A DNA stretch of 64,000 bases, from NCBI RefSeq assembly GCF_947305105.1, contig NZ_CAMZCS010000008.1, forward strand, positions 1 to 64,000, in the 5' to 3' direction. Below are positions 1-64,000 of this stretch, piece by piece (positions within the stretch are counted from its first letter, which is position 1; each line of letters opens with the position of its first letter). The stretch comes from an uncultured Fibrobacter sp. (GTDB lineage: Bacteria; Fibrobacterota; Fibrobacteria; Fibrobacterales; Fibrobacteraceae). A program made the position numbers and the translations under genes. The notes beneath the pieces were generated by a model. The model made no database searches, had not been told where the DNA came from, and worked only from the letters and a program-made list of their open reading frames with translations.

Positions 1-17
1 CCAGAAGGCTTTTACGG

Positions 18-47
18 AACTACCGGCGTAGCCGGTAGTTTTCTTTA
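18..47 (+). terminator. Rho-independent terminator, plus strand
   Basis: Perfect 10-bp stem AACTACCGGC / GCCGGTAGTT with a 3-nt loop, followed by TTCTTT. It most likely ends a plus-strand gene lying before the window. Bases 1-17 hold nothing recognisable. Confidence 0.75.
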
Positions 48-49
48 TA

Positions 50-77
50 CAATAAAGACTGCCATTTTGCATGGCAG
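50..77 (-). terminator. Terminator for the lipoprotein gene, minus strand
   Basis: Stem CTGCCAT / ATGGCAG (59-65 with 71-77), followed on the minus strand by TCTTTATT. It lies about 40 bp after the stop codon of the 118-1164 gene and faces the opposite way to the hairpin at 18-47, so the two form a convergent terminator pair. Confidence 0.7.
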
Positions 78-117
78 CCCTTATAAGAATCCTTGCAATC
101 CAGGTTGATTGAAGACT

Positions 118-1164
118 CTAGCGTTCTACAACAAGAGTACCGGGATATATTTCGGCAACGCAGTCGTTACAATACAACATCAGATCATAAGTATTTTCCG
201 GAAGCGCATCGACTGTAATATACCCGCGTTCCACATCCTCAAGCGAAATTTTAATGTCAGGAGTCCAAGTATAGCACTTATTAACGTTATAGCAATCCAT
301 GCTGTGAATGCTCAAATACACGCCTTTCTCCAGAGCCTTTTCCACAGGAGCATCGACAACATCCCAATCGCCATCATGCTCTTCTATGTCTCTAAAATGA
401 ATGGAATCCAAAGGCACATTGACTGAATAGGCCGGTTCCAAAGACACATTACCTACGTCAAGAATATTACGACCATCAACTTTAATCATAGAAGCTTCAT
501 CAAAGCGAAGGCTTTCATTGGTGCCAAACTTTTTGTTCTCCGAAATAACGCGAGTCGGCAAGTTATTAAATACGGGAATATGTTCCATTCTCGCCGCGCC
601 ATCTTCCGCACGCGCCGCTTTACTAGAATCCGCATAAACCGGGATGCCCTCTTCATACGTCAAGAAATTCACACTTTCCATATAAAAGTATCCGTCACCA
701 TCCGTCGTAAACCACCGGCAATCATCACTATAAGATGGACAAGATTCTTCGGTATAAACCTTGGCGTTGGCCAACGGTTTCCCACTCGGATCAACCACAC
801 GCCCCTTCACATCCGCATACAGATAGATGTCCTTATGAGCGCCACATGTTATTCGACCCCATTCTATAACCTGCGAGCCTTCCAATGTCGTGAGCGTATC
901 CACCTTATATTCGATTTCCTCCTCGTCATCAACAGTATCTTTGGAAGTTTTTTTCGCAAGGGTTTCTATTACGCACGAATTTTTTCCATCGCTGAATTTC
1001 TTTTCAAAATCGGCCGTATCCAGACTTGCAACCGACGGATTACCCGTATTCGTCTCGCTGAGTGTTGATGCCGAACTGGCATTATCATCACTACAACCAA
1101 CGAACATCCCAAGACCAAGCAAAGCAAAGGCAAGGCCCGTTTTTGTCAACTTATTAATAAACAT
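118..1164 (-). CDS. Lipoprotein with a carboxypeptidase-regulatory-like segment
   Basis: A 348-residue predicted lipoprotein. The hydrophobic signal ends in a lipobox-like FVGC with Cys24 as the lipidation site. A low-complexity Ser/Thr/Asn stretch follows. Around residues 118-135 the pattern GRVVDPSGKPLANAKV is typical of carboxypeptidase-regulatory-like (CarboxypepD_reg) beta-sandwich domains, with several Cys nearby. The rest is unrecognised. A strong GGAGG sits 8 nt before the ATG. It lies 17 bp after the TIGR02147 gene on the same strand, so the two are probably co-transcribed and the lipoprotein may be its partner or target. Surface or periplasmic location is inferred from the signal. 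Confidence 0.75.
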   Translation of the reverse strand: MFINKLTKTGLAFALLGLGMFVGCSDDNASSASTLSETNTGNPSVASLDTADFEKKFSDGKNSCVIETLAKKTSKDTVDDEEEIEYKVDTLTTLEGSQVIEWGRITCGAHKDIYLYADVKGRVVDPSGKPLANAKVYTEESCPSYSDDCRWFTTDGDGYFYMESVNFLTYEEGIPVYADSSKAARAEDGAARMEHIPVFNNLPTRVISENKKFGTNESLRFDEASMIKVDGRNILDVGNVSLEPAYSVNVPLDSIHFRDIEEHDGDWDVVDAPVEKALEKGVYLSIHSMDCYNVNKCYTWTPDIKISLEDVERGYITVDALPENTYDLMLYCNDCVAEIYPGTLVVER

Positions 1165-1181
1165 TTTGAGTCCTCCTAGAC

Positions 1182-2009
1182 TTATTTTTTCAAATTTGTG
1201 AATAAATGAACATTCAACTGGTGAACGCCAGTCGCCTTCTTCTTGTCGAGCATAATAATCTTACGCACCTTGGCCTTCAGGCCCTGGATTTCTTTGGCAA
1301 TCGCCTTGAAAGCATCATCGGAAACGCTGAAAGTGAAAGTAGCCATATCCGACGATCTTTCGTCACTTGCAAGTAGAGCCTGCTTTGAAAGTTCAAAGCA
1401 CTGCAGCTGATACTGGCGCACCAAATCGCTATTGTTATAGGCGCCGCTGCTCACCGAGTCGCGGCAACTTTTCCAGAAGCCATTCTCGTTCTTCCGCACA
1501 AAACCGAGGCGTTCCAACAATTCCAAGGAACGTTTCAGAGTACCCACGGAAACCTTCGGGGAAATCAATTTCTGGATAGGTTCAAGGTCGTCCGAAACAT
1601 CCACAACTTCCAACGCCGTAAACAGCACGCTGTTATACCAGTGACTATAATATTCGTAGGCGTCTTCGTTCAAGATGCGGTGGGAATCCGGGTGCTGCTT
1701 CAGCAGTTCCTCGAAAAAAGCGTTCCGTTCCGTCGCGGTCTTCGCCTGGTCCATGTTCACCATGGCCTCGAAATACTTGGCTTCTTTTTTATTCAGGCCA
1801 AGCACTTCAACAAACTTGGGAATCATCCGGCTAGAAAGCTTTTTCCCCTTGATAATGTCGTTATAGTAACTGCGAGTCTTGGGGAGCCCCAACAGCGCAC
1901 ACGCTCCAGCCCTAGTAAAATCAGGGTCTGTCTGCACGCGAGCGGCCTGGTACTCGTCCAAGTACTTGCGAAAGTTCGTGAATTGAAATATGTCAATAAT
2001 TTTGTCCAT
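1182..2009 (-). CDS. TIGR02147 family protein, putative transcription regulator
   Basis: 275 residues matching the layout of TIGR02147, a paralogous family first noted in Fibrobacter: N-terminal DIFQFTNFRKYLDEYQ, then a helical segment at roughly 30-75 that reads like a helix-turn-helix (ALLGLPKTRSYYNDIIKGKK), then a basic C-terminal part ending near LDKKKATGVHQLNVHLF. The function of the family is not settled; DNA binding is inferred from the N-terminal helices. A canonical promoter lies so close upstream that the transcript would begin at or next to the ATG, and symmetric repeats overlap it, suggesting autoregulation. The lipoprotein gene follows 17 bp downstream. Confidence 0.85.
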   Translation of the reverse strand: MDKIIDIFQFTNFRKYLDEYQAARVQTDPDFTRAGACALLGLPKTRSYYNDIIKGKKLSSRMIPKFVEVLGLNKKEAKYFEAMVNMDQAKTATERNAFFEELLKQHPDSHRILNEDAYEYYSHWYNSVLFTALEVVDVSDDLEPIQKLISPKVSVGTLKRSLELLERLGFVRKNENGFWKSCRDSVSSGAYNNSDLVRQYQLQCFELSKQALLASDERSSDMATFTFSVSDDAFKAIAKEIQGLKAKVRKIIMLDKKKATGVHQLNVHLFTNLKK

Positions 2010-2014
2010 ACCCT

Positions 2015-2085
2015 AAATGTACTCAAAATTTGACTCAAAGTCAATACCTTTTGCGAAATTTTTGAGATTTTTTTTGAGTACATTT
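2015..2085 (-). promoter_or_regulatory. Leaderless-type promoter inside a symmetric operator
   Basis: On the minus strand TTGACT (2039-2044), 17 bp, then TACATT (2016-2021), with only 6 nt between the -10 box and the ATG at 2009. Transcription would start at about the A of the ATG. A perfect 14-bp inverted repeat, AAATGTACTCAAAA (2015-2028) and its complement (2072-2085), encloses the promoter. It contains the half-site CTCAAA twice on the left (2022, 2034) and TTTGAG twice on the right (2061, 2073), both pairs 12 bp apart. This looks like a cooperative repressor site, possibly for the adjacent TIGR02147 protein. Confidence 0.6.
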
Positions 2086-2097
2086 AAAGATTATGGA

Positions 2098-3243
2098 TTA
2101 TCGACCCTTGAACTGGTCACCAAACTTGAGTTCGGTCTCTTTCGCGCCGTTCAAGTTCACCAGGCGGTCCGGGTCGAACACGAGGTCTTTCGCGAGGCCT
2201 TCCTTGAGGGACTGCGCACGGTCCAGCAGTTCAGCAGAGCAACTGCTCGAAAGGAGCGACTGGCGCACCTGCATCGCGACATCATTGTCGGCAGAGGCTT
2301 CGTCTAAACAAAATCCCTTGCACAGCCTTGCGCCGAGCTGCTTGAGCCTGCCCAGCGCACCCATCTCGGTAGAGCCGTCCTCGATCTTGAACCCGTAGTA
2401 CAGCTTGAAAATTTCGAGCGCCTCGGCAGCCGTAATCACGCGTGCGGGCTTGCCTTCCCAGGCGTCTGCAATCTGCCCGAAGATCCACGGGTTGTGCATG
2501 GCGCCGCGGCCAATCGCGACACCGGCAACGCCGTAGTTCTCTATGCAGTCGAACGCGCGGGCGACGCTGTTCACGTCGCCGTTGCCGATAACGGGAATCT
2601 TGGCCGCGGCCGCGGCCTTGCCGATCCAGTCCCAATCGGCAAGGCCGTTGTACCCCTGCAAGCGGGTACGGCCATGCACCGTGAGCATCTCGACACCCTC
2701 GCCTTCGGCAATCGCAAGCGTCTCCATTATATTAACGCTTTCGGAGTCCCAGCCGATGCGGCACTTGAGCGTGAGCGGCACATCCACACCGCACCCGTCC
2801 AGCGCGGCCCGTACATCGTGCAGAATCTCCTGCAAACGCGGCAAATCCCTTAGCAGGCCGGAGCCACTGCCCTTGCCCGCCACCTTCGGCGCCGGGCATC
2901 CCGCGTTCACTTCTATATAATCAGGATGCAGGGATTCCGCTATTTTCCTAGCCGCAGCGGCCATGCGGTCCGGGAAGCGACCAAAAATCTGCACACCGAA
3001 CGGGCGCTCTTCCGGGAAAAACTTCAATTGCTTGTGACCATCCAAATTGAACACCGCATCGCCGTCTGTGGGCACGAACTCCGACACGAGGAGCCCCATG
3101 CGGTCGCCCGAAAGCACCCGACACAACCGACGGAAGGGTGCATCCGTCACCCCGTCCATCGGAGAGAGGATCGTATTCGGGAAAACTTCCATGGAACGGA
3201 GCTTGAAGGAAGTCTTTTTCGGGATTTTGGGAGTCTTCAACAT
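2098..3243 (-). CDS. tRNA-dihydrouridine synthase family protein
   Basis: FMN-dependent TIM-barrel enzyme reducing uridines in the tRNA D-loop. Family signatures are present: LSPMDGVTDAPFRRL near the N-terminus, EVNAGCPAPKV with the catalytic Cys, CRIGWDSE, the loop TVHGRTRLQGYNG with the conserved His-Gly-Arg, IPVIGNGDV, and GVAIGRGAMHNPWIF. About 381 residues, slightly longer than most Dus proteins, mainly at the C-terminus. The ATG at 3243 was chosen; GTG at 3252 and ATG at 3192 are alternatives, the latter closer to where the conserved barrel begins. Which Dus subfamily it belongs to cannot be decided by eye. It stands alone between the TIGR02147 promoter and the divergent HU-like gene. 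Confidence 0.9.
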   Translation of the reverse strand: MLKTPKIPKKTSFKLRSMEVFPNTILSPMDGVTDAPFRRLCRVLSGDRMGLLVSEFVPTDGDAVFNLDGHKQLKFFPEERPFGVQIFGRFPDRMAAAARKIAESLHPDYIEVNAGCPAPKVAGKGSGSGLLRDLPRLQEILHDVRAALDGCGVDVPLTLKCRIGWDSESVNIMETLAIAEGEGVEMLTVHGRTRLQGYNGLADWDWIGKAAAAAKIPVIGNGDVNSVARAFDCIENYGVAGVAIGRGAMHNPWIFGQIADAWEGKPARVITAAEALEIFKLYYGFKIEDGSTEMGALGRLKQLGARLCKGFCLDEASADNDVAMQVRQSLLSSSCSAELLDRAQSLKEGLAKDLVFDPDRLVNLNGAKETELKFGDQFKGR

Positions 3244-3349
3244 TTTAACCACATCTATTCACAAATTTTCCGCAATAAGAGCCCCAAAAAAATATTTAAT
3301 TCTTATTGTCCTCACCAATTTTTTTAAAAGCTAACCTATATTTTATGTC

Positions 3350-3727
3350 GTGCCAAACATAACGAAACAAAGTCTGATACAAGAAATAGCCAAGTCCACC
3401 GGATTTGTACGGGGCGACATCAAGACCGTAGTGGAACAGTTCCTCGAACTTGTCGGCGAAAAGCTGGTAGACGGGAACACCATCGAAATCCGCGGCTTCG
3501 GCACCTTCTCCTGCAAACCTCGCAAGGCCCGCCCCGCACGTAACCCGCGCACGGGCGAAACAGTCCTCATCGAGGAGCGCCTCGTCCCCACGTTCAAGTT
3601 CAGCAACGACATCAAGGACAAAATCAACTCGCTCGAGACCATCTTCGATGGTGCAACCGTCGAACCAGAGGCCAAGGAAGAAGATATCGAGATTCCGGCG
3701 CAAGGCATCAACCTCGCTGCCGAATAG
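3350..3727 (+). CDS. HU/IHF-family DNA-binding protein
   Basis: 125 residues. The HU fold is clear: an N-terminal alpha-helical part with LIQEIAKSTG, then EIRGFGTFSCKPRKARPARNPRTGE, which is the beta-arm with the conserved RNPxTGE tip that intercalates in the DNA minor groove. It extends about 30 residues beyond a typical 90-residue HU with an acidic tail (EPEAKEEDIEIP). The start is GTG; an ATG at 3345 leads to a stop after five codons. A TATATT box at 3337-3342 lies 7 nt before the GTG, leaving no room for a Shine-Dalgarno site, so the mRNA may be leaderless. Nucleoid architecture or sequence-guided bending are the likely roles. Confidence 0.9.
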   Translation: MPNITKQSLIQEIAKSTGFVRGDIKTVVEQFLELVGEKLVDGNTIEIRGFGTFSCKPRKARPARNPRTGETVLIEERLVPTFKFSNDIKDKINSLETIFDGATVEPEAKEEDIEIPAQGINLAAE

Positions 3728-3865
3728 CGGATTCCAACGCTTCCTGCACATAGATTTCGAGGCGGATTTAATCCGCCCAAGCCATCAATTGTTTCTTTCT
3801 TGAAAGCTAGATATCTAAATAAGACGTGATTCATCCTCTCGTCTTTTTCTAAATTTAGGGGCACT

Positions 3866-4750
3866 ATGAGTCTAAAATTTGAAACCCCCATTACCGAAGT
3901 TCCGCTGTTCCACCAGGGCAAAGTACGCGACATGTACGACCTGGGCGACAGCTTCCTGATGGTCGCCAGCGACCGTCTTTCCGCTTTTGACGTGGTGCTC
4001 CCCACCCCGATCCCTGGTAAGGGCAAAATCCTCAACCAGCTTTCGCTGTTCTGGTTCCAGCACCTCGGCATGAAGAACCACCTCATCACCGCCGACGTGA
4101 ACGAATACCCGGACGTGCTCAAGAAGCACGCCGACTACCTCCGCGGCCGTTCCATGATCGTGAAGAAGGCCCACCGCCATTCCGTGGAATGCATCGTGCG
4201 CGGCTACATCGTGGGTTCCGGTTGGAAGGACTACCAGAAGACCGGCAAGATCTGCGGTCATGTCCTCCCCGAAGGCCTGCAGCTCTGCCAGAAGCTCGAA
4301 AAGCCGCTCTACACGCCGAGCACCAAGCCCGACGTTGGCCACGACGAGAACATCAGCTTCGAACAGACTTTCGATATCGTGGGCGAAAAGGTCGCAACAA
4401 CGCTCCGTGACATGTCCCTCGACATCTACACGAAGGCCCGCGACTACGCTGCCTCCAAGGGCATCATCCTCGCCGACACCAAGTTCGAATTCGGTGAAAT
4501 CGACGGCGAAACCATCCTCATCGACGAAGTGCTCACGCCGGACTCCAGCCGTTACTGGCCGGCAGACAAGTACCAGGTCGGCAAGAACCAGGAAAGCTTC
4601 GACAAGCAGTACGTCCGCGACTGGCTCGAAACTCTCGACTGGGGCAAGACCTACCCGGGTCCGGAAATTCCGCCTGACGTCGTGAAGAACACGCTCGCCA
4701 AGTACGAAGAAATCTTCGTGCGCCTCACCGGCAAGCAGCCGGAACTGTAG
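3866..4750 (+). CDS. purC: Phosphoribosylaminoimidazole-succinocarboxamide synthase (SAICAR synthase)
   Basis: Cytosolic purine-biosynthesis enzyme joining CAIR and aspartate with ATP to give SAICAR. At 294 residues it is the longer form seen in many bacteria and yeast. Recognisable blocks: GKVRDMYDLGDSFLMVASDR near residue 14, SAFDVVLPTPIPGKG, VECIVRGYIVGSGWKDYQ (substrate-binding core), and ILIDEVLTPDSSRYWPAD near residue 217. Codon use is G+C-rich, as in other housekeeping genes here. A TAAATT box at 3850-3855 lies 10 nt before the ATG, so the leader is probably very short. It appears monocistronic. GGCGGA-TTTAA-TCCGCC in the upstream gap (3761-3777) can form a hairpin ending the HU-like gene. 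Confidence 0.96.
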   Translation: MSLKFETPITEVPLFHQGKVRDMYDLGDSFLMVASDRLSAFDVVLPTPIPGKGKILNQLSLFWFQHLGMKNHLITADVNEYPDVLKKHADYLRGRSMIVKKAHRHSVECIVRGYIVGSGWKDYQKTGKICGHVLPEGLQLCQKLEKPLYTPSTKPDVGHDENISFEQTFDIVGEKVATTLRDMSLDIYTKARDYAASKGIILADTKFEFGEIDGETILIDEVLTPDSSRYWPADKYQVGKNQESFDKQYVRDWLETLDWGKTYPGPEIPPDVVKNTLAKYEEIFVRLTGKQPEL

Positions 4751-4787
4751 AACGCTTGGGTCTAGAAAATAGAGACTACCTTTGACC

Positions 4788-4895
4788 ACTTAGTGCTTTA
4801 GCACTTATGTGGGCATGGCCACCTTTAGGTGGGTGGCAAGTGAATAAGAATCACGCACTTCGTGCGTCAATATAAGACGGCGAAGCCGTGATATT
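4788..4895. repeat. Intergenic run of four small perfect palindromes
   Basis: The 228-bp gap between purC and the next gene holds four compact hairpins in a row: AGTGC-TTTA-GCACT (4792-4805), CCACC-TTTA-GGTGG (4819-4832), CGCAC-TTC-GTGCG (4854-4866) and ACGGC-GAA-GCCGT (4877-4889). The first is followed by TATGTGGGCATGGC, which resembles the GTGGC-containing segment after the first hairpin of the elements at 9324 and 17267. None has a T-run, so simple termination is not indicated. Confidence 0.6.
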
Positions 4896-4896
4896 T

Positions 4897-4940
4897 CTCC
4901 CTAGCCCCTAGATCCTAGATTCTAACCCCTAATTCCTCAT
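4897..4940. repeat. CTAG-rich intergenic repeat, copy 1
   Basis: Short run of near-repeats of CCTAGATTCTA / CCCCTAG. The same motif recurs at 59861-59934 and 63151-63231, with a looser version at 57959-58042. It lies between convergent genes and has no coding potential. Confidence 0.55.
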
Positions 4941-4978
4941 ACCTCAAAGGGGCTTTAGCCCTCGCTCACCGCTCTCCG

Positions 4979-5665
4979 CTACTTTTTCGTCAAGCGAAGT
5001 ATTCCTTGCTTGTTGTATTCGGGGCTGTCTTTCGGAAACGGATTTTTCGCCTCGGCGCGGAGCACGTAGACTTCGCCTTCGCCAATGTCCACCTCGGAGC
5101 CGGACTTGGCGGGAATGCAGTCGCCATAGATGGCGTCTGCAGCCAGGAGCAATGCGCTTTCCGCATTCTCGACCGACTTCGCGAGGCAAAGGTCGGGCAA
5201 CGAGAACGCCGCCATTCCCAGAGTATAGACAACGTTGTCCCCTTCCACGAAGTTGATCCACGTGTCCATGGGGAATTCCACGTCGCCGAGCACTTCGCGG
5301 AAACGCTCCGCCGTCCAGGCGGTTCCGGACTGCTGCATGTACACGCCGAGAGCGCCCGCAGCGAGAATCTTCAATATGGCGGAGTCCACCTGGCTCACGT
5401 CGTCGATGGACTTGACTTCGCCCAAGAGGAACAGGAGCGACTTGTGCGCATCGATGGCCGCAGACTCTTCGGGAGAGACGGAATCGTTCTCGGAAAACAG
5501 GCCCGAGAGCCCCGCAGCGGCGGCCTGGCGCACCACGTTAAATTGCACGCCGCAACCCGGTATGATGACGTTTGCGGTATCCTTGTCGATAGAGACGTGG
5601 TCCGTAACCTTGAACGGTTCATCACAGGCGACGTTCAGCGGGAAGGCAAGCACAAACTGCGGCAT
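4979..5665 (-). CDS. Uncharacterized protein, possibly DUF4261-like
   Basis: 228 residues, acidic, with no signal peptide or membrane segment, so probably cytosolic. The segment NVVYTLGMAAFSLPDLCLAK (about 165-185) recalls the TxGMxxFGxPE pattern of DUF4261 proteins, but the match is weak and no function is assigned. GGAGAA lies 8 nt before the ATG and overlaps the end of the upstream glycosyltransferase gene, whose stop is 1 bp away, so it is the last gene of a three-gene unit with the two glycan-related genes upstream. Confidence 0.7.
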   Translation of the reverse strand: MPQFVLAFPLNVACDEPFKVTDHVSIDKDTANVIIPGCGVQFNVVRQAAAAGLSGLFSENDSVSPEESAAIDAHKSLLFLLGEVKSIDDVSQVDSAILKILAAGALGVYMQQSGTAWTAERFREVLGDVEFPMDTWINFVEGDNVVYTLGMAAFSLPDLCLAKSVENAESALLLAADAIYGDCIPAKSGSEVDIGEGEVYVLRAEAKNPFPKDSPEYNKQGILRLTKK

Positions 5666-5666
5666 G

Positions 5667-6752
5667 TCAAGTTCTCCTTAAAATTTGGGTAACGGCATCC
5701 GACAAAAGCGTATTTTTGGATTGTCGGGGCAATTCAACAACATCGGCCCGTTGCAGAGCTTTACTCAACGAATCTACAGACAACGAACCTTCTTCTATAG
5801 ACACAGCGAAACCCGCTGCCGACAAATCCGCAGCCAAGACAACTTGCTCGTACTGGCCCGGCGTAGGTACAAAGATGCACTTTGCACCGAGCACTGCCAT
5901 ATCCATGACCGTACTGTAACCGCCACGCGAAATAACCCAGCCGGCCCTGGAAATCACATCCGCAAATTCCTGTGTCGGCAGGTGATTATAAAACGTCACA
6001 TTCCCTGCAGTCCAAGTTTTCAGCGAAGAAGCGGGCTTGCCCAAAATGACCACATGTTTACCGGGAATTTGCGGAAGCACGGAACTGAGTCTGGACGCAA
6101 ATCTGGAGCGCGCCGGTTCCACACCGGACACGACTGCGACAATGTTCAAGTCTTTTTCGGTGGACTGAGTCAACGGAAGCATCGCAAAACGCGAAAGCGG
6201 GCCCACGAACTTGAGCGGGCGCGGGCAACGCTCGACATGGGACAAGCTTCCCGCATAGCCGGGGAACTCGGGAACGTCGGGCACCCAGACTTCGTCAAAA
6301 CGCGACATGACCGAAGCGTGCCAGGCGGCACCGAACGCTTCGAACATTCGCAACATTTTCGGGAAAGCTATCCGGCATTGGTGCGTCATGTAGACGCTCT
6401 TCGCCTTGCGGGAACGGAACGCGAAGCGATTGTCCGACACCAAAATGTCGTAGCCGTGACGCTCAACCATTTCTTCGGCGTAATGGTGTTCCGCGCGCAT
6501 GACGGCCCGCAAATGGGCGCTGTTTTTCAACAGCCAGAACGCCATGTTGTAGCCGTGTTTGGGATAGACTATGTTGTAAGACGGTGCCAAGCGCTGGCGC
6601 ACATCGGGAAACATCTCGCGCAAAATGGCGGCATTTCCCCTGGTCACTGCCAGTTCCACGTCGCAGCCCTTTTCCAGGAACTCACGGACAACCGGCGCAC
6701 ATCGCGTCGCGTGTCCAAGACCCCAGTCCAGCGGCGCGACGAGAACTTTCAC
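5667..6752 (-). CDS. MurG-like (GT28-type) glycosyltransferase
   Basis: 361 residues with a GT-B two-domain plan. The N-terminus reads KVLVAPLDWGLGHATRC, the glycine-rich acceptor-side loop of the MurG/MGD-synthase group. The C-terminal half has VISRGGYSTVMDMAVLGAKC and FVPTPGQYEQ, the nucleotide-sugar-binding signature of glycosyltransferase family 28. The acceptor is unknown; a lipid-linked sugar is plausible. The start is GTG immediately after the TAA of the upstream gene, with GGAGG 8 nt before it, so translation is coupled to the large membrane protein. No signal peptide; probably peripheral to the inner membrane. Confidence 0.85.
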   Translation of the reverse strand: MKVLVAPLDWGLGHATRCAPVVREFLEKGCDVELAVTRGNAAILREMFPDVRQRLAPSYNIVYPKHGYNMAFWLLKNSAHLRAVMRAEHHYAEEMVERHGYDILVSDNRFAFRSRKAKSVYMTHQCRIAFPKMLRMFEAFGAAWHASVMSRFDEVWVPDVPEFPGYAGSLSHVERCPRPLKFVGPLSRFAMLPLTQSTEKDLNIVAVVSGVEPARSRFASRLSSVLPQIPGKHVVILGKPASSLKTWTAGNVTFYNHLPTQEFADVISRAGWVISRGGYSTVMDMAVLGAKCIFVPTPGQYEQVVLAADLSAAGFAVSIEEGSLSVDSLSKALQRADVVELPRQSKNTLLSDAVTQILRRT

Positions 6753-9233
6753 TTATTTGGCCTCCAGCCAGGCATTCGCCCAGTCACCATGGTCGCAGTT
6801 CTTCTCGTCGCCCATGTCGATGCGCAGTTCAAGGCGCGAAGCCCCACTGATATCCACGTCGATGCTCTTTTTCTGCGTGGAGTAAAGCCTTTCGGAATGG
6901 TACACTTCACGGCCGTCCGCCAAGACAATGAAATGCACGCCGTCACCGCAGGCGCTTTCGTCATCCAGGCCGACAACGGCGTGGAACACGGAATACGGGC
7001 GATTCAGGGAATAACTGATCTTGGAATTCGCATGGCTACCGATGCCGTAGCGGAATACTTCCTTGTCAATCGTCAGGCGATGGTGTTCCACGGATTCGTT
7101 CTTTTCGGGGTTGCCCCATTCCTGCGAATAACCATCCCATGTCAGGTTCGAAAGCAGTTCCACATTCTCGCCGGGCACAAAGAAGTCCTTGACCAGGTGG
7201 ACGGTATCGTCATCCGGCATGATGCAATCGAACATCGCCCTGTTCAAGCCCTTATGAATCTTCGTGGAATCCAAAGAAACAACATCTTCGGACTGAGAAA
7301 CAACGAGTTCCTCGACCAGTTCGCCGTTCAGGGAGTACTTGCAAGGAATCGTCTCCGGGAATTTTTTGCTGATGACAAAGTTTCCGCTATCCGGTTCCGA
7401 GACGAGGAATTTCATCGTGTAGTCGGATACGCCCTTCTTCGCGTTCATCTTGTAAACGGCGAGCGGGTAACCGAACAGCTTGGGTTCAAGCAACACGCGC
7501 TCGTTCTTATAGTCATCAAGAATTTCATCAATCTGGTCAGTCGTCTTGAAACCGACCACGCGGCTCTTGCGGTTGAGTTCGCCATAGCCGTCCTGGCCAC
7601 GGACCAAGTAGATGTTACCATCGGAAACTTGCATCCAATTAGCGAACGTTTCCGTATCCCAGCCCATGAAGGTCCTTTCGCTAAAGGCGCTGTGGCCCTG
7701 CGCAAGCATCTGCCACGGGCGAGCGTAGATGTAAATCGAGTTCGGAGGGAGCGTCGCAATGTACTTGTTCAAATAATCTTCTTCGGCCAGGAGCTTGTTC
7801 TTGTAGTAAAGCATATTGGCGCGATAGCTATTCACATGGAAGAACATCAAACCAAAAGTCATGATAGCGGCAATAGCGACAGTAATGCCTGCGGCACCGT
7901 TATCATTCATCTTAGTGCAGAACTTGAGCGCATCGTAAAGGCCGAGCGCCATAATCAGCGCAAACATCGGGAGCGCCACCAGCACGTAACGTTGGTTGAT
8001 ATCGATAGTGAACGTCCCCGACACGTTGAACATGATGACGAAAATCTGGAGGCAGAAGAAAATGCCGAGCAAAGCACCGCGCCAGTAACGGCGATAAACA
8101 ATCAAGCGGAACAGCAACCAAGCCGTCGCCGCAAGCAGCAAGATAGTGAACGACGTGTAGAACGGGTTTTCCATGACCCCGGCCAAATTGGGATCGTCCT
8201 TGAAGTTCAGCATCACTTCAAGATTGGTCTTGAGGTTGAACCAGAAGTTGCTGAAGGAATGTGCCGCATGTTCACCACCCTGGAAGTCGTAACCGCGATA
8301 GGCGGCCATCGTGTTCACGGACGGCCAGCTCACGAAAATCACGGAAAGCACGAACGCGGGGAGACGGTAGGGCCTCTCGAGGAAATAGCGATAGTAGAAC
8401 AGCGCAAACGGGATAAAGGCAAAAACAGTCTCCTGACGGGTCTGCGCAAAGAAGCCCAGGAGAGGCACGGTCAGCAAGAAGTGCTTCCACGTGACCTTGT
8501 TCGTCGGTACAAATGCGTACCACGCCATGAGCACGGCAAGCAAGCAAATGTACAGGACTTCGGTAGATGCTGAACGCGCCTGCAACAGATAAATCGGCAT
8601 GCCGCCTAGGAACGCGACCGCGGCAAGCGCCACCTTCTCGTTCTTGAACCATTTCGACAGCGCGAGGAAAAACGCGATGAGGCTCAAGATGAAGAACGGA
8701 TAGTTCACCAGCAGGGCCGTATCACGATTCGGAGGCATGATATTGAAGACGAGCGAATAGACAAACGCAAGAGCCTTGCCCTTGAAGTTGTTCACCTCGA
8801 CCTTGCAGTCGAGCACACCATCTTTCCAGATGCCTTCGTTACAGACGCCGCCAGAATGTTGGAAGTACATCTGGAGGCCCATGGATTCCCAACTTGTCTC
8901 GTCGCTCAGCACACGGTGCGTGTTGCTGATGTTGCTGAACATGAAGATGGAGAACGCAGCCAAAATAATGGCAAGCCAGCAGAACGACTTGCCCGAAGGC
9001 AAGAAGGACTTGCCGTTCTTGGCAATATAGGGAATATTGACAACGGCACCGACAACCAACAGGATAAACGTGAAGAGGATACTGATGTACCCCCACTCGA
9101 TATCCCAATGGCGTGCGTACGGGACCGTAAGATTGTTAAAAATCAGGAATGCAAGAATAAGGATGCCCAAAGTCGTGCCGGCAGCAATAGCCGCCCCACG
9201 GCCCAGGCCAAGGGACTTAATGAAATTTTTCAT
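6753..9233 (-). CDS. Large GT39-like membrane protein with C-terminal NPCBM-like domain
   Basis: 826 residues. The first ~480 form about a dozen hydrophobic helices with an early periplasmic loop (NISNTHRVLSDETSWESMG) whose acidic residues resemble the lipid-phosphosugar-dependent GT39/ArnT-type plan. A soluble region follows, and from about residue 690 there is a beta-sandwich matching the NPCBM/NEW2 domain: LSNLTWDGYSQEWGNPEKN, then YGIGSHANSKISYSLNRPYS, VGLDDESACGDGVHFIVLAD and a final WANAWLEA. In such proteins this domain is thought to contact carbohydrate. The protein would transfer or handle a sugar outside the membrane and recognise the product. First gene of the unit; TAGATTTG lies just before the ATG and may be its -10 element. 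Confidence 0.8.
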   Translation of the reverse strand: MKNFIKSLGLGRGAAIAAGTTLGILILAFLIFNNLTVPYARHWDIEWGYISILFTFILLVVGAVVNIPYIAKNGKSFLPSGKSFCWLAIILAAFSIFMFSNISNTHRVLSDETSWESMGLQMYFQHSGGVCNEGIWKDGVLDCKVEVNNFKGKALAFVYSLVFNIMPPNRDTALLVNYPFFILSLIAFFLALSKWFKNEKVALAAVAFLGGMPIYLLQARSASTEVLYICLLAVLMAWYAFVPTNKVTWKHFLLTVPLLGFFAQTRQETVFAFIPFALFYYRYFLERPYRLPAFVLSVIFVSWPSVNTMAAYRGYDFQGGEHAAHSFSNFWFNLKTNLEVMLNFKDDPNLAGVMENPFYTSFTILLLAATAWLLFRLIVYRRYWRGALLGIFFCLQIFVIMFNVSGTFTIDINQRYVLVALPMFALIMALGLYDALKFCTKMNDNGAAGITVAIAAIMTFGLMFFHVNSYRANMLYYKNKLLAEEDYLNKYIATLPPNSIYIYARPWQMLAQGHSAFSERTFMGWDTETFANWMQVSDGNIYLVRGQDGYGELNRKSRVVGFKTTDQIDEILDDYKNERVLLEPKLFGYPLAVYKMNAKKGVSDYTMKFLVSEPDSGNFVISKKFPETIPCKYSLNGELVEELVVSQSEDVVSLDSTKIHKGLNRAMFDCIMPDDDTVHLVKDFFVPGENVELLSNLTWDGYSQEWGNPEKNESVEHHRLTIDKEVFRYGIGSHANSKISYSLNRPYSVFHAVVGLDDESACGDGVHFIVLADGREVYHSERLYSTQKKSIDVDISGASRLELRIDMGDEKNCDHGDWANAWLEAK

Positions 9234-9323
9234 AGTAGTGCAAATCTAGTTTTTTATGAGCGTACTGCCCAAAGGTCATGCCTGTTTTTATACGTAGAAA
9301 AGGGATTAATGTTTTTTATTTAT

Positions 9324-9453
9324 GCGGGAGGGGACCCAGCTCAGAGTGGACGCCAAGGCGTCCGTGGCTACGTTCGGTCATATCGGCAAGCAAGCTTGCC
9401 GCTGCGACACTCACTTGCTCACTTTAGCGAAGGCCGCACGGTCCCCTCCCTGC
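9324..9453. repeat. Structured intergenic element with outer arms and two hairpins
   Basis: Most of the 339-bp gap upstream of the GT39-like gene. Outer arms GGGAGGGGACC (9326-9336) and GGTCCCCTCCC (9440-9450) are perfectly complementary. Inside are GACGCC-AA-GGCGTC (9349-9362) and GGCAAG-CAAG-CTTGCC (9385-9400). The segments around the hairpins (CGTGGC just after the first; GCTCACTTTAGC on the right) match those of the element at 17267-17362, although the second hairpins have unrelated sequence. The remaining gap bases (9454-9572) show nothing clear. Confidence 0.65.
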
Positions 9454-9572
9454 ACCCACCCCTTCCTTGGCCGACGCTTCTATTCTCAATACGTTTATTC
9501 ATACTCTAAATGTTTAAAAAATTTCTCGCTTTAAACATAAGGTATGCTAGATTATTTTTTGAATTTGGGGAT

Positions 9573-12500
9573 TTACGTATTGGAGATGCCGAGGCGTTCC
9601 ATGGCGATTTTCTTGCCGGTCTGTACATCGGCCTTGCCGCTACCCAATTTGGGGAGCTCATCCACCTTCACGACAGCACCCGGGAGCATGAGCGGCGGGA
9701 GCCCCACCTCCTTGAGCATCGCCTTCACCTCGTCTTCGGACTTGTCGCCTGCGAACACAAGCACGATTTTCTCGCCCTTGCTTCCATCGGGAACGGCCAC
9801 CGCAAAGTGGTCAATTTCGTCGAACAGCGAGCATTCCGAAATCTTGAAATCCACAGAACCAAGGCTCACCATCTCGCCACCGAGTTTTGCGAAACGGCTG
9901 TAGCGGTCCACAATCGTGAGGTAGCCGTCTTCGTCCACATGGCCCTTGTCACCTGTCTTGTACCAGCGTTTGCCGTTGATAACAGCAATCGCCTGCGTCG
10001 TCCTATCCGGGTCTTTCAAATAACCCTTCATGATTTGAGCGCCACCGATAAGGATAAGACCGTCTTCGCCAACGCCAAGTTCTTCCATGGTGTCGGGGTC
10101 CACGATGCGGAACTGCGTTCCGGGGAGCGGAGCGCCGACAGTTCCCGGCTTGTTGCCCTCGATAACGGTCTTGTAGTCGTCCATGAGCACATCCTTCGTG
10201 TTCACGGCCGCCACCGGAGTCGTTTCTGTACAACCGAAGCCTTCAAAAATTTCCAATTTGAATTTAGTGCGATACAGCTGGCGCACGTCTTCACGAATTT
10301 TCTCGGCTCCGGCGTAGATAGCACGCACATGCGAGAACATCAGCGGGTGTACAGCGCGGTTCAGGCCCCACATGCGCAAGAACGTACCCGTCGCCACCAT
10401 GATACTCACCTTGAACTGAGCGCACATGCGCGAAACAAGACGCGCATCTGTCGGGTCGGGGCAAGTCGCCACCGGCACACCTTCTACAAGGCACAACATC
10501 GTCGTAATCGAAAATCCAAACGCATGGAACAGCGGGAGCGAACCGAGGAACACGTCCTCCGCACTCGGCAACAACACGCTTTCGCACTGCTTGATATTGC
10601 CCATCAAGTTCAAGTGCGTGAGTTCCACACCCTTCGGGCGGCCTTCGGAACCAGAACTGAAAATAATCGTTGCCACATCGTCGAGGCTGACCTTTTTAAA
10701 GAAGCGCAGTTCCAAATACCAAGCCGGCAAAATCAGCACGCGCAAGAAATTCTTCACAAGCGTCGACTTATGGAGTTGCGTTTTCAGGTCTTCCATGTAA
10801 TAGACTTTGTACTTGTCAAGCAACACCTCCATCGGGAGGCCCTTCTGCTTGAGCTTTTCAATAAACACGCGTGCGGTAATAATCGTCTTCACGTCGGCCA
10901 CGTCGCAGCAGTATGCCATCGTTTCGGGCGTGTTGGTGTAGTTCAAGTTGTAGACGGTCTTGCCGCGAATAAGGCAGGCCATGTTCACAATGATGCCTGG
11001 GCCAGACGGCGGAATGAGTACGCCCACCTGCTTTTCGCCCTTCGTGAGTTTGTCTATTATTCCTGCAAAAGAGAGTGCAGCGGTCGCAAGCGTATTCGCC
11101 GAAAGGTGGTTTCCGTCGGGGCTATACACCGAGGGCCCGCTCCCGACATGTTTCACCGTACGGATCCACGCCGAGGCCACCGGGCGCAACTTGCGGATAT
11201 AAGTCGTCCACGCCGTAATGGAAAGTTCCTGCACGGAGCGTTTCACCATCATAGGAGTCGAATCGAGCGGCAGTTCTTTGCCAAAAGCAACCGAGATTAT
11301 GCGGCCACCACTGTGAACCAAATCCTTGAAGCCCGCATCGGCCATGGAGTAACTGCTGCCCCAAAGCCCCTGCACGTAGAACGGCAACAGCTTGACTCGC
11401 GATACATCTTTTATTGCAGCCGAGTAATCCAGGCGGAAGCGGCTCATGTTGCCCGTAGCGGTCATCGCATTTTCGGGGAACATCACCACAGCTTCGCCGC
11501 GCAGGAGCGCCTTGCGAGCCTCTTCCATTGCGGGGCCGGGGTTTGCAATGTCGAGGTCGATTGTCTTCATCTGCGAAAGCAGGAGCCTCACGTACCATTT
11601 TTCAAACGGCCTACGCGTAATCACAAAGCGCAACGGTCTCGGGCTCGCCATTTGGATCATTGCCCAATCGATGTACGAAATGTGGTTACCCACCATGAGC
11701 ACCGGCCCTTCCCAGGGAATGTTCTGCACGCCCGTGACAAGGAACTTGTAATGCATCGAAAGCGCCGAACGCAACAACTGGCGGAGCAACGTCTGCGGCA
11801 TCGCCCAAAGAGCCCACACCGTACCGGCAAGGCAGAAAATACCGAGCGCCATAAACAATGTCATCCGGTCTACTGCAAAATAGCGGATGGCGGCAACGGC
11901 CATAATCTCGAAAACGAGGATGCAAAGGTTCTGCGCCACATTACTGAGCGAAAGCACATGGCCCGCCGAACGCGGCTTGGTATTGTAGAGGAGCATTGCG
12001 AACATGGGGAGCATGTAGATGCCACCGCAAAAACCGAGCAGAGCAAAAGCAATCGCATTGTAAGGCCGCCCAATGAACGGGATCAGGAACATGAGAACCG
12101 AAGCCCCGGCCGTCCCCATAGGGATAAGGCCCGTCTCGATAAAATCGCGGGACATCTTCATCGCGAACACGAACCCGACAACCAAACCAATGACCGTCCC
12201 GAAAATCGCATAGTTCGCCAGCACATCCTGATTGAACAGCGAGCCCGAACTGAACTGGTCCTGGATGACAAAGACCATGAGGAAAATCATCATCCAGAAC
12301 ATCGAAAGGCCGATGATAGACTGGCGGAGCGCATGGTTCCTCCAGACTTTCGCCATCTTACGGCGCATGAACAGCAAATTCCAGTAGCGGCCCCACGGGA
12401 ACTTGAGGTCACTGTCGTAAGCCCCGATATGCGGCAGGCACAGCGCGGCAAAGAACCCGACCAACTGCAATCCGCCAAGAGCATAAAGCGCCTGCAATAC

Positions 12501-12989
12501 AACACCCGCCTTCACGGCAAAGGCAAGCGCCACACCCGCAAATATCACTGCGGAGAACGTGACAATCATGAGGATGCCACTCCCCTTCACCAGGGAACGC
12601 ACGCCCACCAGTTCCTTCATGTAGCCGTTCTTGGCAGGGCTCTGGAACGCCTGCAACACAAAGAACAAGCCAACTGCCGAGAGCATCATGATCAAGTTCG
12701 AGAGGTAGGCCCCGACACAAAAAAGCCCCACCGCAGGGAGGGACAGGAAAGTCGTCCAGAAAAGGACCTTTTCTTTGGGATACTTGTCAGAGAAGAAACC
12801 CGCAGGAGTTAGCAACAACACGCAGGGCAACAGGAACAGCAAGTGGAAAGCATAGAACTCCCACGAGCCCGTCGCCGTGAACCCCAGACGGTTGAGCGTA
12901 AATTCCATGAAAGCGAGAATTGCCGTCGATACGGCCACTTGCGTAAACGCAAGAATGTAGAAGGAAGAATAGCTCCTGATCTTTTTCAT
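9573..12989 (-). CDS. LplT-PlsC-acyl-ACP synthetase fusion (Aas-like phospholipid reacylation)
   Basis: 1138 residues with three functions in one chain. Roughly 1-400 is an MFS-type transporter of the LplT lysophospholipid-flippase type. About 420-640 is a PlsC acyltransferase with NHISYID (the NHx4D catalytic motif) and FPENAMT. From about 650 on is an AMP-forming adenylate ligase with FSSGSEGRPKGVELTH (the ATP-binding loop), GFGCTETTP and YKTGDKGHVDEDGYL. In E. coli the Aas ligase/acyltransferase and LplT are separate adjacent genes that import and reacylate lysophospholipids at the inner membrane; LplT-Aas fusions are known in other bacteria. It appears monocistronic. The 188 bp upstream hold no clear element. 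Confidence 0.92.
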   Translation of the reverse strand: MKKIRSYSSFYILAFTQVAVSTAILAFMEFTLNRLGFTATGSWEFYAFHLLFLLPCVLLLTPAGFFSDKYPKEKVLFWTTFLSLPAVGLFCVGAYLSNLIMMLSAVGLFFVLQAFQSPAKNGYMKELVGVRSLVKGSGILMIVTFSAVIFAGVALAFAVKAGVVLQALYALGGLQLVGFFAALCLPHIGAYDSDLKFPWGRYWNLLFMRRKMAKVWRNHALRQSIIGLSMFWMMIFLMVFVIQDQFSSGSLFNQDVLANYAIFGTVIGLVVGFVFAMKMSRDFIETGLIPMGTAGASVLMFLIPFIGRPYNAIAFALLGFCGGIYMLPMFAMLLYNTKPRSAGHVLSLSNVAQNLCILVFEIMAVAAIRYFAVDRMTLFMALGIFCLAGTVWALWAMPQTLLRQLLRSALSMHYKFLVTGVQNIPWEGPVLMVGNHISYIDWAMIQMASPRPLRFVITRRPFEKWYVRLLLSQMKTIDLDIANPGPAMEEARKALLRGEAVVMFPENAMTATGNMSRFRLDYSAAIKDVSRVKLLPFYVQGLWGSSYSMADAGFKDLVHSGGRIISVAFGKELPLDSTPMMVKRSVQELSITAWTTYIRKLRPVASAWIRTVKHVGSGPSVYSPDGNHLSANTLATAALSFAGIIDKLTKGEKQVGVLIPPSGPGIIVNMACLIRGKTVYNLNYTNTPETMAYCCDVADVKTIITARVFIEKLKQKGLPMEVLLDKYKVYYMEDLKTQLHKSTLVKNFLRVLILPAWYLELRFFKKVSLDDVATIIFSSGSEGRPKGVELTHLNLMGNIKQCESVLLPSAEDVFLGSLPLFHAFGFSITTMLCLVEGVPVATCPDPTDARLVSRMCAQFKVSIMVATGTFLRMWGLNRAVHPLMFSHVRAIYAGAEKIREDVRQLYRTKFKLEIFEGFGCTETTPVAAVNTKDVLMDDYKTVIEGNKPGTVGAPLPGTQFRIVDPDTMEELGVGEDGLILIGGAQIMKGYLKDPDRTTQAIAVINGKRWYKTGDKGHVDEDGYLTIVDRYSRFAKLGGEMVSLGSVDFKISECSLFDEIDHFAVAVPDGSKGEKIVLVFAGDKSEDEVKAMLKEVGLPPLMLPGAVVKVDELPKLGSGKADVQTGKKIAMERLGISNT

Positions 12990-13171
12990 TTACGGTACTT
13001 CCTATAATACATGACGGAGGTATCTGTAAAAAATAGATTTTTGCAACCTCAATTTCGTAATTGGAAGCAGTTCGTAAGATTCAACCCCTCAAAAAACACT
13101 AAAATCGCCAATAATTTCCATCTTTATTTTTTATTTACAAACAATTATAGCCCCGCCTTTAAATTCACCAT

Positions 13172-13204
13172 AAAAAAATCCCATGCATTCGCCATGCACG
13201 GGAT
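13172..13204 (-). terminator. Terminator of the 13228-14127 gene
   Basis: Stem ATCCCATGCAT / ATGCACGGGAT (one G-T pair) with loop TCGCC, followed on the minus strand by a run of seven T. Located 24 bp after the stop codon. Confidence 0.85.
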
Positions 13205-13227
13205 TCTTTAAATTAGTTTGTCTAGAA

Positions 13228-14127
13228 CTACTTGACTTCGAAGTAGTAGGTCTGGAGAGCCTTCTTATCCTGAGTGAACTGGATAATCTGCTTGCCCTTC
13301 GGGAGGTTGCCCGTGATTTCGTAGAGGCCTTCGGCCTTGTACGTCACAGTGAGAGCAGTACCCTTGGACTTGTCAGCAAAGAGGCCCTTGGTTTCGCCTT
13401 CGCCAAAGCCGGTGCAATCCTTGTGGGAAGCAATCGGAGCTTCGACAGCCGGATAAGTCGTAGCGATAAGCGGAGTGGAGACAGAGTTCGCATTGCGGTA
13501 GAACACGTCGAGCTTGCCGTCCACGACACGCGGAGCCGGGAGCGGGAGCATCTTGATGTCCGGCTTCACGACCTTAGCAGCCTTCTTGGCCTTCTTGCCT
13601 TTCTTGCCCTTCTTGGCATTCTTTTCGGCTTCAGCAGGCGGGAGCTTGGCGGCTTCGGTAACCTGCGGCATTTCGAGGCGGTAACCAGCACCCGAAGTTT
13701 CGCCACAGTTCACGGACCAGATAACCCATTCGTTGGAAATCTTGACCGGGCCCTGTTCGCTGCCCTTGTACAGACCCGGATCGACCTGGTCGCTGTAGCT
13801 GTAGAGCGTAACAGTTGCATCCGGATTTTCTTCGGTAGTCGTAACCGTGCCACGGCCGAGGATATACTTGGAACGGCGAGTCAAAATACGATAGGAGCCC
13901 ACCGGCACATTTTCGAACTTGAACTTGCCTTCTTTGAGCAAGTCCTTGTGTTTGTACTTAGGAGACTGCGTACCATAAATGGTGGAGTCCATCCAGACAG
14001 TGGGTATTTCGATGTTCTTTCCGGTGAACGGGTCAAGAACAACACCTTCGACAGTTCCCTTCTTATCGCAACCCGTCATTGCAAATGCAACGAGGGCGGC
14101 GGCAACCAATGTAAGCTGTTTTTTCAT
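13228..14127 (-). CDS. Lipoprotein, Lys/Ala-rich in the middle, function unknown
   Basis: 299 residues from the ATG at 14127, which is preceded by GAGGA and starts a clear signal (KKQLTLVAAALVAFAMTGC; Cys20 lipidated). An open frame extends upstream to 14253 but crosses the L31 terminator, so the longer start was rejected. Near the N-terminus GTVEGVVLDPFTGKNIEIPTV resembles a carboxypeptidase-regulatory or SpaA-like beta-sandwich start. Around residues 180-200 is a strongly basic KNAKKGKKGKKAKKAAK tract that may bind anionic glycans or peptidoglycan. No enzyme motif seen. Confidence 0.8.
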   Translation of the reverse strand: MKKQLTLVAAALVAFAMTGCDKKGTVEGVVLDPFTGKNIEIPTVWMDSTIYGTQSPKYKHKDLLKEGKFKFENVPVGSYRILTRRSKYILGRGTVTTTEENPDATVTLYSYSDQVDPGLYKGSEQGPVKISNEWVIWSVNCGETSGAGYRLEMPQVTEAAKLPPAEAEKNAKKGKKGKKAKKAAKVVKPDIKMLPLPAPRVVDGKLDVFYRNANSVSTPLIATTYPAVEAPIASHKDCTGFGEGETKGLFADKSKGTALTVTYKAEGLYEITGNLPKGKQIIQFTQDKKALQTYYFEVK

Positions 14128-14165
14128 TGTTATCCTCATTGTAAAAACGTTCGTATAGAATGTAG

Positions 14166-14189
14166 AAAAGCCCTCCCTTGCGGGAGGGC
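14166..14189 (-). terminator. Terminator of rpmE2
   Basis: Perfect stem GCCCTCCC-TTGC-GGGAGGGC (14170-14189) with TTTT following on the minus strand, 11 bp after the L31 stop. It separates L31 from the lipoprotein gene downstream. Confidence 0.85.
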
Positions 14190-14200
14190 CTTCCGCAAAA

Positions 14201-14500
14201 TTATTCGGCGTCTTCGGCCTTGGGCGCAGCCTTGCGGGTCTTGCGCTTTGCACCAGTGATGTTGCCAGCGAAACGCTTGTTGAAGCGGTCGATACGGCCA
14301 GCCGTATCCACGCGATGCTGCTTACCCGTCCAGAACGGATGGGTATCAGCCGTGATTTCCAGGGAAATCACGCTATGTTCAACACCATCGATAGTCTTCT
14401 TTTCGGCGGAAGACTTCGTGGAGCGGGTGATGTATTCTTTACCCGTATTCGCATCGACGAACACGACCGGTTGATAGTTAGGGTGGATACCTTCTTTCAT
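14201..14500 (-). CDS. rpmE2: 50S ribosomal protein L31 type B
   Basis: 99 residues beginning KEGIHPNYQPVVFVDANTGK, typical of L31 type B. The CxxC zinc-binding cysteines of the zinc-containing form are absent. In many bacteria this form replaces the zinc form under zinc limitation through Zur control. No Zur box was recognised in the 90-bp gap to the divergent lipoprotein gene. The C-terminal KRKTRKAAPKAEDAE tail is longer than in E. coli YkgM. AGGAAG precedes the ATG. Whether the genome also has a zinc-containing copy cannot be told here. Confidence 0.95.
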   Translation of the reverse strand: MKEGIHPNYQPVVFVDANTGKEYITRSTKSSAEKKTIDGVEHSVISLEITADTHPFWTGKQHRVDTAGRIDRFNKRFAGNITGAKRKTRKAAPKAEDAE

Positions 14501-14590
14501 TGTATTAACTTCCTATTGAAGTGAGTTTGAAAGTCCCAAATTTAAAAGAATTTCGGAATTTTGGCAAGCGAAAATAGTATTTTTGGAGAC

Positions 14591-15160
14591 ATGAAAAGAA
14601 TCTTCGGAATAGCGGCTTTGCTCCTGGTTGCGTGCGGAAACGACGCCCCCGTTATAAAAATCGTCGAAATAGACAAAAAAATGCCCCTCTTGGCATGGCC
14701 AGATGAGCACTACATCGCCACCGTGGATTCCGTCATCGCTGCAGAAAAAGTGATACCCAACAAGGATTCCGGCAAGACTCAGCTCACCCTGAACGCCTTC
14801 AAGGCCCCGTCCCTCGCGCTGCCGCCCAAGGCAGGGCAAAAGCAAACAGCGCATAAAAATGGCGAAAAGAGGCGCGAATCCGTTGCAAAGGAAAAGGTCG
14901 ACAACAGCGCCGAAGTGTTCATGGACAAGTTCAGCAGGGCGCTCTCCGCCCTCCAGTCCGACCCCTCCAACGCCAAGCTCTACAAAACAGTAGAAGCCAA
15001 GGATGGCGACGACCTGTTCAAACTATTGCGCCGTACCTATGGTGCCGGTTCGCAGAACCTCCCACGCTTTTACGTTTTGTCTGCACTGCAGTCCGTAAAC
15101 GCCGGAGTATCGCTCGAGCACCTGAGTGCCGGCGACAAAGTCAGGGTTCCAAAACTGTAA
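14591..15160 (+). CDS. Small lipoprotein with a LysM-like C-terminal part
   Basis: 189 residues starting at the ATG preceded by TTTTGGAGAC. The TTG 30 nt upstream gives an implausible extension ahead of the signal KRIFGIAALLLVACG (Cys15 lipidated). The central region is charged and low in complexity. The end, YKTVEAKDGDDLFKLLRRTY followed by LQSVNAGVSLEHLSAGDKVRVPKL, has the shape of a LysM motif (repeated 'time at which a thread opens and residues close on ... GDKVRVP'), suggesting peptidoglycan binding; this is a low-confidence inference. Divergent from rpmE2. Confidence 0.75.
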   Translation: MKRIFGIAALLLVACGNDAPVIKIVEIDKKMPLLAWPDEHYIATVDSVIAAEKVIPNKDSGKTQLTLNAFKAPSLALPPKAGQKQTAHKNGEKRRESVAKEKVDNSAEVFMDKFSRALSALQSDPSNAKLYKTVEAKDGDDLFKLLRRTYGAGSQNLPRFYVLSALQSVNAGVSLEHLSAGDKVRVPKL

Positions 15161-15259
15161 GCGCTCCGCCTACACCTTTTTTGCAGACAAATTTCTTGCA
15201 AGCCAGTCATGCAATCGTCAACCACCTCCGGCTCGGGAGTCCAATAGGTGATTTTCTTT

Positions 15260-15457
15260 TTACACCGCGACCTTGAACACGATGCCGCCCGTCACGTAAC
15301 GGTGGATGATGGAATTGATGAGCGTCTGGTAAGGCATGCCCGCGGCCTTCGCCATTTTCTTGATGCCGTTCAGGTCGTCAAGCTGCATGCGGATGGTGAT
15401 GTTTTTCGCCGAAGCGGACTCCTCAATTGACTCATCTATGAATTTCGACTTTGCCAT
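15260..15457 (-). CDS. Orphan ribbon-helix-helix (CopG/BrnA-like) antitoxin
   Basis: 65 residues. KNITIRMQLDDLNGIKKMAKAAGMPYQTLINSIIHRYVTGG reads as a beta-strand followed by two helices, the RHH fold of CopG/BrnA-type antitoxins that bind operator DNA as dimers. GGAGGTCCCAAA precedes the ATG. Its promoter overlaps a 10-bp-arm palindrome, the expected autoregulatory site. No toxin gene is found within 500 bp on either side, so this is either a solitary regulator or the survivor of a decayed toxin-antitoxin pair. Confidence 0.8.
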   Translation of the reverse strand: MAKSKFIDESIEESASAKNITIRMQLDDLNGIKKMAKAAGMPYQTLINSIIHRYVTGGIVFKVAV

Positions 15458-15488
15458 TTTGGGACCTCCATTGGTAGCTTCGGTTGAT

Positions 15489-15530
15489 TATGTATATTTA
15501 TAATATACATAACTTATAAATTTTCGTCAA
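15489..15530 (-). promoter_or_regulatory. Antitoxin promoter overlapped by a palindromic operator
   Basis: Minus strand TTGACG (15525-15530), 17 bp, TATATT (15502-15507). The palindrome TATGTATATT-N3-AATATACATA (15489-15511) covers the -10 box, so a bound RHH dimer would block RNA polymerase. Confidence 0.7.
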
Positions 15531-15775
15531 GTACATTTCATCCATTTTTCGCACCCTCCCGAAATCGATTTTGAGATTAGTGATCCTAAGTCTGTTTTTG
15601 CATGCAACGGCTCTGCTAGGCCAATCTGTACGCCCGACCTCGGCTAGCAAACTTTTGAGGTTTCGTAAGCCCCTTCCAGGCTGTTTATTCACTACAGAAC
15701 CGTAGTTTTGACCCAAAAGTACGGTCTGGCCCGACAGAGCCCTTTTATAGCTCTGTCAAGCCCACTTTACAACTT

Positions 15776-15949
15776 TTTTCAAATTCTACCGGAACCCGGA
15801 ATATTGGTAGTGGACAGCATCCCGAAGGGCAGATTATTTGGCGACCTGTCCCTCAAGATGTCCCTCAAGAAGTCCCCCAAGAATTGTTTAAACAATCCGT
15901 TGTTAGACTCAATTTTTCAAAGTCTCTATTTGTGAAATTTTGTCGTTAA
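15776..15949 (+). pseudogene. Possible C-terminal remnant of an AlbA_2/RecG-like ATP-binding protein
   Basis: Inside the otherwise empty 577-bp gap 15458-16034 one frame ends in QIIWRPVPQDVPQEVPQELF followed by about 17 further residues and a stop. The PQDVPQEVPQ repeat, encoded by three tandem 12-bp units at 15848-15883, is reminiscent of the V-P/T-Q linkers near the end of AlbA_2-type putative DNA-binding/ATPase proteins. No start codon or upstream domain remains, so this would be a decayed end fragment. The hairpin GACAGAGC / GCTCTGTC (around 15733-15757) lies just upstream. Confidence 0.35.
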
Positions 15950-15982
15950 AAACAACAAACCGGTCCGCTTTCTAAAGTAGAG

Positions 15983-16544
15983 TTAAATCGCTCCAACGGC
16001 TTCTTTCAGAATCTCCAAAGCACTTCTGCACACCTCAGAAAAAGTTCTTCCTGCTGCAAAGACATATATCAAACATTGACCAAAATAGCTGAAGGACCGG
16101 CTTAGGCGTAATCGCATCACCGACAGTCACATCAACATAAAAGGGGACCGTCATCGGAGCAAACGAAGCCATCATATACGCTCGCAATCCGGGATAGGAA
16201 TCCTTTTCACGAATATCTTCTATTCGGTCAAGTAAAAATGTAAAACCATCCTGCAAGTCTTCCGAACAAATAGACAGCAAAGCCTCTTTTAGCGTTGACG
16301 GATCGACGCTGAACCCAGTAGCCGTCGCATCAATATCCATCGTCGTTCTTTTTGCAACGCCAACAAGCGAGGATGTCAAGAAGCCACCTTTCAGGATGAA
16401 GTTTGTGCGATAGTCGGACTTTGCTAGTCGGCACAGGAATCGTTCCAAGACATATTTTTGCAAAACACCCTGAGCCGTTACGCCAGATTCACAAGCAATT
16501 TTCTTTATGGCGGCTTTTAGTTTAGCGGCATTAGAAAAACTCAC
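15983..16544 (-). pseudogene. Truncated AbiEii-like nucleotidyltransferase toxin
   Basis: The frame from the GTG at 16544 gives 169 residues (stop at 16035). It contains FILKGGFLTSSL and KRTTMDIDAT, the nucleotidyltransferase core of AbiEii/AbiGii toxins with the DxD acids intact. Family members run to about 250-300 residues, and the C-terminal helical half is missing here. In the next frame an open tail (AAGRTFSEVCRSALEIL...) continues to a stop at 15983, so a frameshift or deletion join near 16045 is likely. It starts inside the stop of the antitoxin gene (GTGA overlap), as in intact AbiE operons. The toxin is probably inactive. Confidence 0.7.
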
Positions 16545-17125
16545 AGCAGAATCTCCATATAATTACGAACACGCTTTTCTACATGAAGAATCCTTGCATA
16601 GTGCATGAGTAACGCAATATCTTTCGCGTCACTTCGAGCGTATTCCTTGAAGGCATGGTTCATTGATTGGACGTCATCTCCACGGACAATGTCACATAGA
16701 GTCCGCTCGATATTATAGCAACGGACCACATTGCCATAAGGAGAAAGAACGTCTTGTACGCCTAGGTCATAGCGTTCGGCAACAACAATCTTGCATTTTA
16801 TTCCGTTTTGCTTGGCCGCGCTTACGTTGTAACCTTTGGGAAAAGTCATATAAAGCGAATACGGAATACGGTCCGTTTTTTTCAGAAGATATAGGGCAGT
16901 GCTTCCAGAAAAAATTCCCTGCGAGTAGGTGTGTTGCCAAATGGCAAATTCGTCTTCGAGTTGGCCGGACAAAAAATAGACACCCCGAGCACCTTTGCTC
17001 AGTCTTCCAGCCGTCACACATTCTGCCAATGCGCGACGCTGAAGCCCCGCCTTGGAGACGGACGATGCCGTGACCATGCCGTTGTTCTCACCGGCCATTT
17101 CTATGATTTTTGCGCAATCGTTCAT
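16541..17125 (-). CDS. AbiEi-like antitoxin of a type IV toxin-antitoxin pair
   Basis: 194 residues from the ATG at 17125. The N-terminal winged helix (IIEMAGENNGMVTASSVSKA then RRALAECVTAGRLSKGARGVYFL) is that of AbiEi antitoxins, which repress their own operon. The C-terminal part (IKCKIVVAERYDLGV, CYNIERTLCDIVRG) is the antitoxicity domain. An ATG at 17170 is in frame but lies upstream of the predicted transcription start, so it was rejected. The stop overlaps the start of the truncated toxin gene. Confidence 0.85.
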   Translation of the reverse strand: MNDCAKIIEMAGENNGMVTASSVSKAGLQRRALAECVTAGRLSKGARGVYFLSGQLEDEFAIWQHTYSQGIFSGSTALYLLKKTDRIPYSLYMTFPKGYNVSAAKQNGIKCKIVVAERYDLGVQDVLSPYGNVVRCYNIERTLCDIVRGDDVQSMNHAFKEYARSDAKDIALLMHYARILHVEKRVRNYMEILL

Positions 17126-17161
17126 AGATGTTCGAACATTTATGTAGACTCTGTTATTTAA

Positions 17162-17190
17162 AATATACATAAAAGTTCACTCTCGGTCAA
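17162..17190 (-). promoter_or_regulatory. Promoter of the AbiE-like pair
   Basis: TTGACC (17185-17190), 17 bp, TATATT (17162-17167). Transcription would begin near 17155, downstream of the ATG at 17170, which fixes the antitoxin start at 17125 or later. CGAACAT / ATGTTCG arms around 17132-17147 between promoter and start could be an operator. Confidence 0.65.
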
Positions 17191-17266
17191 GTTCGACGTC
17201 GTCTTTTCCGAAAATAAAATAGAGGAAGCATAAATATCCTTACATTTCTTCATCTTTCACTCCTTT

Positions 17267-17362
17267 GACGCTTATGGCGTCCGTGGCATCGGCTCAGAAA
17301 TAAAATCAAGTAACTTGATTTTGCTTCATTCGCCTCGCACACTTTTGCTGCGGACAGGCGTA
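17267..17362. repeat. Structured intergenic element, second copy with a different hairpin core
   Basis: Occupies the middle of the 374-bp gap before wzt. It starts with GACGC-TTATG-GCGTC followed by CGTGGCATCGG, then has the hairpin AAAATCAAG-TAA-CTTGATTTT (17302-17322), then TTCATTCGCCTCGCACACTTTTGC. Order, spacing and flanks match the 9324-9453 element, while the second hairpin is A+T-rich here and G+C-rich there. Outer arms are not evident. Confidence 0.65.
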
Positions 17363-17544
17363 AAACCGCAGTAGTTTGAAAATTTGAACACTAGAACATT
17401 TGTTCACTATCAAATATAGTTTCGGGAATCATTATTGTCAATAGGTTTCCGATTTTTTTCACCGGGCCTCGGATGCCGCAATTTCGCGCATTTTTTTTGA
17501 ATCGGCTTCTCGGCTGTCCCTTATAATCTATATTACTCAATAGA

Positions 17545-18849
17545 ATGACAACCGCGATCGAGTTTGAAAATATCAGCAAGCAGTACCGCCTGGGGCTAGT
17601 GAGCACCGGGACGCTCAGCCACGACCTGAACAGGTTCTGGCAGACCAAGGTGCTGCGCCGCGAGGACCCCTACCTCAAGGTGGGCGAAGTCAACGACCGC
17701 GCGCACAAGGGCAACAGTGATTACGTGTGGGCCCTGAAGGATATCAATTTTAAAGTGGAACAGGGCGACGTCGTGGGCATCATCGGCAGGAACGGTGCCG
17801 GCAAGAGCACTCTCCTCAAGCTGCTGAGCCGCGTGACCGCCCCCACCACCGGGACCATCCGCGCACGGGGCCGCATCGCGAGCCTCCTCGAAGTGGGCAC
17901 CGGATTCCACCCGGAGATGACCGGCCGCGAGAACATCTACATGAACGGCGCCATCATGGGCATGAACCGCGCCGAGATTACCCGCAAGCTTGACGAGATT
18001 GTGGACTTCAGCGGCTGCGAACGCTACCTGGACACTCCCGTGAAGCGTTACAGCAGCGGCATGACCGTACGCCTCGGATTCGCCATCGCGGCGCACCTGG
18101 AACCCGAAATCCTCGTGGTGGACGAAGTGCTAGCCGTGGGCGATGCCGAATTCCAGAAAAAGGCCATCGGCAAGATGCAGGATGTAAGCCGCGGCGAAGG
18201 CAGAACCGTGCTGTTCGTGAGCCACAACATGGCAGCAGTAAGAAGCCTGTGCAAAAGAGGAATTGTATTAAAGAGCGGCCTTTTAAACTATGACGGCAAC
18301 ATCAATGACGCCATCGAACATTATTCCTCAGAAATCCAAATCACTCCAACGAAACACGTTATCATCACAGACGATTTACGAATTGACGAAGAGATCAACA
18401 AACACCGATTTGACTATTTGGAAGCCTGGTTTCTCAATGATCCCGAAAACATGGCAACAGAAGAACCTATTCGAATGAGGTTTCGAATTAAGCACATTGA
18501 TTTTTCGCAAAAAACCTTCCAAGTCGGAATTTTCATAGCCAATGGAAACGGACAACGCGTTGCATGCTGTTATACAGACCCTGTAAGAGCCCCAGAAAAT
18601 CAAGAAGTTTTTGATATAGAGGTTCTTGTTCCTCACCATAATTTAGCAAAGGGCAAGTACACAATTGACCTCAAACTATCCAACTTCAACTACATTAATT
18701 ATGGTTCCGAATATGACCAAATTGCCAAAGTTTTTTCTTTTGAAATCAATTATGTAGATGAAGCGCATACAAAGCCCTTTGGCAACTGGATTCCCAATTA
18801 CGGGAACAGCTGTATGAGAGATGTTTCTGTAAAAATTCTGGAGCTATAA
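17545..18849 (+). CDS. wzt: Polysaccharide ABC transporter ATPase with glycan-binding C-terminal domain (Wzt-type)
   Basis: 434 residues. The first ~240 are the ABC ATPase: Walker A GRNGAGKST, TSSL-type MTGRENIYMNG, signature YSSGMTVRLGFAIA, Walker B LVVDEVLAVGD and the H-loop SHNMAAV. From ~280 on is a beta-rich domain of the kind that in Wzt binds the capped end of the O-polysaccharide. It powers export across the inner membrane together with a Wzm permease, but no ABC-2 permease lies in this window. Base composition changes sharply at about 18240: the ATPase half is G+C-rich, the rest A+T-rich like the cluster downstream. TATATT at 17529-17534 is 10 nt before the ATG. Confidence 0.92.
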   Translation: MTTAIEFENISKQYRLGLVSTGTLSHDLNRFWQTKVLRREDPYLKVGEVNDRAHKGNSDYVWALKDINFKVEQGDVVGIIGRNGAGKSTLLKLLSRVTAPTTGTIRARGRIASLLEVGTGFHPEMTGRENIYMNGAIMGMNRAEITRKLDEIVDFSGCERYLDTPVKRYSSGMTVRLGFAIAAHLEPEILVVDEVLAVGDAEFQKKAIGKMQDVSRGEGRTVLFVSHNMAAVRSLCKRGIVLKSGLLNYDGNINDAIEHYSSEIQITPTKHVIITDDLRIDEEINKHRFDYLEAWFLNDPENMATEEPIRMRFRIKHIDFSQKTFQVGIFIANGNGQRVACCYTDPVRAPENQEVFDIEVLVPHHNLAKGKYTIDLKLSNFNYINYGSEYDQIAKVFSFEINYVDEAHTKPFGNWIPNYGNSCMRDVSVKILEL

Positions 18850-18851
18850 TT

Positions 18852-19781
18852 ATGCTACCAATAAAAATAAAACTACCCGATCACTTTCTTGACGAAGAAG
18901 AAAGATGCGGTTTTACTGTTTCCCCCAAAATGAAAAAAATATGGGCAGTGGAGCTGGATTTACTCCATGAATTTCAAAGAGTTTGCAAAAAATACAATCT
19001 CAAATATTTTACAGACTCCGGAACTACCATCGGTGCCGTTAGACATAACGGGTTCATTCCTTGGGACGACGACATTGATCTAGCAATGTTTCGAGAAGAC
19101 TACAACAAGCTGTGTCAAATAGCCCCTCAAGAATTTAAGCACCCATATTTCTTCCAAACAGAAGAAACGGACCCCGGATCTGCAAGAGGGCATGGACAAA
19201 TAAGGAACAGTCTAACAACAGGAATTCTTGAAAGCGAAAGAGATTTACACTATCGATTCAACCAAGGCATATTCATTGATATTTTTGTTTTAGACAACAC
19301 TCCCGACGACAAACAAGTTTTCAATGAACAAATAGCAGAGTGTACGGCATTCAGAGAAAAAGCAAGCGCTTGTCGGTCTTACACAGAACACTTTCTATTG
19401 TTACCTAGATGGAACTTCATAGCAAGAGCAATCAATTTTATAAAATACAAATATTATCACTCAAAAATTTTCTTCCCCCATGGATACAACAAATTTCTTT
19501 ATGAATATGAAAAAAGTGCATCCAAGTACGTTTCCGACAACACAACAAAGTACATAACGAATTTAAGTCTACTCCCATACAAAGAACACAGATCTAGATT
19601 AAGAGAAGATTATTCTAGTGCCATAGAATTTCCATTCGAAATGCTTTCGCTTCCCGTTCCTATAGGCTACGATAGAATATTAACCAATGTATTTGGCAAT
19701 TGGAAAGTACCGCAAAAAGATCCGTCATTACATGGTGGTATTTTCTTTGATCCGGAAAAACCATATACGCAATATCGATAA
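18852..19781 (+). CDS. LicD family phosphotransferase
   Basis: 309 residues. VCKKYNLKYFTDSGTTIGAVRHNGFIPWDDDIDLAMFREDY contains the LicD core: the GT..GAVRH..IPWDDDID block whose aspartates bind metal and nucleotide. LicD proteins transfer phosphocholine or related phospho-groups from CDP-linked donors to surface glycans, and eukaryotic fukutin-like proteins share the fold. The donor here is unknown and no choline-uptake genes are nearby. GGAG sits 9 nt before the ATG, inside the end of wzt; spacing is 2 bp, so translation is probably coupled. Confidence 0.9.
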   Translation: MLPIKIKLPDHFLDEEERCGFTVSPKMKKIWAVELDLLHEFQRVCKKYNLKYFTDSGTTIGAVRHNGFIPWDDDIDLAMFREDYNKLCQIAPQEFKHPYFFQTEETDPGSARGHGQIRNSLTTGILESERDLHYRFNQGIFIDIFVLDNTPDDKQVFNEQIAECTAFREKASACRSYTEHFLLLPRWNFIARAINFIKYKYYHSKIFFPHGYNKFLYEYEKSASKYVSDNTTKYITNLSLLPYKEHRSRLREDYSSAIEFPFEMLSLPVPIGYDRILTNVFGNWKVPQKDPSLHGGIFFDPEKPYTQYR

Positions 19782-19815
19782 CTTTTTCCGCTTCTAGAAA
19801 AGCCACAAGAAAAAG

Positions 19816-21603
19816 ATGCCCATGAGAATACAAAGCATATTATTTCCTCAAAAAGACATCTGCAAAGAAGCAGAGCTGTATTACAGGCATCCATCCAAGC
19901 AATTTGGCAATAAATTTCTTCTGCCGCCAAATCAAACGATTTCTTTTGACACCTACTTCAACAGTTTCCCTATTGCACAATGGAAACAATACACTTCCAT
20001 TGATAATCTGAGTCTTTTCCTAAGAATTCAAGGAAAATGTACAATAGAATTATTCGAAGCAACTCTTGTCAATGGCAATGTTCAAAAGCGTATTCTTCTA
20101 TCAAAAGAAAAAAATGCTCAAGATGATTCCATAACGCTTCTTTTTCCAGATATAGCAGACTTACGCGGAGCATGTTACTTCACAATATCATCACAAGAGA
20201 AGCCATGCTTCATAACCGACGGTTATTATAGCACTGAAATTGATTCAAATTTAATCAGCACTATAAAAATCGGCATTGGTATTTGCACTTACAAAAGAGA
20301 ATCCTTCGTTCTAAAAAATCTAAAAGCAATCCAGAATGCAATACTAGACAATCCTCAATCTGAATTATTCGATAAACTGGAAATAATAGTTTCAGACAAC
20401 GGTCAAACATTACAGAATTACGACTATTCCCATCCAAAAGTTAAAATAGTTCCTAACATCAATGCTGGTGGTTCCGGAGGCTTCGCCAGGTGCATGCTTG
20501 AGGCAATCTCCCGAAGTTCCGATTTCCATTTCACCAATCTCATCCTAATGGATGACGACATTATTTTGGAGCCTGATGTTTTAGCAAGGACATATTCCTT
20601 TTTAAGGTGTCTCAAAAACGAAAATCGGACGAAAGTACTTGGCGGAGCAATGCTAAAATCAGAATCAATGTCCGAACAAGCCGTAAATGGATGTATCTGG
20701 GATATTGACAAAGGGGTTCGATTCTGCAAATCAAACTATGATCTTTCTCAAACGTCAGATGTTTTGAAAAATCTTAATGAAGATGGGGCTAATTTTGCCC
20801 CCTGGTTCTATTGCTGTTTTCCGATGCAGCATATCAGAAACAACAATCTTCCATTACCATTCTTCTTTCAATATGACGACACTGAATTTGCTTTAAGAGA
20901 ACCATCTTCCATAATCCTATTAAACGGGGTCTCTGTTTGGCATACTTTTCTCAACAAAGACAACATGTGCAAAAGGTATTGCCAAAGCAAAAACAGTCGC
21001 ATCGTAAAATTACTATACGGAGAAACGCAAACCATTCTTCAATCAAAAAAAGAACTCTGCTTAATGTTCATCAATTTAGTCGGCACATACCGATACCTTG
21101 ATTGGATAGCGTTATCCCAAGCCGAAATTGATTTATGGCATGGCTCAAATAATTTAAGAGACAAGAAAAACCTTCTTCTTTGTCAAAAAATGATAAAGAA
21201 ATCTAATTTACAGTGCAAGACCGACGAAATACCACCAAGCGCATCTAAATACATTGTTGGTCAAAAAGACAATGGCGAATGGTCTATAACAAAAAAGATT
21301 ACTTTTGCATTTAGTTCTCTCAATACTTTCTTTCCAAAAACAAGAAAAAATATAATAGTAGACAAACCAGAAACCCTAAATCCTTTGAAAGTTCGCTTCG
21401 TAAAGAAGATTTATTTAAAACAAGACGAGAGCTCTTACATAATTTTTCAAAGCAATATCAAGCTGTTTTTCACAAGTTTTTTGCAAATTGCAAAAATTTT
21501 ACTGTATCCTAGACCAAATCAAGAAAAATTGCAGAGCAATCTTATCGAAGGAGCGTCCGCAATGCGAAAAATGAGTTTTTGGCTCAGTTATTTAACAAAA
21601 TAG
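19816..21603 (+). CDS. GlfT2-like galactofuranosyltransferase (GT2)
   Basis: 595 residues with the three-part plan of GlfT2: an N-terminal beta-sandwich (~1-140), a GT-A domain with IGICTYKRESF, the metal-binding LILMDDDIIL, GGAMLKSES and FFFQYDDTEFALR (catalytic base region), and a helical C-terminal extension. In mycobacteria GlfT2 polymerises galactofuranose from UDP-Galf. The UDP-galactopyranose mutase gene follows immediately, which supports the same donor. An in-frame ATG two codons downstream is an alternative start. A+T-rich, like the rest of the block. Confidence 0.85.
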   Translation: MPMRIQSILFPQKDICKEAELYYRHPSKQFGNKFLLPPNQTISFDTYFNSFPIAQWKQYTSIDNLSLFLRIQGKCTIELFEATLVNGNVQKRILLSKEKNAQDDSITLLFPDIADLRGACYFTISSQEKPCFITDGYYSTEIDSNLISTIKIGIGICTYKRESFVLKNLKAIQNAILDNPQSELFDKLEIIVSDNGQTLQNYDYSHPKVKIVPNINAGGSGGFARCMLEAISRSSDFHFTNLILMDDDIILEPDVLARTYSFLRCLKNENRTKVLGGAMLKSESMSEQAVNGCIWDIDKGVRFCKSNYDLSQTSDVLKNLNEDGANFAPWFYCCFPMQHIRNNNLPLPFFFQYDDTEFALREPSSIILLNGVSVWHTFLNKDNMCKRYCQSKNSRIVKLLYGETQTILQSKKELCLMFINLVGTYRYLDWIALSQAEIDLWHGSNNLRDKKNLLLCQKMIKKSNLQCKTDEIPPSASKYIVGQKDNGEWSITKKITFAFSSLNTFFPKTRKNIIVDKPETLNPLKVRFVKKIYLKQDESSYIIFQSNIKLFFTSFLQIAKILLYPRPNQEKLQSNLIEGASAMRKMSFWLSYLTK

Positions 21604-21670
21604 TTCAAGTTCTACTTTTCTTTTATTTCTTAAATTATATTAAAAAAAACAATGAATCTTTAAAGACACC

Positions 21671-22780
21671 ATGTACTCCTATATTATCATCGGCGCAGGC
21701 CTTTTCGGAGCAACGTTTGCAAATCTAGCCCATAAAGCAGGCAAGAAGGTCCTTGTCATAGAAAGACGTAATCACATCGCAGGCAATTGTTATACAGAGA
21801 ATATCGAAGGTATCAACGTTCATAAATACGGAGCTCACATTTTCCACACATCAAACAAAATCGTTTGGGATTTTGTCAACTCTTTTACTCCGTTTAATCG
21901 CTATACAAATTCACCTATAGCCAAATCAAAAGGTAATTACTATAACCTGCCTTTCAATATGAATACATTTTACCAAATATGGAAGACAGCAACACCGGAA
22001 GAGGCAAAGGCGAAAATGGAAGAACAAAAAGCGGATATTCTCAAATTACTCAATGGGCGCGAGCCAGCAAATCTAGAGGAACAAGCATTAAGCATAGTCG
22101 GTCGTGACATTTTTGAAATACTAATCAAGGAATACACAGAAAAACAGTGGGGCCGCAATTGCAACGACCTCCCAGCCTCCATCATCAAGCGAATTCCTGT
22201 CCGTTATACATTTGACAACAATTACTTTAACGATTTATACCAAGGAATACCCAGCAACGGCTATACTGAATTAGTAACCAAAATGCTAGAAGGCATCGAA
22301 ATTCGCTTAAATACAAATTTTTTTGACCATCGTTCCGAATTAGAAAACATTGCCGAAAAAATCATCTACACCGGACCGATTGATGAATTTTTCAATTTCT
22401 GCCATGGAGCCTTAGATTACCGATCCTTACGTTTTGAAACGGAAATTCTTGACACTGATAATTTCCAAGGAAATGCCGTTATAAATTACATTGACGCAAA
22501 TATTCCATACACAAGAATTATTGAGCACAAGCACTTTGAATTCGGAAATCAGCCCAAAACCATTATCACTCGCGAATATCCTCAAAAATGGGAATTGAAT
22601 AAAGAACGTTACTACCCAATTAACGACCAAGAAAACAATGCTCTTTATGAAAAATACAAAGCATTGGCCGGCCAAAAAACTAATGTCATATTTGGTGGAC
22701 GCCTTGCCGAATATAAGTACTATGATATGGATGACGTGATAGAACAAGCAATGATACTATTTCACACCTGTAATCAATAA
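21671..22780 (+). CDS. glf: UDP-galactopyranose mutase
   Basis: 369 residues. A flavoenzyme converting UDP-galactopyranose to UDP-galactofuranose in the cytosol. Signatures: the N-terminal FAD-binding IIIGAGLFGATFANLAHKAGKKVLVIERR, then HIAGNCYTENIEGINVHKYGAHIFHTSN, PFNMNTFYQIW, EYTEKQWGRNCNDLP and FGGRLAEYKYYDMDDVIEQA near the end. All the expected blocks and the usual length are present, so it should be active. Sits between the GlfT2-like gene and a GT2 gene and supplies the donor for galactofuranose in the glycan made by this cluster. Confidence 0.97.
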   Translation: MYSYIIIGAGLFGATFANLAHKAGKKVLVIERRNHIAGNCYTENIEGINVHKYGAHIFHTSNKIVWDFVNSFTPFNRYTNSPIAKSKGNYYNLPFNMNTFYQIWKTATPEEAKAKMEEQKADILKLLNGREPANLEEQALSIVGRDIFEILIKEYTEKQWGRNCNDLPASIIKRIPVRYTFDNNYFNDLYQGIPSNGYTELVTKMLEGIEIRLNTNFFDHRSELENIAEKIIYTGPIDEFFNFCHGALDYRSLRFETEILDTDNFQGNAVINYIDANIPYTRIIEHKHFEFGNQPKTIITREYPQKWELNKERYYPINDQENNALYEKYKALAGQKTNVIFGGRLAEYKYYDMDDVIEQAMILFHTCNQ

Positions 22781-22787
22781 AAGACAT

Positions 22788-23801
22788 ATGCCCAATCAAG
22801 TTTCTGTCATAGTCCCCAACTACAATCACGCACCTTATCTTCGGCAGCGTCTTGATTCCATATTCAATCAAACTTTTCAGGACTTTGAAGTCATTATCTT
22901 GGACGATTGTAGCTCGGACAACAGCAAAGAAATCATTGAGGAATATCGTAATCGTCCCCAAGTAAGCCACGTGGTATATAACGAGACAAACAGTGGCTCT
23001 CCATTCAAACAGTGGGCTAAGGGATTCGATTTAGCACAAGGCAAATACATCTGGATTGCCGAAAGCGACGATTGGGCGGAATTGAATTTTTTAGACGAAT
23101 TAGTTTCAACTTTAAACCAAGACAATTCTCTAGCACTAGCTTTTTGTGAAAATTACTGGGAATTTGGAACAAAAACAGAACGACAAAGATTCTGCTTTAG
23201 CGAGCGCACCATCAATGGGAGTCGCTTTATAAAAAAATATCAAAGTTTCAGGAATCGAATTGTCAACGCAAGTAGCGTTTTATTTCGAAAAAAAATTCTC
23301 CATTCTATTCCGAAAAATTACCAAGATTTCACATGTTGCGGAGATTATCTTTTTTGGATATACCTTTTAGAAAAAGGTAATATCAGATATATTCGCAAAC
23401 ATTTAAATCACTTTAGACGGCACTCATTCACCACAACAACTAAAAGTACAACATCTGGAAAGACATTCTTTGAAAATTTTTACATATATGAATATTTATA
23501 CAATCAAGGATATGTAACCCCATTTATTAAATTGCGAATATTTACTTACAATTTAGATCTCGTCGAAATACACAAGCAAGATTTATTAACAAATAAATCC
23601 TATTTTGAATGTAAAAACATGTGGGTTTCCCCAAACAAAGGCTTTTTAACAAAGATTATTCAGATACTAGCACGCGATGCAAACATCTGTTACGAAAGTA
23701 TTTCTTTGGGAGCTAAAATATGGAGAATTCTACATCTACCGAACACAAATATCAGGGAAAAAATACACAAGCAGAAGGACAGTCTGAAGATTAACGATTA
23801 A
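22788..23801 (+). CDS. GT2 family glycosyltransferase
   Basis: 337 residues, GT-A fold in the first ~220: QVSVIVPNYNHAPYLRQRLDSI, VIILDDCSSDNS, and IWIAESDDWAEL with the metal-binding acidic residues, then SSVLFRKKIL. The C-terminal ~100 residues are basic, probably acceptor- or membrane-facing. Donor and acceptor unknown. Seven bp after glf, same operon. Confidence 0.88.
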   Translation: MPNQVSVIVPNYNHAPYLRQRLDSIFNQTFQDFEVIILDDCSSDNSKEIIEEYRNRPQVSHVVYNETNSGSPFKQWAKGFDLAQGKYIWIAESDDWAELNFLDELVSTLNQDNSLALAFCENYWEFGTKTERQRFCFSERTINGSRFIKKYQSFRNRIVNASSVLFRKKILHSIPKNYQDFTCCGDYLFWIYLLEKGNIRYIRKHLNHFRRHSFTTTTKSTTSGKTFFENFYIYEYLYNQGYVTPFIKLRIFTYNLDLVEIHKQDLLTNKSYFECKNMWVSPNKGFLTKIIQILARDANICYESISLGAKIWRILHLPNTNIREKIHKQKDSLKIND

Positions 23802-23850
23802 CTTGCAAAATCGCCAATACCCAATATCTTCTTAATAAGGGAATCCATTT

Positions 23851-25092
23851 ATGAATGTTCTTTGGCTCAATGTAACAGAACCCTTTAATTACAACAAAAA
23901 CGACGGTTTCATCGGCGGTTGGCAAGACTCGTTAGAGTCCATAGTATCGCGTTGCAACGAAATAAATCTATCCATAGCCTTCACATCTCCATCATTAAAA
24001 CAACCAAAAAAAATCAATCGCGTACAATACATTCCTATTTTTACAAAATATACGTTCATTGACAAAATAAAGAAATTAGTTTCGTGGGACGCAGACGCAA
24101 AGATCATTACCTCAGCAGTAAAGAAAATCATAGAAGAAACAAAACCCGACATCATACATGTATTTGGTACAGAATGGCCTTTTGGATTAATAAAAAAATA
24201 CACCAATATACCCGTCGTAATCCATATCCAAGGTTCCATTGTTGAATACAATAAATTTCTATACCCTCCAAACTATAATTTTCTTGATCTAGTTTTCGAA
24301 AATCGATTAAATTTCCGCACTTTAGTAGAAAACCTATTCCAGCCATTCTTAAACCATTCCCGATACCAAATGGAAAAGGAAATATGGCGCATTAACAATT
24401 TTTATATGGGGCGTACAAATTGGGATTTCCAATTATCAAGCAAGATGCACCCCAATCGAATATATTTTCACGTAGACGAAGCGCTAAGAGAACCCTTTAC
24501 AAAAGGTCCTCACCATTGGCAATACAAGGCCTCAACTAAAACCATTTTATTTTCCACAGGTTGTTCAACTTTTTGGAAAGCCCCAAATCTTTTATTAAAA
24601 ACTGCGAAACTTTTAAAAGAAAAAGGATTTGATTTTGAATGGCATATTGCAGGATTTATGCCAGCCCACCTAAAAAACACTGTTGAAAGAAAAGAACACA
24701 CAACCTTTGAAGCCAACAAAATCATTTTTCTTGGTTGGCAAACGGCAGAACAGATTCAACAAGAATTACTCTATTCATCACTATACATCCACAACGCATA
24801 CATTGAAAACAGTCCAAATTCAATCTGCGAAGCGCAAATCATCGGAGCACCAGTCATTTCAACAGACGTTGGAGGCATTCCAAGCCTCATTGAGAACGAA
24901 CAGACAGGCTTTTTAGTGCCTATTAACGCCCCCTTGATAATGGCCGAAAAAATCATCTCTACAGCCCACAACAAAGAGCTTCTTTGCAAGGTATCTGAAA
25001 ATGCACGAAAAAAAGCAATTCAAAGACATGACGAGAAAACAATATTAGATCAGTTACTATATTGCTATAACACAATCATTAGTCACAAATAG
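23851..25092 (+). CDS. GT4 family glycosyltransferase
   Basis: 413 residues, GT-B fold. The C-terminal half shows IHNAYIENSPNSICEAQIIGAPVISTDVGGIPSLIENEQTGFLV, in which the ENSPNSICEA acids are the nucleotide-sugar-binding EX7E motif of GT4 retaining enzymes. The N-terminal half starts MNVLWLNVTEPFNYNKNDGF and includes KPDIIHVFGTEWPFGL. AAGGGA precedes the ATG. Sugar specificity cannot be read. Confidence 0.9.
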   Translation: MNVLWLNVTEPFNYNKNDGFIGGWQDSLESIVSRCNEINLSIAFTSPSLKQPKKINRVQYIPIFTKYTFIDKIKKLVSWDADAKIITSAVKKIIEETKPDIIHVFGTEWPFGLIKKYTNIPVVIHIQGSIVEYNKFLYPPNYNFLDLVFENRLNFRTLVENLFQPFLNHSRYQMEKEIWRINNFYMGRTNWDFQLSSKMHPNRIYFHVDEALREPFTKGPHHWQYKASTKTILFSTGCSTFWKAPNLLLKTAKLLKEKGFDFEWHIAGFMPAHLKNTVERKEHTTFEANKIIFLGWQTAEQIQQELLYSSLYIHNAYIENSPNSICEAQIIGAPVISTDVGGIPSLIENEQTGFLVPINAPLIMAEKIISTAHNKELLCKVSENARKKAIQRHDEKTILDQLLYCYNTIISHK

Positions 25093-25095
25093 ATT

Positions 25096-25665
25096 ATGAT
25101 AAAAACGATATACAACATCATCAACATCATTTACAGCAAAAGTCTCGCCAAGACGTTCAAAAAACAGAAACGTTTTTTTTGCCATTATCCACAAAAAATT
25201 GTCGGAAGTAAACATATATCTATTGGAGACAACTGCTTTTTCGGAAGAAATGGTGTTTTATCCGCATGGGAAAATCACAACAATCAACAATTTACCCCAG
25301 AGATTCAAATAGGTGACGATTGTGAATTCGGCGAATACAATCATATTACAGCAACGAACAAGATAATAATTGGAAACGGATTACTTACTGGAAGATGGGT
25401 GACTATAACAGATAATTCTCATGGCAACACAGATATTGATGATTTGAAACTAAAACCAATCAATAGAAAAATCTTTTCTAAAGGTCCTGTAATAATAGGC
25501 AATAATGTATGGATTGGAGATAAGGCTACAATTTTGCCAAATGTGACTATTGGAGACGGGGCCGTAATTGCAGCAAACGCAGTCGTCACAAAGGACGTCC
25601 CTGCGTACTGCGTTGCCGCAGGAAATCCAGCAAAAATCATCAAGAAGGCAAACTCTAATGGATAG
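25096..25665 (+). CDS. Hexapeptide-repeat acetyltransferase
   Basis: 189 residues with left-handed beta-helix hexapeptide repeats: [30 protein letters not shown], and [49 protein letters not shown], the classic C-terminal signature of maltose/galactoside O-acetyltransferases (LacA/NodL/WbbJ type). It probably O-acetylates a glycan residue using acetyl-CoA. The gene's last 8 bp overlap the start of the next gene. Confidence 0.9.
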
Positions 25666-26755
25666 ACCACTCATTATAGCCTACTATCTGCCTCAATACC
25701 ATCCCATTCCCGAAAATGACGAATGGTGGGGCAAGGGTTTTACCGAATGGACTAATGTGGCAAAAGCAAAGCCCTTGTTTAAGGGCCACTATCAACCAAA
25801 AATCCCCGCAGACCTTGGTTTTTATGATCTACGAGTTCCAGAGGTTCGCGAGCAGCAAGCGGAATTAGCCCGAGAGGCAGGAGTTGACGGTTTCTGTTAC
25901 TGGCACTATTGGTTTGGCAATGGGAAACAACTTTTAGAAAGGCCTTTCAAAGAAGTTGTTGAGTCAGGAAAACCAAACTTTCCATTTTGCTTAGGTTGGG
26001 CAAATGAAAGCTGGGAAGCAAAAGTATGGAATAAAAATGGCGTAAAAACAAGAAAAATTCTTATTGAACAAACCTACCCGGGATTAGATGACATCGACAA
26101 TCACTTTTATTCTTTGGTAAAAGCATTTAAGGATCCTCGCTACATAAGAATCGATAACCGTCCAATATTCCATATTTATCAGCCATTAAACCATCCGAAC
26201 ATTCAACAATTTATGGAGAGATGGAACTACCTCGTCAACAAGGAGAAAATTGCAGAAAAATTTTATTTTATCGCAGGGGCAAAAGATTCTAATTACACAA
26301 AGATGATTGAAAATGGCTTTGATGCAGCCGTTCTCAATTTGGCTAGTAGAATGGAAAATCCCTATAAAAAAAACAACATCTTTTTCAGAGCATTTCATTA
26401 CTTTTTTAGATTAGTTCTTCACAAGCCTCTTCTTATTTCATACCGGGATAGTTTAAAATATTTATGGAACGATAAAGTTGATTTAAACGAATTCATCATT
26501 CCGTCTTTATTGCCTAATTGGGATCATTCCCCCCGAAGTGGAAACATGTACTCTATTTTAACGGGGTGTACGCCACAACTATTCAAAAAACTATGCCTAC
26601 GCACACTAAACGGGGTAAAAGTCAAAAGAAATAAAATTATTTTTTTGAAATCATGGAATGAATGGGGCGAAGGGAACTATATGGAACCCGATTTGAAATT
26701 TGGGAAAGGCTATATAAAAGCCCTGGCCGATGCAAAAAAAGAGATCTATCCATAA
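25658..26755 (+). CDS. WbsX-family (GH99-like) glycan-biosynthesis protein
   Basis: 365 residues from the ATG overlapping the previous stop. The start [45 protein letters not shown] is diagnostic for the glycosyltransferase WTG/WbsX family (PF14307), which folds like GH99 and is common in O-antigen loci. [29 protein letters not shown], and the closing [17 protein letters not shown] carry the conserved acidic residues. Its exact reaction is unresolved in the family. One-base stop/start overlap (TAATG) with the next gene. Confidence 0.92.
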
Positions 26756-27741
26756 TGGTTATCTTATCCATCATCATCCCGGTTTATCGAATCCCATTAG
26801 ACTATTTGCGAGTCTGCTTCAACTCGCTCGTTTCTCAAAATTTACAACAATGCGAATTCATAGTCATTTCCGATGGTGCACCAGATGCAGAGTGTTTCAT
26901 TTGTGATGAGTATGCAAAAAAAGATTGTCGATTCAAATTCTTCAAACGAGATCACGCTGGAGTTTCCGCCACAAGAAATTTCGGCATTGACCAAGCGCAG
27001 GGCGAATACATAACATTTGTTGACAGCGACGATTGGATAGAAGACTCATACACATCAACAATTTCTTCTTTCAGCAACTCCCCAGACATCGTTTTCTTCC
27101 AGTTTAACTATTTCAACGAAAGAAATACTCCTTATCACCTTCCATTTCCTCAAAACAACTATTTCACAGGCTCTTTTGAAGAAATTCAAGAGAAATTGTT
27201 GATGCTATTTAATTTCAACAATCAATTTGATTATCTAGGATATACATGCAATAAATTTTTCAAAAGAAGCATTCTTGAAAAAAATAAAATTCGTTTTCCA
27301 GAAAAAATCCCATATAACGAAGACGAGATTTTCACGTTAAAATATTGCAAGCACATTTCATCAATCCAAATTATCGAAAACAAATTATACAATTACCGCA
27401 TCCATAACAGCGGTTTGACAAAAAAGAAAAAAGACCCATCCATTTTTCAAGAGATTGTCCAAGAATTACAATCTATTATTGAAGATTACTCTTACGAACC
27501 GTTAAAGAACGCCATAATAAACAAGCGAATGATGTTTCTGCGCTTCTTGTCTACTATCAACAGGCAAAATATCATTTCATATAGTTCCTTTTTAGACTTT
27601 TATCAGTTTTTCCATAAGAACAAGAATAACGCTTTAACATGCCTTACTCTGAAAGCAATTTTCGCCCTTCCCCCACAAATCGCCTACATATTAAGCCATC
27701 TTTATAAAATGATTTCCTGGATTCCAGGAATAAGGGTGTAA
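26755..27741 (+). CDS. GT2 family glycosyltransferase
   Basis: 328 residues from the ATG at 26755. LSIIIPVYRIPLDYLRVCFNSL, VISDGAPDAECF and the metal-binding FVDSDDWIEDSY mark a GT-A inverting transferase of family 2. CNKFFKRSIL and PYNEDEIFTLKYC follow, as in capsule transferases. A longer in-frame start at 26662 lies inside the WbsX gene and was rejected because the TAATG coupling is so clear. Confidence 0.88.
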   Translation: MVILSIIIPVYRIPLDYLRVCFNSLVSQNLQQCEFIVISDGAPDAECFICDEYAKKDCRFKFFKRDHAGVSATRNFGIDQAQGEYITFVDSDDWIEDSYTSTISSFSNSPDIVFFQFNYFNERNTPYHLPFPQNNYFTGSFEEIQEKLLMLFNFNNQFDYLGYTCNKFFKRSILEKNKIRFPEKIPYNEDEIFTLKYCKHISSIQIIENKLYNYRIHNSGLTKKKKDPSIFQEIVQELQSIIEDYSYEPLKNAIINKRMMFLRFLSTINRQNIISYSSFLDFYQFFHKNKNNALTCLTLKAIFALPPQIAYILSHLYKMISWIPGIRV

Positions 27742-27742
27742 A

Positions 27743-28594
27743 ATGAACAAACAAGCTAAGATTCTAGCCGTCATTGTTACATACAATCCCGAAATAGGGC
27801 ACCTAAAGTCATTTTTAGAGGAGTTGTCAAAACAAATTGATTTGGTTTTAATTTACGACAACAATTCCCTAAATTTCAAAGATATTGCCAGCATTCAATT
27901 TTCGCAAAATGTAATCATCCATTCCAGCCCCATAAACAAAGGCCTTCCGACACACTACAATGCAGCAATTCAATATGGGCTAGAAAACGGCTTTGACAAT
28001 TTACTCATTCTCGATCAAGATTCCACTTTCGACAAGCATTTTCTAGACGAATACAGAAAGCATCTTGACGAGGACTTTTTCTGTTTAGTTCCTTTCCTTG
28101 TCCATAACAATAACGATTACGAAGAAAAATACCCAACAAAAACAAAAAATACATGCGATTATGTAAAGCGCTCTATTAATTCCGGAACGCTCATATACCT
28201 GCACAAATTACCAAACGACATCCGCTTTGACGAAGACCTATTTATCGACTGCGTTGACTTTGATTTTTTCATACAAGCAAACAAGTTCCGCCTGAAAACG
28301 CTGCGCATTAATTCAGCAAAACTTCACATCAGCCTCGGCAACATCAGCCGAATCGGGCCTTTCTTCCTTTACAATTATTCTCCGTTCAGGCTTGAAAAAC
28401 AGACGCGAGACCGTGTCATATTCCTCCGCAAGCATCCGATATCAGCATTTTCTCTTTGGCTGTTTCTTTTCACTATTTTCTGCGACACTAAAGCCATATT
28501 GTTCGAAAGGGAACGGCTCAGAAAAATAAAGGCGATAGTCAAAGGATTCAAAGAAGGGCTATTTTTCAGGACTTCTTCCCGACAACATCCCTAG
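27743..28594 (+). CDS. GT2 family glycosyltransferase, rhamnosyltransferase-like
   Basis: 283 residues. ILAVIVTYNPEIGHLKSFLEEL, LVLIYDNNS, NKGLPTHYNAAIQYG and LLILDQDSTF with the DQDS metal-binding motif resemble RfbF/WbbL-type rhamnosyltransferases. Its 3' end overlaps the 3' end of the minus-strand GT2 gene by 29 bp, so the plus-strand operon and the minus-strand unit meet tail to tail with no terminator between them. Confidence 0.85.
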   Translation: MNKQAKILAVIVTYNPEIGHLKSFLEELSKQIDLVLIYDNNSLNFKDIASIQFSQNVIIHSSPINKGLPTHYNAAIQYGLENGFDNLLILDQDSTFDKHFLDEYRKHLDEDFFCLVPFLVHNNNDYEEKYPTKTKNTCDYVKRSINSGTLIYLHKLPNDIRFDEDLFIDCVDFDFFIQANKFRLKTLRINSAKLHISLGNISRIGPFFLYNYSPFRLEKQTRDRVIFLRKHPISAFSLWLFLFTIFCDTKAILFERERLRKIKAIVKGFKEGLFFRTSSRQHP

Positions 28595-29438
28595 AATATA
28601 TCTTTAAGCTTTTTAGGCAGTTCTTTACCCTGAAAAGCCTTTTCTTTCGTTGTCGCAGAATACTCGCCCTGCGGTTTTCCACTTCGTTGTGAAAAATTCG
28701 AATTGCAGGATTAAACCTGGTTTTCAAGTTATTGAACATACATCTTGCAAACAAGAATTCTTCTTCGCAATACATGAACGTCCTGTCATCAAGGCCATCA
28801 AATTTTCCAATATATTTTGGAGAGAAAATCAAAAAGCTACCATGAAGCTCCACATTGTTCATGGCGGAAAGTTCTTGCCTCGTCTGTTTTCGAGGGAACT
28901 TTTTCAGCAAGCAAGAAATCATCGGAGAAATGAGCAGGAACGTAGCCAGCAAATCTACCCATAAATACGCCACTGTCAACTTAAGCCTAAAGCCACAGAG
29001 CATCTTTAGCCTAAGAGGATTCTGCTCTTTCCCCACTGGCGTACGGATACTGGGCCCTAGCACTGCAAACTTTTCGCTTGAATAATCCTGTTCTACTAGC
29101 GCAAAGAAATCTGCAGATTCAATTACGGCATCGTTGTTCATCAAGACAATAAAGTCTGCCTTCAGTTCATTCTTTGCATATTTAAAGCCGACATTGTTGC
29201 CCCTTGCGAATCCGAGATTTTCTTCATTGTGGATGTAGTAGAAATCCGGTAAAGATTCAATCTGTTTCTTGACCTGTTCTCCCGTTCCATTTGGCGAGGC
29301 ATTGTCCACAACAATCACGGACACGTTACGCCCGCCCCTATCTAGGGAGCGAATCGATTCGATAGCCTCCATGGTGACGGTAGCGTCACCGTAATGAAGA
29401 ACAACGAAGGCGTAATGTACAATCTTGGGTATGGACAT
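28566..29438 (-). CDS. GT2 family glycosyltransferase downstream of an AbiE-like pair
   Basis: 290 residues. YAFVVLHYGDATVTMEAIESI, VIVVDNASPNGTGEQ, NLGFARGNNVGFKYAK and DFIVLMNNDAVI are the GT2 rhamnosyl/dTDP-sugar-transferase blocks. It faces the main cluster. It starts only 3 bp after the AbiEii-like stop codon, so it is probably co-transcribed with that toxin-antitoxin pair, an unusual partner for a glycosyltransferase. Shifted composition is less pronounced than in the 18-28 kb block. Confidence 0.88.
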   Translation of the reverse strand: MSIPKIVHYAFVVLHYGDATVTMEAIESIRSLDRGGRNVSVIVVDNASPNGTGEQVKKQIESLPDFYYIHNEENLGFARGNNVGFKYAKNELKADFIVLMNNDAVIESADFFALVEQDYSSEKFAVLGPSIRTPVGKEQNPLRLKMLCGFRLKLTVAYLWVDLLATFLLISPMISCLLKKFPRKQTRQELSAMNNVELHGSFLIFSPKYIGKFDGLDDRTFMYCEEEFLFARCMFNNLKTRFNPAIRIFHNEVENRRASILRQRKKRLFRVKNCLKSLKIYSRDVVGKKS

Positions 29439-29441
29439 AAG

Positions 29442-30164
29442 CTAAAAATACAATTTCTCGCATAGATTCAATATGGCGGGTCTCATTCGAAAAGCAAGCC
29501 CAGCGAGTTCTTCTTCACTCAAGAGCGGCTGCAATTCAGCCAAGTTACCATCATTTAGCATTTCAGCCCTTTGTGTCAACTTGTTTACAAGTTCATTCAT
29601 ATCTCGGGCGGCGACAACGCCCTTATATGACCGCGCTTTTTTCAGCCGCATCTGCAAAATGTCCATTCTGGGCTTGACCTTGAACAGACTTTCGTACTGA
29701 TAAATGTCATACAGGTCGCGCATCAATTCGCATTCGTTCCATGCAGCAATCTTGTGGGCAAAAGATACGCCCGGTTCCATAATCCGCAGGATGCGTGCCG
29801 GCCGCCCATACGCCGTGCTGAGCAAAGCCGAAGACATAGGGATTGACAGACATTCCTTCTCAACGTTCACCTCTATCTGCGCACTCTGGCCGCCATACGT
29901 CAGCAGGATTCTCAAAGCCTTCGAATTCATTGATGACCGAAACTGCAATCCATCTACCTTCAACAACGCCCGCTCAATAATCTCCTTCGCATCCTTTTTC
30001 GAGTCAAACGGAATGAATATATAGTCAACGCCATTCGTGTAACGCGGACTATGCATTAATCGCAGGGCCATCCCACCTTTCAATATCGCAGAATTCCCGA
30101 AATTCGTCGCAAAGAAATCGACAATCCAAGCGAGTAGCGCTTCTGTATTTTCAAGCTTTTCCAT
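29442..30164 (-). CDS. AbiEii/AbiGii-like nucleotidyltransferase toxin with altered DxD
   Basis: 240 residues from the ATG at 30164, chosen because AAGGAA lies 8 nt upstream; a TTG at 30182 is possible. SAILKGGMALRLMHSPRYTNGVDYIFIP is the nucleotidyltransferase motif region of AbiEii. Family members have two acids (DxD) where this one has G-V-D, so one catalytic metal ligand appears lost. SFAHKIAAWNECELMRDLYDIYQY is the conserved C-terminal helix. Known AbiEii-type toxins modify tRNA or arrest growth; this copy may be attenuated. Overlaps the antitoxin gene by 14 bp. Confidence 0.8.
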   Translation of the reverse strand: MEKLENTEALLAWIVDFFATNFGNSAILKGGMALRLMHSPRYTNGVDYIFIPFDSKKDAKEIIERALLKVDGLQFRSSMNSKALRILLTYGGQSAQIEVNVEKECLSIPMSSALLSTAYGRPARILRIMEPGVSFAHKIAAWNECELMRDLYDIYQYESLFKVKPRMDILQMRLKKARSYKGVVAARDMNELVNKLTQRAEMLNDGNLAELQPLLSEEELAGLAFRMRPAILNLCEKLYF

Positions 30165-30756
30165 AAATGGTGTTCCTTGCAAAAGCCCTGAATCTTGGAT
30201 TCACGTATCGCTCCAGGTACATGTCCACCCTTTCCTTCGAAAGGGCCGCAAAATCGATATCCTGAAACACGTTAAAATAGAATACCTTCTTGTGCTGGTA
30301 AAAGTAAAGCGTGTCCAGCACCGCCTTCTCGGCATCGGCCATCTTCGCCCCGTTTTCTAGCGGAACCATGCCAAAATACAGCTCCTTGGATATCCTTGCA
30401 TAGGAGAGGTTTACTTCGCCAGCGAACTCGCTCGCCCGCGACGGTACGACACAGCTCACCAAGAACGGACTTTCGGTGCCGATGAGCCTGTGATAAGCGA
30501 GCGCCGACCCGAACGATATGTATGAATCCGTACGGACCTTGGCAGAAAGGACCTGTGGATCAAAATCCCGAGCGACGTAAATTCCTCGGCAGTAGCGCTT
30601 CAGGAGACCCGCGGCTTCGAACCGTCTGGCCGCAATCCAGAGCGACTGCTGGTTCGATATGTCGAAGAGGGCGCCAAGTTCCAACAGAGAAAATACTCCG
30701 CCCACCTTCGGGGCGAAATCTGCCAGTTTTTGAGTATTTTCCACAGCATTTTTCAT
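30151..30756 (-). CDS. AbiEi-like antitoxin / transcription regulator
   Basis: 201 residues. GGVFSLLELGALFDISNQQSLWIAARRFEAAGLLKRYCRGIYVA is a winged helix of the AbiEi type. VRTDSYISFGSALAYHRLIG and ADAEKAVLDTLYFYQ follow, as in the type IV antitoxin family. It pairs with the overlapping nucleotidyltransferase gene. A strong promoter lies so near the ATG that the transcript is nearly leaderless. Distinct in sequence from the AbiEi-like protein at 16541-17125. Confidence 0.85.
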   Translation of the reverse strand: MKNAVENTQKLADFAPKVGGVFSLLELGALFDISNQQSLWIAARRFEAAGLLKRYCRGIYVARDFDPQVLSAKVRTDSYISFGSALAYHRLIGTESPFLVSCVVPSRASEFAGEVNLSYARISKELYFGMVPLENGAKMADAEKAVLDTLYFYQHKKVFYFNVFQDIDFAALSKERVDMYLERYVNPRFRAFARNTIYGKA

Positions 30757-30766
30757 GTTTGCAGAA

Positions 30767-30795
30767 AATATATAATTTTATATACTATTTGTCAA
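30767..30795 (-). promoter_or_regulatory. Promoter of the second AbiE-like unit
   Basis: TTGACA (30790-30795), 17 bp, TATATT (30767-30772) on the minus strand; the ATG at 30756 is 10 nt past the -10 box, predicting a leader of only a few nucleotides. Confidence 0.7.
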
Positions 30796-30891
30796 TATGA
30801 AACTGGCGTTAAATTAAACAACATTTCGTGGCGGATTTTGGGCCCGCCGCTCAGCCAGCAGTAATGGATTATCTTGGGAATCGGCATAATA

Positions 30892-32226
30892 CTAGAAATC
30901 TACTCCCGAAAGATAACGTTTCAACAAAAAAGCACAGAAGTAAGGGAACGTGTAGATGTTGTTCTGAAATCCGACATTACCCGCAGAAAACTTGATCCCT
31001 GTCGTAATATCCGGGTACGCATCACTCTTGACAAGGGTTGACAGCGATTTTGCCGTCCCAGCCTTCGCCTTGACTTCGACCGGTACGAGCGTTTTTTTCG
31101 TTCGCACAAAAAAGTCCTGCTCCAGCGTGGAGTTCTCTTTCTTATAGTAGAAAAGCTCGTAACCCTGCTTGCTCAGAATCTCGGCAACAATATTTTCGTA
31201 AAGGGCTCCCTTATACACATTCATATTCCGATTGGCGCGCAGGTCTTCCTGAGATTCATCATCGAGATTCGCGACAAGGAGCCCCGTATCCTTGAAATAA
31301 ATCTTGTACTTTGTTTCTTCAAAGTTCCCTTTCAGCGGGAGTTCCGGTGTATGCAGGCAATGGCAGAGATTCACCATGCCGGCATCATTAAGCCATTCGA
31401 CGCAACCCCAATAGTCCTTGAACTTCGCCCCACTCGCAACCTTAGAAACCTGGAACTTCTTGTTTTCTTTCGCCAACTGTACAGGAATGCTGTTGAACAC
31501 GTTGAGCACTCTGGTCTTGTCTATCCCTTCGACATACTTCTTTATGTCTTCTTTGTAATCCGCGATGAGGGCGCGCTGGAGCGCCAGCGTTCCCTCGAAT
31601 GTTCCTTTCTCGACAAAAGAACGCACCACTTCGGGCATTCCCCCGAGAAGGCAATAGTCCATGAACAGACCGCCAAAAACATTCATGTCCGTTTGGTTAA
31701 ATGGCGTTACCGACCGCATGTGCGACAAAAGATCACCGACAACATCCGAGCCATATCCCATGGCCCACAGGAATTCCTCGAAATCCATCGACTGCATCTG
31801 AAATTCCGACTTGTAGCCAACACTGTTGCTCTCTATGCGCTTGTAGTTGGTTCCCAGCATGGATCCGCTGCAAATCACATCGAAGCGACCGTCTATGCAG
31901 AACGACTTGAGCGATGTCGCGATTTCAGGATAGTCCTGAATCTCGTCGAAAAGAATAAGGGTTTCTCCAGGTATGAACTTCTTTTCGGAATCAATGCGAG
32001 AGATATTTCTGATGACATCCTGTACGGTGTAGCCATCTTCGCAGATGGTCTTGTACTTTTTCTCCAACACAAAGTTTATGTTGACAAAATTCTCATAATT
32101 TGCAGCAAAATGCTTGATGGATTCCGTCTTCCCTATCTGACGGGCCCCTTTGACAATCAGGGGTTTCCTATCGGCGGATTTTTTCCATTCTAGCAAGAAA
32201 TCATCTAGTTTGCGTTTCAGGTACAT
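30892..32226 (-). CDS. AAA-type ATPase with DUF4143 domain
   Basis: 444 residues. PLIVKGARQIGKTESIKHFA is the Walker A region and ETLILFDEIQDYPEIATSLKSF the Walker B/sensor region of the AAA_14 domain. The C-terminal part, with YKIYFKDTGLLVANL and a nuclease-like TLEQDFFVRTKKTLVPVEVKAKAGTAKSL, is DUF4143 (PD-(D/E)xK-like: D...E-V-K). The biological role of this very common family is unknown; mobile and variable locations suggest an accessory or defence-like gene. TATATT ends 6 nt before the ATG and three 32-bp iterons lie upstream. Confidence 0.9.
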   Translation of the reverse strand: MYLKRKLDDFLLEWKKSADRKPLIVKGARQIGKTESIKHFAANYENFVNINFVLEKKYKTICEDGYTVQDVIRNISRIDSEKKFIPGETLILFDEIQDYPEIATSLKSFCIDGRFDVICSGSMLGTNYKRIESNSVGYKSEFQMQSMDFEEFLWAMGYGSDVVGDLLSHMRSVTPFNQTDMNVFGGLFMDYCLLGGMPEVVRSFVEKGTFEGTLALQRALIADYKEDIKKYVEGIDKTRVLNVFNSIPVQLAKENKKFQVSKVASGAKFKDYWGCVEWLNDAGMVNLCHCLHTPELPLKGNFEETKYKIYFKDTGLLVANLDDESQEDLRANRNMNVYKGALYENIVAEILSKQGYELFYYKKENSTLEQDFFVRTKKTLVPVEVKAKAGTAKSLSTLVKSDAYPDITTGIKFSAGNVGFQNNIYTFPYFCAFLLKRYLSGVDF

Positions 32227-32232
32227 GCTTTA

Positions 32233-32323
32233 AATATACATTCTTTTCTAAAAAATGAGCGAGTTTTAGTTGGTTTTTACTAAAAAATGAGCTTATTTTT
32301 GAGAAATTATACTAAAATATGAC
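32233..32323 (-). promoter_or_regulatory. Three 32-bp-spaced iterons upstream of the DUF4143 ATPase
   Basis: CTAAAAAATGAGC occurs at 32248 and 32280, and a third variant CTAAAATATGAC begins at 32312, each exactly 32 bp apart (about three helical turns). They cover the -35 zone of the ATPase promoter, whose -10-like TATATT is at 32233-32238; no good -35 hexamer is present. A dedicated activator or repressor is likely. The third copy runs into the 3' end of the next gene. Confidence 0.55.
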
Positions 32324-33088
32324 AGCAGGGACCCAGTGCGCGAAGCTTTCGCGGCGGATTTTTGGGTCGCCGAGGATGGGTCGGTGCGTCCCCTGCACTA
32401 TGAAGCGGGCTTCGGGGTGCCTGCGGGCCACGGCGGCAATGAGGCGCAACGTGGCGTGCAGTTTGGCGCGGTCGCCGTCGCGGGAATTCTGGGTAGTCCA
32501 GGCGATGTTTTTCACAGGGTTCGTAGTATCGCCCGCCACGGCCGCGAGCACGGAATCTAGCGTTGCCGCCATCACGCTGTCGGGGCACTTCTGGCAGAAA
32601 AGCCGCACGCCATAACCCAGCGAATCCATGTACAGGTTACGCCCGTATTCCAGGGAATCGCCCCCGAACAAGTACACACCATCGTGCGGGCGAGTGCTGT
32701 CGCCGGGAATACGCAACTCGGCAAATTCCGCATGGCGGGTACGGTTCGCCAGCCTGTGGTGCAAAAATTCCTTGTGCGGCAAATCCTTGAAAATGGAGAA
32801 ATCTTCTGCAAGTAGATGTTCGTCAAAGGGAACGCCCCAGGCATCCACGAGGATAGACACGGTTACCCGAGTAGAATCCGCAAACCGACCAATCAATTTT
32901 CTACTGTCGAGCAGTTCATACTTGGAGACATATTCCTCCGTCAATGAATCCGCATCTATAGCGGGCTGCATATGCCAGGGTTTTTCGGGCAACCTTATGA
33001 ACTGCGACTTTGTCAAGTACGAGAACATCACGGCAAACGCGACGAACACAGAGAATGCAACCACCCCCATTTTCTGCAAGCGGCTCAT
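32312..33088 (-). CDS. Membrane-anchored periplasmic protein, unknown
   Basis: 258 residues with one N-terminal membrane anchor (VVAFSVFVAFAVMFSYL). The soluble part contains VSILVDAWGVPFDE, DGVYLFGGDSLEYGRN and the end FIVQGTHRPILGDPKI...VPAVIF, a pattern that loosely recalls alkaline-phosphatase/sulfatase-fold proteins, where a metal-binding GDH-type motif precedes a final VP. No catalytic set is complete, so the resemblance is only a hint. Its ATG overlaps the stop of the membrane protein upstream (ATGA), so the two are translationally coupled. Confidence 0.75.
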   Translation of the reverse strand: MSRLQKMGVVAFSVFVAFAVMFSYLTKSQFIRLPEKPWHMQPAIDADSLTEEYVSKYELLDSRKLIGRFADSTRVTVSILVDAWGVPFDEHLLAEDFSIFKDLPHKEFLHHRLANRTRHAEFAELRIPGDSTRPHDGVYLFGGDSLEYGRNLYMDSLGYGVRLFCQKCPDSVMAATLDSVLAAVAGDTTNPVKNIAWTTQNSRDGDRAKLHATLRLIAAVARRHPEARFIVQGTHRPILGDPKIRRESFAHWVPAVIF

Positions 33089-34809
33089 TGTTCACCTCCG
33101 TCGAGGCGGTACTTGATCAACTGCAGGTCGCCGAAACTGGCAACCGTATCGCGCAACACCTTCTGATGATAGTGGACCTGATAATACCGGTCAAATTTCC
33201 GCAACGTATCCGATTCCACGATGTACACGTTGTCCTTGATCAAGTCACGGATAGGATTGCTTACGCCGCGTTCAGCCATTTCCTTTTTCATTCCAGGTAA
33301 ATTGATATTCCAATAACCAACCGGAATGATGTTTCCCCAACTTCTCGGGGCGACCGCCCTGTATGCGGGGGTTCTGCACGTAGCCAAATATTTATAGTCA
33401 TTAAAATACAGCATAAACACGTCGTTTGAGTGCGACTCAATATGGCCAACAAGTTTACTCCAATCATTTGACATTTGGGGAGTTCCGAAAAGCAACCGAT
33501 TGTTATTGACATTCCGTTCAGACGAAAAAGCCATAACAAGAGCCCCCAAAGCAAGCACGCCAATCAGGTAGGGCAACTTATTCAATCGTTCGCCAACGGC
33601 AAAATCCCTAGGCTTCATCATGGGTATGGCCGAAACAATCGCATACAGCCATATCCCCGATTCCACATGCGAGACAACGCGATTGACATACAGAAGATAA
33701 CCCAGGCACAGGCATATAAGCGCAAGCGAGCCCCATGCATACCAGTTCGCCCGCTTAGGGGCAAAGAAAAAGAAAACAAAGCACAATACTATCCAGCACC
33801 ACGCATTCGTCTTGAAGAATGAGTTTGCCAACACAAGGAACAACGCAGCCGGCATCCTGGCGCGATTCACCTCATAACGGTTGCGATTTACCACGTTTAC
33901 GAACGGCCTAAGGCTATCAAGCGAGAGCACTTCCGTATCGTAGAAAATCCAGCTCCGCAAGTACCTGAAGTCGCGACTCTGCATCTGCCGTTCATCAAGT
34001 TCGTCGACAACTGCCTCCACATCGTAATTTGCGCCATCGCCAAAAGTCGACCGGCTCCATTGATAATCTCGGTAGTAGGTATATTCGTTGTTCTCGAACA
34101 ATCTATTGTTGAACACCTGAAGCCCCTGGTAAGCCGCCACGCACAGGAGTAGCACAACCACAGTCGTCTTCAAAATCTTACGAGTTTCAAGGACGCTCAG
34201 CGCAAGCGTAACCGCCAAGAACGGCATTCCCAGGAGGAACCCCTCCTTGCGGAAAACGATGCCCACGACAAAGAACACCCCGCCAAGGACAATCCACAGC
34301 TTCCGCCGTCCGCCGTTGCCAAAATAGAACAGAAGAATCGCCGCAGCAGTCGATGCGGTCGCACACTGGGTAAAGGCCACCTGCAGGTAGAAATCCGGCG
34401 CAAGGCAAGCGAGCAGGAACACGGAAAGGGCAATGCCCAGCTTGCCGCCCACCTGCCGCAGCATGAAGTAGCCAAACACCGTAAACGCAGCAAACGCGGC
34501 AAGCAGCTCAAAAATAAAGTACCAGCCTATCTTCGGGAAAACCGCGTAGAAAGGCTTCAAGAAATAGGCATAGGCCCCGTTCACGAACAGCGTATGCGGG
34601 TCAAATTCGCCCCCGTAAGCCCCCGTAATCATCGCCGACATGAAGTAATCGTCCAGGGAGCCCCTATGGAGCCCGCAAACCGCAAGGCAAACCAGAAGGA
34701 AGGCCAGGTTCAAAACAACAACTTGAGCAAAATGACTATGTAGAATTTTAGCAGCAGTCATTGACAGCATTCCTATTACAAATGATCGGCTCACCTCTTT
34801 TTCATACAA
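33085..34809 (-). CDS. Polytopic membrane protein, possibly GT39/GT-C-like
   Basis: 574 residues. About eleven hydrophobic segments in the first 420, then a soluble tail of ~140 residues with HIESHSNDVFMLYFNDYKYLATCRTPAYRAV and a final KYRLDGGEQ. RGSLDDYFMSAMITGAYGGEFDPHTLFVNGAYAYFLKP is a first periplasmic loop with acidic residues, as in GT-C enzymes that use polyprenyl-linked sugars. No family is assigned firmly. ATG at 34809 overlaps the acyltransferase stop by 19 bp; a second ATG at 34770 is possible. Confidence 0.75.
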   Translation of the reverse strand: MYEKEVSRSFVIGMLSMTAAKILHSHFAQVVVLNLAFLLVCLAVCGLHRGSLDDYFMSAMITGAYGGEFDPHTLFVNGAYAYFLKPFYAVFPKIGWYFIFELLAAFAAFTVFGYFMLRQVGGKLGIALSVFLLACLAPDFYLQVAFTQCATASTAAAILLFYFGNGGRRKLWIVLGGVFFVVGIVFRKEGFLLGMPFLAVTLALSVLETRKILKTTVVVLLLCVAAYQGLQVFNNRLFENNEYTYYRDYQWSRSTFGDGANYDVEAVVDELDERQMQSRDFRYLRSWIFYDTEVLSLDSLRPFVNVVNRNRYEVNRARMPAALFLVLANSFFKTNAWCWIVLCFVFFFFAPKRANWYAWGSLALICLCLGYLLYVNRVVSHVESGIWLYAIVSAIPMMKPRDFAVGERLNKLPYLIGVLALGALVMAFSSERNVNNNRLLFGTPQMSNDWSKLVGHIESHSNDVFMLYFNDYKYLATCRTPAYRAVAPRSWGNIIPVGYWNINLPGMKKEMAERGVSNPIRDLIKDNVYIVESDTLRKFDRYYQVHYHQKVLRDTVASFGDLQLIKYRLDGGEQ

Positions 34810-35835
34810 AAAACCTTTTCATAAACAAAGCTGTTTTTTGTCAACAAATATGCGACCAAAACAGGAATAACCAATCTCAAAAAAGTCACTAAAACGTTTC
34901 CCACAACAGGAATCAAATCAGAATAGAAAGAAGACCACCTGTTCAACATACAATGATCCACCGCATGGACACAAAGCACAACAATACTATTGCGGCCAAT
35001 AAATAAGATTATTTTCCAAAACCAATTGTCTTCGCTATAAATATTTTTTACGAGAATGAAAAGAATACAAAAGACTCCCCAAGCCCCTAAAATGTCCAAT
35101 ATATAAAAGCCTTCATAGCGACACTTATGTAATGCTAAACTAGAGAACGTCATACAATATAGCCAACATAAACAGCAAAAGGGAAATAAAACTTTCATTT
35201 TATCAGCATCCAACAGGTTGTACTTTTTCGATAAACAACCCATATAAAAGAAACCCAAGCAACCAAAAGCCTGCACAAAAGACAACGGTACATGGCCATA
35301 TACTTCAAAAAAACACTTTGCAACAATTGCTAACACAAATATTATCGCTCCGCAAACGAAATCATTCTTGATAAAACGGAATAAAACGCACGCCAGCAGA
35401 CGAGTCCAAAAAAGGCCTAGCAGGAACCAAAGAGGGCCTATAAACAATCTTTCTGGAATATCAAACAACTGTCCATAAGTCGCACCTCCCCACAAGGACG
35501 AAAACAGAGCGGTCCTTGTCATTGAATCATAAGCAAGTCCATCAAAAAAAACAAAAGCCAACATCACCATCACTAAACAGGTAAACAAATATGGCACAAT
35601 TAGTCTTTGAAAATCCATAGACAGTTCCTGCTTGATTTTTCTGAATTTGTAGAAATACCCAGAAACAAAAAGGAACAATGGCATATGAAAGGTATATGCG
35701 AAGTGACTTATTTCGGCCGTTTTACAATGAACCCAAATCATAAGAACAATGCCCAATCCCTTCAGAACATCAAAGGAATCATCTCTTTTTAAAGGTTTGC
35801 ACGCTCTCCTCAGCTTTCATTTGATTTAAGGACAT
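34791..35835 (-). pseudogene. Acyltransferase 3 family gene interrupted by a one-base frameshift
   Basis: The 321-residue frame starting at TTG 35756 begins abruptly inside the first transmembrane helix (GIVLMIWVHCKTAEISHF). The expected N-terminus is present upstream in another frame: AGAGGTGA, 5 nt, ATG at 35835, then MSLNQMKAEESVQTFKK and a stop. Removing one A from the A5 run at 35787-35791 gives ...VQTFKRDDSFDVLKGLGIVLM, a normal acyltransferase-3 start. So the gene is frameshifted by a single A: a real mutation, a phase-variable tract or a base-call error. The rest has ~9-10 membrane helices, typical of OafA-type O-acetylation of surface glycans. First gene of the unit running down to 32312. 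Confidence 0.8.
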
Positions 35836-35940
35836 TGGCGTCACCTCTTTTTTTCAACAATTCCATATAAATATACATTTGAAAACGCCTGCCATCTTGT
35901 AAATCAACATATTTTCAATATTCTTTTATATATTTAGCTT

Positions 35941-37632
35941 ATGATTTGGCCGAATCGAAGGTTATTCCATCAAAGCATACTCGCTTTAGCAGAGACTCTC
36001 TCTATAGCCCTTTTCCTCTCCGATTTCGCAAATGGTTCTTGGTCATTACATGTTTGGAACATCGCAATAGCTGGAGGACTCGTTTTACTAAGCGGGGGAA
36101 AAACATCCTTTCAGGCAAAATTCCATATAAAAACCTTTTTGGCGCTCTGGCTTCTGTCCATTTTCCATCAAAGTGTCATATGGGGAATAAAAACCTTTCC
36201 GCTAGACGACTCCCAACTAGTCATATTAATCCTCCGAATGCCCTTAGATGGTTTTACATTGATATTTGCAAAAAGTTTCATACTGAAGGTTCTACTTTCC
36301 TGTTTTATAACATCATTTTTCATTTCCATACTTATTGAGCCTTGGATAAACACTAAAAAAAAGAAAGTAATATTTTTCGGCGCACTCTTTTTTATTTTCA
36401 CAGTAATCAATGTCTTAACTATATGCATCAACATTCCTGTTCATCTATATAAAGAACATCTTCGCAAAGACGACATTATTTTGCAGGAATCAAAATTTTT
36501 TCAAGAAAAATATACAAATATTGACACAGTCACCATTTCAAAGGATTTTGGGACTACAAAAAACTTAATCCTAATCTTAATGGAATCTATTGAAAATTCC
36601 TTCGTTGATTCTGCTTCAGGAGGAATCCAGCAAACAAATCTTATACCAGAGCTTATGCCCTCAGACTCCAACGAATACCACTTTTCCAACAGCGAATTAA
36701 TCGGAGGGGGATTCAATTCTGAAGGAGCAAATGCAACAATTTCTGCAACCATAGCAAAAACAACTGGGTGTCCGCTACTGTTGCGAAAGAACCTCAGCGA
36801 CACCCTATTAGAGAAAGTTACCAGTGATTACGACATTCTTCAAAAATACGGTTATCAAAATATATTTATACAAGGAACGGATGCTGTTTTTTCTGGAACA
36901 AAAAATTTTCTTCTTTCACATGGGATAAACACTCTATATGACATGCATTCATTAGAAAAAATGCAAGATATGGACAACAGATTCCGAAAATTTCGATCAT
37001 TTGATGCCGGAATTACAGACAGAACTATACTAGACATTTCAAAACACATTCTAGACACGCTCTCTAAAAAAAAGCATTTCACACTAACAATTGCTACAAT
37101 AGAGACTCACTATCCCTATGGCTTCTATAACAAAGCCTGCGAAGATAAACCTCAGAACATTACAGAACAAGCCTCATTGGAAGCAACAATTAAATGTGCA
37201 TCAAAAGACATGCGTAATTTCATTAACTGGGTAAAGCAACAACCTTTTTATTTAAATACCGAGATTATTATTTTAGGAGATCATCTTTTTATGGGTGATT
37301 ATCTCGTCAATAAAAACACAAAGGATCGAAGATGGTACAACCTTTTCATCAATCCCATCATCAAGCCAGAAACAACAAAGCGAGAATTTACTTCTTTTGA
37401 CATTGCCCCAACAATTTTAGAAAGTCTCGGTTTTACGATAGACAATCACAAAATGGGTTTTGGCACAAGTTTATTTTCCAGTGAAAGTACACTTGTTGAA
37501 AAAATAGGCATAGACTCACTAAACAAAGAACTTATAGATTTTAAAAATTCAATAGAATACAACAACATTTCTTATCCAGCGAGCATAAATCATATTCGCG
37601 ACGTTCTTCATCCGTCAAAAACAGTAAAATAG
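35941..37632 (+). CDS. LTA-synthase/OpgB-like sulfatase-fold membrane protein
   Basis: 563 residues: about five N-terminal membrane helices (to ~165), then an extracytoplasmic alkaline-phosphatase-fold domain: NLILILMESIENSF (start of the domain), GCPLLL, FIQGTDAVFSGTKNFLLSHG, TIATIETHYPYGFY and IIILGDHLFMGDY. These match phosphoglycerol transferases such as LtaS and OpgB, with a metal-binding GDH. The usual catalytic Thr lies in the TIAKTTGCP segment. It probably transfers a phosphoglycerol-type group to an envelope glycan. TATATT ends 6 nt before the ATG. Paralogous to the convergent gene 37696-39207. Confidence 0.87.
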   Translation: MIWPNRRLFHQSILALAETLSIALFLSDFANGSWSLHVWNIAIAGGLVLLSGGKTSFQAKFHIKTFLALWLLSIFHQSVIWGIKTFPLDDSQLVILILRMPLDGFTLIFAKSFILKVLLSCFITSFFISILIEPWINTKKKKVIFFGALFFIFTVINVLTICINIPVHLYKEHLRKDDIILQESKFFQEKYTNIDTVTISKDFGTTKNLILILMESIENSFVDSASGGIQQTNLIPELMPSDSNEYHFSNSELIGGGFNSEGANATISATIAKTTGCPLLLRKNLSDTLLEKVTSDYDILQKYGYQNIFIQGTDAVFSGTKNFLLSHGINTLYDMHSLEKMQDMDNRFRKFRSFDAGITDRTILDISKHILDTLSKKKHFTLTIATIETHYPYGFYNKACEDKPQNITEQASLEATIKCASKDMRNFINWVKQQPFYLNTEIIILGDHLFMGDYLVNKNTKDRRWYNLFINPIIKPETTKREFTSFDIAPTILESLGFTIDNHKMGFGTSLFSSESTLVEKIGIDSLNKELIDFKNSIEYNNISYPASINHIRDVLHPSKTVK

Positions 37633-37695
37633 TCTCATCCAAGCACCCGGTGACAAAAAACATCTTAAGATACAAGATTGATTTTGTCTACTTTT

Positions 37696-39207
37696 TCAGC
37701 GATGAAAAAAAAGAAAATAATCGTATTCCACACTACGTGTATCCAAAGCTTTGTCTATAGAATCTTTACCATACTTTTCCAAAAGAGTTGGCGCAGAAGA
37801 ATACAGCGAGCGTCCAAGCCCAAGCGCTCCATTAGGTATTTCCGCCCCCATGGCATCCAAAACCGTTGGGAACATATCAAGCGAAGTGAAACGTCTTTGG
37901 TAATTTTCAGCCATTCTTACCGAATTGATAAAAAAATCAAGCCAATAATGCGTAATATTTTCATTTCTAAAGCCAACAAGTTCTGGCGCAGCCATTGTCG
38001 CATGATCTCCCATAACAGCAATCACGGTGTTGTCAAACCAATCCTGTAATTTTGCCCACTTAATAAAGTTATCCAATTGGTGTGAAGAACATCTCGTTAT
38101 AGCCGGCAACTGTTCTGATTCTGGAAGATTCTCGGGTATTCCACATGTTGAATCAACAATGCCAAATGGTGTATGCGTATTGACAGTAAAAAACCAAATT
38201 GCCCAAGGTTTTTCTTGCTTTGTCATTCTATTGATATGTTCCTTGACCAACTCATAATGCACCGAATCTTTGACGCCCCACTTAGATATAGCGCTCTCTT
38301 TTATCCTTGATTTATCCTTCAAATACTCCATAAAACCGAATGCCTGAGGAGAGGAATGAGATTTCAAAAATACATCCATCCCCGAAAATTTTATGTTAGC
38401 ACCCTTAGATACAACAACATTATAACCATTACTAATAAGAATGTCCGTCAAACACGCTGTTCCCGGAAGAAACTCTTCTAACGGTTTACCGCTACTTATA
38501 AAAGATGGAGGGAACATCAACGGAATACCACATGTTTTTGCAACCGCATCAGCCATCGTCCACCCCATCCCTGCAACTTGAGTTCCTCCCGGAATAAAAC
38601 TTTGTTCTTTTTTTATATACTCAGTAATTTCTGGAATAAAATTTTCAGAAAGATTGCCCCCATTAGCGGAGTCTTGGAAATTATATTCCATTGACTCAAG
38701 AAAAACCAAAATTAGATTTTTTTTCTCTTTAAAAGCTATATGCACAGAATCAGGATTCACATATTCCTTTATATAAAAATCAGAATGTCCTGGCGGAACA
38801 AGAGAGTCTTTCCATTTGACATAATAATCTATAACAGGAATATCCGAGCAAACGACCTTTGCAAGTACGATAACGGACACAACATTCAAAACGACCAGCA
38901 CTTTTCTAAAAGATAGTTGAGAACAAATTTTAAGAAAGTTCTTCTTGCGGCAGTATGCAAAAAAAAATGACAAAACGATGGCTAGTAGCACAATAAAAAG
39001 ACTCAATACCAAAGAGTCCTTTAAAGCATCCAACACCAAGGATATAGCAAAGTCTCTAGATCCATCAACATTTTGAGTCAATGTAAACATCACCGCATCT
39101 GTATTTTCTAGCGGGAATGTCGCTGTCAAAACAGGAATAATCTTTATGCAAAAGATTATCACAACAAGAAACAACATATAAAATGAACATATCATAAAAT
39201 TCACCAT
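37696..39207 (-). CDS. LTA-synthase/OpgB-like sulfatase-fold membrane protein, paralog
   Basis: 503 residues: three N-terminal membrane segments, then the same domain order as its convergent neighbour: NLILVFLESMEYNFQDSANGGNLSENFIPE, the GWTMADAVAKTCGIPLMFPP catalytic region, KGANIKFSGMDVFLKSH, WFFTVNTHTPFGI, and VIAVMGDHATMAAP (GDH metal site). The two proteins share many positions, pointing to a duplication followed by divergence and inversion. No obvious terminator separates the convergent stops (63 bp apart). Envelope phosphoglycerol or phosphoethanolamine-type transfer is inferred. Confidence 0.87.
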   Translation of the reverse strand: MVNFMICSFYMLFLVVIIFCIKIIPVLTATFPLENTDAVMFTLTQNVDGSRDFAISLVLDALKDSLVLSLFIVLLAIVLSFFFAYCRKKNFLKICSQLSFRKVLVVLNVVSVIVLAKVVCSDIPVIDYYVKWKDSLVPPGHSDFYIKEYVNPDSVHIAFKEKKNLILVFLESMEYNFQDSANGGNLSENFIPEITEYIKKEQSFIPGGTQVAGMGWTMADAVAKTCGIPLMFPPSFISSGKPLEEFLPGTACLTDILISNGYNVVVSKGANIKFSGMDVFLKSHSSPQAFGFMEYLKDKSRIKESAISKWGVKDSVHYELVKEHINRMTKQEKPWAIWFFTVNTHTPFGIVDSTCGIPENLPESEQLPAITRCSSHQLDNFIKWAKLQDWFDNTVIAVMGDHATMAAPELVGFRNENITHYWLDFFINSVRMAENYQRRFTSLDMFPTVLDAMGAEIPNGALGLGRSLYSSAPTLLEKYGKDSIDKALDTRSVEYDYFLFFHR

Positions 39208-39278
39208 TAATCATCATCCTAACAATAATTATCTACACATCAAAAAATGGTCATAATCATAAAAAAGAACATAATAAA

Positions 39279-39308
39279 AAAAGAGGCGAGAAAAAACTCA
39301 CCTCTTTT
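39279..39308 (-). terminator. Terminator of the minus-strand pilin-like gene
   Basis: Stem AAAAGAGGCGAG / CTCACCTCTTTT with an A6 loop (one mismatch), followed on the minus strand by TTTTTTTATT, 20 bp after the stop. Confidence 0.8.
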
Positions 39309-39328
39309 GAAAAGAACATCACATGGAC

Positions 39329-39808
39329 TTACTTTATGAGCTTATCAAAAGCAGGAGTCAATGCACGACAAGCAGCAGTCATAGAAGTACCAGCCTGCGT
39401 ATGGACTTCACCAGCTTTAGTAGAGGTTTCGCCTTCTACAGTAGCAGTCAGTGCCCAAAGGCCAGTGGTAGCCGGGCAATCATCCAATTTGTGGAGAGCC
39501 TTTGCCTGCCAAGTTCCAGTAGTGCCGGAAACGCCACCAGTATATTCAAATTCATTGGAGGTGTACTTGCCACTATTGGACTTCGAACCCGGGGCGGTGT
39601 AACCAATCTGGCCCCAGTCACCAACCTTGTAGTTTTCAGAGCCATAGGCTTCCATAAGATTGATCCAGGTACCGGCGGCAGTCGGAACTTCCGAAGCCTT
39701 GGACTTGGCGATCATGCCGAACAGTTTCGGCACAGCGACGGCGGCCAAGATGCCCATGATAACGATCACGACCATCAATTCGATAAGGGTAAAACCTTGT
39801 TTCTTCAT
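39329..39808 (-). CDS. Type IV pilin / pseudopilin-like protein
   Basis: 159 residues from the ATG at 39808 preceded by AAGGAG. MKKQGFTLIELMVVIVIMG is a class III prepilin leader: cleavage after Gly5, N-methyl-Phe, Glu5 of the mature protein present. The globular part holds GTWINLMEAYGSENYKVGDWGQIGYTAPG, close to Fibrobacteres/myxobacterial major pilins, with a Cys pair (residues ~127 and ~150) that may bridge. The longer frame from 39889 was rejected. Divergent from a paralog at 40136. Function: pilus fibre or type II secretion pseudopilus. Confidence 0.92.
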   Translation of the reverse strand: MKKQGFTLIELMVVIVIMGILAAVAVPKLFGMIAKSKASEVPTAAGTWINLMEAYGSENYKVGDWGQIGYTAPGSKSNSGKYTSNEFEYTGGVSGTTGTWQAKALHKLDDCPATTGLWALTATVEGETSTKAGEVHTQAGTSMTAACRALTPAFDKLIK

Positions 39809-40135
39809 AGTGTACTCCTTGTTGTTTGTGACACACTTTTTTGAGCGGAATTGCTCGTCTACATCCATAAATATACCATCTTTTTTCACAAAAGCAACAC
39901 TTCTGTCAAATTTTTGTCATAGTTGTGTCACAGAACACACTCAAAATGGCAAAAATGGCACTTTCGTGAACAAAAACAGCTCCTCATGGCCTGTTCGATG
40001 TTCTATATATAGTAAAATTTTTTTAAAAAAATCTGTTTTTGGCTCATTTTTTTCGACTTTTTTTTATTCCATCTTGGAATATCGGCCCTTTATTGCTAGT
40101 TTTTTTTTACAGAGTCTCATTTTCCGGGATTGGTT
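39809..40135. promoter_or_regulatory. Divergent intergenic region between the two pilin-like genes
   Basis: 327 bp, strongly A+T-rich, without coding potential. It must hold both pilin promoters. The direct repeat ATGGCAAAAATGGCA (39953-39960 region) stands out. A T-rich tract (40016-40075) precedes the plus-strand gene. No clear operator was identified. Confidence 0.4.
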
Positions 40136-40663
40136 ATGAAATCTAACGCTACACAAGGCGGCTTCACGCTCATTGAGCTCATGGTCGTCATTCTTATAAT
40201 GGGCATTCTCTCTGCAGTGGCCATTCCCAAGCTTTTCGGACTAGTGGCAAAAGCGAGAGCAAGCGAACTCTATTCTGCAGCAGGCACTTACATCCATTTG
40301 CAGGACACATACAACACCCACAGCCAAGATAGCATCGGATCGTGGAAGGCCATCGGCTACATACATCCCCAAAGTACGAATTTCAGATATTTTGAGGGGC
40401 CCCAAGAAGGGGGACTATCTTCTGTTAAAGCATTCTCCGTGGAAGATGGAGAAACCGCCGCATGGAAAGCACAAAACATAGCCCAACTAAACAATTGCGC
40501 CGCAAACAGTTCTTGGCAAATTGACGTTACTAAATCGCCATCACAAGCATACAATATTTTGTACAAAATTGACATTGCTAATGGCCAAAGCGGCGATTGC
40601 GCTGCACTCACCAGCAGATTTGAAGCTCTCGACACCTACAACAAAATCACCGCCACTCCGTAG
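40136..40663 (+). CDS. Type IV pilin / pseudopilin-like protein, paralog
   Basis: 175 residues from the ATG at 40136 (a TTG two codons upstream is less likely). GGFTLIELMVVILIMGILSAVAIPKLFGLVAKARASELYSAAGTYIHLQDTY matches the divergent pilin almost residue for residue through the N-terminal helix, then diverges in the head domain. Class III leader with Gly-Phe cleavage site and Glu5. A Cys pair near the C-terminus (NNCAANS, SGDCAAL). The pair probably arose by inverted duplication. It ends at a strong plus-strand terminator. Confidence 0.9.
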   Translation: MKSNATQGGFTLIELMVVILIMGILSAVAIPKLFGLVAKARASELYSAAGTYIHLQDTYNTHSQDSIGSWKAIGYIHPQSTNFRYFEGPQEGGLSSVKAFSVEDGETAAWKAQNIAQLNNCAANSSWQIDVTKSPSQAYNILYKIDIANGQSGDCAALTSRFEALDTYNKITATP

Positions 40664-40695
40664 GCAGTTCACAACAGAGACATTGCAAAAACAAA

Positions 40696-40732
40696 CGGGC
40701 CGGGTCAAATGAACCGGTCCGCATTTTTTTTT
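40696..40732 (+). terminator. Pilin terminator, founder copy of a repeated hairpin
   Basis: CGGGCCGG / CCGGTCCG stem (one G-T pair), 10-nt loop, then nine T on the plus strand. The same hairpin recurs at 41495-41530, 41918-41944 and 42994-43017, where the last two copies have lost the T-run. Confidence 0.75.
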
Positions 40733-40758
40733 GAACATTCCCAAATTAACTATAGAAA

Positions 40759-41374
40759 TCAAGGTTGCTTTGCAGCCATTGCGGCAAGCCGCGCCTGCAC
40801 CTCGGCAATCTGCTCCGCAGGGAAGTTCATGTCTTTCATGACGCTGATAGCATCGGAATGCCCCTCAGTTTTGCCTTTCTTCATGAAGTGCTCGCCGAAG
40901 GTTTCGTAACCCTTGTTCGCAATAGCCTCGGGACTGTCCATCTTGATTACCTCACTCTTATAGGGCCACTTCCAGAAAAAATACGAAAGCGACTGTTTGA
41001 TGAAATCCCTCCCTTCGTCGGTATTCTGCATCTTGAGCAGGTGCGCCGACGCCTCGCGAAAGGAAACCGAGAACTTCTCGATATCAAAAATATACTTCAT
41101 CGCGGTAAGCGCGACAAGGGTCATTGGCGAAAAGTCCTTCAGTTCGGAGTCGTCGACAGCATGGCCCACGTCCAAGAACTCCACCTTAAACGGATAGCCG
41201 ATATCGCGATAATATTCGGGATATTCCATGAAGCGTCCCTTTGCAAGTGGATTCCAGCCCATTTCACCATTCAAAACGAAAGTAACGGTCGTGAATAAAA
41301 TCGCTTTCAGAATCCTTGACGGAATCTACGATGGTGTTGAATTCGTGGACAATATCGTTCACCTTTTCATCCAT
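40759..41374 (-). pseudogene. Frameshifted gene with an Rpn-type C-terminal tail
   Basis: An ATG at 41374, preceded by AGAGGA, opens MDEKVNDIVHEFNTIVDSVK... and stops after 36 residues at about 41265. In another frame the protein continues as NGEMGWNPLAKGRFMEYPEY and runs ~170 residues to 40759, with SPMTLVALTAMKYIFDIEKF, SYFFWKWPYKSEVI and the end KDMNFPAEQIAEVQARLAAM. That end is identical to the 41557-41820 fragment. One frameshift near 41275 splits it. The family of the body is not recognised; the tail is of the Rpn/YhgA-like type. Confidence 0.6.
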
Positions 41375-41390
41375 ATTTTTATTCCTCTTT

Positions 41391-41520
41391 CACGGGAACG
41401 CGCCCGCTGCGCAAACGGAATTTGCTTCCGCCTGTACTATAAGACGTTCTAAATGACGATTTTATCCTCAAAAAAATTTTCACAAAACAGCAAACGGGCC
41501 GGGTCAAATGAACCGGTCCG
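41391..41520. repeat. 130-bp repeat R1 (promoter plus hairpin), Rpn array
   Basis: First of three near-identical copies: CACGGGAACGCGCCCGCTGC at one end, CTATAAGACGTTCTAAATGA in the middle, and the CGGGCCGG hairpin at the other. It lies upstream of the 41374 start. This copy is followed by a T-run and the same 65 bp as the pilin terminator. Confidence 0.8.
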
Positions 41521-41556
41521 CATTTTTTTTGAACATTCCCAAATTAACTATAGAAA

Positions 41557-41821
41557 TCAAGGTTGCTTTGCAGCCATTGCGGCAAGCCGCGCCTGAACCT
41601 CGGCAATCTGCTCCGCGGGGAAGTTCATGTCTTTCATGACGCCTAGGACATTGGCTTCGCCTTCGGCGAGTCCTTCGGCACGAGAACGTTTCTTCTCGAC
41701 GTACATTTCATAGTTTCGGTCGCTCATGTTCTTCGCCTCGCTTATAAGGAAGTCCTCTGTAAAAATACTCAATTTCGCACATTCGTGCAAGTGGGCAAAC
41801 ATCGAGCCTTCCGGCACGGGA
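41557..41821 (-). pseudogene. C-terminal fragment of an Rpn family nuclease gene
   Basis: About 88 codons remain: PVPEGSMFAHLHECAKLSIF, TEDFLISEAKNMSDRNYEMY, VEKKRSRAEG, then the tail KDMNFPAEQIAEVQARLAAM. All but the tail matches the C-terminal third of the intact gene at 41963-42877. The upstream end fuses directly to repeat R2 at CACGGG, so the start and nuclease domain were deleted. Confidence 0.75.
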
Positions 41822-41944
41822 ATGCGCCCGCTGCGCAGTCGGAATTTGCTTCCGCCTGTACTATAAGACGTTCTAAATGACGATTTTATCCTCAAAAAAA
41901 TTTTCACAAAACAGCAAACGGGCCGGGTCAAATGAACCGGTCCG
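41815..41944. repeat. 130-bp repeat R2, Rpn array
   Basis: Second copy, about 96% identical to R1 by eye. It shares the six bases CACGGG with the truncated Rpn fragment, marking the deletion junction. The hairpin is kept; the T-run is absent. Confidence 0.8.
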
Positions 41945-41962
41945 TTGTCGCTATAGATACCA

Positions 41963-42877
41963 CTATTTAATTGCCGCCACCCCAGCGATAATTTCTTCGG
42001 AAACACCCATTGAACGGAGGAAGTCCATCCGCTTGGCAGCCCGGTCATCGGCTCTCTTTTCGGCTTCGGCACGTCCTTCGGCACGGGAACGTTTCTTCTC
42101 GACGTATAATTCGTAGTTTCGGTCGCTCATGTTCTTTGCCTCGCTTATAAGGAAGTCCTCTGTAAAAATACTCAATTTCGCACATTTGTGCAAGTGGGCA
42201 AACATCGAGCCTTCCGGCACGGGGAGTGGTTGTTCTTTGTTCAGCCCGTCAATTACACGAAGCCATTGCGCCAGCATGCTGTTGTCGGAATGATATTTTC
42301 CATTCAAAAACTTGGGAATCTCGACAAGCGTGATGGTCTGCTTCTTGTAAAATTCCTCGTTTTCTTGATTTTTCAGACGCACATGATGCCGATAGTTGCT
42401 CGATTCGGGAAACCCGCTGAACATCTGGAGGCTCACGAGATTCAAGTTACGGAGTTTGTAATCGTCACCTTTGATACGACTCGCCACCGTATGCTTCGCG
42501 GTATAGAACACAAGGCGGTCACTATAAGTTCCATCGTCTACATGTTGCACCTCAAGGACGATGCGGTCCATGCCCTGATCCATCGCCACGATGTCCGAGA
42601 TAATCTCCTTACTGAACACGCCGGGTACGGCAGGATTCACGAAGGCGAGACGCTCTATACAATCGCTACCGCAGAGGTTGAGTACCGCATTCAGGAAGTC
42701 TACGGTCATCCTCTCGTTCTCAGGGTTGCCGAAAATCAATTTGAAGATGGAGTCGTTGTAGATGTAGACGAACTTATACTTCTCTCGATACCTTGCAATA
42801 CAGGCGGAGACATCGCCACCGGCCTTGTGAGTCTCATTGATGTCAACAAGCATTGCCGCATACTCTTTTTTTGTCAT
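41963..42877 (-). CDS. Rpn family recombination-promoting nuclease / putative transposase
   Basis: 304 residues. NDSIFKLIFGNPENERMTVDFLNAVL, FSKEIISDIVAMDQGMDRIVLEVQHVDDGTYSDRLVFYTAKH carries the PD-(D/E)xK acids (D...EVQ) of Rpn/YhgA-like proteins. In E. coli RpnA is a calcium-stimulated DNA endonuclease that raises RecA-independent recombination. The C-terminus is basic (VEKKRSRAEGRAEAEKRADDRAAKRM). Start ATG follows AGGACTCCACA. It is the only intact member of a three-copy array, flanked by R2 and R3. Confidence 0.87.
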   Translation of the reverse strand: MTKKEYAAMLVDINETHKAGGDVSACIARYREKYKFVYIYNDSIFKLIFGNPENERMTVDFLNAVLNLCGSDCIERLAFVNPAVPGVFSKEIISDIVAMDQGMDRIVLEVQHVDDGTYSDRLVFYTAKHTVASRIKGDDYKLRNLNLVSLQMFSGFPESSNYRHHVRLKNQENEEFYKKQTITLVEIPKFLNGKYHSDNSMLAQWLRVIDGLNKEQPLPVPEGSMFAHLHKCAKLSIFTEDFLISEAKNMSDRNYELYVEKKRSRAEGRAEAEKRADDRAAKRMDFLRSMGVSEEIIAGVAAIK

Positions 42878-42892
42878 TGTGGAGTCCTATTT

Positions 42893-43017
42893 GCGGGAAC
42901 GCGCCCGCTGCGCAAACGGAACTTGCTTCCGCCTGTACTATAAGACGTTCTAAATGACGATTTTATCCTCAAAAAAATTTTCACAAAACAGCAAACGGGC
43001 CGGGCAAAACCGGTCCG
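42893..43017. repeat. 130-bp repeat R3, upstream of the intact Rpn gene
   Basis: Third copy with a shortened loop in the hairpin (four bases fewer). Being 16 bp before the start codon it presumably carries the promoter of the Rpn gene. Confidence 0.8.
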
Positions 43018-43101
43018 TTGTCATTATGCAACCTGTTAGGGGGATTGTGCATCCAAATCTGCAAAAACCACGATATTTCTTTTTATCTTTGATTTTGCCT
43101 T

Positions 43102-44370
43102 ATGAAAAAGTTACTGAAATTCGTCATCGCTCTCGCTGTTCTTGCGGCCATAGCCTTCGGAGTGAAAACATTCTTCTTTGACTCCAAAGCCGAAACTGTG
43201 GCAGGCCCGCTCGTAAGCACCAAGGTCACTCTTGAAACCATCGCCACTACGATTTCGGCGACGGGCACGCTCGAGCCGGTAGACCAGGTGGAAGTCGGCA
43301 CGCAGGTATCCGGCGACATCAGCAAAATTTATGTGGACTTCAATTCCAAGGTCGAGAAGGGGCAAGTCATTGCGGAACTCGACAAGTCCAAACTCAAGGC
43401 AACGCTTACGCAGGCCGAAATCGCCTACAAGTCTGCCCAGGCGGATTTCAAGTTCAAGGAATCCACCTACAACCGCGTGAAAAAACTTTCCGAAAGCAAT
43501 TCCGCAAGCGCCGTAGAACTCGAGACAGCCGAATACAACATGACCTCAGCCAAGCTCGCTCTCGAAAGGAGCGAGAACGAGGTGAACCAGGCAAAGCTCA
43601 ACTTGAGCTATGCAACAATCAAGAGCCCTATCAGCGGTGTGGTGCTGAAGCGCGCTGTAGAAGTGGGCCAGACGGTGGCCGCTTCAATGAGTACGCCAAC
43701 GTTATTCGTAATTGCGAAGGACCTGAGCCTGATGAAGGTCATGGCCGATGTTGACGAGGCCGATATTGGGCAAGTCAAGGCTGGCCAGCGCGTAGAATTC
43801 ACGGTGGACGCATTCCAAGGCGACAAGTTCAACGGCACCGTGCAAGAAGTCCGCCTGAGCCCGACAACAACAAGCAACGTGGTGACCTACACCGTCGTAA
43901 TCTCGGCAGAAAATCCCGAGCAGAAACTGCTCCCCGGCATGACGGCAACCTGCACTATCGTGACTCAAGAAATCAAGGATGCCGTGGCAATCCCGGTAAA
44001 GGCGCTTAAGTTCACGCCCGCCGACGGCACTCCGATGGCAGAACCTCCCAAGGGCATGCGCCCGCCGCACCCCGAAGGCGACATGAAGGGTCCTCCCCCA
44101 GGAAAGTTCGGCCCGCCCAAATCTTTCAAGAAGCGCGCCGATGGCAAGAAACCAAGCGGCAACCTCGTGTGGATCAATATCGACGGCAAGGCCGCCCCGC
44201 GCCCGGTCAAAATCGGCATCAGCGATGGCGTGAACGTGCAGATTCTCAAGGGTTTGTCCGTCGGCGATTCTGTCGTAACAAGCCAAGAAACGCTCGGCAC
44301 TGCAAAATCCGAAAAATCTGGTGCATCTAGCCCCTTCATGCCTGGCCCCCCGGGCAAAAAGAAGAAATAA
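43102..44370 (+). CDS. Periplasmic adaptor subunit of a MacA/HlyD-type efflux system
   Basis: 422 residues: N-terminal membrane anchor, then VSTKVTLETIATTISATGTLEPVDQVEVGTQVSGDISKIYVDFNSKVEKGQVIAELD (biotinyl-lipoyl domain), a coiled-coil hairpin (~85-170), YATIKSPISGVVLKRAVEVGQTV, and a beta-barrel. A Pro/Lys-rich insert (PPKGMRPPHPEGDMKGPPPG) and C-terminal PFMPGPPGKKKK are unusual. MacA-type adaptors work with a MacB ABC transporter and an outer-membrane channel, yet neither gene follows; the pectinesterase does. TATCTTTGA just before the ATG may be the -10. Confidence 0.9.
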   Translation: MKKLLKFVIALAVLAAIAFGVKTFFFDSKAETVAGPLVSTKVTLETIATTISATGTLEPVDQVEVGTQVSGDISKIYVDFNSKVEKGQVIAELDKSKLKATLTQAEIAYKSAQADFKFKESTYNRVKKLSESNSASAVELETAEYNMTSAKLALERSENEVNQAKLNLSYATIKSPISGVVLKRAVEVGQTVAASMSTPTLFVIAKDLSLMKVMADVDEADIGQVKAGQRVEFTVDAFQGDKFNGTVQEVRLSPTTTSNVVTYTVVISAENPEQKLLPGMTATCTIVTQEIKDAVAIPVKALKFTPADGTPMAEPPKGMRPPHPEGDMKGPPPGKFGPPKSFKKRADGKKPSGNLVWINIDGKAAPRPVKIGISDGVNVQILKGLSVGDSVVTSQETLGTAKSEKSGASSPFMPGPPGKKKK

Positions 44371-44403
44371 GCCCCTGCCGGGAAAAAATCCGCTTTAGGA
44401 ATA

Positions 44404-44443
44404 TATATTATAGTAAGCGGCACCTGTCGCCTACTATAAGGAG
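44404..44443 (+). promoter_or_regulatory. Palindrome at the pectinesterase promoter
   Basis: TATATT (44404-44409) merges with the inverted repeat TATAGTA-A-GCG / CGC-C-TACTATA (44409-44438), which abuts the AAGGAG of the ribosome site. A repressor bound here would block the promoter start region; alternatively the RNA hairpin could affect translation. Confidence 0.5.
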
Positions 44444-44448
44444 TGTCC

Positions 44449-45945
44449 ATGAAATCCCCTATTCCTAGCGTGGTTCTTTTAACCCTTGCCGGCATGGCGT
44501 TCGCCATTCCCAAGCACGGTTTTGATTTCGTTGTCGGAGTCGACGGGGATTTCAAGGCGGCCAAGGCCGCAGCGGCCGCAACAAAAACAAGCGAAGGTTC
44601 GCACTTCATCATCTTTTTCCCCAACGGCGAATACAACCTCGGCACGCTCACTGGCGATGCCAACCAACTCACGAAATTCAACACCTCGCACGTTTCGTTC
44701 ATCGGCGAAAGCACCGAGGGAGTCATCCTCTTCAATAGCTCCATCGAAGAGAGCATCAGCAAGACAGCCACGCTCCAGTTCAACACGGCCGACGACATCT
44801 ACATGCAAGACCTGACGGTGCAAAACAAGAGCACCACATGTAGCGAGAACGCCTGCCGCCACGTGACCATACAGCAGGTCGGCGACAAGTATGTGTACAA
44901 ACGAGTGCGGCTCATTAGCGGGCAAGACACCTATTACACCAACAAGGGTGGCCGCACCTACTGGGACGAGGGAGAAATCCGCGGCACGGTAGACTTCATC
45001 TGCGGGGACGGGGACGTGTTCTTCGAGGGCACCAAGCTCGTGCCCACACGCAGCAAGGCAGTCATCACCGCCGCAAAGACCACCACCGAATGGGGCTACG
45101 TGTTCGACAACGCAGTCATCGAGGGTTCGTTCAACGACTACTTTTTAGGCCGTTCCTGGAACCATGCGAAAACAGTCTTCTTGAACACGCACATGAATTC
45201 CACGCCAGATGCTTCGGGTTGGCAGAACCCGATCAACGAAGTTCCGCTGGTCGCCGCAGAATACAACAGCCTAGGCAAAGACGGGAAACCGATGGACCTC
45301 AGTAACCGCCGCCGCGCCTACACCGACAAGAATGGGGGCTCGGCAAACCTGAACCCGGTGCTGAGCGAATCGGAAGCGGCCAAATACACGCGCGCAAACG
45401 TCTTGGGCGGCACGGACTCCTGGGCACCGGAAAAACTGACCAAACAAGTCGACGCACCTGAAATTTCGCAAAGCGGCAAGGCCGTCAAATGGAGCGACAA
45501 CGAAGACGCCCTCTGCTGGGCGGTGTTCGTGAACGGCAAGTACCATTCCAACACGACAAGCAACAGCGTCAAGCTCGACAACATTGCCGAAGGCTCCAAA
45601 ATCTATGTGCGTGCGGCCAACTCCATGGGCGGCCTCGGGGCCAAGTCAAACGAAATCGTCACAGTCGCAGCGACCGACACTAGCGTTACCGACAGCGCAA
45701 CTACCGACAGCATCCCGCCTACACCTGGCGACTCTGTCACCGTTCCGGGCGACTCCACCACTCCAGTCGATTCTGTCACCGTCCCGAACGATTCAACAAC
45801 CTCCCCCAGCGACACGAGCATCACGCGGATAAATAGGGAACATTACGCAGACCAGCCGCGCAAGTCGCAACATTTGTACACAATCAAAGGGCAGCGCGTC
45901 ATCATGGGGCGCAAAAAGGTCATGCGAGTCCTTTACGGGAAATAA
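44449..45945 (+). CDS. Secreted pectinesterase (carbohydrate esterase family 8) with basic C-terminal tail
   Basis: 498 residues. Signal peptide to about residue 19 (MAFAIP). The CE8 beta-helix holds GQDTYYTNKGGRTYWDEGEIRGTVDFICGDGDVFFEG, the family core with its catalytic Asp in GTVDFI, and YFLGRSWNHAK with the conserved Arg-Trp. It removes methyl esters from pectin, exposing it to lyases. A fibronectin-like module (VDAPEISQSGKAVKWSDNED) and a Thr/Ser/Pro-Asp linker with DSVTVPGDS repeats follow. The end LYTIKGQRVIMGRKKVMRVLYGK resembles the basic terminal domains of Fibrobacter secreted carbohydrases. ATG used; GTG two codons upstream is possible. Confidence 0.93.
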   Translation: MKSPIPSVVLLTLAGMAFAIPKHGFDFVVGVDGDFKAAKAAAAATKTSEGSHFIIFFPNGEYNLGTLTGDANQLTKFNTSHVSFIGESTEGVILFNSSIEESISKTATLQFNTADDIYMQDLTVQNKSTTCSENACRHVTIQQVGDKYVYKRVRLISGQDTYYTNKGGRTYWDEGEIRGTVDFICGDGDVFFEGTKLVPTRSKAVITAAKTTTEWGYVFDNAVIEGSFNDYFLGRSWNHAKTVFLNTHMNSTPDASGWQNPINEVPLVAAEYNSLGKDGKPMDLSNRRRAYTDKNGGSANLNPVLSESEAAKYTRANVLGGTDSWAPEKLTKQVDAPEISQSGKAVKWSDNEDALCWAVFVNGKYHSNTTSNSVKLDNIAEGSKIYVRAANSMGGLGAKSNEIVTVAATDTSVTDSATTDSIPPTPGDSVTVPGDSTTPVDSVTVPNDSTTSPSDTSITRINREHYADQPRKSQHLYTIKGQRVIMGRKKVMRVLYGK

Positions 45946-45970
45946 GACCCGCCACCAACGTCAGGATATA

Positions 45971-45999
45971 AAAAAAGCTCCCTCGAAGGGAGCTTTTCA
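45971..45999. terminator. Bidirectional terminator
   Basis: Perfect AAAAGCTCCC / GGGAGCTTTT hairpin with loop TCGAA between the pectinesterase (plus) and the Ser-linker lipoprotein (minus). A-run on one side and T-run on the other serve both genes. Confidence 0.85.
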
Positions 46000-46019
46000 A
46001 ATTCACAAAACAGTACCGA

Positions 46020-47309
46020 TTATTCGACGCCGCACTTTGCAGGAGAGCTGAGCTCGAACACAAGCTGTGCGCCCTTCTTGAGGCCAGACATCGGCACAGA
46101 GACATAGTAGGAGCCATTCAGCTGAGTCGTCGTATTCACCGTACCGGTAATCGGGCCGTTCGCATTGCAAATGACCTTGCCATTATAAGCATCCACTTCG
46201 AGGAACACGGTCACCTTACCTGCAGGCAGATCAATTTCGCCCTGCTGTCCGGCCACCTTAACGATGTAGTCCGGATGGTTGGAATCGATGGCGGTAACAG
46301 CGCCACAAGTTACAACCTGCATGCCGTTATCGCTGTTCTTGACGGTGACTGTCGGAGCAAAGGTGCCCTTGGAGTTCAAGGTTCCACCGGCAGAGGCTCC
46401 ACCAGAGAGGTTGTCACTCCAGATATAAGAGTAAGTGCCGTCGGTCGACTTACAACCAGAAACAGTCCAAGTCACAGGCGTAGGCGTAGCAATGTCTACC
46501 TGGGTCACGCTCGGCGCACAGACACAGCCCGTAATCGCAGCACCCGTCACGTTGAGCTCAGAGCACTTGATCGTATTGGATTGACCATTGTTGCTGACAG
46601 TAACCGTGGCATTCTTGACACCAGAAGTCGCATAGGAAACAAGTACAGACTGGAAGGAGGTACCCTGACCACTTTTCGTTGCCGGATCTCCACCGCCATC
46701 GAAGGTCCAGCTATAGTTGCCCTTCGTGAGGATGGATATTCCACCAGGAACCTTATCCTGATCCAAGCTGACCTTCCACTGCACGGACTTGCCCTTCTCG
46801 ATAGCACCATTCGCTACGTTAGGACCGCAAGTGCCCCAAGCATTCGGGTCGGCGGCAGGTGCAGAACTGGAAGAAGCGACTGTCGAATGAGACGTCGGCG
46901 TAAGGACAGGGGACGAAGTCGGATTCTGAGTCTGAGACGGAGACGAGACAATGTTAATATTGCCCGAGCTGTTCGGATTCTGCTGCTGGTTGCCGGGGCC
47001 CGTTCCACTGGAACTGGTAGCATACGGACTGGTCGGACCCGCAGACGAACTGGAAGCGCCGCCGTTCTCGTTTATGTGACCCGGCTGGACATCTTTCACA
47101 CACTGTTCATAATTCGGCCCGGCTTCGTCAGCGCAATAGGCCGCAACGGCCTTCTGAACAAGACCATCCAAAAATGTAGAATCTTCGTCCAAAGTATATT
47201 GCACATAGGAATCGTCACGCACGATTTCCATTATTTCACCACTTCCACATGCCCAAAAGAGGCCTGCAAAGCCAACCGAAGCTAGCCCAAAAATCAGTTT
47301 TCTATTCAT
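46020..47309 (-). CDS. Ser-linker lipoprotein A with PKD-like repeats
   Basis: 429 residues from the ATG at 47309 (GAGG upstream). Lipid anchor in LASVGFAGLFWACGSGE. A shared N-terminal part contains AYCADEAGPNYEQCV, then a Ser/Thr/Pro/Asn linker, then WGTCGPNVANGAIEKGKSVQWKV and two Ig/PKD-like modules (NYSWTFDGGGDPATKSGQGT...ATVTVSNNGQ; YSYIWSDNLSGGASAGG...PTVTVKNSDNG). Many paired Cys suggest disulfide-stabilised extracellular modules. Homologous to the next gene downstream in order and motif. Confidence 0.82.
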   Translation of the reverse strand: MNRKLIFGLASVGFAGLFWACGSGEIMEIVRDDSYVQYTLDEDSTFLDGLVQKAVAAYCADEAGPNYEQCVKDVQPGHINENGGASSSSAGPTSPYATSSSGTGPGNQQQNPNSSGNINIVSSPSQTQNPTSSPVLTPTSHSTVASSSSAPAADPNAWGTCGPNVANGAIEKGKSVQWKVSLDQDKVPGGISILTKGNYSWTFDGGGDPATKSGQGTSFQSVLVSYATSGVKNATVTVSNNGQSNTIKCSELNVTGAAITGCVCAPSVTQVDIATPTPVTWTVSGCKSTDGTYSYIWSDNLSGGASAGGTLNSKGTFAPTVTVKNSDNGMQVVTCGAVTAIDSNHPDYIVKVAGQQGEIDLPAGKVTVFLEVDAYNGKVICNANGPITGTVNTTTQLNGSYYVSVPMSGLKKGAQLVFELSSPAKCGVE

Positions 47310-47424
47310 AATAAACCTCATGGCTGAAAGATAACTAATTCTTAGGGAAAGTAGGTATATGTAACCCTTTTTTTGCGATAGGAATCACACAAAAGTGACT
47401 CAAAATCACAAAAAAGAGAAAAAA

Positions 47425-48816
47425 TTACCAACCGAGCATGCACTCAGCCGCTACAGAAAGGGTAACCTTCATCGGCGTCATCCCGGTCGTACTCGATATG
47501 GGGATGCCCATCGGCACATAGTAGTCCGTCTTGGTCTGGTTATTGATGGTGACCGTCAGCAGCCCACCGGTCGGAACCTGGCAACTGAAGGTACAATTAC
47601 CGCCATCATTGTTATGCCAACCAGGCTGCATATTGAAGTAAACCGTAGATTCGCCAGCCGGCATCGCAATCTTTGTATTCTGCGCCTTGAACTCGAACTC
47701 AGGATGGTCGGAGTCGATAGTCTTGACCGGATCGCAGGAGACCTTGAGGACCCCGTTATCCGAATTCCGAACTGTGACCTCCGGTGCATAAACAATCTTT
47801 TCGTCCAAGGTCTTCGTAGCCGAAGCCCCATCGGCGGTCATGCCCTCTTCCCATTCGTAAGAGAACGTCTTGTCTTCGGAAGTACACTTGCTCACGGTCC
47901 ACTTCACGAGAGTCGCGCCAGAAGCAACGGATTCCTTGGCGACGTCGACTTCTGCCTTGTCCGGGACGCATTCGCAACCGCTAATCGGGTACCCCAGGAC
48001 CTCGACGGAATCGCATTCCACCTTTTGGGACTGGCCGTTGTAAGTCATGGTCGCACGAGCACCATACTTGCCCGATGCCGCATAGGTAACCGCAGTGGAG
48101 GTCAGGCCGGTCGATCCCGTTCCCGCATAGGTGGACGGTTCCGCATCGTCGAATTCCCATGCAAAGGAGGAATTCATCATGGCGCGGACATTACCGCCGA
48201 ACAAAGTGTTGCTCATGGAGAACTGCCACTTCAGAGGAACACCCCTAGACCCAGGCTTCCCCGAATTCGCCTTGCATGTTCCCCAAGGAACGTTCTCCGG
48301 GAGGCTTGAAGAACCCGGTTTCACAGCAATGGACGAGGAAGACTTCGACAAAATGTTCGAAGACGAGCGAGCCGTCTTTAAAGACGACGACGAGGCCGGA
48401 ATCGGAGTAATGGTCGCGCGGCCGTTGGAACTGCTACTACGAATCGGAGTAATGGCCGGGCGGCTGGAACTCGACGACGTATAGAACGGATTATACCCCG
48501 GATACGAGGAAGACGAACTGCTCAAACGGACAGCAGAGCTGCTGGACAAAATCGCGGACGACGACGTTTCAATGGGACGGTCGTCATTCGGACTGGCCGC
48601 CGCCTTACAGGCATCGGGATTCAAGTCATTGCTACAATAGGCCGAAACAGCCTGGTTAACCAAGCCCCTCAGGGCAGAACCGTCATCGTCTTCTTCGACG
48701 GCATATTCCATCATCAGGTCGTCTTGATTGAAAGCGGCCACATCGCCAGCGCCACAGGCCCAAAACAACGCTGCAAGCGCCAATGTAACAAAACCATATA
48801 CAAGTATCTTATTCAT
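47425..48816 (-). CDS. Ser-linker lipoprotein B, paralog of A
   Basis: 463 residues. Lipobox in LALAALFWACGAGD, the same AYCSNDLNPDACK segment, an extended Ser-rich linker (residues ~85-170, with tracts such as SSSSSSYPGYNPFY), then WGTCKANSGKPGSRGVPLKW, two Ig/PKD-like modules and a Cys-flanked final domain (GNCTFSCQVPTGG). A and B align throughout except for linker length. Function unknown; the modular plan with a long flexible spacer fits cell-surface adhesion or substrate-binding components. Confidence 0.82.
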   Translation of the reverse strand: MNKILVYGFVTLALAALFWACGAGDVAAFNQDDLMMEYAVEEDDDGSALRGLVNQAVSAYCSNDLNPDACKAAASPNDDRPIETSSSAILSSSSAVRLSSSSSSYPGYNPFYTSSSSSRPAITPIRSSSSNGRATITPIPASSSSLKTARSSSNILSKSSSSIAVKPGSSSLPENVPWGTCKANSGKPGSRGVPLKWQFSMSNTLFGGNVRAMMNSSFAWEFDDAEPSTYAGTGSTGLTSTAVTYAASGKYGARATMTYNGQSQKVECDSVEVLGYPISGCECVPDKAEVDVAKESVASGATLVKWTVSKCTSEDKTFSYEWEEGMTADGASATKTLDEKIVYAPEVTVRNSDNGVLKVSCDPVKTIDSDHPEFEFKAQNTKIAMPAGESTVYFNMQPGWHNNDGGNCTFSCQVPTGGLLTVTINNQTKTDYYVPMGIPISSTTGMTPMKVTLSVAAECMLGW

Positions 48817-48933
48817 AGTACACCCCTGTCAATAAAATACAAAAATATGGAACAACTGTGGACAAATTTCACAGATTTTATTTGGAAAATTTGTCCATAA
48901 AACAACAATTAGGGCTCAACAAAACGATTAGGG

Positions 48934-49920
48934 TCAATAAATTATGGGCGGAGGGTCACCATTCGAGGTTGATGACGAAGAATTGCTCGGCGGAACATAG
49001 GGGGTATCTTCTTCAGAGGACGAACTTTCCTCCGGGCCAGATACATAATGGTCCTGATTAATATAGATGGCATTCTGGGTGGAGCAGGTGACCTTGAGTT
49101 TTTGGCCCCCATAGAAGATGGAGACACTCGGCCCTTCCTTATTGCCCGAACTTGTGTACTTCATGCGGAAAGGCTTGACGGGGCCTTCGCCCTTGCCATC
49201 ATCGACATTGCTATCGTAGGCCATGCCAGAAGCATCCTCAGGAGACCAAGCATAGCGGCCGTTATTAAACGTTCCCTCGTCGGGGTAATACGTCCATGTG
49301 ACCGGTTCTTCAATGGCGGCATTGTACTTATCCGGGCGACAAGACCCCGATGGCGGAGCAAGTTCCGAAGAAGAACTCTCCGGCGGTACCACGCTACTAG
49401 AGGATTCCGTCTCGCTAGAGCTGGAATTTTCCTCGCTGGAACTGGATTCTTCTACTACGGACGAGGAGCTAGAGATGGCAGAACTGCTAGACTCAGGCTC
49501 AATGGAGGAGCTACAGTCGACCGGGGCATCCGACGAACTTTCCACCACGACATCGCTCGAGGAGGAACTTTCCGCGATAGGCTCGGAAGAAGTCGGCTCC
49601 ACTGAAGAGGAACTTTCCTCAGATGCACTGCTGTTCTCTACGGACGAACTTGTAGACGCGGTATCTTTATGCGACGAACTACTTTTACCCGTCTTTTTCC
49701 ATTCAGGGCGCCCCAGCGTAGAATCCCACATGGCCTTACATTTTGAATCAGCAAGACAAGAATCCATCATGGCATCCAGATCGGATTGATTCAAATCGCC
49801 AAATTTCTCGACGGCAACCATATCCTCTGTTTCTGGGAGAAAAACATCCCCATTACCGCATGCCCAAAATGCGGTTACCAAAGAAAATACGCCAAGAATG
49901 TAAAAAAGCCTAATTTTCAT
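48934..49920 (-). CDS. Ser-linker lipoprotein C, shorter paralog
   Basis: 328 residues. Lipid anchor in LGVFSLVTAFWACGNGDVF, then a conserved DLNQSDLDAMMDSCLADSKCKAMWDS motif with two Cys, a long Ser/Glu linker (residues ~75-190), and one Ig/PKD-like module (SCRPDKYNAAIEEPVTWTYYPDEG...VSIFYGGQKLKVTCS), ending in a second acidic Ser-rich tail. The single module and altered linker distinguish it from A and B. GGGGA precedes the ATG. The 144-bp gap upstream (49921-50064) holds nothing recognisable. Confidence 0.8.
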   Translation of the reverse strand: MKIRLFYILGVFSLVTAFWACGNGDVFLPETEDMVAVEKFGDLNQSDLDAMMDSCLADSKCKAMWDSTLGRPEWKKTGKSSSSHKDTASTSSSVENSSASEESSSSVEPTSSEPIAESSSSSDVVVESSSDAPVDCSSSIEPESSSSAISSSSSVVEESSSSEENSSSSETESSSSVVPPESSSSELAPPSGSCRPDKYNAAIEEPVTWTYYPDEGTFNNGRYAWSPEDASGMAYDSNVDDGKGEGPVKPFRMKYTSSGNKEGPSVSIFYGGQKLKVTCSTQNAIYINQDHYVSGPEESSSSEEDTPYVPPSNSSSSTSNGDPPPIIY

Positions 49921-50064
49921 AAAGTTCCCCTATACCCCTAAATTTAAATTATTATTTACAAACGGGTTGTGCATTTCTCTTTTTTTGCCCAAATTAAGCC
50001 CCTCGGCAAAAACAAGTGACCCATTTCATAAAAAAAGTGCGCAATTTATTCCAAACTGGAATAT

Positions 50065-50859
50065 CTAATCCGCCGATTTTCCGGGTTCTTCCATCTTGCG
50101 CTGGCCCGTAATGAACTGGTGGACGTAAGGATTCGACGTCCTCTTGATTTCGTCGACAGTCCCCACCTCGATAATGCGCCCATTGTAAAGCATCGCGATG
50201 CGGTCGGCCACCTTGAACGCGCTCACCATGTCGTGAGTCACGACCACGGAAGTAACCCCGAGTTTGCTCTGCATGTCGAGAATGAGGTCGTTGATGACGT
50301 CACTCGTAATCGGGTCAAGGCCGGTCGTCGGTTCGTCGTACAGGAGAATTTCTGGATTGAGGGCGATAGCACGGGCCAGGGCAACACGCTTGCGCATACC
50401 GCCCGAAAGTTCGGAAGGCATCTTGGTCCTGAACTCGGGGACCAGGTTGATCATTTGCAACTTTTCGGTGACCACGTTTTGGATTTGACGTTCGGAAAGT
50501 TCCGGATGGTGTTCGCGGAGGGCGAACGCGATGTTCTCGCCTGTGTTCATGGAATCAAAAAGCGCGCCCATCTGGAACAGCATGCCCATTTTACGGCGGA
50601 TAGTACGTGTATCGAAGAACTTCGGCGTACTGATGGTCACGCCATCGACCGACACCTCGCCGCCATCCGGCTGGAGGAGCCCGATCATGTGCTTGAGGAT
50701 GACGGACTTGCCGCCGCCGGACTTGCCGATAATGACCATGGTTTCGCCACGCCGGATATCCAGGTTCACGTCTTCGAGAACTGTCTGCGGGCCAAAGGAC
50801 TTCTTGAGCCCCTTGAGTCGGATAGCGATGTCGTTCGGGTTGATGTTCACATTCGGCAT
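50065..50859 (-). CDS. mlaF: MlaF-type ABC transporter ATPase
   Basis: 264 residues. Walker A IGKSGGGKSV, a Q-loop MLFQMGALFDSM, signature LSGGMRKRVALARAI, Walker B ILLYDEPTTGLDP and H-loop VVTHDM. The closeness to MlaF and the adjacent MlaE permease place it in the retrograde phospholipid transport (Mla/MCE) system maintaining outer-membrane asymmetry. 17 bp after mlaE. No MlaD (MCE-domain) gene is in the window, so the substrate-carrying subunit must be elsewhere. Confidence 0.9.
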   Translation of the reverse strand: MPNVNINPNDIAIRLKGLKKSFGPQTVLEDVNLDIRRGETMVIIGKSGGGKSVILKHMIGLLQPDGGEVSVDGVTISTPKFFDTRTIRRKMGMLFQMGALFDSMNTGENIAFALREHHPELSERQIQNVVTEKLQMINLVPEFRTKMPSELSGGMRKRVALARAIALNPEILLYDEPTTGLDPITSDVINDLILDMQSKLGVTSVVVTHDMVSAFKVADRIAMLYNGRIIEVGTVDEIKRTSNPYVHQFITGQRKMEEPGKSAD

Positions 50860-50876
50860 AATCTTACCTGATTCCT

Positions 50877-51659
50877 CTAGAAGAACATGATGGCATCGAG
50901 AACAAAGTCAGCAACAAGAATCATGAGACAACTGGAAACAACCACGTTCATCGTGGCAAGGCCGACACCATGAGCGCCCGCCTTGGAATTGATCCCGTTG
51001 TAATACGCAAGCACAAAAATAATCGTGCCGAACACAATCGACTTGATCATGCCCGACCACAGGTCCATGTTATCGAACAGATACTGCATCCCCGTGTAGT
51101 AGGTGTACGTCGTGATGTCGAGAGCAAGCACGCACACGATCCAGCCCCCGATAAGTGCAAGGGCATTGGATATGGCGGTGAGGCAGGGAATCATCGTGAG
51201 GAACGCGAAATAGCGGGGCATCGCGAGGTAGCGGTAGGTATCCAAGCCGAGCACGGTATAAGCCGACAGTTCTTCTTTTTCCTTCATCGAACCGATTTCG
51301 GCGGCGACAGCGCTACCGACTCGCCCGGCAAGCACAATTGCCGTGAGTAGGGGTCCTAGTTCGATGAGCACCATCTTGCAGGCGGCAGTACCGACAAATT
51401 TGTCAGAAACCAGGTTGTGGAATTCGAATTCGGCCATGACGGTCGCCACCATGCCCGTAAAAACGGACGTCACGAACAGGAGCGGGAGCGACGAGACACC
51501 GATGGAAATCATCTCCTTCACCAGCAGAGACGGGTTCTTGTGGAGGAACCGGAAGCGGAGCAGCGTGCTGAACAAGATGCAGAGGCATTCACCGATGCTG
51601 GAAACAGCACCGACAATAACCTTGCCCACCCAGGCTACTGGACGCACGATCAAGAACAT
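50877..51659 (-). CDS. mlaE: MlaE-type permease
   Basis: 260 residues with five hydrophobic segments. GMVATVMAEFEFHNL, LVLIELGPLLTAIVLAGRVGSAVAAEIGSMKEKEELSAYTVLGLDTYRYLAMPR is the MlaE signature, with the EIGxMKxxEExxAyxxLGxDxxxxL core. Inner-membrane part of the phospholipid transporter, paired with MlaF. Its ATG overlaps the dnaB stop by one base (TAATG), so translation is coupled. Confidence 0.92.
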   Translation of the reverse strand: MFLIVRPVAWVGKVIVGAVSSIGECLCILFSTLLRFRFLHKNPSLLVKEMISIGVSSLPLLFVTSVFTGMVATVMAEFEFHNLVSDKFVGTAACKMVLIELGPLLTAIVLAGRVGSAVAAEIGSMKEKEELSAYTVLGLDTYRYLAMPRYFAFLTMIPCLTAISNALALIGGWIVCVLALDITTYTYYTGMQYLFDNMDLWSGMIKSIVFGTIIFVLAYYNGINSKAGAHGVGLATMNVVVSSCLMILVADFVLDAIMFF

Positions 51660-53068
51660 TAGCCACCCCAGTCCATCGGTCCGAAATCACTACCGTCACC
51701 TTCGTCGCGGTCACTCTGGTAACTGGCCTCCATATCGTCGGTCCAGTCGTAGAAAGTCGTATATTCGGGCATGAAGCAAAGCTTGATGTCTTTAACGGAG
51801 CCGTTACGGTGCTTGGCGACCATCAGTTCGGCATTGTGGATTTCGTCTTCGTGGTGGTTACGCACGTAAGGGCGGTCCACGAACCACACCATGTCGGCGT
51901 CCTGTTCGATAGAGCCCGATTCACGGAGGTCGGAAAGCTGCGGGCGTTCGCGGCCCTTTTCTTCGACCTTACGGCTCAGCTGGGCGAGCGCGATGACCGG
52001 CACGCTCAGTTCCTTCGCCAAAATCTTGAGGCCACGGGAAATGGCACCGATGGCGACCGCGCGGTTTTCTTCGCCTCCAGTCTTCATCAGCTGCAAGTAG
52101 TCGATGACGACCAGGTCGAGCTTGCCCTGACGCTTGAGCTTGCGGGTCTTGCTCATGAGTTCCATGATGCCGAGGTCGGCATTGTCGTCGACAAAGAGCG
52201 GAGCCTGGTTAATCGGCGTGACAAAGGCGATGAGCTTGTTCATCTCGTCGCGGCTCAGCTTGCCATTACGCAACCGGCTCTGGTCTACCTGCGCACGGGA
52301 GCACAAAAGGCGCTGCGCGAGCTGCATGCCGTCCATTTCCAAGCTGAAAAAGGCGACATGCTTGTTGTAGTCAATCGCCGCATTCGCCGCAATCGTAAGG
52401 GCGAAAGAGGTTTTACCGACACCCGGACGGGCAGCCAAAATAATCAAGTCCGAAGGTTGCAGGCCGTTCGTCAGTTCGTCGAGTTCGCTAATGCCCGTGG
52501 GCACGCCCGTGATGCCGTCTTTGCGGTTGTTCAGGCGTTCGAGGAGCGGGGCCACGAACTTGTCGATAGGCCGGAGCGAATCCTTCACCTTCTGTTCGGC
52601 AATGGAAAAGATGGAGCGTTCGGCCGACTGGAGGACTTCGTCGGTATTGACGGTCGAATCCATGGCCTTCTTGATGGTATCGGACGAACTGCGGATGAGC
52701 CTGCGGAGCACGGCCTTGTCGCGGAGGTGGTCGAGTTGCCACGAGACGTTCGCCGAGGAGGCGACCGATTCCATCAAGTCGAAAAGGTATTCCCTGCCGC
52801 CGGCCAGCGTAAGCTTGCCCGCATGGTCCAGTTCAGCAGAAAGCGTAACAAGGTCTATCGGGGTGCCCGCCTTGTACAAATTGGTGAGGGCATTCCAAAT
52901 AAGCTGGTGGCGTTCCATGTAAAAGAAGTCGTCACCGGAGATTTCGGCGGTCGCCGTCTCCATCACGGAAGGGTCGCGAAGAATACCGCCCAGCAGGTAG
53001 CGCTCGGCATCGGTATCCATGGGCATCTGGCGGCCTTCAAAATTCTGTGCAGTTCCGTTTTCTGCCAT
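51659..53068 (-). CDS. dnaB: Replicative DNA helicase
   Basis: 469 residues, the normal length. N-terminal interaction domain (AERYLLGGILRDPSVME), then the RecA-like ATPase: DLIILAARPGVGKTSFALTIA (Walker A), SLEMDGMQLAQRLLCSRA, LDLVVIDYLQLM (Walker B), LSRKVEEKGRERPQLSDLRESGSIEQDADMVWFV and FDWTDD-like end. It unwinds DNA at the replication fork. A TATATT box lies 12 nt before the ATG. Followed without gap by mlaE, an uncommon companion. Confidence 0.97.
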   Translation of the reverse strand: MAENGTAQNFEGRQMPMDTDAERYLLGGILRDPSVMETATAEISGDDFFYMERHQLIWNALTNLYKAGTPIDLVTLSAELDHAGKLTLAGGREYLFDLMESVASSANVSWQLDHLRDKAVLRRLIRSSSDTIKKAMDSTVNTDEVLQSAERSIFSIAEQKVKDSLRPIDKFVAPLLERLNNRKDGITGVPTGISELDELTNGLQPSDLIILAARPGVGKTSFALTIAANAAIDYNKHVAFFSLEMDGMQLAQRLLCSRAQVDQSRLRNGKLSRDEMNKLIAFVTPINQAPLFVDDNADLGIMELMSKTRKLKRQGKLDLVVIDYLQLMKTGGEENRAVAIGAISRGLKILAKELSVPVIALAQLSRKVEEKGRERPQLSDLRESGSIEQDADMVWFVDRPYVRNHHEDEIHNAELMVAKHRNGSVKDIKLCFMPEYTTFYDWTDDMEASYQSDRDEGDGSDFGPMDWGG

Positions 53069-53093
53069 AAATCAAAATAAAATATAGTTACGA

Positions 53094-53966
53094 TTACGTT
53101 TTCGGGAAACGCGACGAACGCGGAATGTGAACCTTCCACGTTAGCCACTTGAGCTGCTTGTCGTTGACCATCGTATAAGGGTCGGCAAGCGCCATCGCGG
53201 GCACTCCGCCAAATTCCAGATCGGAGCCGGCCATGTCGGCGAAGGGCTTTGCCTTGCCGAACACTTGGTAGAACAGAGGTTCACCGAAGGTCACCACGAG
53301 TTGCGGCTGGATAAGCGCAATTTCTTTCGCGAGCATCTTACGCAGGGACGTTTTGAGCAACGGAGAAAGGGGGCGCGGGGCGCCCTTGAAAAAATACGTG
53401 ACGCCGATGGCAGAGGCATCGACATTCAAGTTCGCGAACAGGCGGACAAGCATTTCGCCCGGCGCCCCCTGGAGGAACTTGGCGCAATCCTCCCCCGGCT
53501 GCTGTGCAGGAAGCACGAACAGGAGGTGGGGGTTTTGCGGGCCCGCGTAGCGCGGGAGTTCGGCCCCGTGCGCATAGAGGACGTCTTTCTTGAGCAACGT
53601 ATAAAAGGAATCGAGGGAATCGGCCGATTCGTACTCGGCGACAGTCTTCTTGACTGCGCGCGGGGCGGGCGGCGCGAGCGGGGCCGCAGCAGCGACCGGT
53701 TCGCGGGACGGAGCCGCTGCGGGAGCTGGGGCTCCGAACAGCCCGGAATTGTCGAATATCTCCGAAATCTCGTTCGCCATGGGTGCGGCGGGCGCGGCCG
53801 GTGCGACAGCAGGGCGCACAGGTGCCGGACGGGCGGGAGCCGGAGCCGGGCGCGTTTTGCCACGGGTCAGCGCCCACGGTTCATCCAAAAAAAGCTCGGC
53901 ATCGCCCAGGTCTATCTGACCGCGCAAATAATTCCGGAGTTCACCAAAATCAAATTCTTCTGACAT
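53094..53966 (-). CDS. Uracil-DNA glycosylase superfamily protein (family-4-like, degenerate)
   Basis: 290 residues. The first ~110 are an Ala/Pro-rich linker with no fold. From ~115 a glycosylase-like domain: LLFVLPAQQPGED, GAPGEMLVRLFANLNVDASAIGVTYFFKGAPRPLSP, EIALIQPQLVVTFGEPLFYQV, and a final segment. Family-4 enzymes have GEAPGxxED and a [4Fe-4S] cluster from four Cys; here the first motif reads LPAQQPGED and the cluster Cys are missing, so DNA repair activity is uncertain. Located between coaBC and dnaB. Confidence 0.65.
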   Translation of the reverse strand: MSEEFDFGELRNYLRGQIDLGDAELFLDEPWALTRGKTRPAPAPARPAPVRPAVAPAAPAAPMANEISEIFDNSGLFGAPAPAAAPSREPVAAAAPLAPPAPRAVKKTVAEYESADSLDSFYTLLKKDVLYAHGAELPRYAGPQNPHLLFVLPAQQPGEDCAKFLQGAPGEMLVRLFANLNVDASAIGVTYFFKGAPRPLSPLLKTSLRKMLAKEIALIQPQLVVTFGEPLFYQVFGKAKPFADMAGSDLEFGGVPAMALADPYTMVNDKQLKWLTWKVHIPRSSRFPKT

Positions 53967-53978
53967 CGCAAAACCTAT

Positions 53979-55412
53979 CTAGCCGAGTTCGTTCAAAACA
54001 AAATGTACAATTTCCTGGGCCAGGTCCACCTTGGAGCCCATGTGCATCTCGGGAATCCCGGCATGGGGGCGCACCAGCGCATAGCGCACGCAGTCGTGGC
54101 CAAAGCCCGAGTCGCTTGCGACTGGGGCGTTGAGGAGCAGCGCGTCGGCGCCGCTCTTTTCGAGTTTTTCGGCAGCATGCTGCTTAAAATTGTCGGTTTC
54201 GAGCGCGAAGCCGACAATCACCTGGCGGCGGGCATCACCCGCAGCGTCTGTGGCACGGGATGCGCGCGCCGCAGTGCAGTCACGCAAGATGTTCGGGTTG
54301 GGAACAAGCTCAATCGTGAGCTGGCTCCGGCTATCCTTGATTTTCGAATCGGCCGCGTGGGCGGGGCGGTAGTCCGCTACCGCCGCGCAATGCACGACGG
54401 CGTCCACACTCTCGAGCCGAGACATCACGGCGTCGTGCATCTCCCGGGCGCTTTGGACGCGGGAAACCGCGACACCGCCCGGGAACGCGGCCTCCATCGG
54501 GCCCGCGACGACTTCGACCTCGAAGCCGTTGGCGTAAAATACCGAGGCAAGCGCGACGGCCGTCTTGCCGCTGCTGCGGTTGGAAATGTAACGTACCGGA
54601 TCAATCGCCTCTTCGGTACGGCCGGCAGTGAGGAGCACCTTCTTGCCGTGACCGGGGAGCGACGGATCCTGCGTGGGGTCAATATCCTGAGCGACGGGAA
54701 AAGCCGGCGGTTCGGGGGCGTTGCGGGGGTGTCCCCCGCTTGCTTCGGCGTTGCTCAGCACAGGAGAAGGGGTAGCGGAAGACGCGCCAGCGGCTGAAGC
54801 GAGGGGAAAGCCTTCCCCTTTCTCAGCAACGTTCACTTCGGCAGGCTCAGTGAACTTGTTGGTTGTCAAAGCTCGTCTATCGTCTAAATACGCCACTATC
54901 TCCGCCGGTTCCATCAGGCGGCCTTGCCCGACTTCGCCACAGGCGAGTTCACCGGCCGGAGATTCGAGCACGGTCGTCTCTTCGAAGCCGCGCAAAATTT
55001 CGAGGTTGCGCTTTACGGCGGGGCTGTTGTACATCGCGACGTTCATCGCGGGGGCAATTACACGCGGGCACGTGCAGCTCATGAAGCAGAGGCTCACTGG
55101 GTCGTCGGCGATGCCACAGGCGAACTTGCCGATGACATTCGCGGTCGCGGGCACCACCAGGTAGAGGTCTGCCCAGCGCGGGAAATCGATATGCTGGAAA
55201 GGGCGCGCCTCGACGGCGCCGTTCTTGAGGTAGACGGGACACTTGGAGAGGCTCGCGAATGTAAGCGGGGCGACGAATTCGGTGGCAGCATCGGTCATGC
55301 ACACGCGCACCGTAGCACCCTTCTTCTGCAAAAGGCGCAACAGCTCGCAGCTCTTGTACACGGCGATTCCGCCCGAGACTCCGAGGAGGATTTTCTTTCC
55401 AGCAAGATTCAT
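53979..55412 (-). CDS. coaBC: Bifunctional phosphopantothenoylcysteine decarboxylase / phosphopantothenate-cysteine ligase
   Basis: 477 residues making two consecutive steps of coenzyme A synthesis. The CoaC half (to ~185) has KKILLGVSGGIAVYKSCELLRLL, FQHIDFPRWADLYLVVPATANVIGKFACGIADD and PAMNVAMYNSPAV with the catalytic residues. The CoaB half (from ~260) begins KVLLTAGRTEEAIDPVRYISNRSSGKTAVALA and includes AVADYRP. Between them are ~70 extra residues (ALTTNKFTEPAEVNVAEKGE, then ASSATPSPVLSNAEA, then GHPRNAPE) encoded by a palindromic repeat. The ATG at 55412 was preferred to the TTG at 55421. Confidence 0.95.
   Translation of the reverse strand: MNLAGKKILLGVSGGIAVYKSCELLRLLQKKGATVRVCMTDAATEFVAPLTFASLSKCPVYLKNGAVEARPFQHIDFPRWADLYLVVPATANVIGKFACGIADDPVSLCFMSCTCPRVIAPAMNVAMYNSPAVKRNLEILRGFEETTVLESPAGELACGEVGQGRLMEPAEIVAYLDDRRALTTNKFTEPAEVNVAEKGEGFPLASAAGASSATPSPVLSNAEASGGHPRNAPEPPAFPVAQDIDPTQDPSLPGHGKKVLLTAGRTEEAIDPVRYISNRSSGKTAVALASVFYANGFEVEVVAGPMEAAFPGGVAVSRVQSAREMHDAVMSRLESVDAVVHCAAVADYRPAHAADSKIKDSRSQLTIELVPNPNILRDCTAARASRATDAAGDARRQVIVGFALETDNFKQHAAEKLEKSGADALLLNAPVASDSGFGHDCVRYALVRPHAGIPEMHMGSKVDLAQEIVHFVLNELG
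54718..54870. repeat. REP-like palindromic insertion inside coaBC
   Basis: Three hairpins in a row within the coaBC reading frame: GCGGGGG-TGT-CCCCCGC (54723-54739), AGGGGAA-AGCC-TTCCCCT (54802-54819), and GTTCAC...GTGAAC around TTCGGCAGGCTCA (54831-54855). The last carries the CTTCGGCAGGCTCAGTGAAC motif of common bacterial extragenic palindromes. It encodes the linker between the two enzymes. Its length keeps the frame. Confidence 0.7.
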
Positions 55413-55430
55413 AGGATGCAAGATAGAAAA

Positions 55431-55844
55431 TTAGTCGCCGCAGGCATCGCCCCATACAGCCCTGTCGCAAGCGGAGTTCACATTATTTGCTTTTGCAGTG
55501 GAATTCGGCTTTTTCCCTTTATCGGAATCGACGAATTCAATCACCGTTCCAAATGCCTTGGCCTTATCGCAGAAGGTTCCTTCTGATTGAGATACGGTAA
55601 TATTTGCGATAGCCTGGGAGCCTTTCAGATTTGCCTTCTTGAACAATTCTTCAATGGCCGCATTTCGGGCAATCCCGCTATTGAAACAACGGGATGTCGA
55701 GGCTTCGACATTTTTTATAACGACAAAGTTCGCTTCGGACAGAACGACGTTCGTTTGGAATTCGTTGTGCGTGTAAAACGATTCCATCTGGGTCGTGCAT
55801 GCAGACAGAATTGCCAGGACAAATATTAAAAGTAATTTTTTCAT
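55431..55844 (-). CDS. Small lipoprotein, unknown
   Basis: 137 residues from the ATG at 55844. KKLLLIFVLAILSACTTQ gives the lipobox (Cys16). A short alpha/beta domain follows with six Cys near ends, e.g. TSRCFNSGIA and GTFCDKAKAF, resembling Rcs-type or TrbI-like small periplasmic folds only vaguely. Third gene of a unit with the two envelope genes upstream; the ATG sits 8 bp past the stop of the preceding gene. Confidence 0.72.
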   Translation of the reverse strand: MKKLLLIFVLAILSACTTQMESFYTHNEFQTNVVLSEANFVVIKNVEASTSRCFNSGIARNAAIEELFKKANLKGSQAIANITVSQSEGTFCDKAKAFGTVIEFVDSDKGKKPNSTAKANNVNSACDRAVWGDACGD

Positions 55845-55852
55845 ATTACCTC

Positions 55853-56584
55853 TCAATATAAATACCAGTTCCACTCCAGTTCATAATTGGAGGCTTTGCT
55901 ATCTTGCTGATAAACCTTTTCTCTTGGATCAAGCAAACCGACACTTTGGACAATATAGCAAGAACCTGTCGACATTTTGTCATCCGAAATTGGGTCATAG
56001 TCATAAACAATCGGACATACTGAAATGGCGTAGGTATTGCGAGGCAAACTCCAGACCTCGCTGGAATCTCCCCTCCACACAGAAAGATTCGTCTTGTCCG
56101 ATACGCTGTCGAAAAACCTTGATGTCTTTACAGACATCAGAGTATCGCCGACGCTGTCTGTCGCCATTATCCTAAAATAAATGATGGGGTCACCGTCTGT
56201 TTTGCTTGACGTTCCTTCATAAGATTTCAGCTGATGGTAGTAGGTAAGAGTCAGTTTCATCAGCATTCCTTTGGAAAGATACTCAAACCAGGCAGAAGAC
56301 GAAGAGCTATAAGAGGATGAAGAGCGATAATAGGAAGACGAGTAACGTGAAGACGAGTAACGTGAAGACGAATAACGCGAAGAAGATGAACTTAAAAAGG
56401 AGCTAGAACTCAAAACGCTGCTAGATGAACTTTTTACCCAGAATGAACTGGAAGAAGATTTTTTTGTCAGCGATACACCATATTCATCAACAGTATCAAC
56501 ATACACAGTTGTGGAGTGAGGCGATTCTATATCGCCACAACTATACAGGCACAAGACAAGCAACAATCCAAGCAGCAACTTCAT
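55853..56584 (-). CDS. Lipoprotein with RYSSS-repeat linker
   Basis: 243 residues. Lipobox in LLLVLCLYSCGD (Cys16). From ~40 to ~100 is a Ser-rich linker made partly of SSRYSSSRYSSSRYSSSYY repeats, then a compact beta-rich domain (LSKGMLMKLTLTYYHQLKSYEGT...) with no recognised family. Three bp after the gene upstream, so co-expressed. The Tyr/Arg-bearing variant of the Ser linker differs from lipoproteins A-C. Confidence 0.75.
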   Translation of the reverse strand: MKLLLGLLLVLCLYSCGDIESPHSTTVYVDTVDEYGVSLTKKSSSSSFWVKSSSSSVLSSSSFLSSSSSRYSSSRYSSSRYSSSYYRSSSSYSSSSSAWFEYLSKGMLMKLTLTYYHQLKSYEGTSSKTDGDPIIYFRIMATDSVGDTLMSVKTSRFFDSVSDKTNLSVWRGDSSEVWSLPRNTYAISVCPIVYDYDPISDDKMSTGSCYIVQSVGLLDPREKVYQQDSKASNYELEWNWYLY

Positions 56585-56587
56585 TTT

Positions 56588-57847
56588 CTAGAACCCATAG
56601 GCTACGTAAGGGGTTATTGCAAACATTCTATTGCCACACAACTCATCCAAAAAATCCAGCCACACCTGCTCAAATTTCACGCCGAATTCCAGGTTCGATT
56701 TTCCTATAACGTTGTAATCAAAGCCTAGAGCGACGTCAAAGACGAGCCCCAAATGATAGGATTCACCTATTCGATGGCCTAAACTAGTAATCGCATTCCA
56801 TGTTTGATTACTTCCCCAGCCTTCTTCACCAAAGGTCTCTACATCAGCAAAGATGGGCCCAAGCCCACCTTGAACAAACAGGTTCCATTTTCTTGTGGGC
56901 TGCGTTTCCATCAAATTAAATTTTAGGTTACCCGCCAAAGCAAGGAACCAATCTGAATCGTTAATTCCAAAACTGACAGAATACACTTGAGACAATCGTG
57001 TGATTATAGGCGATTCGTACGCATAGCCCAAATAGAATTGGTTGCTGCTACTCTGCTCCTCGGTAGTATATTCTTTCCCCGTACGGTAAATATCATATTT
57101 TCTATCGTAATAGCTTGTACCGTAATAATAGTCTGAACCATAATAGTAGTCGTCTCTAGGCGAAGCCGTCATATAGTATTCCGCATGCCTACGCAAAAAG
57201 AAGAGATCTGCAAATGAAAAACCAACCATAATATAATGGAAGGATTTTTTCGGCAGATTAGCGTCCGCCCGCACAACGGTATCCACGATCATAACCGTAT
57301 TTATCTTAACAATCGTATCGACCTTCGCAACAGTATCAATCCTTACGATAGTGTCGACTTTCGCAATAGTATCTACTCTCGCAACAGTATCGACTCTTGT
57401 GACGGTATCCCTCTTTGTTACAGAATCTACCTTTACCAAAGGTTCCTCACTAGGAACTTCGCTCACATCGGCGACACCAGATGCAACCGGGATACTTTTT
57501 AATACCACACCAACAACCTGCCGGATGGCATCGTTCAACATGGATGCATTGCTTACGTTAACAACCTCTTTTTTGTAAAAAGAGTTCAAGCCCCTTACCT
57601 CGGCCCCCACCATCAGGGAGCCTTTGGGATTCAGCACCGAAACAAGCAAAGCATAGTCGGCTTTTTCAACCGATCTGTATCCTGTCTCTTGAACTGCATT
57701 CAACACCTGAACCGTTATTGTCGTGTACAACTTCTCGTTGGGCAAGTTCGGGGCGTTCAAAGGCAAAACCTTAACGTCGGCACCAAAAGAAGCCGTGAAG
57801 AGAACAAAAAACAGGGCTATCAGACAACGCCTTAACAAACAACTCAT
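56588..57847 (-). CDS. Envelope protein with VDT hexapeptide repeats and a beta-rich C-terminus
   Basis: 419 residues. Signal peptide MSCLLRRCLIALFFVLFTASFGA. A first domain (~25-125), VKVLPLNAPNLPNEKLYTTI...VEKADYALLVSVL, looks like the N-terminal fold of CsgG/TolB-type accessory proteins. Then seven tandem hexapeptides of the form VDTVAR / VDTIAK / VDTIVR (about 140-190) make a stiff spacer, and ~220 residues of Tyr/Phe-rich beta structure (HYIMVGFSFADLFFLRRH...) suggest an outer-membrane barrel. Function unknown; first gene of the three-gene unit ending at 55431. Confidence 0.75.
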   Translation of the reverse strand: MSCLLRRCLIALFFVLFTASFGADVKVLPLNAPNLPNEKLYTTITVQVLNAVQETGYRSVEKADYALLVSVLNPKGSLMVGAEVRGLNSFYKKEVVNVSNASMLNDAIRQVVGVVLKSIPVASGVADVSEVPSEEPLVKVDSVTKRDTVTRVDTVARVDTIAKVDTIVRIDTVAKVDTIVKINTVMIVDTVVRADANLPKKSFHYIMVGFSFADLFFLRRHAEYYMTASPRDDYYYGSDYYYGTSYYDRKYDIYRTGKEYTTEEQSSSNQFYLGYAYESPIITRLSQVYSVSFGINDSDWFLALAGNLKFNLMETQPTRKWNLFVQGGLGPIFADVETFGEEGWGSNQTWNAITSLGHRIGESYHLGLVFDVALGFDYNVIGKSNLEFGVKFEQVWLDFLDELCGNRMFAITPYVAYGF

Positions 57848-57911
57848 AAAAAGTAAGATAGAAAGATTAATGAAAAATTTTTATGGAAAGCGAAAAGTGA
57901 AAGGCAAATGA

Positions 57912-57948
57912 CAAAAAAAAGAAACCCCGCGGTTTTACCCACGGGATT
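57912..57948 (-). terminator. Terminator of rpsA
   Basis: Stem AAACCCCGCGG / CCACGGGATT (G-T pairs) followed on the minus strand by TTTCTTTTTTTT. It lies ~100 bp after the rpsA stop, past the repeat at 57959-58042. Confidence 0.65.
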
Positions 57949-57958
57949 CCTTAAAGTA

Positions 57959-58042
57959 ATTAGTGGTTGGTGGTTAGTGATTAGGATTTATAATCGTGAC
58001 GAAGTCGCCCTAACCACTGTTTACTAACCACTGCTTACTATA
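57959..58042. repeat. TTAGTGG-type inverted repeat between rpsA and its terminator
   Basis: TAGTGGTTGGTGGTTAGTGATTAGG on one side and CCTAACCACTGTTTACTAACC on the other can pair, with a small hairpin (GACGAAGTC) in the loop. Resembles the CTAG-rich copies at 4897, 59861 and 63151 in style and position between genes. Confidence 0.5.
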
Positions 58043-58044
58043 AA

Positions 58045-59838
58045 TTAAGCCTCTTCGGCCGGCTTTTCAGCGGCTTCTTCGGCCGGCTTTTCAGCCTTCT
58101 TCTTGGAGGCCTTCTTCTTCGGAGCGACAGCGTCACCGATCGTGGTGCCGTTTTCGCCCGGCTTGTGGGAGTCCATCCAAGCAGCGAGCTCGGCGGATTC
58201 GCGGTTCTTGAAGTAGTCCACCACGGAGAGGAAGATCTTGCGGTTGTTCTGATCGATTTCGGTCACGACAGCCGGAACTTCGTCGCCAACCTTGAACGCA
58301 TCGGCCGGAACCTTGATGTATTCGGTGGTGAGCTTGGAGACCGGGATGAAGCCTTCGATACCGTCGGCGAGTTCAACCACGACGCCGCGGTCGAGCATGC
58401 GGACAATCTTGCCCTTGACTTCGGAGTCAACCGGGTAAGTGGTCTCGATGGAATCCCACGGGTCTTCGGTGAGGTGCTTCATGGACAGAGAAATGCGGCG
58501 CTTTTCCTTATCGACGGCGAGCACGACGCATTCAACCTTGTCACCCTTCTTGACCATTTCGTTCGGGTGAGTGATCTTCTTGGTCCAGGACATGTCGGAC
58601 ACGTGGATGAGGCCGTCCACACCTTCCTTGATTTCGACGAAGGCGCCGAAGGAAGCGATATTGCGGATTTCGCCGACCACGCGGGCACCCGGGGGAAGTT
58701 CAGTTTCGATGGAATCCCACGGATCGCTTTCGAGCTGCTTCATGCCGAGAGAGATGCGTTCGGCATCTTCTTCGACCTTGAGAACGACAGCTTCGACTTC
58801 CTGACCAACGGTGAGGATCTTGGACGGGTGCTTGACATGCTGCGTCCAGGACATTTCGGAAACGTGGATGAGGCCTTCGACGCCAGAATCCAGTTCGACG
58901 AATGCACCGTAATCGGTAATGGAAACAACCTTACCCTTAACGATGGCGCCTTCCGGATAACGTTCGGCGATGTCCTTCCACGGATGCGGCTTAAGCTGCT
59001 TCATGCCGAGAGAGATACGTTCCTTCTTGTCGTTGAAGTCGAGCACCATGACTTCGACTTCCTGGCCGAGCTGGACCATTTCGGTCGGGTGGTTGATGCG
59101 CTTGTAGCTCATGTCGGTGATGTGGAGGAGGCCGTCTACGCCGCCAAGGTCGATGAACGCACCGAAGTCGGTGATGTTCTTGACGATACCCTTGCGGACC
59201 TGACCCTTCTCGAGAGTTTCGAGAACGTCGCCACGCTGCTTGTTGCGTTCTTCTTCGAGAACAACACGGCGAGAAACGACGATGTTGCGGCGGGCCTTGT
59301 TGACCTTGATAACCTTGAGGTCGTATTCCTGACCAATGAGGGCGTTGATATCCGGGATCTGACGGAGGTCGATCTGGGAACCCGGGAGGAAGGCGTCGAT
59401 GCCGAACAGGTCGACAACCACACCGCCCTTGATACGCTTGGTGAGCGTACCGCGCACGACTTCGTTGTTTTCGAAAGCGGCGTGGATGCGGTCCCACACG
59501 CGCACGAAGTCGGCCTTCTGCTTCGAAAGGATGAGACGGCCGTCTTCATCTTCGAGCTTTTCGACAAACACTTCGATTTCGGAACCGATTTCGAGGGAGT
59601 CCGTGTCCTTGAATTCGGCACGGTCGATAACACCTTCGGACTTGTAGTTGACGTCGATCAGGACTTCCTGCTCGTTCACCTGGCTGATCTTGCCCATGAC
59701 GAGCTTGCCCTGTTCGAGGCAATCCATACCGGCATACACGTCGGCGTTCTGCTTGCGGAAGTCCGGGCTGCATTCGCCCTGAGCGGCGAGGATTTCAGCG
59801 AGATCTTCTTGAGTTCCGAATTTGAGATTTTGAGACAT
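58045..59838 (-). CDS. rpsA: 30S ribosomal protein S1
   Basis: 597 residues with six S1 RNA-binding domains; repeated signatures such as GIVKNITDFGAFIDLGGVDGLLHITDMSYKR, GKVVSITDYGAFVELDSGVEGLIHVSEMSW and GEIRNIASFGAFVEIKEGVDGLIHVSDMSW are clear. It binds mRNA leaders at the 30S subunit. The alanine/lysine/glutamate tail (KKKASKKKAEKPAEEAAEKP) is repetitive. It follows cmk, the classical cmk-rpsA order. In an organism with many leaderless transcripts S1 dependence would differ between genes, but that is not tested here. Confidence 0.97.
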   Translation of the reverse strand: MSQNLKFGTQEDLAEILAAQGECSPDFRKQNADVYAGMDCLEQGKLVMGKISQVNEQEVLIDVNYKSEGVIDRAEFKDTDSLEIGSEIEVFVEKLEDEDGRLILSKQKADFVRVWDRIHAAFENNEVVRGTLTKRIKGGVVVDLFGIDAFLPGSQIDLRQIPDINALIGQEYDLKVIKVNKARRNIVVSRRVVLEEERNKQRGDVLETLEKGQVRKGIVKNITDFGAFIDLGGVDGLLHITDMSYKRINHPTEMVQLGQEVEVMVLDFNDKKERISLGMKQLKPHPWKDIAERYPEGAIVKGKVVSITDYGAFVELDSGVEGLIHVSEMSWTQHVKHPSKILTVGQEVEAVVLKVEEDAERISLGMKQLESDPWDSIETELPPGARVVGEIRNIASFGAFVEIKEGVDGLIHVSDMSWTKKITHPNEMVKKGDKVECVVLAVDKEKRRISLSMKHLTEDPWDSIETTYPVDSEVKGKIVRMLDRGVVVELADGIEGFIPVSKLTTEYIKVPADAFKVGDEVPAVVTEIDQNNRKIFLSVVDYFKNRESAELAAWMDSHKPGENGTTIGDAVAPKKKASKKKAEKPAEEAAEKPAEEA

Positions 59839-59860
59839 ATGATTTTTTTCTTGGAATTCG

Positions 59861-59934
59861 TAATTAGAGTCTAGTGTTTAGGATCTAGGATCTAGAATCT
59901 AGAGGCTAGGGGCTATTGGCTAGTTTTAATTATG
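59861..59934. repeat. CTAG-rich intergenic repeat, copy 2
   Basis: TTAGAGTCTAGTGTTTAGGATCTAGGATCTAGAATC and onwards: seven CTAG cores in 60 bp between rpsA and cmk. Same units as at 4897 and 63151. It lies inside a likely operon, so a passive terminator role is doubtful. Confidence 0.6.
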
Positions 59935-59970
59935 AACTCCTGTTGATTGTTGTGGTTAAAAGACTCAGGG

Positions 59971-60639
59971 CTACGCCACTACACCTACGTAGTCGAGAAT
60001 CTTTTGCACCTGTTGTTGGATTGAGATGTGTGTAGTGTCAATTTCAATAGCGTCGTCCGCTTTCTTGAGGGGGGCGTTCGCGCGGGAAGAATCCAGGCGG
60101 TCGCGTTCAACCAGGTTGTTGAGGACTTCTTCGAGCGTCACTTTTTCGCCCTTTTCAAGGAGTTCCTTGTAGCGGCGTTCGGCGCGGACCTTCACGTCCG
60201 TCACCATGAAAAACTTGTACTTCGCATCGGGGAAAACAACCGTACCGATATCGCGGCCGTCCAGGATGCAGCTCTGCTTCTTGCCGATTTCGCGCTGCTG
60301 CTTTGTCATCGCGGCGCGGACCGACGGGAGGGCGCAGTAGACGCTCACGTTGCTCGAGACCTTCATCCCGCGGATTTCGGATTCGCGGGAGACTCCATTA
60401 ATCAGGATGTGGTTTTCGGAGTCGAACCCGAGCGTGAGGTTAGAGAGCAGTTCGTCCATCGCCGGGCCTTCTTCGGCCGGCAGTCCCTTGTCGAGGGCGG
60501 CGAGCGTCACGGCGCGGTACATGGCGCCCGTGTCGAGGTAAGTGATACCGAGGGTCTTGGCCACAATCTTCGCGGTCGTGCTCTTCCCGGTACCGGAGCC
60601 CCCATCCAGGGCAATGACAAAACGTTCTGAATTGCTCAT
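59971..60639 (-). CDS. cmk: Cytidylate kinase
   Basis: 222 residues from the ATG at 60639. FVIALDGGSGTGKSTTAKIVAKTLGITYLDTGAMYRAVTLAAL is the P-loop and CMP-binding start. GRDIGTVVFPDAKYKFFMVTD and RAERRYKELLEKG follow, and RDRLDSSRANAPLKKADDAIEIDTTHI near the end is the family signature. Phosphorylates CMP and dCMP. A longer frame from 60660 has no support. Confidence 0.97.
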   Translation of the reverse strand: MSNSERFVIALDGGSGTGKSTTAKIVAKTLGITYLDTGAMYRAVTLAALDKGLPAEEGPAMDELLSNLTLGFDSENHILINGVSRESEIRGMKVSSNVSVYCALPSVRAAMTKQQREIGKKQSCILDGRDIGTVVFPDAKYKFFMVTDVKVRAERRYKELLEKGEKVTLEEVLNNLVERDRLDSSRANAPLKKADDAIEIDTTHISIQQQVQKILDYVGVVA

Positions 60640-60727
60640 GAGTGGGGACAAATTTAGCAAAAGGCGAGCGCCGCGTCAAAGCGATTTTTCGCTTTGGCAT
60701 GGCCGAGCCGAGCTAAAATGGCCCGTT

Positions 60728-61153
60728 TTAGTACAGGTCGTAATAGTAGTGGTACTCGACCAGGGGATCATACTGGGAGTAGATGGCCTCGGAACCATCG
60801 TCGAACACGGTCAGGAGTCCCCCATCCACTGGGAACTGGTAATAAACCCCTCTGTCATCGGAGCCTACATCGTACTCGTCGCCGTAATAGATGTACCTGT
60901 CTCTGTCGAACACCAAAACAGCATAACCATCGCCTTCGAGACGCAACGAGATGGAAAAAGACCTGCGAAGCGAACTCGCATCGTAGCAATAGTATTCGCC
61001 AAAATCATCGTAATCGCATTCTTGAGCGTAGAAATAGGTAAATGTGGCCTTGTAGACGCGGGAGCCACCGGACGTGACATAGTTGTCGGAATCGCCACAA
61101 GCCGTAAGCAACAGCGCGGCAAGAACAGCAACGAAAACCAAGCAACGTTTCAT
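60728..61153 (-). CDS. Small Tyr/Asp-rich lipoprotein, unknown
   Basis: 141 residues from the ATG at 61153, preceded by GGAGG at 6 nt. KRCLVFVAVLAALLLTACG gives Cys19. The mature part is unusually rich in Tyr and Asp (YFYAQECDYDDFGEYYCYD; EYHYYYDLY at the end), with a Cys pair. No family recognised; a beta-rich surface protein is plausible. Hairpin CAAAGCG-ATTTTT-CGCTTTG (60677-60696) lies just downstream. Confidence 0.7.
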   Translation of the reverse strand: MKRCLVFVAVLAALLLTACGDSDNYVTSGGSRVYKATFTYFYAQECDYDDFGEYYCYDASSLRRSFSISLRLEGDGYAVLVFDRDRYIYYGDEYDVGSDDRGVYYQFPVDGGLLTVFDDGSEAIYSQYDPLVEYHYYYDLY

Positions 61154-61171
61154 ATTTACCTCCAATGCAAA

Positions 61172-61192
61172 ATCCCCGAACGAATCGGGGAT
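61172..61192 (-). terminator. Terminator of the 61230-61841 lipoprotein gene
   Basis: Stem ATCCCCGA / TCGGGGAT followed on the minus strand by TTTTGC. It also lies directly upstream of the 61153 start. Confidence 0.65.
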
Positions 61193-61229
61193 CCCGCTTG
61201 ACAAACAAACTAATTTTTAACGTTCCAGA

Positions 61230-61841
61230 CTAGAAGTCCGATTCGTAGTCGCCGTGAATTTCTTCCTTGGCGCGTTCTTCGTCTTCGTCCGGTTCGTTAT
61301 AGGCTTCGGGAGCCTGCAAGTCGCGAGTGCTGCCGTACTTGCGCTTTTCTTCGTCGGTAAGCTTGTTAGTGAAGACTTCGACTTCCGGTTCGGCCTTGGC
61401 TTCTTCTTCTTCGCCCTTCAAGATCTTCTGGCCTTCTTCGATGCGGCGCTTGATGCGGGCATCTTCCATTTCCTTGAGGTTCGTGCCGACCTTGGCCTGG
61501 TCTTCGGACATCACATAGCGTTCGTTAGCCTCGTCCATGGCCTTCTTGATACCGACCAAGCGACCGTGGCGGTCGAGTTCAAGACCGGCCTTGCGGAGAG
61601 TCGAAAGCGGAAGACGGCGGGCAGCCACCTTGTATTCTTCCTTGAACTCATAGCCATCCGGGCTAATCGCATAAGCTTCGTCCTGAGTGACATATTCCAG
61701 GGCCTCTTGCCAACGGGAACTCTGCACACAGGCAGCGAAACCGGCGAGAGCGTTATCCAGCTGTTCCGGGTCCTTCGAGGAGCCCGCACAAGCAGAAAGA
61801 ATCATTGCAACAAAAGAGAGACCCAATAAAATTTTTTTCAT
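61230..61841 (-). CDS. Lipoprotein with acidic tail, unknown
   Basis: 203 residues. KKILLGLSFVAMILSACAGSS gives Cys18. The first part (AALAGFAACVQSSRWQEALEYVTQDE-like helical repeats, actual text DNALAGFAACVQSSRWQEAL) resembles a TPR-like helical domain. The last 70 residues are highly charged (EEEEAKAEPEVEVF, EPDEDEERAKEEIHGDYESDF). A TATATTTGA upstream may be the -10 box, and GGAGG precedes the ATG. Function not recognised. Confidence 0.75.
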   Translation of the reverse strand: MKKILLGLSFVAMILSACAGSSKDPEQLDNALAGFAACVQSSRWQEALEYVTQDEAYAISPDGYEFKEEYKVAARRLPLSTLRKAGLELDRHGRLVGIKKAMDEANERYVMSEDQAKVGTNLKEMEDARIKRRIEEGQKILKGEEEEAKAEPEVEVFTNKLTDEEKRKYGSTRDLQAPEAYNEPDEDEERAKEEIHGDYESDF

Positions 61842-61977
61842 AGGAAGACCTCCGAAAAATTATCCCGCATCAAATATACACATTTTTATCACAATTTCGT
61901 GAAGTTTAAACAAAATTTATCCTTGAGAATTAGTCCATAGACCAGTCGGCCCTACTTTTTCTACATTAGCGCGCATT

Positions 61978-63150
61978 ATGAGCGAAAACGCAGACATTTA
62001 CCGCATCAACACTGCCGACGGGAGAGAAATCATCCTCATCGGCACCGCCCACATTTCCCAAAGTTCCAAGGAACTGGTCCGCGAGACCATCGAGAATGAA
62101 TCTCCGGACACCGTCTGCGTTGAGCTCGACGAAGGCCGTTTCAAGTCGCTCAAGGAACCCGACCGCTGGAAAAACACCGACCTCAAACAAGTCATCAAGA
62201 AAAAGCAGTTGGCGACGCTCATCGCAAACCTCGTCCTCGGGTCGTACCAGAAGCGCATGGGCGCCCAGACCGGAGTGAAGCCAGGAGCCGAACTCAAGGA
62301 AGCCGCCGAAACCGCCGAAAGCAAAGGCGCCCAACTAGTACTGGCGGACCGGGATATCAAGATTACGCTCAAACGAACCTGGGCATGCACCCCCTGGTAC
62401 CGCAAGCTCAGCCTCTTGGGCGGGCTTTTCGCAAGCATTTTCGACAAGACCGAAATCAGCGAAGAAGAACTGGACAAGATCAAGGAACAGGACGCCCTTA
62501 GCAGCATGATGCAAGAGTTCGGCAAGTCGTTCCCCGAAGTGAAGCAGGTGCTCATCGACGAACGTGACCAGTTCCTCGCAAGCAAAATCAAGAGCGCCCC
62601 CGGCAAGAAGATTGTCGCCGTCGTCGGCGCAGGCCACATGAGGGGCATCGCGAACATCATCGAGACCGACAAGGAAATCCCGAGCGAAGAATCCATTTGC
62701 GTTATCCCCAAGGGCTCTCCCATCTGGAAAATTATCGGCTGGGCCATCCCCATCGCCATTGTCGCAAGCATCCTGTTCGTCGGTTACGAAGCTGGCTTCA
62801 AGAAAGCTGGGGAACTCAGCCTCCAGTGGGCCATGCTCACGGGCGGCGGCGCCATGCTCGGCACGATTATCGCCGGCGGGCACCCCCTCACCATTCTCGT
62901 TGCACTGGTCATGGCCCCCTTTACCGGGCTTACCCCGCTTGTAGGCGTCGGATTTTTCACGGCACTTACGCAGGTGTACATGCGCCCGCCCCGCGTGCAA
63001 GAAATGGAAACGCTGTCCGACGACGTCTGGCAAGTGAAGCGCTGGTGGAAAAACCGCGTGACCCGCGTTATCCTGTGCTTCCTTTGTCCGGGAATCCCGG
63101 CCATTATCGGGAAGATACTCGCGATATTCAAGATATATCAGGCGTTTTAG
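61978..63150 (+). CDS. TraB/GumN family membrane protein
   Basis: 390 residues. EIILIGTAHISQSSKELV, TVCVELDEGRFKSL, LVLADRDIKITLKRTW and VVGAGHMRGIANII are the TraB (PF01963) blocks with the conserved GTAHxS, ExD and GxxH. Two to three hydrophobic segments lie in the last ~130 residues. TraB-like proteins are related to Tiki metalloproteases, but the bacterial role (first linked to pheromone shutdown in Enterococcus) is not settled. TACATT lies 10 nt before the ATG. Monocistronic. Confidence 0.92.
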   Translation: MSENADIYRINTADGREIILIGTAHISQSSKELVRETIENESPDTVCVELDEGRFKSLKEPDRWKNTDLKQVIKKKQLATLIANLVLGSYQKRMGAQTGVKPGAELKEAAETAESKGAQLVLADRDIKITLKRTWACTPWYRKLSLLGGLFASIFDKTEISEEELDKIKEQDALSSMMQEFGKSFPEVKQVLIDERDQFLASKIKSAPGKKIVAVVGAGHMRGIANIIETDKEIPSEESICVIPKGSPIWKIIGWAIPIAIVASILFVGYEAGFKKAGELSLQWAMLTGGGAMLGTIIAGGHPLTILVALVMAPFTGLTPLVGVGFFTALTQVYMRPPRVQEMETLSDDVWQVKRWWKNRVTRVILCFLCPGIPAIIGKILAIFKIYQAF

Positions 63151-63231
63151 GATATTAGAGATTAGAGGCTAGAGATTAGAGGCTAGAGCGACCTTATCCT
63201 CCCTAGTCTCCAGATCCTAGATTCTAGCCCC
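63151..63231. repeat. CTAG-rich intergenic repeat, copy 3, inverted halves
   Basis: GATTAGAGGCTAGAGATTAG on the left and CCTAGTCTCCAGATCCTAG on the right of a central GCGACC; the halves are roughly complementary, so the copy may form a long hairpin between convergent genes. Confidence 0.55.
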
Positions 63232-63234
63232 ATC

Positions 63235-64000
63235 TTACCAATTCACGCCTAGTTCCACATTGTATGGCAACCCGAGAGAAGCGACACCCATCGCCTGACC
63301 AGACACCCATGCATTGACTCTGTACGGGCGGTGCCCAAGGTTATGCAACTTGACAAGGTAACGCTTACCCCTGACAAACCCGAACGATTTTTCCATGTAC
63401 CAACCGGACAATGGATATGTTCCGTTGTCGTATGTCATGGAGCCAGTCATTTCGATGCCGTCCTCCGGAGCGATTCCGAGAGTAACTACAGCCGGAGTCC
63501 AATCGTTCGGGAACCCGGTAATTTCAATCCAGAGGTCACCTTCGGGAACGACACGCTTGGACTCGTTAACATGCAACGTTATCGGCGTAGACGAACTGCA
63601 TCCGTTGTCCTGCGGGCATTCCGGTTCCACTTGATTGACGGGGTTGTCCGTCAACTTTCCGGCAAAGCGCAAATTGTCTATCCAAAGAGAATCCGCCGTA
63701 TTCAGCACAATCTGGAAACGAGCATCATGATGCTGTTCCGAAAGAACTTTCTTCACGCGGGACGGCACTCTGAACTCGTAAGACTTCCAGTTTCCAAAAT
63801 AGGGTTTCAACTGAATCTGCTCGCCAAGTTGTATTCGCTTGTTCGAAGACGGCACGTAGAGCCAAAGTTCCAGCGTACCGATCCAATACGGGTTCTGTGT
63901 ACTCGCAGGAACGAAAACATCCACGCTCATTCTCTCACCGATAACATCAAAATCCGATGTCGATATATTGCGACTTTCAATGACTTTCCACCCAGCAGGG
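63235..64000 (-). CDS. Secreted protein with carbohydrate-binding-like domain, partial (5' end beyond the window)
   Basis: At least 254 codons; the frame is open to the last base of the window, so the start lies upstream. The visible N-terminal part (GWKVIESRNISTSDFDVIGE, then MSVDVFVPASTQNPYWIGTLELWLYVPSSNK...) and LNTADSLWIDNLRFAGKL resemble a CBM-type jelly-roll (family 4/9/11-like, judged by the WIDNLRF ending). A second beta-domain, starting CSSSTPITLHVNESKRV, closes the protein. A carbohydrate-active enzyme or adhesin is likely in this organism. Confidence 0.7.
   Translation of the reverse strand, partial: PAGWKVIESRNISTSDFDVIGERMSVDVFVPASTQNPYWIGTLELWLYVPSSNKRIQLGEQIQLKPYFGNWKSYEFRVPSRVKKVLSEQHHDARFQIVLNTADSLWIDNLRFAGKLTDNPVNQVEPECPQDNGCSSSTPITLHVNESKRVVPEGDLWIEITGFPNDWTPAVVTLGIAPEDGIEMTGSMTYDNGTYPLSGWYMEKSFGFVRGKRYLVKLHNLGHRPYRVNAWVSGQAMGVASLGLPYNVELGVNW

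Follow-up and report, generated by a model that had tools for sequence, protein, structure and literature searches.

Genes, promoter and inverted repeat at the locus

The window, by which we mean the whole 64,000-nucleotide stretch of DNA from an uncultured Fibrobacter sp. that was analysed, carries near its start a gene for a TIGR02147 protein and, directly behind it, one for a predicted lipoprotein. Upstream of this pair, an AT-rich intergenic region bounded by the ATG of the TIGR02147 gene (2009-2007) and the stop codon of dus (2098) holds a promoter and both arms of an inverted repeat, the coding strand being the minus strand. The features are as follows.

118..1164, minus: predicted lipoprotein gene with signal peptide and lipobox (...FVGCSDD), 17 nt past the regulator and presumed to be co-transcribed with it
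1182..2009, minus: TIGR02147 / DUF4423 protein of 275 aa, with an N-terminal helix-turn-helix (recognition helix near KTRSYYNDIIKG), a winged-helix-like middle domain at ~113-192 and a C-terminal remainder
2014..2039, plus: proximal arm of the proposed operator, in opposite orientation to the distal one (GTACTCAAAATTTGACTCAAA, 2019-2039), centred on 2029 and overlapping the promoter spacer and -10
2016..2021, minus: -10 hexamer TACATT, lying 6 nt from the ATG and sharing bases with the outer half-site; the transcript is predicted to be leaderless
2039..2044, minus: -35 hexamer TTGACT, assigned from sequence and conserved in orthologs
2061..2086, minus: distal arm of the proposed operator, TGTACTCAAA plus an inner CTCAAA 12 bp off (GTACTCAAAAAAAATCTCAAA, 2081-2061), centred on 2071, about -62 from the ATG

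By sequence inspection, TAAATGTACTCAAAA (2014-2028) and TTTTGAGTACATTTA (2072-2086) form perfect mirrored arms of 15 bp, one more than the 14 bp counted in the initial annotation, and the pair can be extended to 26 nt at 81% match. The same annotation placed two CTCAAA half-sites 12 bp apart on each side. Copies with this spacing indeed lie at 2022-2027 and 2034-2039 on the plus strand and at 2078-2073 and 2066-2061 on the minus strand, but each perfect arm contains only one of them, the second lying 12 bp further inward. The inner copies look like weaker versions of a TGT-anchored word, which at this locus reads TGTACTCA; this word, the lipoprotein partner and the geometry shared across the family are additions to the initial annotation. 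The centres of the two arms are 42 bp apart, equal to four helical turns at 10.5 bp. The promoter, TTGACT-N17-TACATT, spans 2044 to 2016, is near consensus and ends 6 nt from the ATG as annotated, but it coincides in part with the proximal arm and is not centred in the repeat.

The regulator is assigned to its family by TIGR02147 (NCBIfam, Fsuc_second, 328.4 bits against a cut-off of 50) and by DUF4423 (Pfam PF14394, 77.2 bits against a cut-off of 30). Its match to HTH_3 (E 0.037) falls below the Pfam gathering score, with other family members reaching E 1.6e-4, and a profile of the N-terminal region gives weak matches in the PDB to Xre-type regulators (best E 9.5e-4), including C.BclI (0.0076) and C.AhdI. 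An AlphaFold model (mean pLDDT 81.6, pTM 0.56) has helices consistent with an N-terminal helix-turn-helix domain, and a winged-helix-like middle domain; its residues 113-196 can be superposed on ArsR-like and MecI proteins (Z 8.0-8.5, rmsd 2.6-3.1, 73-77 residues), with a Z near the level of common arrangements. In the predicted lipoprotein, a carboxypeptidase-regulatory-like domain scores below its cut-off. A search of open papers returned zero articles for TIGR02147 and, for DUF4423, a single passing mention of Bd3700 of Bdellovibrio (PMC12546842). In keeping with the initial annotation, no DNA target of TIGR02147/DUF4423 was found in these papers.

Conservation of the repeat

That the repeat arose by chance or is a generic product of AT-rich DNA, as the base composition of the region might suggest, is exceedingly unlikely. 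Its self-match score is 29.4, against 16.4 +/- 2.3 in dinucleotide shuffles, of which 0 of 40 score as high, and the site hardly varies among orthologs that differ at about 90% of their fourfold sites. Allowing one mismatch, GTACTCAAAANNNNNCTCAAA matches only the two arms in the 3.57-Mb genome, and its reversed control has no match in the same genome. Across genomes, the pattern GTACTCA-N25-55-TTGAGTAC occurs once per genome at this promoter in 17 of the 17 genomes that bear an ortholog, with one extra, unrelated match in G034.

All 17 orthologs (82-100% identical) retain the site. Among the 15 that are free of indels, 20 of 21 columns are invariant in the distal arm and 27 of 30 in the proximal arm plus promoter, as opposed to 3 of 16 in the stretch that separates them. 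With all 17 orthologs included, the invariant fraction is 0 of 44 columns in the upstream flank and 11% of fourfold synonymous sites. The ortholog scan had been named beforehand as the test by which the initial annotation could be refuted, and it found the site in every ortholog-bearing genome and also at 24 of 24 orthologous loci in a second collection, which overlaps partly with the 17-genome set and was found with a single protein as query. The site thus lies on the promoter and is conserved upstream of the orthologs of a regulator, as expected of an autoregulatory operator.

The span from outer end to outer end of the arms is 63 bp in 15 of the 17 orthologs and shorter by 11 bp (52, L046) and 22 bp (41, L047) in the others; in the second collection, the spans are 63 (19 loci), 64 (2), 52 (2) and 41 (1). 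Steps of 11 bp, one helical turn, suit proteins bound on one face of the DNA, with few independent events behind them.

An inverted repeat immediately past the dus stop codon at 2098 could also act as RNA, either as a terminator of dus or as an mRNA hairpin. We rejected this role as very improbable: some 43 nt separate the arms, there is no compact stem followed by a T-run, the repeat lies upstream of the predicted transcript start, and the 11-bp steps in arm spacing fit duplex DNA. In several genomes (L032, L040-L047), moreover, the upstream neighbour is no longer dus and unrelated sequence stands in its place while the repeat is still present, so that its conservation is not carried by the neighbouring gene.

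Words, helices and predicted leaderless promoters across the family

TIGR02147 genes are present in tens of copies per genome across much of Fibrobacterota. The genome of the window has 35 full genes and one fragment (G000:C11:77264-77539), which carries internal stops and is apparently a decayed copy. Upstream of 158 such genes from six Fibrobacter genomes, the spacing of exact direct repeats of at least 9 nt peaks sharply at 20-22 and 70-74 bp; among 63 representatives of less than 75% identity, spacings of 69-75 bp occur 18 times, whereas shuffles give 0.6 on average and never more than 2. The repeated word differs by subgroup (TGTATCAT, TGTATAAT, TGTTGCAT, TGTTTCAT, TGTATTC/TGTGTTC and TGTTCCCA, and TGTACTCA at the window locus). 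The strict combination of word and 70-74 bp geometry fails for the window gene itself, which has inverted arms and 42 bp between centres. The proximal TGT words lie at about -50, -39 and -28 from the start, depending on the subgroup, in steps of about 11 bp, as if one helical face were kept relative to the promoter.

Across 15 genomes, the pair TGTATCAT-N60-68-TGTATCAT is matched 15 times, with 4 matches in the genome of the window and 11 in 14 relatives. Twelve closely precede a TIGR02147 start, two precede lipoprotein genes that have a TIGR02147 gene nearby, and one is at a contig end; the reversed control has zero matches in the same genomes. At least 8 paralogs in the genome of the window have the word TGTATCAT; cross-talk is therefore likely, and separation of the words is incomplete.

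A TGT-word repeat score of at least 8 is reached by 51% of paralogs, 17% of control upstream regions (drawn partly from within TIGR02147 neighbourhoods) and 4% of shuffles, which leaves about half of the paralogs without a clear repeat of this kind. With a background of 17% in control regions, we do not rely on this test alone. When repeats of any kind were scored across the 200 bp upstream, only some paralogs stood out, because base composition and unrelated hairpins compete, and the spacing and TGT-anchored tests gave a clearer signal. In a sister subfamily (~60% identity), upstream copies of TTCTCA, mostly GTTCTCA, are present at all second-collection loci whose sequence includes the start. 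The copies are often spaced by 12-13 bp and at other loci by 31-32 bp; the 12-bp spacing thus recurs across a change of word.

Conservation by itself does not name the protein that binds. A regulator other than the adjacent TIGR02147 protein, the ligand proposed in the initial annotation, could occupy the site, but we regard this as improbable: there is one site per genome, beside this gene, and the words differ between paralogs in a way that tracks the recognition helix of the neighbouring protein even when the rest of that protein is accounted for. In a Mantel test on 29 non-redundant paralogs, the more alike two recognition helices are, the more alike are their words (rho 0.50; partial 0.47 given the C-terminal domain, 0 of 2000 permutations), with a value of -0.07 for the C-terminal domain given the helix. 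Because the words track the recognition helix and not the C-terminal domain, the adjacent TIGR02147 protein is the likely ligand. The same helix type also accompanies the same word in different families of the phylum: PSLxKDI in L196 and L210 with GTTCGCAA three times, and KSPVFLKQVIEG in L205 and L206 with TGTACTC/GAGTACA. Such agreement across families is to be expected if the adjacent protein reads the word directly. A column-by-column analysis of the mutual information that helix residues share with bases is suggestive, but it takes no account of relatedness and contains a few miscalled words, and the conclusion on helix and word is drawn from the Mantel result alone.

Behind each of the 35 full regulators of the genome there is, at -26 to +17 nt, an open frame with a signal-peptide-like N-terminus and a cysteine (26 recognized by lipobox pattern, 9 by reading), and in four other genera of the phylum a lipoprotein-like gene lies downstream at 26 of 29 loci, judged by reading. 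With such a gene directly after each of these 35 regulators, the simplest target is the regulator-lipoprotein operon. A motif resembling AGG..E..N recurs shortly past the lipobox cysteine in downstream lipoproteins that are otherwise dissimilar, across Fibrobacterota. One lipoprotein gene (L081, contig C63 of G000, 4460-5908, minus strand) lacks an adjacent regulator of its own; it lies directly upstream of a TIGR02147-lipoprotein pair and has a TGTATCAT pair at 6045-6122 with the spacing of the family, and a matching arrangement is present in G008 (L221). It is possibly a second target of the neighbouring TIGR02147 regulator.

The leaderless promoter that the initial annotation had read at the window locus appears to be typical of the family. 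In the set of 158 genes, the -10 ends 6-9 nt from the start in 63 of the 93 that have a good promoter, and a Shine-Dalgarno-like motif precedes 3 of 69 genes with a -10 within 10 nt versus 15 of 21 with a distant promoter. Given the close -10 and the rarity of Shine-Dalgarno motifs, leaderless transcription is a predicted family trait.

A proposed autoregulatory switch

Taken together, we consider it likely that the adjacent TIGR02147 protein uses the repeat as an operator to regulate its own gene and also the downstream surface-lipoprotein gene; self-addressed operators with different words appear to recur before many of the ~35 sister genes per genome. In this model, the N-terminal helix-turn-helix would read the half-site TGTACTCA(AA), and the protein, probably as an oligomer, would occupy two in-phase arms about four helical turns apart, bound cooperatively or via a short loop. 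The proximal arm covers -35 and -10, so its occupancy should exclude RNA polymerase and would lead to autorepression of a leaderless mRNA encoding both regulator and surface lipoprotein. A signal, possibly acting on the C-terminal domain, may relieve the repression. From its place near -62, the distal arm may serve cooperativity, or activation at low protein levels as in C-protein operons. Binding, repression rather than activation, looping and the signal are all steps that we infer.

The sign of regulation is probably autorepressing, a reading favoured by the reach of the proximal arm from -35 to -10. Alternatively, the TIGR02147 protein may bind the site and mainly activate from around -62, the proximal arm tuning or limiting activation as in C-protein operons. 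The position of the distal arm would suit such a role, as would the proximal word in much of the family, which is often found at the -35 or just ahead of it, where an activator could act. The weak N-terminal matches to C.BclI and C.AhdI point the same way, as does C.Csp231I, whose mRNA is leaderless and which uses two operators to activate as well as repress its own promoter (PMC4824078). At the window locus, however, both promoter hexamers coincide at least in part with the conserved proximal arm, and a near-consensus promoter should need little help; we hold predominant activation to be possible but doubtful.

The system resembles the C proteins of type II restriction-modification systems (C.BclI, C.AhdI, C.Csp231I) in its putative Xre-type helix-turn-helix autoregulator, its predicted short leaderless transcript, two proposed operators at its own promoter and a downstream effector gene. 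By contrast, the window locus has no restriction or methyltransferase gene, its effector is a predicted lipoprotein, and the TIGR02147 protein is roughly three times their length, carries winged-helix-like and other C-terminal domains and has ~35 paralogous copies per genome. Linked restriction endonuclease or methyltransferase genes were likewise not found next to the 35 copies of the genome, where the next gene is lipoprotein-like in every case. Because such linked genes are absent, TIGR02147 is not a member of the C-protein class, with C.Csp231I as a close analogue in function.

Phage repressors and LacI-type autoregulators use cooperative or looped operators with repeated half-sites on one helical face and tolerate full-turn changes in spacing. 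The proposed operator in the window resembles theirs in its half-sites and spacing changes, but TIGR02147 is a different protein family and its operator words are diversified among paralogs in one genome. By analogy, this would be the known autoregulatory mode of phage repressors and C proteins, but in a family with no DNA target found in open papers.

Fibrobacterota include major rumen cellulose degraders, and the TIGR02147 family is abundant among them although neither a function nor a DNA target was found for it in open papers. More tentatively, the ~35 TIGR02147 regulators per genome might each form a self-contained module with a surface lipoprotein, many with their own word and helix and phased multi-site leaderless promoters, and together act as largely separate autoregulated, possibly bistable, switches that choose the lipoprotein coat. 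Through the operator, the family-wide geometry and the apparent correspondence of helix to word, an unknown paralogous family would become a testable set of surface-lipoprotein regulators, and would provide a natural data set of diversified DNA specificities inside one genome.

Follow-up and report, generated by a model that had tools for sequence, protein, structure and literature searches.

A family of palindromic elements with covarying arms and conserved unpaired bases in Fibrobacter, probably a non-autonomous DNA insertion element with a promoter-like subtype

The window, which is the whole stretch of 64,000 nucleotides analysed from an uncultured Fibrobacter sp., contained two elements, at 9324-9453 and 17267-17362, in each of which a hairpin GACGC..GCGTC was followed by CGTGGC. 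Read on the minus strand, the elements contained GCTAAAGTGAGCAAG (9324) and GCAAAAGTGTGCGAG (17267). The second hairpin was formed by CGGCAAGC/GCTTGCCG in the 9324 element and by AAAATCAAG/CTTGATTTT in the 17267 element, and GGCGTCCGTGGC had exact matches at both of these sites and nowhere else in the window. The original prediction, that both elements share the GACGC hairpin, CGTGGC and a minus-strand AAAGTG segment and that the second hairpin differs in sequence yet remains paired, was borne out on each of these points. Both elements folded more stably than their shuffles (z -4.46 for the 9324 element and z -3.00 for the 17267 element), and BLAST with the 9324 element gave matches in 61 of the 61 genus genomes searched, with E values as low as 1e-61 in genomes other than its own. 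A third copy of the core family described below was located at 60722-60649 on the minus strand. The features were as follows.

9324-9347, plus strand: left part of the outer repeat (host repeat), joined directly to 9427-9453 at more than 10 other sites
9348-9426, plus strand: core insert of 79 bp, S1 subtype, absent at the near-identical orthologous site G031:C156 (L274)
9348-9363, plus strand: hairpin A, GGACGCC-AA-GGCGTCC, from sequence and fold
9374-9381, plus strand: conserved 5' strand TCG-GTC-AT, from near-invariant alignment columns and pair counts
9382-9403, plus strand: variable hairpin P3 (ATCGGCAAGC..GCTTGCCGCT), the interchangeable arm, from covarying pairs
9404-9412, plus strand: conserved 3' strand GC-GAC-ACTC, from near-invariant alignment columns
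9427-9477, plus strand: right part of the outer repeat (GCGAAGGCCGCACGGTCCCCTCCCTGC..CCTTGGCCGACGC), the same repeat being present at many loci
17267-17346, plus strand: second core copy, ~80 bp, bounded by homology to other S1 copies
60649-60722, minus strand: third core copy, S5 (promoter-like) subtype, from a covariance model match and orthologous-site comparison
60677-60680, minus strand: TTTG at the -33 position, end of the P3 arm, 20 nt before TAAATTTG
60649-60656, minus strand: TAAATTTG, resembling a -7 box (TAnnTTTG, Bacteroides consensus from PMC7366714)
59971-60639, minus strand: cmk, (d)CMP kinase (TIGR00017, 220.9 bits against a cut-off of 135.55)

The 9324-9453 element was composite, with an outer palindromic repeat (9324-9347 and 9427-9477) surrounding the 79-bp core (9348-9426), and it was the core that was related to the unit at 17267-17346. 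The ends of the element (query 1-24 and 104-130) belonged to a separate repeat, which occurred core-free at more than 10 other sites in the same genome. The conserved flanks that had been proposed could be kept for the CGTGGC and AAAGTG segments, which lie inside the core, and had to be given up for the ends of 9324-9453. Within 9374-9381, the TCG was unpaired, the GTC paired and the AT unpaired. In the second copy, P3 was the AAAATCAAG/CTTGATTTT pair and P2 was GAA/TTC, a compensatory change from GTC/GAC. The start codon of cmk followed 9 nt past the -7-like box of the third copy.

Several other sequences were noted around these features. The outer repeat was itself an abundant palindromic family (GCGGGAGGGGACC..GGTCCCCTCCCTGC), with an extension to GGCCGACGC. 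The sequence GAACATTTGTTC at 17394-17405, which resembles a LexA box of the Gram-positive type, adjoined the second element and lay upstream of an AbiEii-like toxin gene (16035-16544, PF08843). Quasi-tandem arrays such as TAGAGGCTAG were found at 59865-59923 and 63156-63186; arrays of this kind surrounded many core copies, with CTACTTCCTACTGTCTACTT at other loci. Long direct repeats (130 nt x3, 165 nt x2, and 120 nt x2) occupied 40687-43031.

An alignment of 26 copies revealed a common plan, in which hairpin A (GACGCC..GGCGTC in the first copy) was followed by a longer hairpin P1-P2-P3. The longer hairpin consisted of P1, an internal loop with TCG opposite RCTC, the three pairs of P2, a loop with AT opposite GC, and the variable P3. 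A covariance model matched this genome at 39 places, of which 38 had E < 1e-3, and gave 22-52 copies in each of four relatives. Copies of the three window elements had all gone into training the model, so that independent support comes from the rest of the genome and from the other genomes. The search for further copies in Fibrobacter genomes that had been suggested thus returned many. In a sample of the phylum, where copies were counted up to a ceiling of ~41 per genome, 49 of 49 genus genomes contained the core, as did 10 of 17 further genomes of the family; none of the 55 genomes outside the family did. The named matches in a pattern scan of genome contigs were largely Fibrobacter succinogenes and other Fibrobacter assemblies, and those in GC-rich genera (Corynebacterium, Azospirillum, and others) were taken for chance or coding sequence. 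Nothing specific on Fibrobacter repeats was found in the literature. A second mini-element of ~50 bp (TCCTC..GAGGATAACTCAACT[hairpin]AAGTTTCGTAT) was also seen in the hairpin loops of core copies (L071, L072, L050, L273, and L045:1802-1924); its arms were variable too, and it may share the plan of the core.

In 118 copies, 88% of the pair cells were paired, and both sides had changed in 601 cells compared with 190 in shuffles, so that the hairpin covariation, whose absence would have spoken against the original prediction, was very strong. The stems covaried around conserved unpaired bases, and the pairing was almost strictly Watson-Crick. Mismatches of the G·T and A·C types numbered 13 and 17 in P1a+P2+P3 and 44 and 45 in P1b. 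Since the two types were equally rare, the pairing is maintained in DNA rather than in RNA; an RNA under selection would be expected to accept G·U on the strand that encodes it, and the parity counts against this. The pairing is thus that of a double-stranded palindrome or of a folded DNA strand.

An interpretation of the copies as structured regulatory RNAs, either leaders or small RNAs with variable stems and conserved internal loops, would account for the covariation, for the loops, for folding energies lower than in shuffles, and for the position of the S5 subtype before genes. It is nevertheless very improbable, because G·U was not preferred to A·C on either strand, the orientation to genes was mixed, with no consistent direction across all copies, and the S5 copies were located upstream of a -7-like box, hence ahead of the expected start of the transcript. 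No Rfam family matched anywhere in the window at the gathering threshold. An RNA family was rejected on the Rfam searches (gathering threshold for the window, loose threshold for two of the elements) and then on the G·U/A·C comparison. What stood of the suggested selection for structure was the retained pairing, as a palindrome at the DNA level; G·U was not in excess of A·C, and the pairing gives no evidence of an RNA. Covariation alone is also no proof of selection on the stems, because template switching during replication yields compensatory changes of several bases (PMC8794818). The conserved unpaired bases are a better sign of recognition than the covariation, since correction of one arm from the other would erase them.

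Comparison of orthologous sites revealed that the core was present in some genomes and absent from others, a difference that may reflect either gain or loss. At the counterpart of the 9324 site in G031, the flanks were 98-100% identical and the outer repeat was present, the core was absent, and CAGAGT-T-GCGAAGG ran uninterrupted (G031:C156, L274). At the C25 site, the nearly identical strains G000 and G013 differed in the module that the outer repeat contained and in its position there, with a 72-bp relative in G000 and a core of the 9324 type in G013; module A on contig C25 of G000 was inserted in CCTTGGCC of the right part of the outer repeat. The CobA-HemD gene contained an in-frame copy of 78 bp, equal to 26 codons, that was missing in G031, and further copies lay within long ORFs of L153 and L133. 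Other repeat-derived peptides (CHCEPCKGDAISRG and SLSLSKGTEF) seemingly occurred in the CobA-HemD ORF as well (L098, G000:C44:14746-14819 and surroundings). The copy before pheS was absent in G008. The cmk copy (60649-60722) was missing at the orthologous site in G031 (L286) and G048 (L283) and present in G008 (L280). In the gpmI promoters, an S1 copy was placed cleanly inside an S5 copy (L395 compared with L387). The lengths of the clean inserts were 79, 78, and ~72 bp. The proposal of a mobile element is supported by this clean presence and absence, and copies differing only in the core between strains were found, including at the 9324 site itself. Some of these differences could also have arisen by gene conversion among copies of the repeats.

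As an explanation of the family, palindromes arisen by chance or ordinary hairpins between genes, for instance terminators, are hardly credible. Many copies were indeed intergenic and some lay between convergent genes, as terminators would, but the unpaired sequence was conserved, the model matches were restricted to the family, and copies were present or absent at orthologous sites and in frame within a gene. This candidate was ruled out by the covariation, the presence and absence at orthologous sites, and the family-restricted matches. From the sequence comparisons, the core is probably a non-autonomous palindromic DNA insertion element of ~75-80 bp that occurs across Fibrobacter and in part of the family.

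No clear target duplication was found in any of the filled and empty pairs compared; a duplication had been suspected at L053/L054, which the clean pairs did not bear out. Instead of a duplication, the sequence to the left of the insert resembled the right end of the insert itself at hemD, pheS, and gpmI, as in the look-alike junctions GTCATG / GTCATT at hemD and GTTTTG / CACTTTTG at gpmI. The left flanks of 43 S5 copies matched CTAAATTTG at a mean of 6.84 of 9 positions, compared with 5.43 in shuffled flanks (maximum 5.79). At 9324, in the outer repeat, and at module A of C25, the left flank resembled the 3' end of the element weakly. A bias between replication strands, as a sign of insertion on the lagging strand, gave no signal (12 compared with 10).

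The S5 subtype, represented by the 60649 copy, ended in TAAATTTG. In 80 genomes, the S5 pattern gave 61 matches compared with 0 for the reversed pattern, where the -7 box was present by construction because the pattern required CTAAATTTG, and the gene position and the -33 spacing were not. The S5 sites lay just before a start codon, within ~70 nt, in 57 of the 58 that were fetched, with a few distances at contig ends judged by eye. From a reading of the translations, S5 copies preceded ~21 different housekeeping genes, although many of the sites were orthologous between genomes and therefore not independent insertions. These genes included metG, valS, pheS, thrS, cmk, prfA, gpmI, a DEAD-box helicase gene, grpE, maeB, ribE, argH, lysA, miaB, dgt, and others, and four of them were aminoacyl-tRNA synthetase genes. 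When seven were compared with NCBIfam, the best match agreed in 7 of 7; cmk, which was whole, passed the curated cut-off, and the other six, which were N-terminal pieces, did not.

Of 51 distinct S5 regions, 42 had a TTG at a distance of exactly 20 nt ahead of TAAATTTG, with TTG at no neighbouring spacing, and TTTG occupied that place in 32 of the 51; in non-S5 copies, TTG was found at a comparable place in 6 of 88. Upstream of genes, TAnnTTTG occurred 18 times in the sense and 4 times in the antisense direction, compared with 7.5 in shuffled sequence. The Bacteroides promoter consensus is TTTG at -33 and TAnnTTTG at -7 (PMC7366714). The S5 spacing fits a Bacteroides-type sigma A promoter, with a consensus taken from Bacteroides and not from Fibrobacter. 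The regulatory role in the original prediction is supported by sequence only, and for the S5 subtype, which is promoter-like and to which neither of the two elements at 9324 and 17267 belongs.

A search for a mobilising enzyme revealed no Y1 transposase in G000, where PF01797 was absent. RAYT (NF047646) passed its cut-off in one control genome and in none of the 61 genus genomes. Y1 genes were present in 20 of the 61 genus genomes; a search of 12 Y1 loci with the core model gave one match near one locus and no core at the ends of the loci, and the Y1 loci whose flanks were read carried other, unrelated hairpins. As resident mobilisers, RAYT and Y1 were thus either not found or not linked to the core. 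Mobilisation in trans, as in REP elements, by an IS200/IS605-type Y1 (HUH) transposase that is absent here and present elsewhere in the population is unlikely. The AT/GC mismatch in the middle of the stem does resemble the AA/GC mismatch of E. coli REP that TnpAREP needs (PMC8266576), the look-alike target without duplication matches the logic of single-strand insertion, and Y1 genes do occur in part of the genus genomes; but the Y1 loci searched were without the core at their ends, RAYT was below the cut-off in 61 of 61 genomes, copies were abundant in genomes without any Y1 match, and a fixed GTAG tag was not found.

Spread without any transposase is a serious rival, possible though short of probable. 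Here, replication template switching or microhomology-mediated gene conversion would copy elements flanked by look-alike direct repeats, and the same process would correct the arms, so that perfect stems would need no selection on structure because one arm is corrected from the other. This would agree with the outcome of the transposase search and with the look-alike repeats that flank S5 elements, and the cores at 9324 and C25, which are polymorphic, sit within repeats that could serve as homology arms. Template switching also predicts near-strict Watson-Crick covariation, often of several bases at once (PMC8794818). Against such copying, the TCG/RCTC and AT/GC positions stayed unpaired and conserved, where arm-to-arm correction alone would pair them; the hemD, pheS, and cmk copies had little flanking homology; and the conserved sequence and spacing imply recognition.

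The attC sites of integrons, which the core resembles, are recombined as a folded strand and have variable paired arms with a few conserved unpaired bases. An attC site was rejected, as the R-box pair RYYYAAC / GTTRRRY was found in 1 of 118 copies, and no gene-cassette arrays were seen. In IS200/IS605 elements, an internal sequence has a guide role. The core resembles their ends in a hairpin with unpaired bases and in an internal stretch that is complementary both to the target and to one end of the element itself. It may also resemble them in inserting on the 3' side of a short target with no duplication; no duplication was seen in the clean pairs, and the look-alike was clear at hemD, pheS, and gpmI and weak at 9324 and C25. 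It differs in encoding no protein, and the ends found at those Y1 genes of the genus whose flanks were read are unrelated to it.

REP and REPIN elements, which are mobilised by RAYT (PMC8266576, PMC2817692, PMC3116915), are likewise repeated extragenic palindromes with a mismatch in the middle of the stem, AA/GC in E. coli REP, which requires it (PMC8266576), and AT/GC in the core. REPs are 20-40 nt and the core is ~75-80 nt, and the core has a promoter-like subtype and lacks a RAYT over the cut-off in the genus sample. With both strands counted, 55 of 118 copies contained a GTAG somewhere, in no conserved column and at no fixed position. Rickettsia palindromic elements (RPEs), some of which are CGTC REPs (PMC3733652; review PMC10969869), are short palindromic repeats, both intergenic and in frame in genes, for which no dedicated transposase is known; the CobA-HemD copy likewise lies in frame inside a protein-coding gene, and no transposase flanked by the repeat was found for the core. 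The core differs from RPEs in its two-hairpin plan, conserved unpaired bases, and covarying arms, in its distribution in Fibrobacter and relatives, and in the one subtype that forms promoter-like sequences. CGTC REPs are defined by a CGTC tag (or TGTC/CCTC), a stem of 8-9 bp starting with AT, and a CCA-like tail (PMC3733652), and a CGTC-type tag with a simple stem was absent from the core alignment. The core works like the palindromic elements of the REP/RPE kind, and it departs from REPs in tag, size, and transposase and from CGTC REPs in tag and stem.

The most likely mechanism, drawn from the analogy of IS200/IS605 and REP elements, is insertion of a folded strand 3' of a look-alike sequence. 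The element would enter in the form of a single DNA strand that has folded, where a replication fork passes or a promoter is open, and directly on the 3' side of a short stretch resembling its own 3' end. The internal inverted arm, complementary both to the target and to this 3' end, would act as the guide, and the conserved unpaired bases would be recognised by some enzyme or replication process. Because its 3' end is a copy of the target motif, the element would tend to restore, on insertion, the motif on which it landed. S5 would land after a -7 box and end in a -7 box, with its P3 arm supplying a -33 box at exactly 20 nt, and S1 would land after TTTTG and end in TTTTG. Such regeneration would account for the survival of housekeeping promoters that the elements enter. 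In its full form, the model is tentative: the copies may be genus-wide hairpin modules whose target is set by base pairing of the internal arm and whose 3' end regenerates the motif, so that they would insert harmlessly at promoter boxes and turn into promoters of housekeeping genes, four aminoacyl-tRNA synthetase genes among them, and which are moved by an undescribed hairpin-recognising enzyme or by replication.

How palindromic repeats such as CGTC REPs and RPEs spread without a transposase is an open question (PMC3733652). It now becomes testable in the core family, where near-identical strains have filled and empty sites and a candidate target rule is available, together with nested insertions and an in-frame genic copy. 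Strong covariation is usually read as proof of RNA structure, and here the DNA level offers the better explanation. If the S5 copies are active promoters, small palindromic elements would have come to drive many core genes of a bacterium that is important for breaking down cellulose in the rumen.
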